Assembly: GCA_022566355.1 (NCBI GenBank) | Contig: JADFJB010000138.1 | Span: 1 to 11,718, forward strand | DNA: 11,718 bases | From: a candidate division KSB1 bacterium | Lineage (GTDB): Bacteria > Zhuqueibacterota > JdFR-76 > DREG01 | Reading direction: 5' to 3' | Part shown: positions 1 through 11,718 of the stretch, one piece after another | Position numbering within the stretch: the stretch's first letter is position 1 | Layout of the letters: each line of letters starts with the position of its first letter | Translations under genes and position numbers: made by a program | The notes under the pieces: model-generated | The model's database searches: none | What the model was told of the DNA's origin: nothing | What the model saw: only the letters and a program-made list of their open reading frames with translations

Positions 1-10
1 TGCTGCAATT

Positions 11-190
11 GATCATAAATAACCTCGTAGAGGTTTTATTATTGTAGATATGTGATCGCATTCCAGGTTTTTAAATCCTCGTAGAGGATTAATAATTTCT
101 TGCTCAATCTTTTTATTGATCCACCATCTGGCGGATCGTGAACTTGAAACGACAATTGAACCTACAATAATTAAACATCTACGATGTTTT
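11..190. repeat. Cluster of short GTA/TAC-loop hairpins
   Basis: The gene-free left edge holds three perfect short hairpins with related triloops. At 21-35 AACCTC and GAGGTT flank GTA. At 74-90 AATCCTC and GAGGATT flank GTA. At 173-189 AAACATC and GATGTTT flank TAC, so that unit is in the opposite orientation. A fourth, less regular palindrome at 118-137 pairs GATCC with GGATC. The stems differ between units while the CGTAG/CTACG core stays, which is how a dispersed hairpin repeat family looks. No coding sequence is seen in bases 1-287, and no function is assigned. Confidence 0.6.
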
Positions 191-287
191 TTCCAGAACC
201 TGCTGATTTCATAAATACATCTCTGGATGATTCAAATGCAGGATAGCTCAATTTCCACTAAGTTACTTAACTTCAAATTATCCCAGG

Positions 288-1418
288 TTAATAGGTTTCT
301 ATCATTTGTTTTAGTATTTTGTAAAGCTCTGCTAAACTCTGCAAGCTTACCCATTCATCGATTGCATGAGCGCCATGGCCCACGGGTCCAAATAAGACCG
401 ATGGAAACCCGGCAGCGCCTCCCAACGCAGAATCTGCCCAAAAAGAACAACCGATGATTTCTGAGTTTGGCGAGAATTGCTGAAGTTTTTGTACAATTGC
501 CGAAGTCCGGGGTGTTGCATGAGGAGGTCTGGAAAATAGGGGATTGCCGTTAACCGTATGATCACCGGGATAATTTTTGACAGCATTAAGTACCCGGTCG
601 AGTTCGGCAACGACGGATTGTTCCGTTTCACCCGGTAAGGTGCGTCTTTCCCATACCAGCCTGGCTTGATGAGGGAGTACGCTTAGCTCGCCGCCGCCTT
701 CGATAAGGCCTGCGTGCAGGCCGGGATTCCCTAACAATAGATGCTTTTCTTTTTTGGATAACTCAGATTCGATTGCTCTCAATTCATCTAAGGCCGCACT
801 AAGGGGTAAAATGGCGTCGATTCCTTGTTCCGGTCGGCTGCCATGGGCGGCTTTGCCAAAAACCTCTACTTCGAACCAGGAAAAGCCCTTATGACAAATC
901 CCAATGTCTAACTCAGTCGGTTCAAGAAAAATACCGGCTGCCGGTAGTTGCGGTAACTTGGGCAGCCAGTTCTCTACAATATATTCCATACCAATGCTTT
1001 TGTCTTCTTCATCTGCAACGAAAGTAAAATGAAGATCCATTGGAGGGGTGTTCTGGCTAAAGTGTTTTGCAAGAAGCAGCATGATGGTGTCGCTGCCTTT
1101 CATATCGTAAGCGCCGCGGCCATACAATTTATTGCCATCTTGTTTTAAGCTAAACGGATTGTCCATACCCTCTACGCCTACCGTGTCGAGATGGGCGTTC
1201 AGCAACAATGGTTTGGCAAACCCGTTTCCGGGAATTATGGCAACCACGTTTGTCCTGCCGGGCTGTACCGTTTGAATTTCAGGATCGAGGTCTAAATCGC
1301 CTAAAAACCCGGCAACGAACTTTGTTATTGTTTCTTCACCTGGACCATTGGAGAGTGTTGGATTAATTGAGTTGATCCCGACAAGCTGTGAGAGGAGATC
1401 GACGATTTCGTTTTCCAT
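288..1418 (-). CDS. M20 family metallopeptidase (ArgE/DapE-like deacylase)
   Basis: This 376-residue cytoplasmic hydrolase has the full set of co-catalytic M20 motifs. They are NAHLDTVG (metal His76, Asp78), GRGAYDMKG (bridging Asp105), ADEEDKSIG (catalytic Glu137 and metal Glu138), LEPTEL (metal Glu166) and a final GHGAHAIDEW with His351. His192 in GKAAHGSRP marks the lid/dimerisation domain that interrupts the catalytic domain (roughly 175-290). The C-terminal segment with FWADSALGG before the last histidine resembles acetylornithine deacetylase and succinyl-diaminopimelate desuccinylase, which remove an N-acyl group with two metal ions. Substrate cannot be fixed from sequence: no arg or dap gene is nearby, so a dipeptidase or acylamino-acid role is possible. 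The start has AGGA upstream on the minus strand. The thioredoxin gene lies 144 bp upstream in the same direction, so co-transcription is possible but not shown. Confidence 0.9.
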   Translation of the reverse strand: MENEIVDLLSQLVGINSINPTLSNGPGEETITKFVAGFLGDLDLDPEIQTVQPGRTNVVAIIPGNGFAKPLLLNAHLDTVGVEGMDNPFSLKQDGNKLYGRGAYDMKGSDTIMLLLAKHFSQNTPPMDLHFTFVADEEDKSIGMEYIVENWLPKLPQLPAAGIFLEPTELDIGICHKGFSWFEVEVFGKAAHGSRPEQGIDAILPLSAALDELRAIESELSKKEKHLLLGNPGLHAGLIEGGGELSVLPHQARLVWERRTLPGETEQSVVAELDRVLNAVKNYPGDHTVNGNPLFSRPPHATPRTSAIVQKLQQFSPNSEIIGCSFWADSALGGAAGFPSVLFGPVGHGAHAIDEWVSLQSLAELYKILKQMIETY

Positions 1419-1562
1419 TGTGATATTTCCTAAAAGTGGGTTAGAGAAAAAATTGAGGCTATCTCAAATGCATACTTTTTCTTTCAAAAATATTAAGACA
1501 AAATCAGAGCAGATTTATTGTGGCTTCAAAAAAAAGACTCATTTTTTTATGATAAAACCAAG

Positions 1563-2378
1563 TCAGGCATACAGGGCGCTACTAAATGCCGGGCGATGTC
1601 CTTTTGTAATTTCACTATCTTCACCCAGAAACTTAAAAATAGCGATACAGGTTTTCCTGGCGCCGTCATCATCATAATCACGATCTGTTCTCATGACTTC
1701 GATGAAGTGCTCCAACGCGCTGTTGAAATCTTGATTTTGCAAGTTTTTAATCGCGATTAAATAGCCAACCTTTACCGAATGTTCAGGCAGGTTTTCAGGA
1801 TCATCCAAATACTCAAACAATTTCACAAAGGATTTGATTGCATCAGCAGTTTCATAAAACTCAGAATCCGGCTCAATCGGGTTGACAAGCTGTAAAGCCT
1901 TTTGTGGATCTGAATAAAAGATTGAACGCGCAAGTAATGCTCCGGCTTGTTGGTTGTTAGGTTCGGCTGCAGTGATGTCTTGCAATATCTGTTCGGCTTT
2001 TTGGGTTTCTCCCAGTGATAAAAGCTCTTGTGCTTCTTTCAGTTGGTTTGCATATTTGCCGGGAATGGCTTTTTCCAGCCATTTTTCGATAGCATTTTTC
2101 GGTAAAGCCCCGACAAATTCGTCCCTTACTTCACCATCAACAAACAATTTCACATTCGGAATGCTGCGAATTCCGTATTTGCCAGCAAGCTCGCTATGTT
2201 GCTCGGTATCCAGTTTTATCAATTCCCATTTATCCTTTTGCTGCTCTGCCAATTCCTCTAAAACCGGACCCAGAATTTTACAGGGTCCGCACCATTCTGC
2301 CCAAAAATCAACCAAAACCGGAATTTCGTGACTGCGATCGATGACGTCTTTGGTGAAATCATGGAGGTCGTAACTCAT
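1563..2378 (-). CDS. cnoX: Thioredoxin-TPR co-chaperone, CnoX/YbbN family
   Basis: The N-terminal 105 residues are a thioredoxin fold with the WCGPC active site (Cys30, Cys33) and the cis-proline loop RSIPNVKLF (Pro74). The rest (about 110-265) is a helical TPR-like region ending in the family hallmark DYDDDGARKTCIAIFKFLG. Length (271) fits CnoX/YbbN. In E. coli the protein is a cytoplasmic holdase that protects substrates from oxidation and delivers them to GroEL and DnaK; it has lost the first active-site cysteine. Here both cysteines are kept, as in Caulobacter CnoX, so disulfide reductase activity is likely (inference). The start is well supported by GGAAGGAGA ending three bases before the ATG. 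No convincing intrinsic terminator follows; an A-run/T-run inverted repeat near 1527-1548 has almost no GC stem. Confidence 0.9.
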   Translation of the reverse strand: MSYDLHDFTKDVIDRSHEIPVLVDFWAEWCGPCKILGPVLEELAEQQKDKWELIKLDTEQHSELAGKYGIRSIPNVKLFVDGEVRDEFVGALPKNAIEKWLEKAIPGKYANQLKEAQELLSLGETQKAEQILQDITAAEPNNQQAGALLARSIFYSDPQKALQLVNPIEPDSEFYETADAIKSFVKLFEYLDDPENLPEHSVKVGYLIAIKNLQNQDFNSALEHFIEVMRTDRDYDDDGARKTCIAIFKFLGEDSEITKGHRPAFSSALYA

Positions 2379-2532
2379 ACTTCTCCTTCCTTATCAAACT
2401 ATTATCAAGTATTAAATCAAATGCTAAACAATGAAATTATATTAAAAAAAAGGTTTTGAAGCTACAATGGAATCATTGGTTATACCTATTTTAAGAATTC
2501 AGTTGAAGTCGAGTAACTGGAGAAAATTTAGT

Positions 2533-2940
2533 TCAGTTAATAAATTCTTTGTATCTACGGATAAATAAATGGATTCCTTCTTTTTCGAAACGTTCCGCAT
2601 CCCATGGCTCTGAACTGACAGATTCCAAATTCCCAATCCAAACATAAGTTTCGGTTTCCACTTTTGCTCCATTTTGTAAAAGGCAGGTCTCTTTCACCCT
2701 CTTATATTCAGGTCCTTCGAATCGATCAAGAGTTTGCATATCGGTATCAGAAATATTAAAATAGATAATGCCTTCTAATTTGTTCCCAGGCGATCCTTTT
2801 ATCAAACATGGATGGATTTCTCCCTTTAATGCCCTGCGCTTATAGCCAAAGAGAATTCCCGGTTTTGACTTATAATTTCCCTCCACAACCTGGCGCCAAA
2901 CCTGGTTGAACATAAGGGTTCCATAGGTAAAAATATTCAT
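2533..2940 (-). CDS. Gamma-glutamylcyclotransferase-fold protein (GGCT/AIG2-like)
   Basis: A 135-residue protein that opens with FTYGTLM, the glycine loop typical of the GGCT/AIG2-like fold. It also has the second signature LDRFEGPEYKR, in which Glu75 matches the catalytic acid of gamma-glutamylcyclotransferases. The family cyclises gamma-glutamyl groups to 5-oxoproline or acts on gamma-glutamylamines; the true substrate of short bacterial members is mostly unknown. There is no signal peptide, so it is cytoplasmic. A purine-rich GAGAGA lies just before the ATG and serves as ribosome-binding site. It sits alone: 154 bp separate it from the thioredoxin gene downstream, and a 273-bp repeat-bearing gap separates it from the broken SRPBCC gene upstream. 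Confidence 0.85.
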   Translation of the reverse strand: MNIFTYGTLMFNQVWRQVVEGNYKSKPGILFGYKRRALKGEIHPCLIKGSPGNKLEGIIYFNISDTDMQTLDRFEGPEYKRVKETCLLQNGAKVETETYVWIGNLESVSSEPWDAERFEKEGIHLFIRRYKEFIN

Positions 2941-2958
2941 TATCTCTCTTGGCCGAGT

Positions 2959-2989
2959 TTGATGCCATCACTTGGAGCGATGGTATTAA
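2959..2989. repeat. Hairpin repeat, copy 1 of a two-copy family
   Basis: Ten-base arms TTGATGCCAT (2959-2968) and ATGGTATTAA (2980-2989) pair with two G-U wobbles around an 11-base loop (2969-2979) containing TTGGAG. It resembles the hairpin at 8241-8275: loops match at 8 of 11 bases, and where the stems differ pairing is kept. Both copies are followed closely by TAATGAGG. It lies just upstream of the GGCT-like gene, but in the orientation opposite to it relative to copy 2, so it is more likely a dispersed repeat than a control site of that gene. Confidence 0.55.
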
Positions 2990-3062
2990 TTAATGAGGCT
3001 CTTCCAAAATAGTACCGGTATCCCGGTAGTAATTAACCTGGATAATTCATGAACCTTATCAC

Positions 3063-3167
3063 TGTCATCCAGGAGGGATCTATTTTGCAACTATTTTATA
3101 CTTACAATTATGCTTTTTATTTTATGGAAATAGATCCCGTTGCGACAGCCTGTGCGACGGGATGACA
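3063..3167. repeat. Palindromic dispersed repeat, TGTCATCC...GGATGACA ends
   Basis: TGTCATCC (3063-3070) and GGATGACA (3160-3167) are perfect inverted ends of a roughly 105-bp element. Inside them GGGATCTATTT (3075-3085) and AAATAGATCCC (3128-3138) form a second, perfect 11-bp inverted pair. If the ends are taken as GTCATCC/GGATGAC, the element is flanked by ACT on both sides, a possible 3-bp target duplication. There is no coding content. It looks like a short palindromic or MITE-like repeat; copy number in the genome is unknown. Confidence 0.55.
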
Positions 3168-3213
3168 CTTTTGAAACTTTAAGCTTAATACTATAATTCA
3201 TTAATAGATCAGG

Positions 3214-3654
3214 TTAATAGCTTTTTCCCAGGAATCCAACCAAATTTTTAAAAAACTCTGCGGTAAAAGTATCGATGTAGTTATTCCCCTTTTCCGAAAG
3301 AGCCGTGTAAATGTATGTAACAAAAGCAGTTGTCATACTATCTGAATTTTCCTCGCAATTGATTAAAATGTTGCCAAGTAAAAATTCGAGCTCAATATTT
3401 AGATATTCAATTTGAAATTGCTCTTTGTCGAGTTTGGTTATGATCCAAATTTTTTTATCCGTAGCATGGCCTTTTGTTTTAAATATAAGCCCTTCGGCAA
3501 TCACTTCCGTATTTGGATAGATTAGTTCAAGCTCCCAACCCTATGCCCATATCTTTTCATTAATGGGTTCAAACAATGGAAATGCTTTTTCGATGACAGC
3601 ATTTAATTGTAAGCTTTGTACTCTCGAGACACGTTTTGCAGAAAACACATTCAT
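3214..3654 (-). pseudogene. SRPBCC (START-like) domain protein, broken by in-frame TAG
   Basis: Reading the minus strand from the ATG at 3654 gives one continuous frame to the TAA at 3214, interrupted only by TAG at 3541-3543 (codon 38). Before it the frame reads FPLFEPINEKIWA and after it GWELELIYP. Together they match the usual SRPBCC N-terminal pattern FPLFxPxxEKxWAxGW, so the TAG sits exactly where the family normally has an amino acid, often Glu. One substitution (GAG or AAG to TAG) would explain it. The rest has the family's late motif TTAFVTYIYTALSEKGNNYI. The SRPBCC fold makes a hydrophobic ligand pocket; no function is known here. A GTG restart at 3504 would drop the first strand and helices. 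Stop readthrough or a sequencing error are alternatives. The gene lies directly behind the SAM-I leader. Confidence 0.75.
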
Positions 3655-3677
3655 ATTTTTATTCACTTTATAAATTT

Positions 3678-3693
3678 CTTTCTTGATAAGCGT
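3678..3693 (-). repeat. 16-nt duplicate of the riboswitch P1 5' strand
   Basis: The 16 bases at 3678-3693 are identical to 3885-3900, which form the start of the SAM-I aptamer (minus strand ACGCTTATCAAGAAAG). The copy lies past the terminator and 23 bases before the SRPBCC start codon, and the similarity stops abruptly after the 16th base. It looks like the stub of a second aptamer or a deletion junction. Its CGCTTATC could also pair with the aptamer's GATGAGCG. Confidence 0.65.
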
Positions 3694-3751
3694 TTATTAT
3701 TTATGTTGAAGGAATTGATTAGTCCATATTTTTCCATTTATTTCATATATT

Positions 3752-3784
3752 AAAAAAGCCCCAACTTTTTAAGAGAAGGGGCTT
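3752..3784 (-). terminator. Intrinsic terminator of the SAM-I leader
   Basis: On the minus strand AAGCCCC (3784-3778) and GGGGCTT (3762-3756) form a perfect 7-bp stem around a 15-base loop, followed by a run of T (3757-3752). It lies 10 bases after the aptamer's P1. The loop carries TCTCTTAAAA (3776-3767), which can pair with TTTTGAGAGA (3809-3800) at the 3' side of the aptamer with one G-U pair. That alternative pairing would trap the terminator's 5' arm, as expected of an antiterminator when SAM is absent. Confidence 0.85.
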
Positions 3785-3793
3785 AAAATGGAT

Positions 3794-3900
3794 CGCTCAT
3801 CTCTCAAAAGAATTCATTGCAAGAATTAGCACCTTTCCAATTTTATGGTAGGTTGCTAAGGTTTCACAGGGCTGGTCCCTCCACCTTTCTTGATAAGCGT
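3794..3900 (-). promoter_or_regulatory. SAM-I (S-box) riboswitch aptamer
   Basis: The minus strand shows the S-box consensus in order: CTTATCAAGA (P1 5' side), GTGGAGGGA (3884-3876), GAAACC and GCAACC, then GGTGCTAATTC (3833-3823), TTGCA, and GAGAGATGAGCG closing P1. P1 is a perfect-length pairing of CGCTTATC (3899-3892) with GATGAGCG (3801-3794), with one wobble. AATTC and GAATT form a small P4. The family binds S-adenosylmethionine and, when bound, frees the terminator to fold, shutting off methionine or SAM genes. Here the first gene after the terminator is an SRPBCC pseudogene and no methionine gene follows within the window. The aptamer itself looks intact. Confidence 0.93.
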
Positions 3901-3959
3901 GTATGTCACATCCGTGATATTTTTATAGTCTGTCTCCTCTGTTTTAAATGAGTATATTT

Positions 3960-3988
3960 ACAATAGAAATTGTTAGCCTTTTTGTCAA
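3960..3988 (-). promoter_or_regulatory. Sigma70-type promoter for the SAM-I leader
   Basis: On the minus strand TTGACA (3988-3983) is followed after exactly 17 bases by TATTGT (3965-3960). Transcription would begin near 3953, about 50 bases before the aptamer. The promoter fills the gap just downstream of the DUF2784-like gene, so the leader can be made independently of it. Confidence 0.65.
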
Positions 3989-4010
3989 GTAAAAATTACT
4001 ATTACATTAA

Positions 4011-4382
4011 TTATTTCGATTTTCTCCAATCCAAAAAATTTGTTGTTAGAGATCCAACGATAGCCAGGATCAAACCAATGAGGGTAACATAATCGACCCA
4101 TATTGTATTGACATCCAAGCCAGTCATAGAGTCAATCAAAAATTTGATATACGAGGATGGCATATCGTAAAAACCCAAATTGAATCTAACCTGCCAATGC
4201 CATTCAGTGCAGGGGCAATAGCCGAATCCATACCAAATCCCCAGAACAGACCAGGAAAATAAAGTGACTGCCAGTGTGATCAGGTTACATTTCCTGGTTT
4301 TTTTCCACATCCAGCCAAAAAGATTAAAAACAATCAAAACAGAGTGGAAGATAAAAAAGAAGATGTTGAGAAAAGCTAACAA
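4011..4382 (-). CDS. DUF2784-like small membrane protein
   Basis: A 123-residue protein with hydrophobic segments near residues 3-24, 33-53 and 96-115, separated by a loop GYCPCTEWHWQVRFNLG and a conserved-looking stretch DMPSSYIKFLIDSMTGLD. The CPCTEWHW loop after the second segment is like the CPLT motif of DUF2784 membrane proteins, whose function is unknown; the assignment is from memory of that pattern. Two cysteines and two histidines in or near the loop could bind a metal or cofactor (inference). No clear ribosome-binding site is visible before the ATG, and there is no partner gene: upstream is a 550-bp repeat-filled gap, downstream the riboswitch promoter. Confidence 0.6.
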   Translation of the reverse strand: MLAFLNIFFFIFHSVLIVFNLFGWMWKKTRKCNLITLAVTLFSWSVLGIWYGFGYCPCTEWHWQVRFNLGFYDMPSSYIKFLIDSMTGLDVNTIWVDYVTLIGLILAIVGSLTTNFLDWRKSK

Positions 4383-4471
4383 GATTATTAAAGTGTAATA
4401 TGGGAAAATAGAGTTATATTCAAAGTAAAACCTATAGAGAAGGAATCGGTAAAAATCTTAAATCCAAAGCA

Positions 4472-4583
4472 CGAATTTCTAAACAATATCTAAATAATAA
4501 TGTTTCAAATGTCAAACAAATTTAGAATTGTTGACCTGCTGAAGGCATTGGAATTTGGAAATTAGGACTTGTTTAGGATTTCG
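4472..4583. repeat. Degenerate AT-rich inverted repeat
   Basis: The arm at 4472-4511 and the arm at 4546-4583 are imperfect reverse complements. CTAAACAA (4479-4486) matches TTGTTTAG (4569-4576) exactly, and the flanking CGAA/TTCG and ATG/CAT also match. The interior is AT-rich and has no ORF. It looks like an eroded intergenic palindromic repeat. Confidence 0.35.
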
Positions 4584-4656
4584 AGATTAGAAATTTGATA
4601 TTCCAAATATTTCCAAAAAAAAAGACTTGCACGCAACACCTACACATTATTTGCTA

Positions 4657-4850
4657 ATTAGTGTTTGACCGAAAACTCAACAACTAGTGTCATTCCGGTA
4701 ATCTTCCCTGCCAAAACTTGTGCCCGTATGTTTTTAACGGGCAACATGCAGGGACAAGCTTGAGCCGGAATCTAATCATTCCAAGCATGTAGATTCCCGC
4801 TAAAAGCATGCGGGAATGACAGAATGGGTGCTTTTCGTTCAGACACTAAT
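4657..4850. mobile_element. MITE-like element with 20-bp inverted ends
   Basis: The left end ATTAGTGTTTGACCGAAAA (4657-4675) and the right end (4832-4850) are inverted copies with two mismatches. The 194 bp between have no ORF but carry nested palindromes: TGTCATTCCGG against CGGGAATGACA, ATTCCCGC (4793-4800) against GCGGGAAT (4810-4817), and GCCCGT against ACGGGC near 4715-4740. If the TA inside each end (ATTAGTGT, ACACTAAT) is the target duplication, the ends would be GTGTTTGACCG-like and fit an IS630/mariner-type non-autonomous element. That assignment is inference. Confidence 0.5.
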
Positions 4851-4879
4851 CAATTAATTAACACAAAACCTTAGAACCT

Positions 4880-4906
4880 GTAAACCTTTTGGAAAAGGAA
4901 TTCGTC
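4880..4906 (+). promoter_or_regulatory. Candidate ECF-type promoter of the sigma operon
   Basis: GTAAAC (4880-4885), 17 bases and CGTC (4903-4906) fit the general ECF pattern of an AAC-containing -35 and a CGTC-like -10, close to the B. subtilis SigX type. It is placed well for transcription starting near 4912 and would allow autoregulation. The spacer contains the palindrome CCTTTT-GG-AAAAGG (4885-4898). The match is short and could be chance. Confidence 0.35.
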
Positions 4907-4934
4907 CAAGCAGTTCATAAAGGCACTTATACGT

Positions 4935-5531
4935 ATGAGGAATGAAGAAGAACGATTAATTAAATTGGCTCAAGAAGGAGATGTGAACGCGTTTCGAGAA
5001 TTGGTCGAACGCCACATGAAAAAAATGTATTATTTATGTTACGATCTAACCAGAAATCATCATGATGCAGAAGACTTATCACAGGAGGTATTTATTAAGG
5101 TTTATCATTCGATAAAAAAATTTCGCGGCTCAGCCAAGTTTAGTTCCTGGATTCACCGAATCGCAGTAAATAGGTTTATCGATAAAGGCCGCAAATATAC
5201 GCCACCGCTGGATTCTTTTGAGGAAGAATTCAGTGATGATGTCAAAGTAGCAAAACCGCCTGTTGATCATGAACCTAATCACAATCCCGAACAAAAAGCG
5301 GAAGCCGGTTTGATACAAAAGCATTTGGATAGTGCTTTGAAGGAACTTCCCAACCAGCAACGCTCAGTTTTTGTTCTGCGTCATTACCAGTATCTTTCAT
5401 TAAAGGAGATTGCCGAAATGTTAAAGATTTCAGAAGGTTCGGTAAAAAGTTCACTTTTCCGAGCCATCAGACGCTTACAGGATTCATTATCGTTTTATCG
5501 ATATGATTTAGGATTGGAGGAATCCAAATGA
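4935..5531 (+). CDS. ECF-type RNA polymerase sigma factor
   Basis: This 198-residue protein has sigma region 2 at about 17-87, including DAEDLSQEVFIKVY for core binding and -10 recognition and FSSWIHRIAVNRFID. Region 4 lies at about 128-184, with LKELPNQQRSVFVLRHYQ and a helix-turn-helix LKEIAEMLKISEGSVKSSLF that reads the -35. Regions 1 and 3 are absent, as in group 4 (ECF) factors. A longer acidic linker (95-125) joins the domains. The stop overlaps the next start by four bases (ATGA), coupling its translation to the zinc-finger anti-sigma factor. It should direct RNA polymerase to this operon and unknown others when the anti-sigma releases it. The start is supported weakly by AAAGG about 11 bases upstream. 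Confidence 0.95.
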   Translation: MRNEEERLIKLAQEGDVNAFRELVERHMKKMYYLCYDLTRNHHDAEDLSQEVFIKVYHSIKKFRGSAKFSSWIHRIAVNRFIDKGRKYTPPLDSFEEEFSDDVKVAKPPVDHEPNHNPEQKAEAGLIQKHLDSALKELPNQQRSVFVLRHYQYLSLKEIAEMLKISEGSVKSSLFRAIRRLQDSLSFYRYDLGLEESK

Positions 5532-6373
5532 ATGCATGCAAAAAGTTTCGCCAACTTTGTACAGAAGTTCTATATGAAGAACTTAATTCCCAGGATTTAA
5601 AGAGGTTCAACGAACATAAATCCACTTGTACAGAATGCAGCAGTTTATTTGTTGAAATGAAATCGACTTTGAATCTAATGGATAACGTCGAAAGACCGGA
5701 ACCGAAGCCTGAATTCTGGCAAAATTACTGGAAGAATCTGGAGGATCGATTAGAAGATGTCCGTCCAACCAGAACTATAAAGCCAGGATGGAAACTTAGG
5801 ATTTCACAACTATTTGAAAGTAGACCCAGATTCACAATACAACTCGCTGGTGGGTTGGTGCTCTTGCTCATCGGAATTTTGATCGGAAAAAACATATTAA
5901 CAACTGACATTCCATCAGGAACCCTGAGTTCAAATGAAATCAATGAATATACGACTGTCGCGGCCAAAGCCGCCATAAACCAGCGGGCAGATAGGTTCTT
6001 ACAACGTTCTAAATTGCTGTTGTTGGGGCTTGTGAATTTGGATGACAGTCCAGAAGAACCGTTGGCATTAAATTTTGCACACCAACGGCAAATTTCCCAG
6101 CAGTTGATCGAAGAAACCAGCGTCTTGAAAGATGACCTCGGTCAGTCAGATCAATTAAGACTTCGAGAACTGATCTCGGATTTAGAGCTTGTTCTACTGC
6201 AAATTGCTAACCTGGAGGCGGATAAAGACCTTCCTGCGGTAGAACTTGTTAAAAGCACAGCCGATAGCAGGTCAATTTTGCTGCGGATTAACCTGGAAGA
6301 AATGAGGAAAATGTACGAGAATGAACAAATACCGGTATCACCTAAAAAATCTAAAATAGACCAAACAATTTAA
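5528..6373 (+). CDS. Membrane anti-sigma factor with zinc-finger (zf-HC2) domain
   Basis: The N-terminal 45 residues form an anti-sigma zinc-finger: His30, Cys34 and Cys37 in HKSTCTEC, with an upstream Cys4 or Cys11 as fourth ligand. This part should wrap around the co-encoded sigma factor in the cytoplasm. A single membrane helix follows at about 102-121 (LAGGLVLLLIGILIGK). The remaining 160 residues lie outside the membrane: a mostly helical domain rich in Leu, Glu and Gln, with no cysteine pair or known fold recognised. It is the likely sensor. Total length is 281. The start overlaps the sigma stop (ATGA). The exported HEAT proteins that follow would share a compartment with this outer domain, so they may be ligands, partners or products of the response (inference). 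Confidence 0.88.
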   Translation: MNACKKFRQLCTEVLYEELNSQDLKRFNEHKSTCTECSSLFVEMKSTLNLMDNVERPEPKPEFWQNYWKNLEDRLEDVRPTRTIKPGWKLRISQLFESRPRFTIQLAGGLVLLLIGILIGKNILTTDIPSGTLSSNEINEYTTVAAKAAINQRADRFLQRSKLLLLGLVNLDDSPEEPLALNFAHQRQISQQLIEETSVLKDDLGQSDQLRLRELISDLELVLLQIANLEADKDLPAVELVKSTADSRSILLRINLEEMRKMYENEQIPVSPKKSKIDQTI

Positions 6374-6388
6374 ACGAGGAGTTAAAAA

Positions 6389-8224
6389 ATGAAGGGAATA
6401 ATCAAAAAATTAACTTTAGCAACATGGGGTTTAACCCTATTCATCTCTGCTTTATCCAGCCAGGCACAAATTGTAGAAATCAAACCAATTCATGTACCGC
6501 AGTTTGATATAGAAAAGTTGAAAGCAATAGAACCTATGCTGGCACGAAGCGTAGCCATGATGAAGAATATTAATTTACAGGAGTTTGCTCATCTTGAATA
6601 TAAAATGCAAACTGCAAATATAATGGTTGCTCAAGCTTCAGAATTAATTGCTAAAGCATCGCTTTCTCAAATCCCGATGTTTAAGATGAGTATGAAAGGC
6701 CTTGAATTCATTGGCGAATTTGATCTAAATGATGACCAGGATGCTGCATCAAATGCCTATAAAGATGGATATAACCTGATCCTTAATGAAAATTGGAATG
6801 CCGCAATCAAAGCATTTGAGGATCTGACAAAAAAATATCCAAGAAGCCGTTGGGTGGATGATGCGCAATTTTGGTTATGCTATGCAGCAGATAAATCAAA
6901 TGGTAATAAAGAAGAATCATTCGAGTGTTACCAACAGTTTGCCAAAAAATATTCCCGCAGTAAATGGGCGGATGATGCTAAAGCCAATTTAATTAAGATT
7001 GGCCAACGACTGGCGAGAGAAGGAAAGCCCGGGTATGAGGATATCATCAAATCGATGCAGCAGAGCGATAATGAGGAAATATTACTTTCTGCCTTATATG
7101 CCTTGCAGAATATTGGCGATGACCAGGCAGTCACCGTTGCGTTTGATTTATATGACAGAGCCAAGAGTCCCAAAATCCGAACAAAAATCGTTTATATGCT
7201 GCAAAACATTGAGTCAAAAGTAGCTATAAATAAACTGAAAGATATCGCACTACATGATGCTGATCAAGGTGTGCAGCGTCGAGCCGTGTATGCGCTTGGA
7301 AATTCAGGTGATGACACGGTAATAGATGTTTTGACTGAAATACTGCATAGCGATGCAAATGCCGATGTGCGCAAACATGCACTCTACGCATTAGGGAATT
7401 TGGATAAAAAAGGGACTTTGCCAATTTTGGTGGATGTCGCTTTGCATGATGAAAGTGAAAAGCTGGCGAAAACTGCAACCTATGCCATCGGTAATCTTGA
7501 TGAGAAGGATGCCTTGCCAATTTTACAACGCATATTAAAAGAGGCAAAGATATTAAATGTTCGCAAGGCTGCCTTGTATGCAATAGCTAATTATGACGAG
7601 CCAACTTCATTACCCATCCTGCGGGATGTTGTAATGAAAGAAACGGATAAATCTCTCAGGAAAACCGCGCTTCATGCAATCGGTAATATAGATGGAAAAG
7701 AAAGTCTCAATGTTCTTAAAATGGTCTTGACCTCGGTTGAGGACAGAGATCTGCAGAAAACTGCATTGTATGCAATTGGCAACAGGGATGAAGATTCTGA
7801 AGCCAAAAGTATTTTGACGCAATTTGCGATGACAAACGATAATGATGAACTAGCAAAAACTGCTGTTTATAGCTTGAGGAACATGCTGGACGAAGATGGA
7901 TTCGATGAATTATTGGAAATTGTAAGGAAGGCAAAATCAACCGCAGCACGTAAAGCGGCCCTTAGCTGCATTGGAGGTAGTGGCGGGAAAGTTGGGATAG
8001 ATGCACTTGCGAGTTTGTTGAAGACCGAGAAAGATGTTGAACTTCGTATTTATGCGGTCCGCGCCCTGGGCCATGCAGACAGCGACGGTGCAATCTCTGT
8101 CCTGGTTGACATCGTACAAAATGATCCTCATCTCAAAGTGCGTACTGCCGCTGTTTCAGCAATCGGACAGATTGGCTCGCCAAAAGCACAGGAAGCATTG
8201 GTGAAGATTTTGTCAAATCAATGA
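6389..8224 (+). CDS. Exported TPR and HEAT-repeat protein
   Basis: A 611-residue protein with a signal peptide (Lys-rich start, hydrophobic 8-22, cleavage likely after SQA at 26). Residues 30-115 are helical and unassigned. Residues 120-205 hold two TPR units of the CpoB/YbgF type (AAIKAFEDLTKKYPRSRW, then CYQQFAKKYSRSKW). From about 225 to the end run twelve HEAT repeats, marked by ALYALGN-like helices at 236, 268, 300, 332, 364, 396, 428, 460, 493, 525, 557 and 589: a strict 32-residue spacing with one 33. Such alpha-solenoids are protein-binding scaffolds; no enzyme motif is seen. The start is supported by GAGGAG (6376-6381). It follows the anti-sigma gene by 15 bp, so it belongs to the same operon. 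Partner unknown. Confidence 0.9.
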   Translation: MKGIIKKLTLATWGLTLFISALSSQAQIVEIKPIHVPQFDIEKLKAIEPMLARSVAMMKNINLQEFAHLEYKMQTANIMVAQASELIAKASLSQIPMFKMSMKGLEFIGEFDLNDDQDAASNAYKDGYNLILNENWNAAIKAFEDLTKKYPRSRWVDDAQFWLCYAADKSNGNKEESFECYQQFAKKYSRSKWADDAKANLIKIGQRLAREGKPGYEDIIKSMQQSDNEEILLSALYALQNIGDDQAVTVAFDLYDRAKSPKIRTKIVYMLQNIESKVAINKLKDIALHDADQGVQRRAVYALGNSGDDTVIDVLTEILHSDANADVRKHALYALGNLDKKGTLPILVDVALHDESEKLAKTATYAIGNLDEKDALPILQRILKEAKILNVRKAALYAIANYDEPTSLPILRDVVMKETDKSLRKTALHAIGNIDGKESLNVLKMVLTSVEDRDLQKTALYAIGNRDEDSEAKSILTQFAMTNDNDELAKTAVYSLRNMLDEDGFDELLEIVRKAKSTAARKAALSCIGGSGGKVGIDALASLLKTEKDVELRIYAVRALGHADSDGAISVLVDIVQNDPHLKVRTAAVSAIGQIGSPKAQEALVKILSNQ

Positions 8225-8240
8225 GATTTGTTTCAGAACT

Positions 8241-8275
8241 AATTGATTCCATAACCTGGAGTGATGGAATCAATT
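8241..8275. repeat. Intercistronic hairpin, copy 2 of the repeat family
   Basis: Twelve-base perfect arms AATTGATTCCAT (8241-8252) and ATGGAATCAATT (8264-8275) enclose an 11-base loop with CTGGAG. It lies between the two HEAT genes, five bases before the AATGAGGA that acts as ribosome-binding site for the second. There is no T-run, so it is not a terminator; it could shield mRNA ends or adjust the ratio of the two proteins. A relative sits at 2959-2989. Confidence 0.6.
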
Positions 8276-8294
8276 GATGTAATGAGGAAATAGC

Positions 8295-9437
8295 ATGATA
8301 AAGCAAACTTTAAAAACACTCGTTCTAACCTCAATCATATTTCCACTTATTACTCAAGCGCAGGATGTTGTCAAATATCCTAATCAGAATGACGATTTGA
8401 GCAAACGCTGGACATGGGCGGAAAGGGAAGCGAAATCGGGAAAGTATAGAAACGGCGTTTGGATTGGCTACAGCATCCAAAGATTGATGGGTGAAAATTC
8501 TCACATCGGTTCATTTAGCCGCGATTATCAAGACAAAATCACCTTGGAAGAACTCATATATGGTAAGAAGGCTGATCCCGATGAAAAACTTTCGGATAAG
8601 GAAATCATCGAACGGACCATCAAGGAGACGTTAGATGAATTGAAGGATGAAAAAAAGGAAGAAAGAAAAGTCCTAAAAGAGGTCGCCATCCTATTCCGCT
8701 ACGAATCTAATTCCAAGAGGTTTGAGGATGTTAAAAAAACTAAAGTCACTAATTTAACACTGCATGTAAATTTAGATGAACTGCCACTCATTTGGCTGGG
8801 CCAGATAGAGCATGAAAACAGTTTAGAATTCCTGCAAGACTTTGCTGAAGGCGTAACTTCGGTAGAAATGAAAAAGAGATTTACCATGGTCATTGGCATT
8901 CATGATGCCAATAAAAGATCCATAGCCATTCTAAAAGAATTCGCTACTAAAGACGAGCATGCTGAAGTTCGCAAAAGTGCGTCTTTTTGGCTAGGACAAA
9001 CTCACCACAAAGAAGCGCTCGATATTCTGAAAAAAATTATACAATCCGATCGATCCTCGAATGTTCGCGAACATGCGGTCTTTGCCATTAGTAGAATGCG
9101 CTCTCAAGAATCCACCGATGTCTTGATTGATTTGGCTCAGAAATCTAAGGACTTCGAGGTGCGTTCAAAAGCAATTTTCTGGCTGGGTCAAAAAGCTTCC
9201 AGGAAAGCTGAAAAAGCATTGGAGGATTTGGTTTATTCCGATGATGAAACCAAAGTGCGAAAGAAGGCAGTCTTCGCATTAACCCAGCTTCCCCATAATA
9301 AAGGCGTACCACATTTGATTCGAATTGCCAAAACTCATCCGAATATAAAAGTGAGAAAACAAGCCATTTTTTGGCTGGGCCAGAGCAAAGATCCAAGAGC
9401 TTTTGAGACGATTGTTGAATTGATTCGGAAGAAGTGA
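8295..9437 (+). CDS. Exported HEAT-repeat protein
   Basis: A 380-residue protein with a signal peptide (hydrophobic 9-20, cleavage likely after TQA at 22). Residues 25-130 form a charged N-terminal part with a Lys/Glu-rich helix at 97-130. From about 150 to the end there are seven HEAT repeats with helix motifs at 165, 198, 230, 262, 294, 326 and 358. They alternate: WLGQ units (165, 230, 294, 358) and VFAIS/VFALT-type units (262, 326), giving a 64-residue super-repeat. No TPR domain is present, unlike the gene before it. The start has GAGGA six bases upstream. It is the last gene of the sigma operon, 70 bp after its neighbour. It is probably a binding scaffold outside the cytoplasmic membrane; no catalytic motif is seen. 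Confidence 0.9.
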   Translation: MIKQTLKTLVLTSIIFPLITQAQDVVKYPNQNDDLSKRWTWAEREAKSGKYRNGVWIGYSIQRLMGENSHIGSFSRDYQDKITLEELIYGKKADPDEKLSDKEIIERTIKETLDELKDEKKEERKVLKEVAILFRYESNSKRFEDVKKTKVTNLTLHVNLDELPLIWLGQIEHENSLEFLQDFAEGVTSVEMKKRFTMVIGIHDANKRSIAILKEFATKDEHAEVRKSASFWLGQTHHKEALDILKKIIQSDRSSNVREHAVFAISRMRSQESTDVLIDLAQKSKDFEVRSKAIFWLGQKASRKAEKALEDLVYSDDETKVRKKAVFALTQLPHNKGVPHLIRIAKTHPNIKVRKQAIFWLGQSKDPRAFETIVELIRKK

Positions 9438-9523
9438 CAAAGTAACAAAGAGACAAAGGCACAAAGGCACAAAGGCACAAAGGCACAAAGGCACAAAGGC
9501 ACAAAGGCACAAAGTAACAGAGA
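9436..9523. repeat. 8-bp minisatellite (CACAAAGG units)
   Basis: Eleven consecutive 8-base units start inside the TGA of the second HEAT gene. The central six are identical CACAAAGG (9460-9507); the edge units vary (GACAAAGT, AACAAAGA, GACAAAGG, CACAAAGT, AACAGAGA). All reading frames stay open on the minus strand, giving Leu-Cys-Ala-Phe-Val-Pro-rich artefact ORFs that should not be annotated. Confidence 0.9.
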
Positions 9524-9574
9524 TGTGAAACGTGAAAGGGAAAATTGCCAGGTTTTTTTTGTCAAATATAATAT

Positions 9575-9596
9575 GGACAGACAAGAATGTCTGTCC
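9575..9596. repeat. Perfect 9-bp hairpin
   Basis: GGACAGACA (9575-9583) and TGTCTGTCC (9588-9596) pair perfectly around an AGAA loop. There is no T-run directly after it, so it is not a good terminator. It looks like another short palindromic repeat in the gap after the HEAT operon. Confidence 0.6.
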
Positions 9597-9728
9597 TACT
9601 GGTTTTATTTTATACTCAAACTAAAAGAAAATTGTGGAGTGCATAAAATGTGTTGATGCTTTAAAGCCTGATCTTTTCGATAAACTCAAAATAGACTTCA
9701 ACTTATCCAAAACAGCTAATCAACCTTT

Positions 9729-9823
9729 GTCTGAACCATGATTTACCAGATTACCAGATTAACCTGATTTGTTCTTAAAAAATCTGTTGAAATCCGTTAA
9801 TCAGTGTAACCTGTTGTTCAGAC
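9729..9823. repeat. Imperfect inverted-repeat element, GTCTGAAC ends
   Basis: GTCTGAAC (9729-9736) and GTTCAGAC (9816-9823) are perfect inverted ends. The interior continues as a degenerate palindrome of ATTACCAGATTAACC-like units facing TTAATC and GTAACC units. No coding content is seen. From memory this resembles a short palindromic repeat common in several environmental phyla; that is not verified here. Confidence 0.5.
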
Positions 9824-9906
9824 TTTTTCCCCTGATGCTTAACCCATAACTCCCATTCCTCTTCCAACTTTTTGCCTTTTGAATAAAATTGACTTTAAAC
9901 CGAATA

Positions 9907-9937
9907 GCTCTGTTACTCTGTTCCTTTGTCACTCTTC
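9907..9937. repeat. Inverted fragment of the 8-bp minisatellite
   Basis: The reverse complement of this stretch reads as AGTGACAAAGGAACAGAGTA and continues with another AACAGAG unit. It keeps the same 8-base period and GTGACAAAG edge as the array at 9436-9523, in opposite orientation. The two arrays bracket about 380 bp of repeats. Confidence 0.6.
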
Positions 9938-9980
9938 TTGCCGGTTCTGCGCATTTTGAACTTTTTGTCCAAATAGACCG

Positions 9981-10071
9981 TATAAATTAACATCCGCACG
10001 GAAGCAGATAACCTCCTCCTACAGATCAAAGATGATCGTTAGCGCTGGACTAAACACCCAGCGCTTTTTTT
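9981..10071 (+). ncRNA. Candidate small RNA ending at a strong terminator
   Basis: TTGAAC (9956-9961) and TATAAA (9981-9986) with a long 19-base spacer could be a promoter, placing a transcript of roughly 75-80 bases before the terminator at 10041-10071. It contains ATCCGCACGGAAGCAG, faintly like the tip of bacterial SRP RNA, and ACCTCCTCC (10011-10019), complementary to a Shine-Dalgarno sequence. No convincing SRP-like long helix could be drawn. Alternatively the terminator simply ends the HEAT operon transcript. Confidence 0.25.
10041..10071 (+). terminator. Strong intrinsic terminator
   Basis: AGCGCTGG (10041-10048) and CCAGCGCT (10058-10065) form a perfect 8-bp GC-rich stem with a 9-base loop, followed by seven T (10065-10071). 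It ends plus-strand transcription, either from the HEAT operon 600 bp upstream or from a separate small RNA. Confidence 0.88.
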
Positions 10072-10189
10072 ATGAATCATTCCTCTTTGAGTTTTATGTT
10101 TGATCCCTGTAACTTCAAAGCGTCACCTAGAAGCTCCCGAAGGTTAGCGAGACATTATTAATCTTATTTTGTTTTGTTAGAAATAATAT

Positions 10190-10378
10190 TTACACTATAT
10201 CAGAATCTAAATCTATCTCAATATCAATTTTCCCTTTATAGTTTTTTAACGATTTTATCTTATTTTTTTGAATGATATTGGTTAGAGCTTTTTTGATTAA
10301 ATCTGTTTTAGTGGGAGATTTCGTTACCCGCATGGCTTCGTTCATTAAATCTTCGGGTATATCGATCGTTGTTCTCAT
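10190..10378 (-). CDS. VapB-like antitoxin, apparently without its toxin
   Basis: A 62-residue protein starting MRTTIDIPEDLMNEAMRVTK, followed by SPTKTDLIKKALTNII. This is the ribbon-helix-helix DNA-binding domain typical of VapB antitoxins of the DUF2191 type. The C-terminal part (45-62), ending in acidic IDIEIDLDSDIV, would be the toxin-binding tail. VapB neutralises the PIN-domain RNase VapC and represses its own promoter. VapC normally starts within a few bases of the vapB stop; here the minus strand past 10190 has no PIN ORF, only short frames and then repeats, so the antitoxin is orphaned. The start has AAAGG nine bases upstream. The promoter and a palindromic operator lie just before it. 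Confidence 0.8.
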   Translation of the reverse strand: MRTTIDIPEDLMNEAMRVTKSPTKTDLIKKALTNIIQKNKIKSLKNYKGKIDIEIDLDSDIV

Positions 10379-10398
10379 TTTATTTACCTTTGTAATTG

Positions 10399-10433
10399 AT
10401 GCATAAAATAAAATAAGCTTTATGCATTACCAA
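10399..10433 (-). promoter_or_regulatory. Promoter with palindromic operator of the antitoxin
   Basis: ATGCATAAA (10399-10407) and TTTATGCAT (10419-10427) are a perfect 9-bp inverted repeat. On the minus strand TTGGTA (10433-10428), a 17-base spacer and TATTTT (10410-10405) make a promoter whose spacer and -10 lie inside the palindrome. A third half-site-like TATGCAT is at 10441-10447. This is the expected layout for autorepression by a ribbon-helix-helix antitoxin. Confidence 0.6.
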
Positions 10434-10447
10434 GTATTATTATGCAT

Positions 10448-11018
10448 AGCATTGTATTTGGGGCAAGTTTCGCAGCCACAACTGTGGTATCTGCAGCGCG
10501 TATCCTGCATGACTGAATATAATAAATTGATAATCCTGTTTTGCAATGTCTAAAAATTAATGGAGTGGTTAAATATTTTAGTGCTTCCATTCTATTCTCA
10601 AATAAACGTTGCTTATCTCTCAAGTGAAAAAGCATTGATTTTCTAAGGCTGGATTCATTAATTAATTACAATATCAGGTGTGGTAAATATTCAAAAATGT
10701 GGGAAATACTTATGGTTGTTTTGTGTAATTCAAAAAGGAGGAATGTTCGGATTCTGGTAGATAATTGGTTTAAATTTACTTTTCAAAGTACTTTGGATAA
10801 AGTTGAAAAAAAAATTGGACATTATACAAGTCGCGTAATATCCCGCAACAAGCTGAAAGAGACTTCTTCTTATACGACAAATTTTGTTGACTATAGGGAG
10901 TATACGAGATTGGGATAACCCTAGGTTAGCCCAACACGACAAACAGATTGCCAGGAAGCGGGAAGAACACAAAACTTCCTTGACGATTATACAAATTGAA
11001 TAAAGAACCGGAGAATAA
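10448..11018. other. AT-rich stretch without a supported gene
   Basis: About 570 bases between the antitoxin operator and hsdM hold no gene I can support. A plus-strand open frame at 10697-10918 (73 codons) has no recognised family, and the strong AAGGAGG at 10735-10741 is inside it rather than before its ATG. A minus-strand frame at 10420-10635 is likewise unrecognised. The only clear signal is the GGAG at 11010-11013 that serves hsdM. The base composition changes sharply to GC-richer at the hsdM start. Confidence 0.4.
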
Positions 11019-11718
11019 ATGGCAAAAGCCAATAAGAACAACAACAGCGAAGAGCCGATTGAAAAACAGCTTTGGAAAGCAGCCGATAAGCTCAGGAAAA
11101 ATATTGATGCTGCAGAATACAAACACATTGTTCTGGGATTGATATTCCTGAAATATATCTCCGATGCTTTTGAAGAGTTACATGAAAAACTGAAAACAGG
11201 CGAAGGTGACTATGCCGGCGCCGATCCGGAAGATAAGGACGAATACAAAGCCGAGAATGTTTTCTTTGTTCCGCCTTCTGCGCGGTGGCGTTTTCTTCAA
11301 AGCCATGCAAAACAACCGACCATCGGGAAAACCGTTGATGAGGCAATGGATGCCATTGAACGGGAAAATGTATCTCTCCGGGATGTGTTGCCGAAAGTCT
11401 TTGCCAGGGGCAACCTCGACCCTACCACTCTCGGCGGTTTGATTGACCTTGTTGGAAACATTGCCCTGGGTGATGCCAAAGCCCGAAGTGCTGATGTGCT
11501 CGGGCATGTGTTTGAATATTTCCTGGGTGAGTTTGCCCTCGCTGAAGGCAAGAAAGGCGGACAGTTTTACACGCCAAGAAGCGTTGTCGAGTTGCTGGTG
11601 GAAATGTTGGAACCCTACAAAGGCAGGGTGTTTGACCCCTGCTGCGGTTCCGGCGGCATGTTTGTGCAGTCGGAAAAGTTTGTCGCCGACCATCAGGGCA
11701 GGGTGAATGATATTTCCA
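11019..11718 (+). CDS. hsdM: Type I restriction-modification methyltransferase subunit, 5' part
   Basis: The frame is open from the ATG at 11019 to the window edge (233 codons, no stop), so the gene is cut by the window and not necessarily broken. The N-terminal helical domain (about 12-125) begins [20 protein letters not shown] and includes [16 protein letters not shown]. It is followed by [33 protein letters not shown] and the SAM-binding motif [11 protein letters not shown] at about 204-214. HsdM methylates adenine in the bipartite site read by HsdS and is needed for the R2M2S restriction complex. The catalytic NPPF motif lies beyond the window. hsdS and hsdR are expected downstream. GGAG five bases before the ATG supports the start. 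The gene is clearly GC-richer than the DNA to its left, consistent with recent transfer. Confidence 0.95.

Follow-up and report, generated by a model that had tools for sequence, protein, structure and literature searches.

The genome of a candidate division KSB1 bacterium contains one SAM-I riboswitch (S-box), which lies at positions 3899-3794 of the minus strand of the window, the latter being the entire 11.7-kb contig. This S-box has no functional target left in cis and is most likely an orphan derived from a tandem pair, whose methionine biosynthesis gene has been deleted. With a complete riboswitch next to a gene in decay, and the usual genes for homoserine acylation absent from the assembly, the locus may be viewed as a snapshot of a regulon that is dissolving. 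No further S-box was observed when the whole assembly (4.6 Mb, 213 contigs, 98.5% complete) was searched with the RF00162 model.

The S-box and its expression platform

The RF00162 match covers model positions 1-108, that is, the full length of the model, and scores 89.4 bits (E 1e-20), the gathering cut-off being 44.4 bits. This agrees with a preliminary description of the same DNA, which had recognized a full S-box aptamer on the minus strand. Both the cmscan alignment and the minimum-energy fold contain the four-way junction formed by helices P1-P4. Inspection of the alignment by eye indicates that A-G of the P2 loop may pair with C-U of the GCUAA sequence, as part of a possible pseudoknot between this loop and J3/4 that would include one compensatory substitution of G-C by A-U. 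The third pair seems to have been lost.

The aptamer is followed by an intrinsic terminator, seen both in the sequence and in folds, that consists of a hairpin (approximately 3784-3756) and a T tract (the complete terminator spanning 3784-3752). It is absent from the list produced by a simple terminator scan, probably because its stem contains an internal loop. The 5' arm of the antiterminator, UUUUGAGAGA (3809-3800), overlaps the 3' side of the aptamer, and its 3' arm, UCUCUUAAAA (3776-3767), lies within the terminator hairpin. In duplex and constrained folds these two arms form a helix of 10 base pairs. At intermediate transcript lengths, before the 3' arm of the terminator has been made, the antiterminated form and the aptamer fold are nearly equal in energy (-33.9 and -34.3 kcal/mol respectively), whereas in the presence of this arm the terminated form is favoured (-45.2 versus -35.7 kcal/mol). 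Thus both the antiterminator pairing and the terminator, already pointed out in the preliminary description, are recovered by folding. When SAM is bound, P1 would hold and the terminator would form; when SAM is absent, the helix of UUUUGAGAGA and UCUCUUAAAA would block the terminator, and transcription would go on.

Judged from its sequence and predicted folds, the element is a genuine and structurally complete riboswitch that terminates transcription, presumably in response to SAM. It resembles the SAM-I class in having a full aptamer with a score above the gathering threshold and a terminator/antiterminator platform, but differs from it in that there is no functional gene downstream and that a partial second aptamer edge occurs 207 nt further on.

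The candidate promoter is a sigma-70 type sequence TTGACA-17-TATTGT (3988-3960, minus strand). The preliminary description considered a promoter to be visible here, and indeed the sequence matches the consensus at 10 of 12 positions and is suitably placed. However, matches of this type are not more frequent than expected by chance (seven in the scan versus 9.4 expected from shuffles), and thus it is the position that argues for this candidate.

The repeat and the pseudogene downstream

The region between the terminator and the start codon of the next gene contains a 20-nt copy of the 5' edge of the aptamer, ATAAACGCTTATCAAGAAAG (3697-3678, minus strand), comprising the first 15 nucleotides of the aptamer and five nucleotides of the upstream flank. 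The copy is identical at 19 of 20 positions (95%), whereas shuffling the intervening sequence 20,000 times gave 16 of 20 at best. The longest exact repeat is 16 nucleotides, and none longer than 13 nucleotides occurred in 300 dinucleotide shuffles. The distance from the repeat to the aptamer is 207 nt, and genome G006 of the same order has two complete S-boxes 198 nt apart upstream of a single gene. Since the repeat exceeds what is seen in the shuffles and the spacing of the tandem in G006 is similar, it is probably a remnant of a truncated second S-box that stood in tandem with the first one. Twenty nucleotides are too short to prove that the second aptamer was once complete. No two complete aptamers in series were found in the window, the duplication being confined to the 15 nucleotides of the aptamer and five of the flank. 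In the minimum-energy fold of a readthrough transcript, the repeat is a possible competitor for the 3' strand of P1.

It is usual for SAM-I riboswitches to control a methionine or SAM gene, although this is not strictly a defining feature. No such gene was found under the control of the S-box in the window, where the first gene is a pseudogene of the SRPBCC fold (3654-3214, minus strand) with three lesions. Firstly, the frame starting with the ATG at 3654 is interrupted at codon 38 by a TAG (3543-3541), at a site where intact homologues carry P, E, Q or D between an invariant W and GW. Secondly, near the 3' end it is another frame that continues the WEKAIN motif of the homologues (DSWEKAINLIY), and thus there is a frameshift at approximately 3260-3236. 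Finally, the C-terminus present in the homologues is replaced from position 3217 by a MITE-like element of approximately 187 bp (3030-3217) with ends TTAACCTG.../...CAGGTTAA. Recoding of the TAG was considered and rejected: TAG terminates a CGS/CGL-type gene of the same genome (L033), and recoding would account for neither the frameshift nor the MITE.

The MITE-like element is found in approximately 40 places of the source genome, with 71-97% identity. Its ends are of the type TTAACCTGGATAATTCATGAAT; besides the window, copies were observed at loci L108 and L110-L124, and short related pieces in genome G001.

No Pfam match above the cut-off was found for the pseudogene, and Polyketide_cyc2 matches, all below the threshold, were seen in its homologues only. 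The structure predicted for an intact homologue (L125) has a helix-grip fold of the Bet v 1/START type (pLDDT 91), and PYL2, PR-10 and the START domain of CERT are among the Foldseek matches of the model (E about 1e-6 to 1e-7). Thus the predicted fold indicates that the SRPBCC label is right. The preliminary description had correctly noted both an SRPBCC-domain gene with an internal stop behind the switch and the lack of a methionine gene directly behind it. The frameshift, the truncation by the MITE and the 20-nt repeat go beyond what it reported.

One of the two interpretations proposed there was that the SRPBCC family has an unnoticed link to SAM. This is not supported: no RF00162 match was observed within approximately 1.5 kb of the SRPBCC homologues at any of 20 loci, 14 of which come from several phyla and the others from KSB1 (the taxa include Ktedonosporobacter, Ignavibacteria, Nitrospinota, Aminicenantes, Gemmatimonadota and proteobacteria). 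The same loci speak against the S-box having regulated the SRPBCC gene in this genome, either as a recently adopted target or in view of a role of the protein in SAM or methionine metabolism, with decay of the gene only here. The SRPBCC frame is the first one past the terminator, lies on the same strand and has its ATG approximately 100 nt downstream, and with no more than three visible lesions the gene may have begun to decay recently. However, the ATG is immediately preceded by the S-box remnant, which points to a junction created by rearrangement, and overall we consider such regulation unlikely. As the SRPBCC family illustrates, an upstream S-box alone does not imply a SAM-related function of the gene.

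The pseudogene and the MITE are followed on the minus strand by genes for a GGACT-type cyclotransferase (2940-2533), a thioredoxin-TPR protein (2378-1563) and an M20 deacylase (1418-288). Lying downstream on the same strand, all three could in principle still be controlled by the S-box through readthrough across the pseudogene. However, the first start codon is approximately 820 nt away, beyond the MITE and a terminator-like stem (3028-3013); moreover, there is no methionine gene among the three, and none of the relatives searched showed this gene order. Hence control by readthrough is very doubtful.

The aptamer, the antiterminator and the terminator are intact while the neighbouring gene is broken, as might be expected if the terminated leader of approximately 200 nt had been kept as a small RNA acting in trans in a SAM-dependent manner, with no need of a cis target. 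A precedent is provided by SreA and SreB, the SAM riboswitches of Listeria monocytogenes that act in trans (PMC8079631). As with SreA, a terminated S-box leader would serve as a stand-alone RNA, but SreA also has a functional operon in cis, whereas the RNA encoded in the window has no known target in trans. Further, a leader conserved in the absence of a gene is not seen in any related genome, and a recent loss of the gene would equally leave the switch intact, which makes this explanation rather improbable. No positive evidence favours the variant in which the leader was freed of its cis gene and afterwards retained as a stand-alone SAM-dependent regulator in trans, and we regard it as quite improbable.

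S-boxes and methionine genes in KSB1 genomes

S-boxes were found in six of 82 KSB1 genomes, including the source genome. Related genomes, to which the preliminary description had pointed for comparison, have methionine genes behind their S-boxes in all five other KSB1 cases and in one genome outside the phylum. The S-box precedes metX in G019 and G069, a CGS-type gene in G077, and a second threonine-synthase-like (metM-like) gene in G005, G006 and, outside the phylum, G092. The loci of the latter type are L012:8256-9785, L011:5299-6693 and L013:7051-8835, the S-boxes of G006 being in tandem. The threonine-synthase-like genes of G006 and G092 (L012 and L013) are followed by a gene encoding a small MoaD/SAMP- or ThiS-like protein.

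The homocysteine synthase encoded by metM uses O-phosphohomoserine, and in Streptomyces metM carries a SAM riboswitch (Hasebe et al. 2024, as cited in PMC12172450). The order relatives G005 and G006 resemble this arrangement in that the S-box precedes a threonine-synthase-like gene, with the MoaD/SAMP-like sulfur-carrier gene next to it in G006. Neither metX nor metA nor HcyBio was found in these two genomes. Judging from this context, the genes probably represent homocysteine synthesis of the metM type, from O-phosphohomoserine, outside Streptomyces and cyanobacteria. In contrast, the window has no such gene, and the thrC-like paralogue of the source genome (C131) is only approximately 35% identical to the type associated with S-boxes and has no S-box.

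The aptamer of the window is most similar to those of G019 (78%) and G069 (76%), both located before metX, and shows 57-65% identity to those of its own order. S-boxes with a hairpin and a poly-T tract are also known upstream of metX and metIC in Geobacter and Desulfuromonas (PMC545781). These are likewise Gram-negative lineages with S-boxes at methionine genes, and the nearest KSB1 S-boxes, too, precede metX; the difference is that in the window the methionine gene is missing. The sporadic distribution of S-boxes in the phylum and the greater similarity of the aptamer to other families than to its own order could also mean that the S-box is a fragment brought in by rearrangement or horizontal transfer and has at no time controlled a gene in this genome. 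However, its own candidate promoter, the full expression platform and the second partial copy suggest a working regulatory region, and an arrival of this kind is the least probable of the explanations considered.

The source assembly contains neither metX nor metA, nor does it contain HcyBio, an alternative route to homocysteine. There is no recognizable metY: two full-length PF01053 enzymes were found, and for neither of them is O-acetylhomoserine sulfhydrylase the best-scoring assignment. Several methyltransferases are retained, among them a long MetH and a shorter protein of the MetH type. Thus the branch usually guarded by S-boxes is missing or unusual in this genome. As the genome is 98.5% complete, metX is likely to be truly absent, although it could have been left unassembled in such a fragmented assembly. 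The metY-metX pair was observed in three of seven relatives checked (G002, G004 and G007), and none of the three genomes has an S-box. Since no S-box controls metYX in these relatives, a connection of the S-box of the window with the loss of metX is one that we infer; in particular, as G002 and G004 have the pair but no S-box, metX may have been lost independently of this S-box.

Of the interpretations in the preliminary description, the link of the SRPBCC family to SAM is thus not supported, whereas an orphan left by loss of a met gene agrees with the triply broken target, the position of S-boxes before methionine genes in relatives, and the lack of metX and metA. In the orphan scenario, the best guess for the lost gene would be metX, followed by metM. 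A deletion or rearrangement would have brought the truncated second aptamer next to the SRPBCC gene, which would since have decayed through the nonsense mutation, the frameshift and the insertion of the MITE. None of the relatives was found to have an intact locus in synteny that would show the lost gene itself, and therefore its loss is deduced from the remaining evidence. The genes neighbouring the S-box in the window are not clustered in relatives from the same family and order; the DUF2784 protein has a counterpart with 62% identity in G004, but its neighbours there are different. Nothing relevant was found in the literature on vestigial S-boxes or on riboswitches of KSB1.

Other genes of the contig

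The region 4935-9437 encodes an ECF sigma factor, a probable membrane-anchored anti-sigma protein and two HEAT-repeat proteins, apparently forming one operon. Directly past the second HEAT-repeat gene there is a tandem array of octanucleotides of the type GGCACAAA (9454-9514). A protein of 62 amino acids (10190-10378), presumably resembling VapB-type antitoxins, has no NCBIfam match, and the contig contains no gene that would be an obvious toxin partner for it. At the end of the contig (11019-11718) there is an hsdM-like gene of a Type I restriction-modification system, which runs past the contig end.
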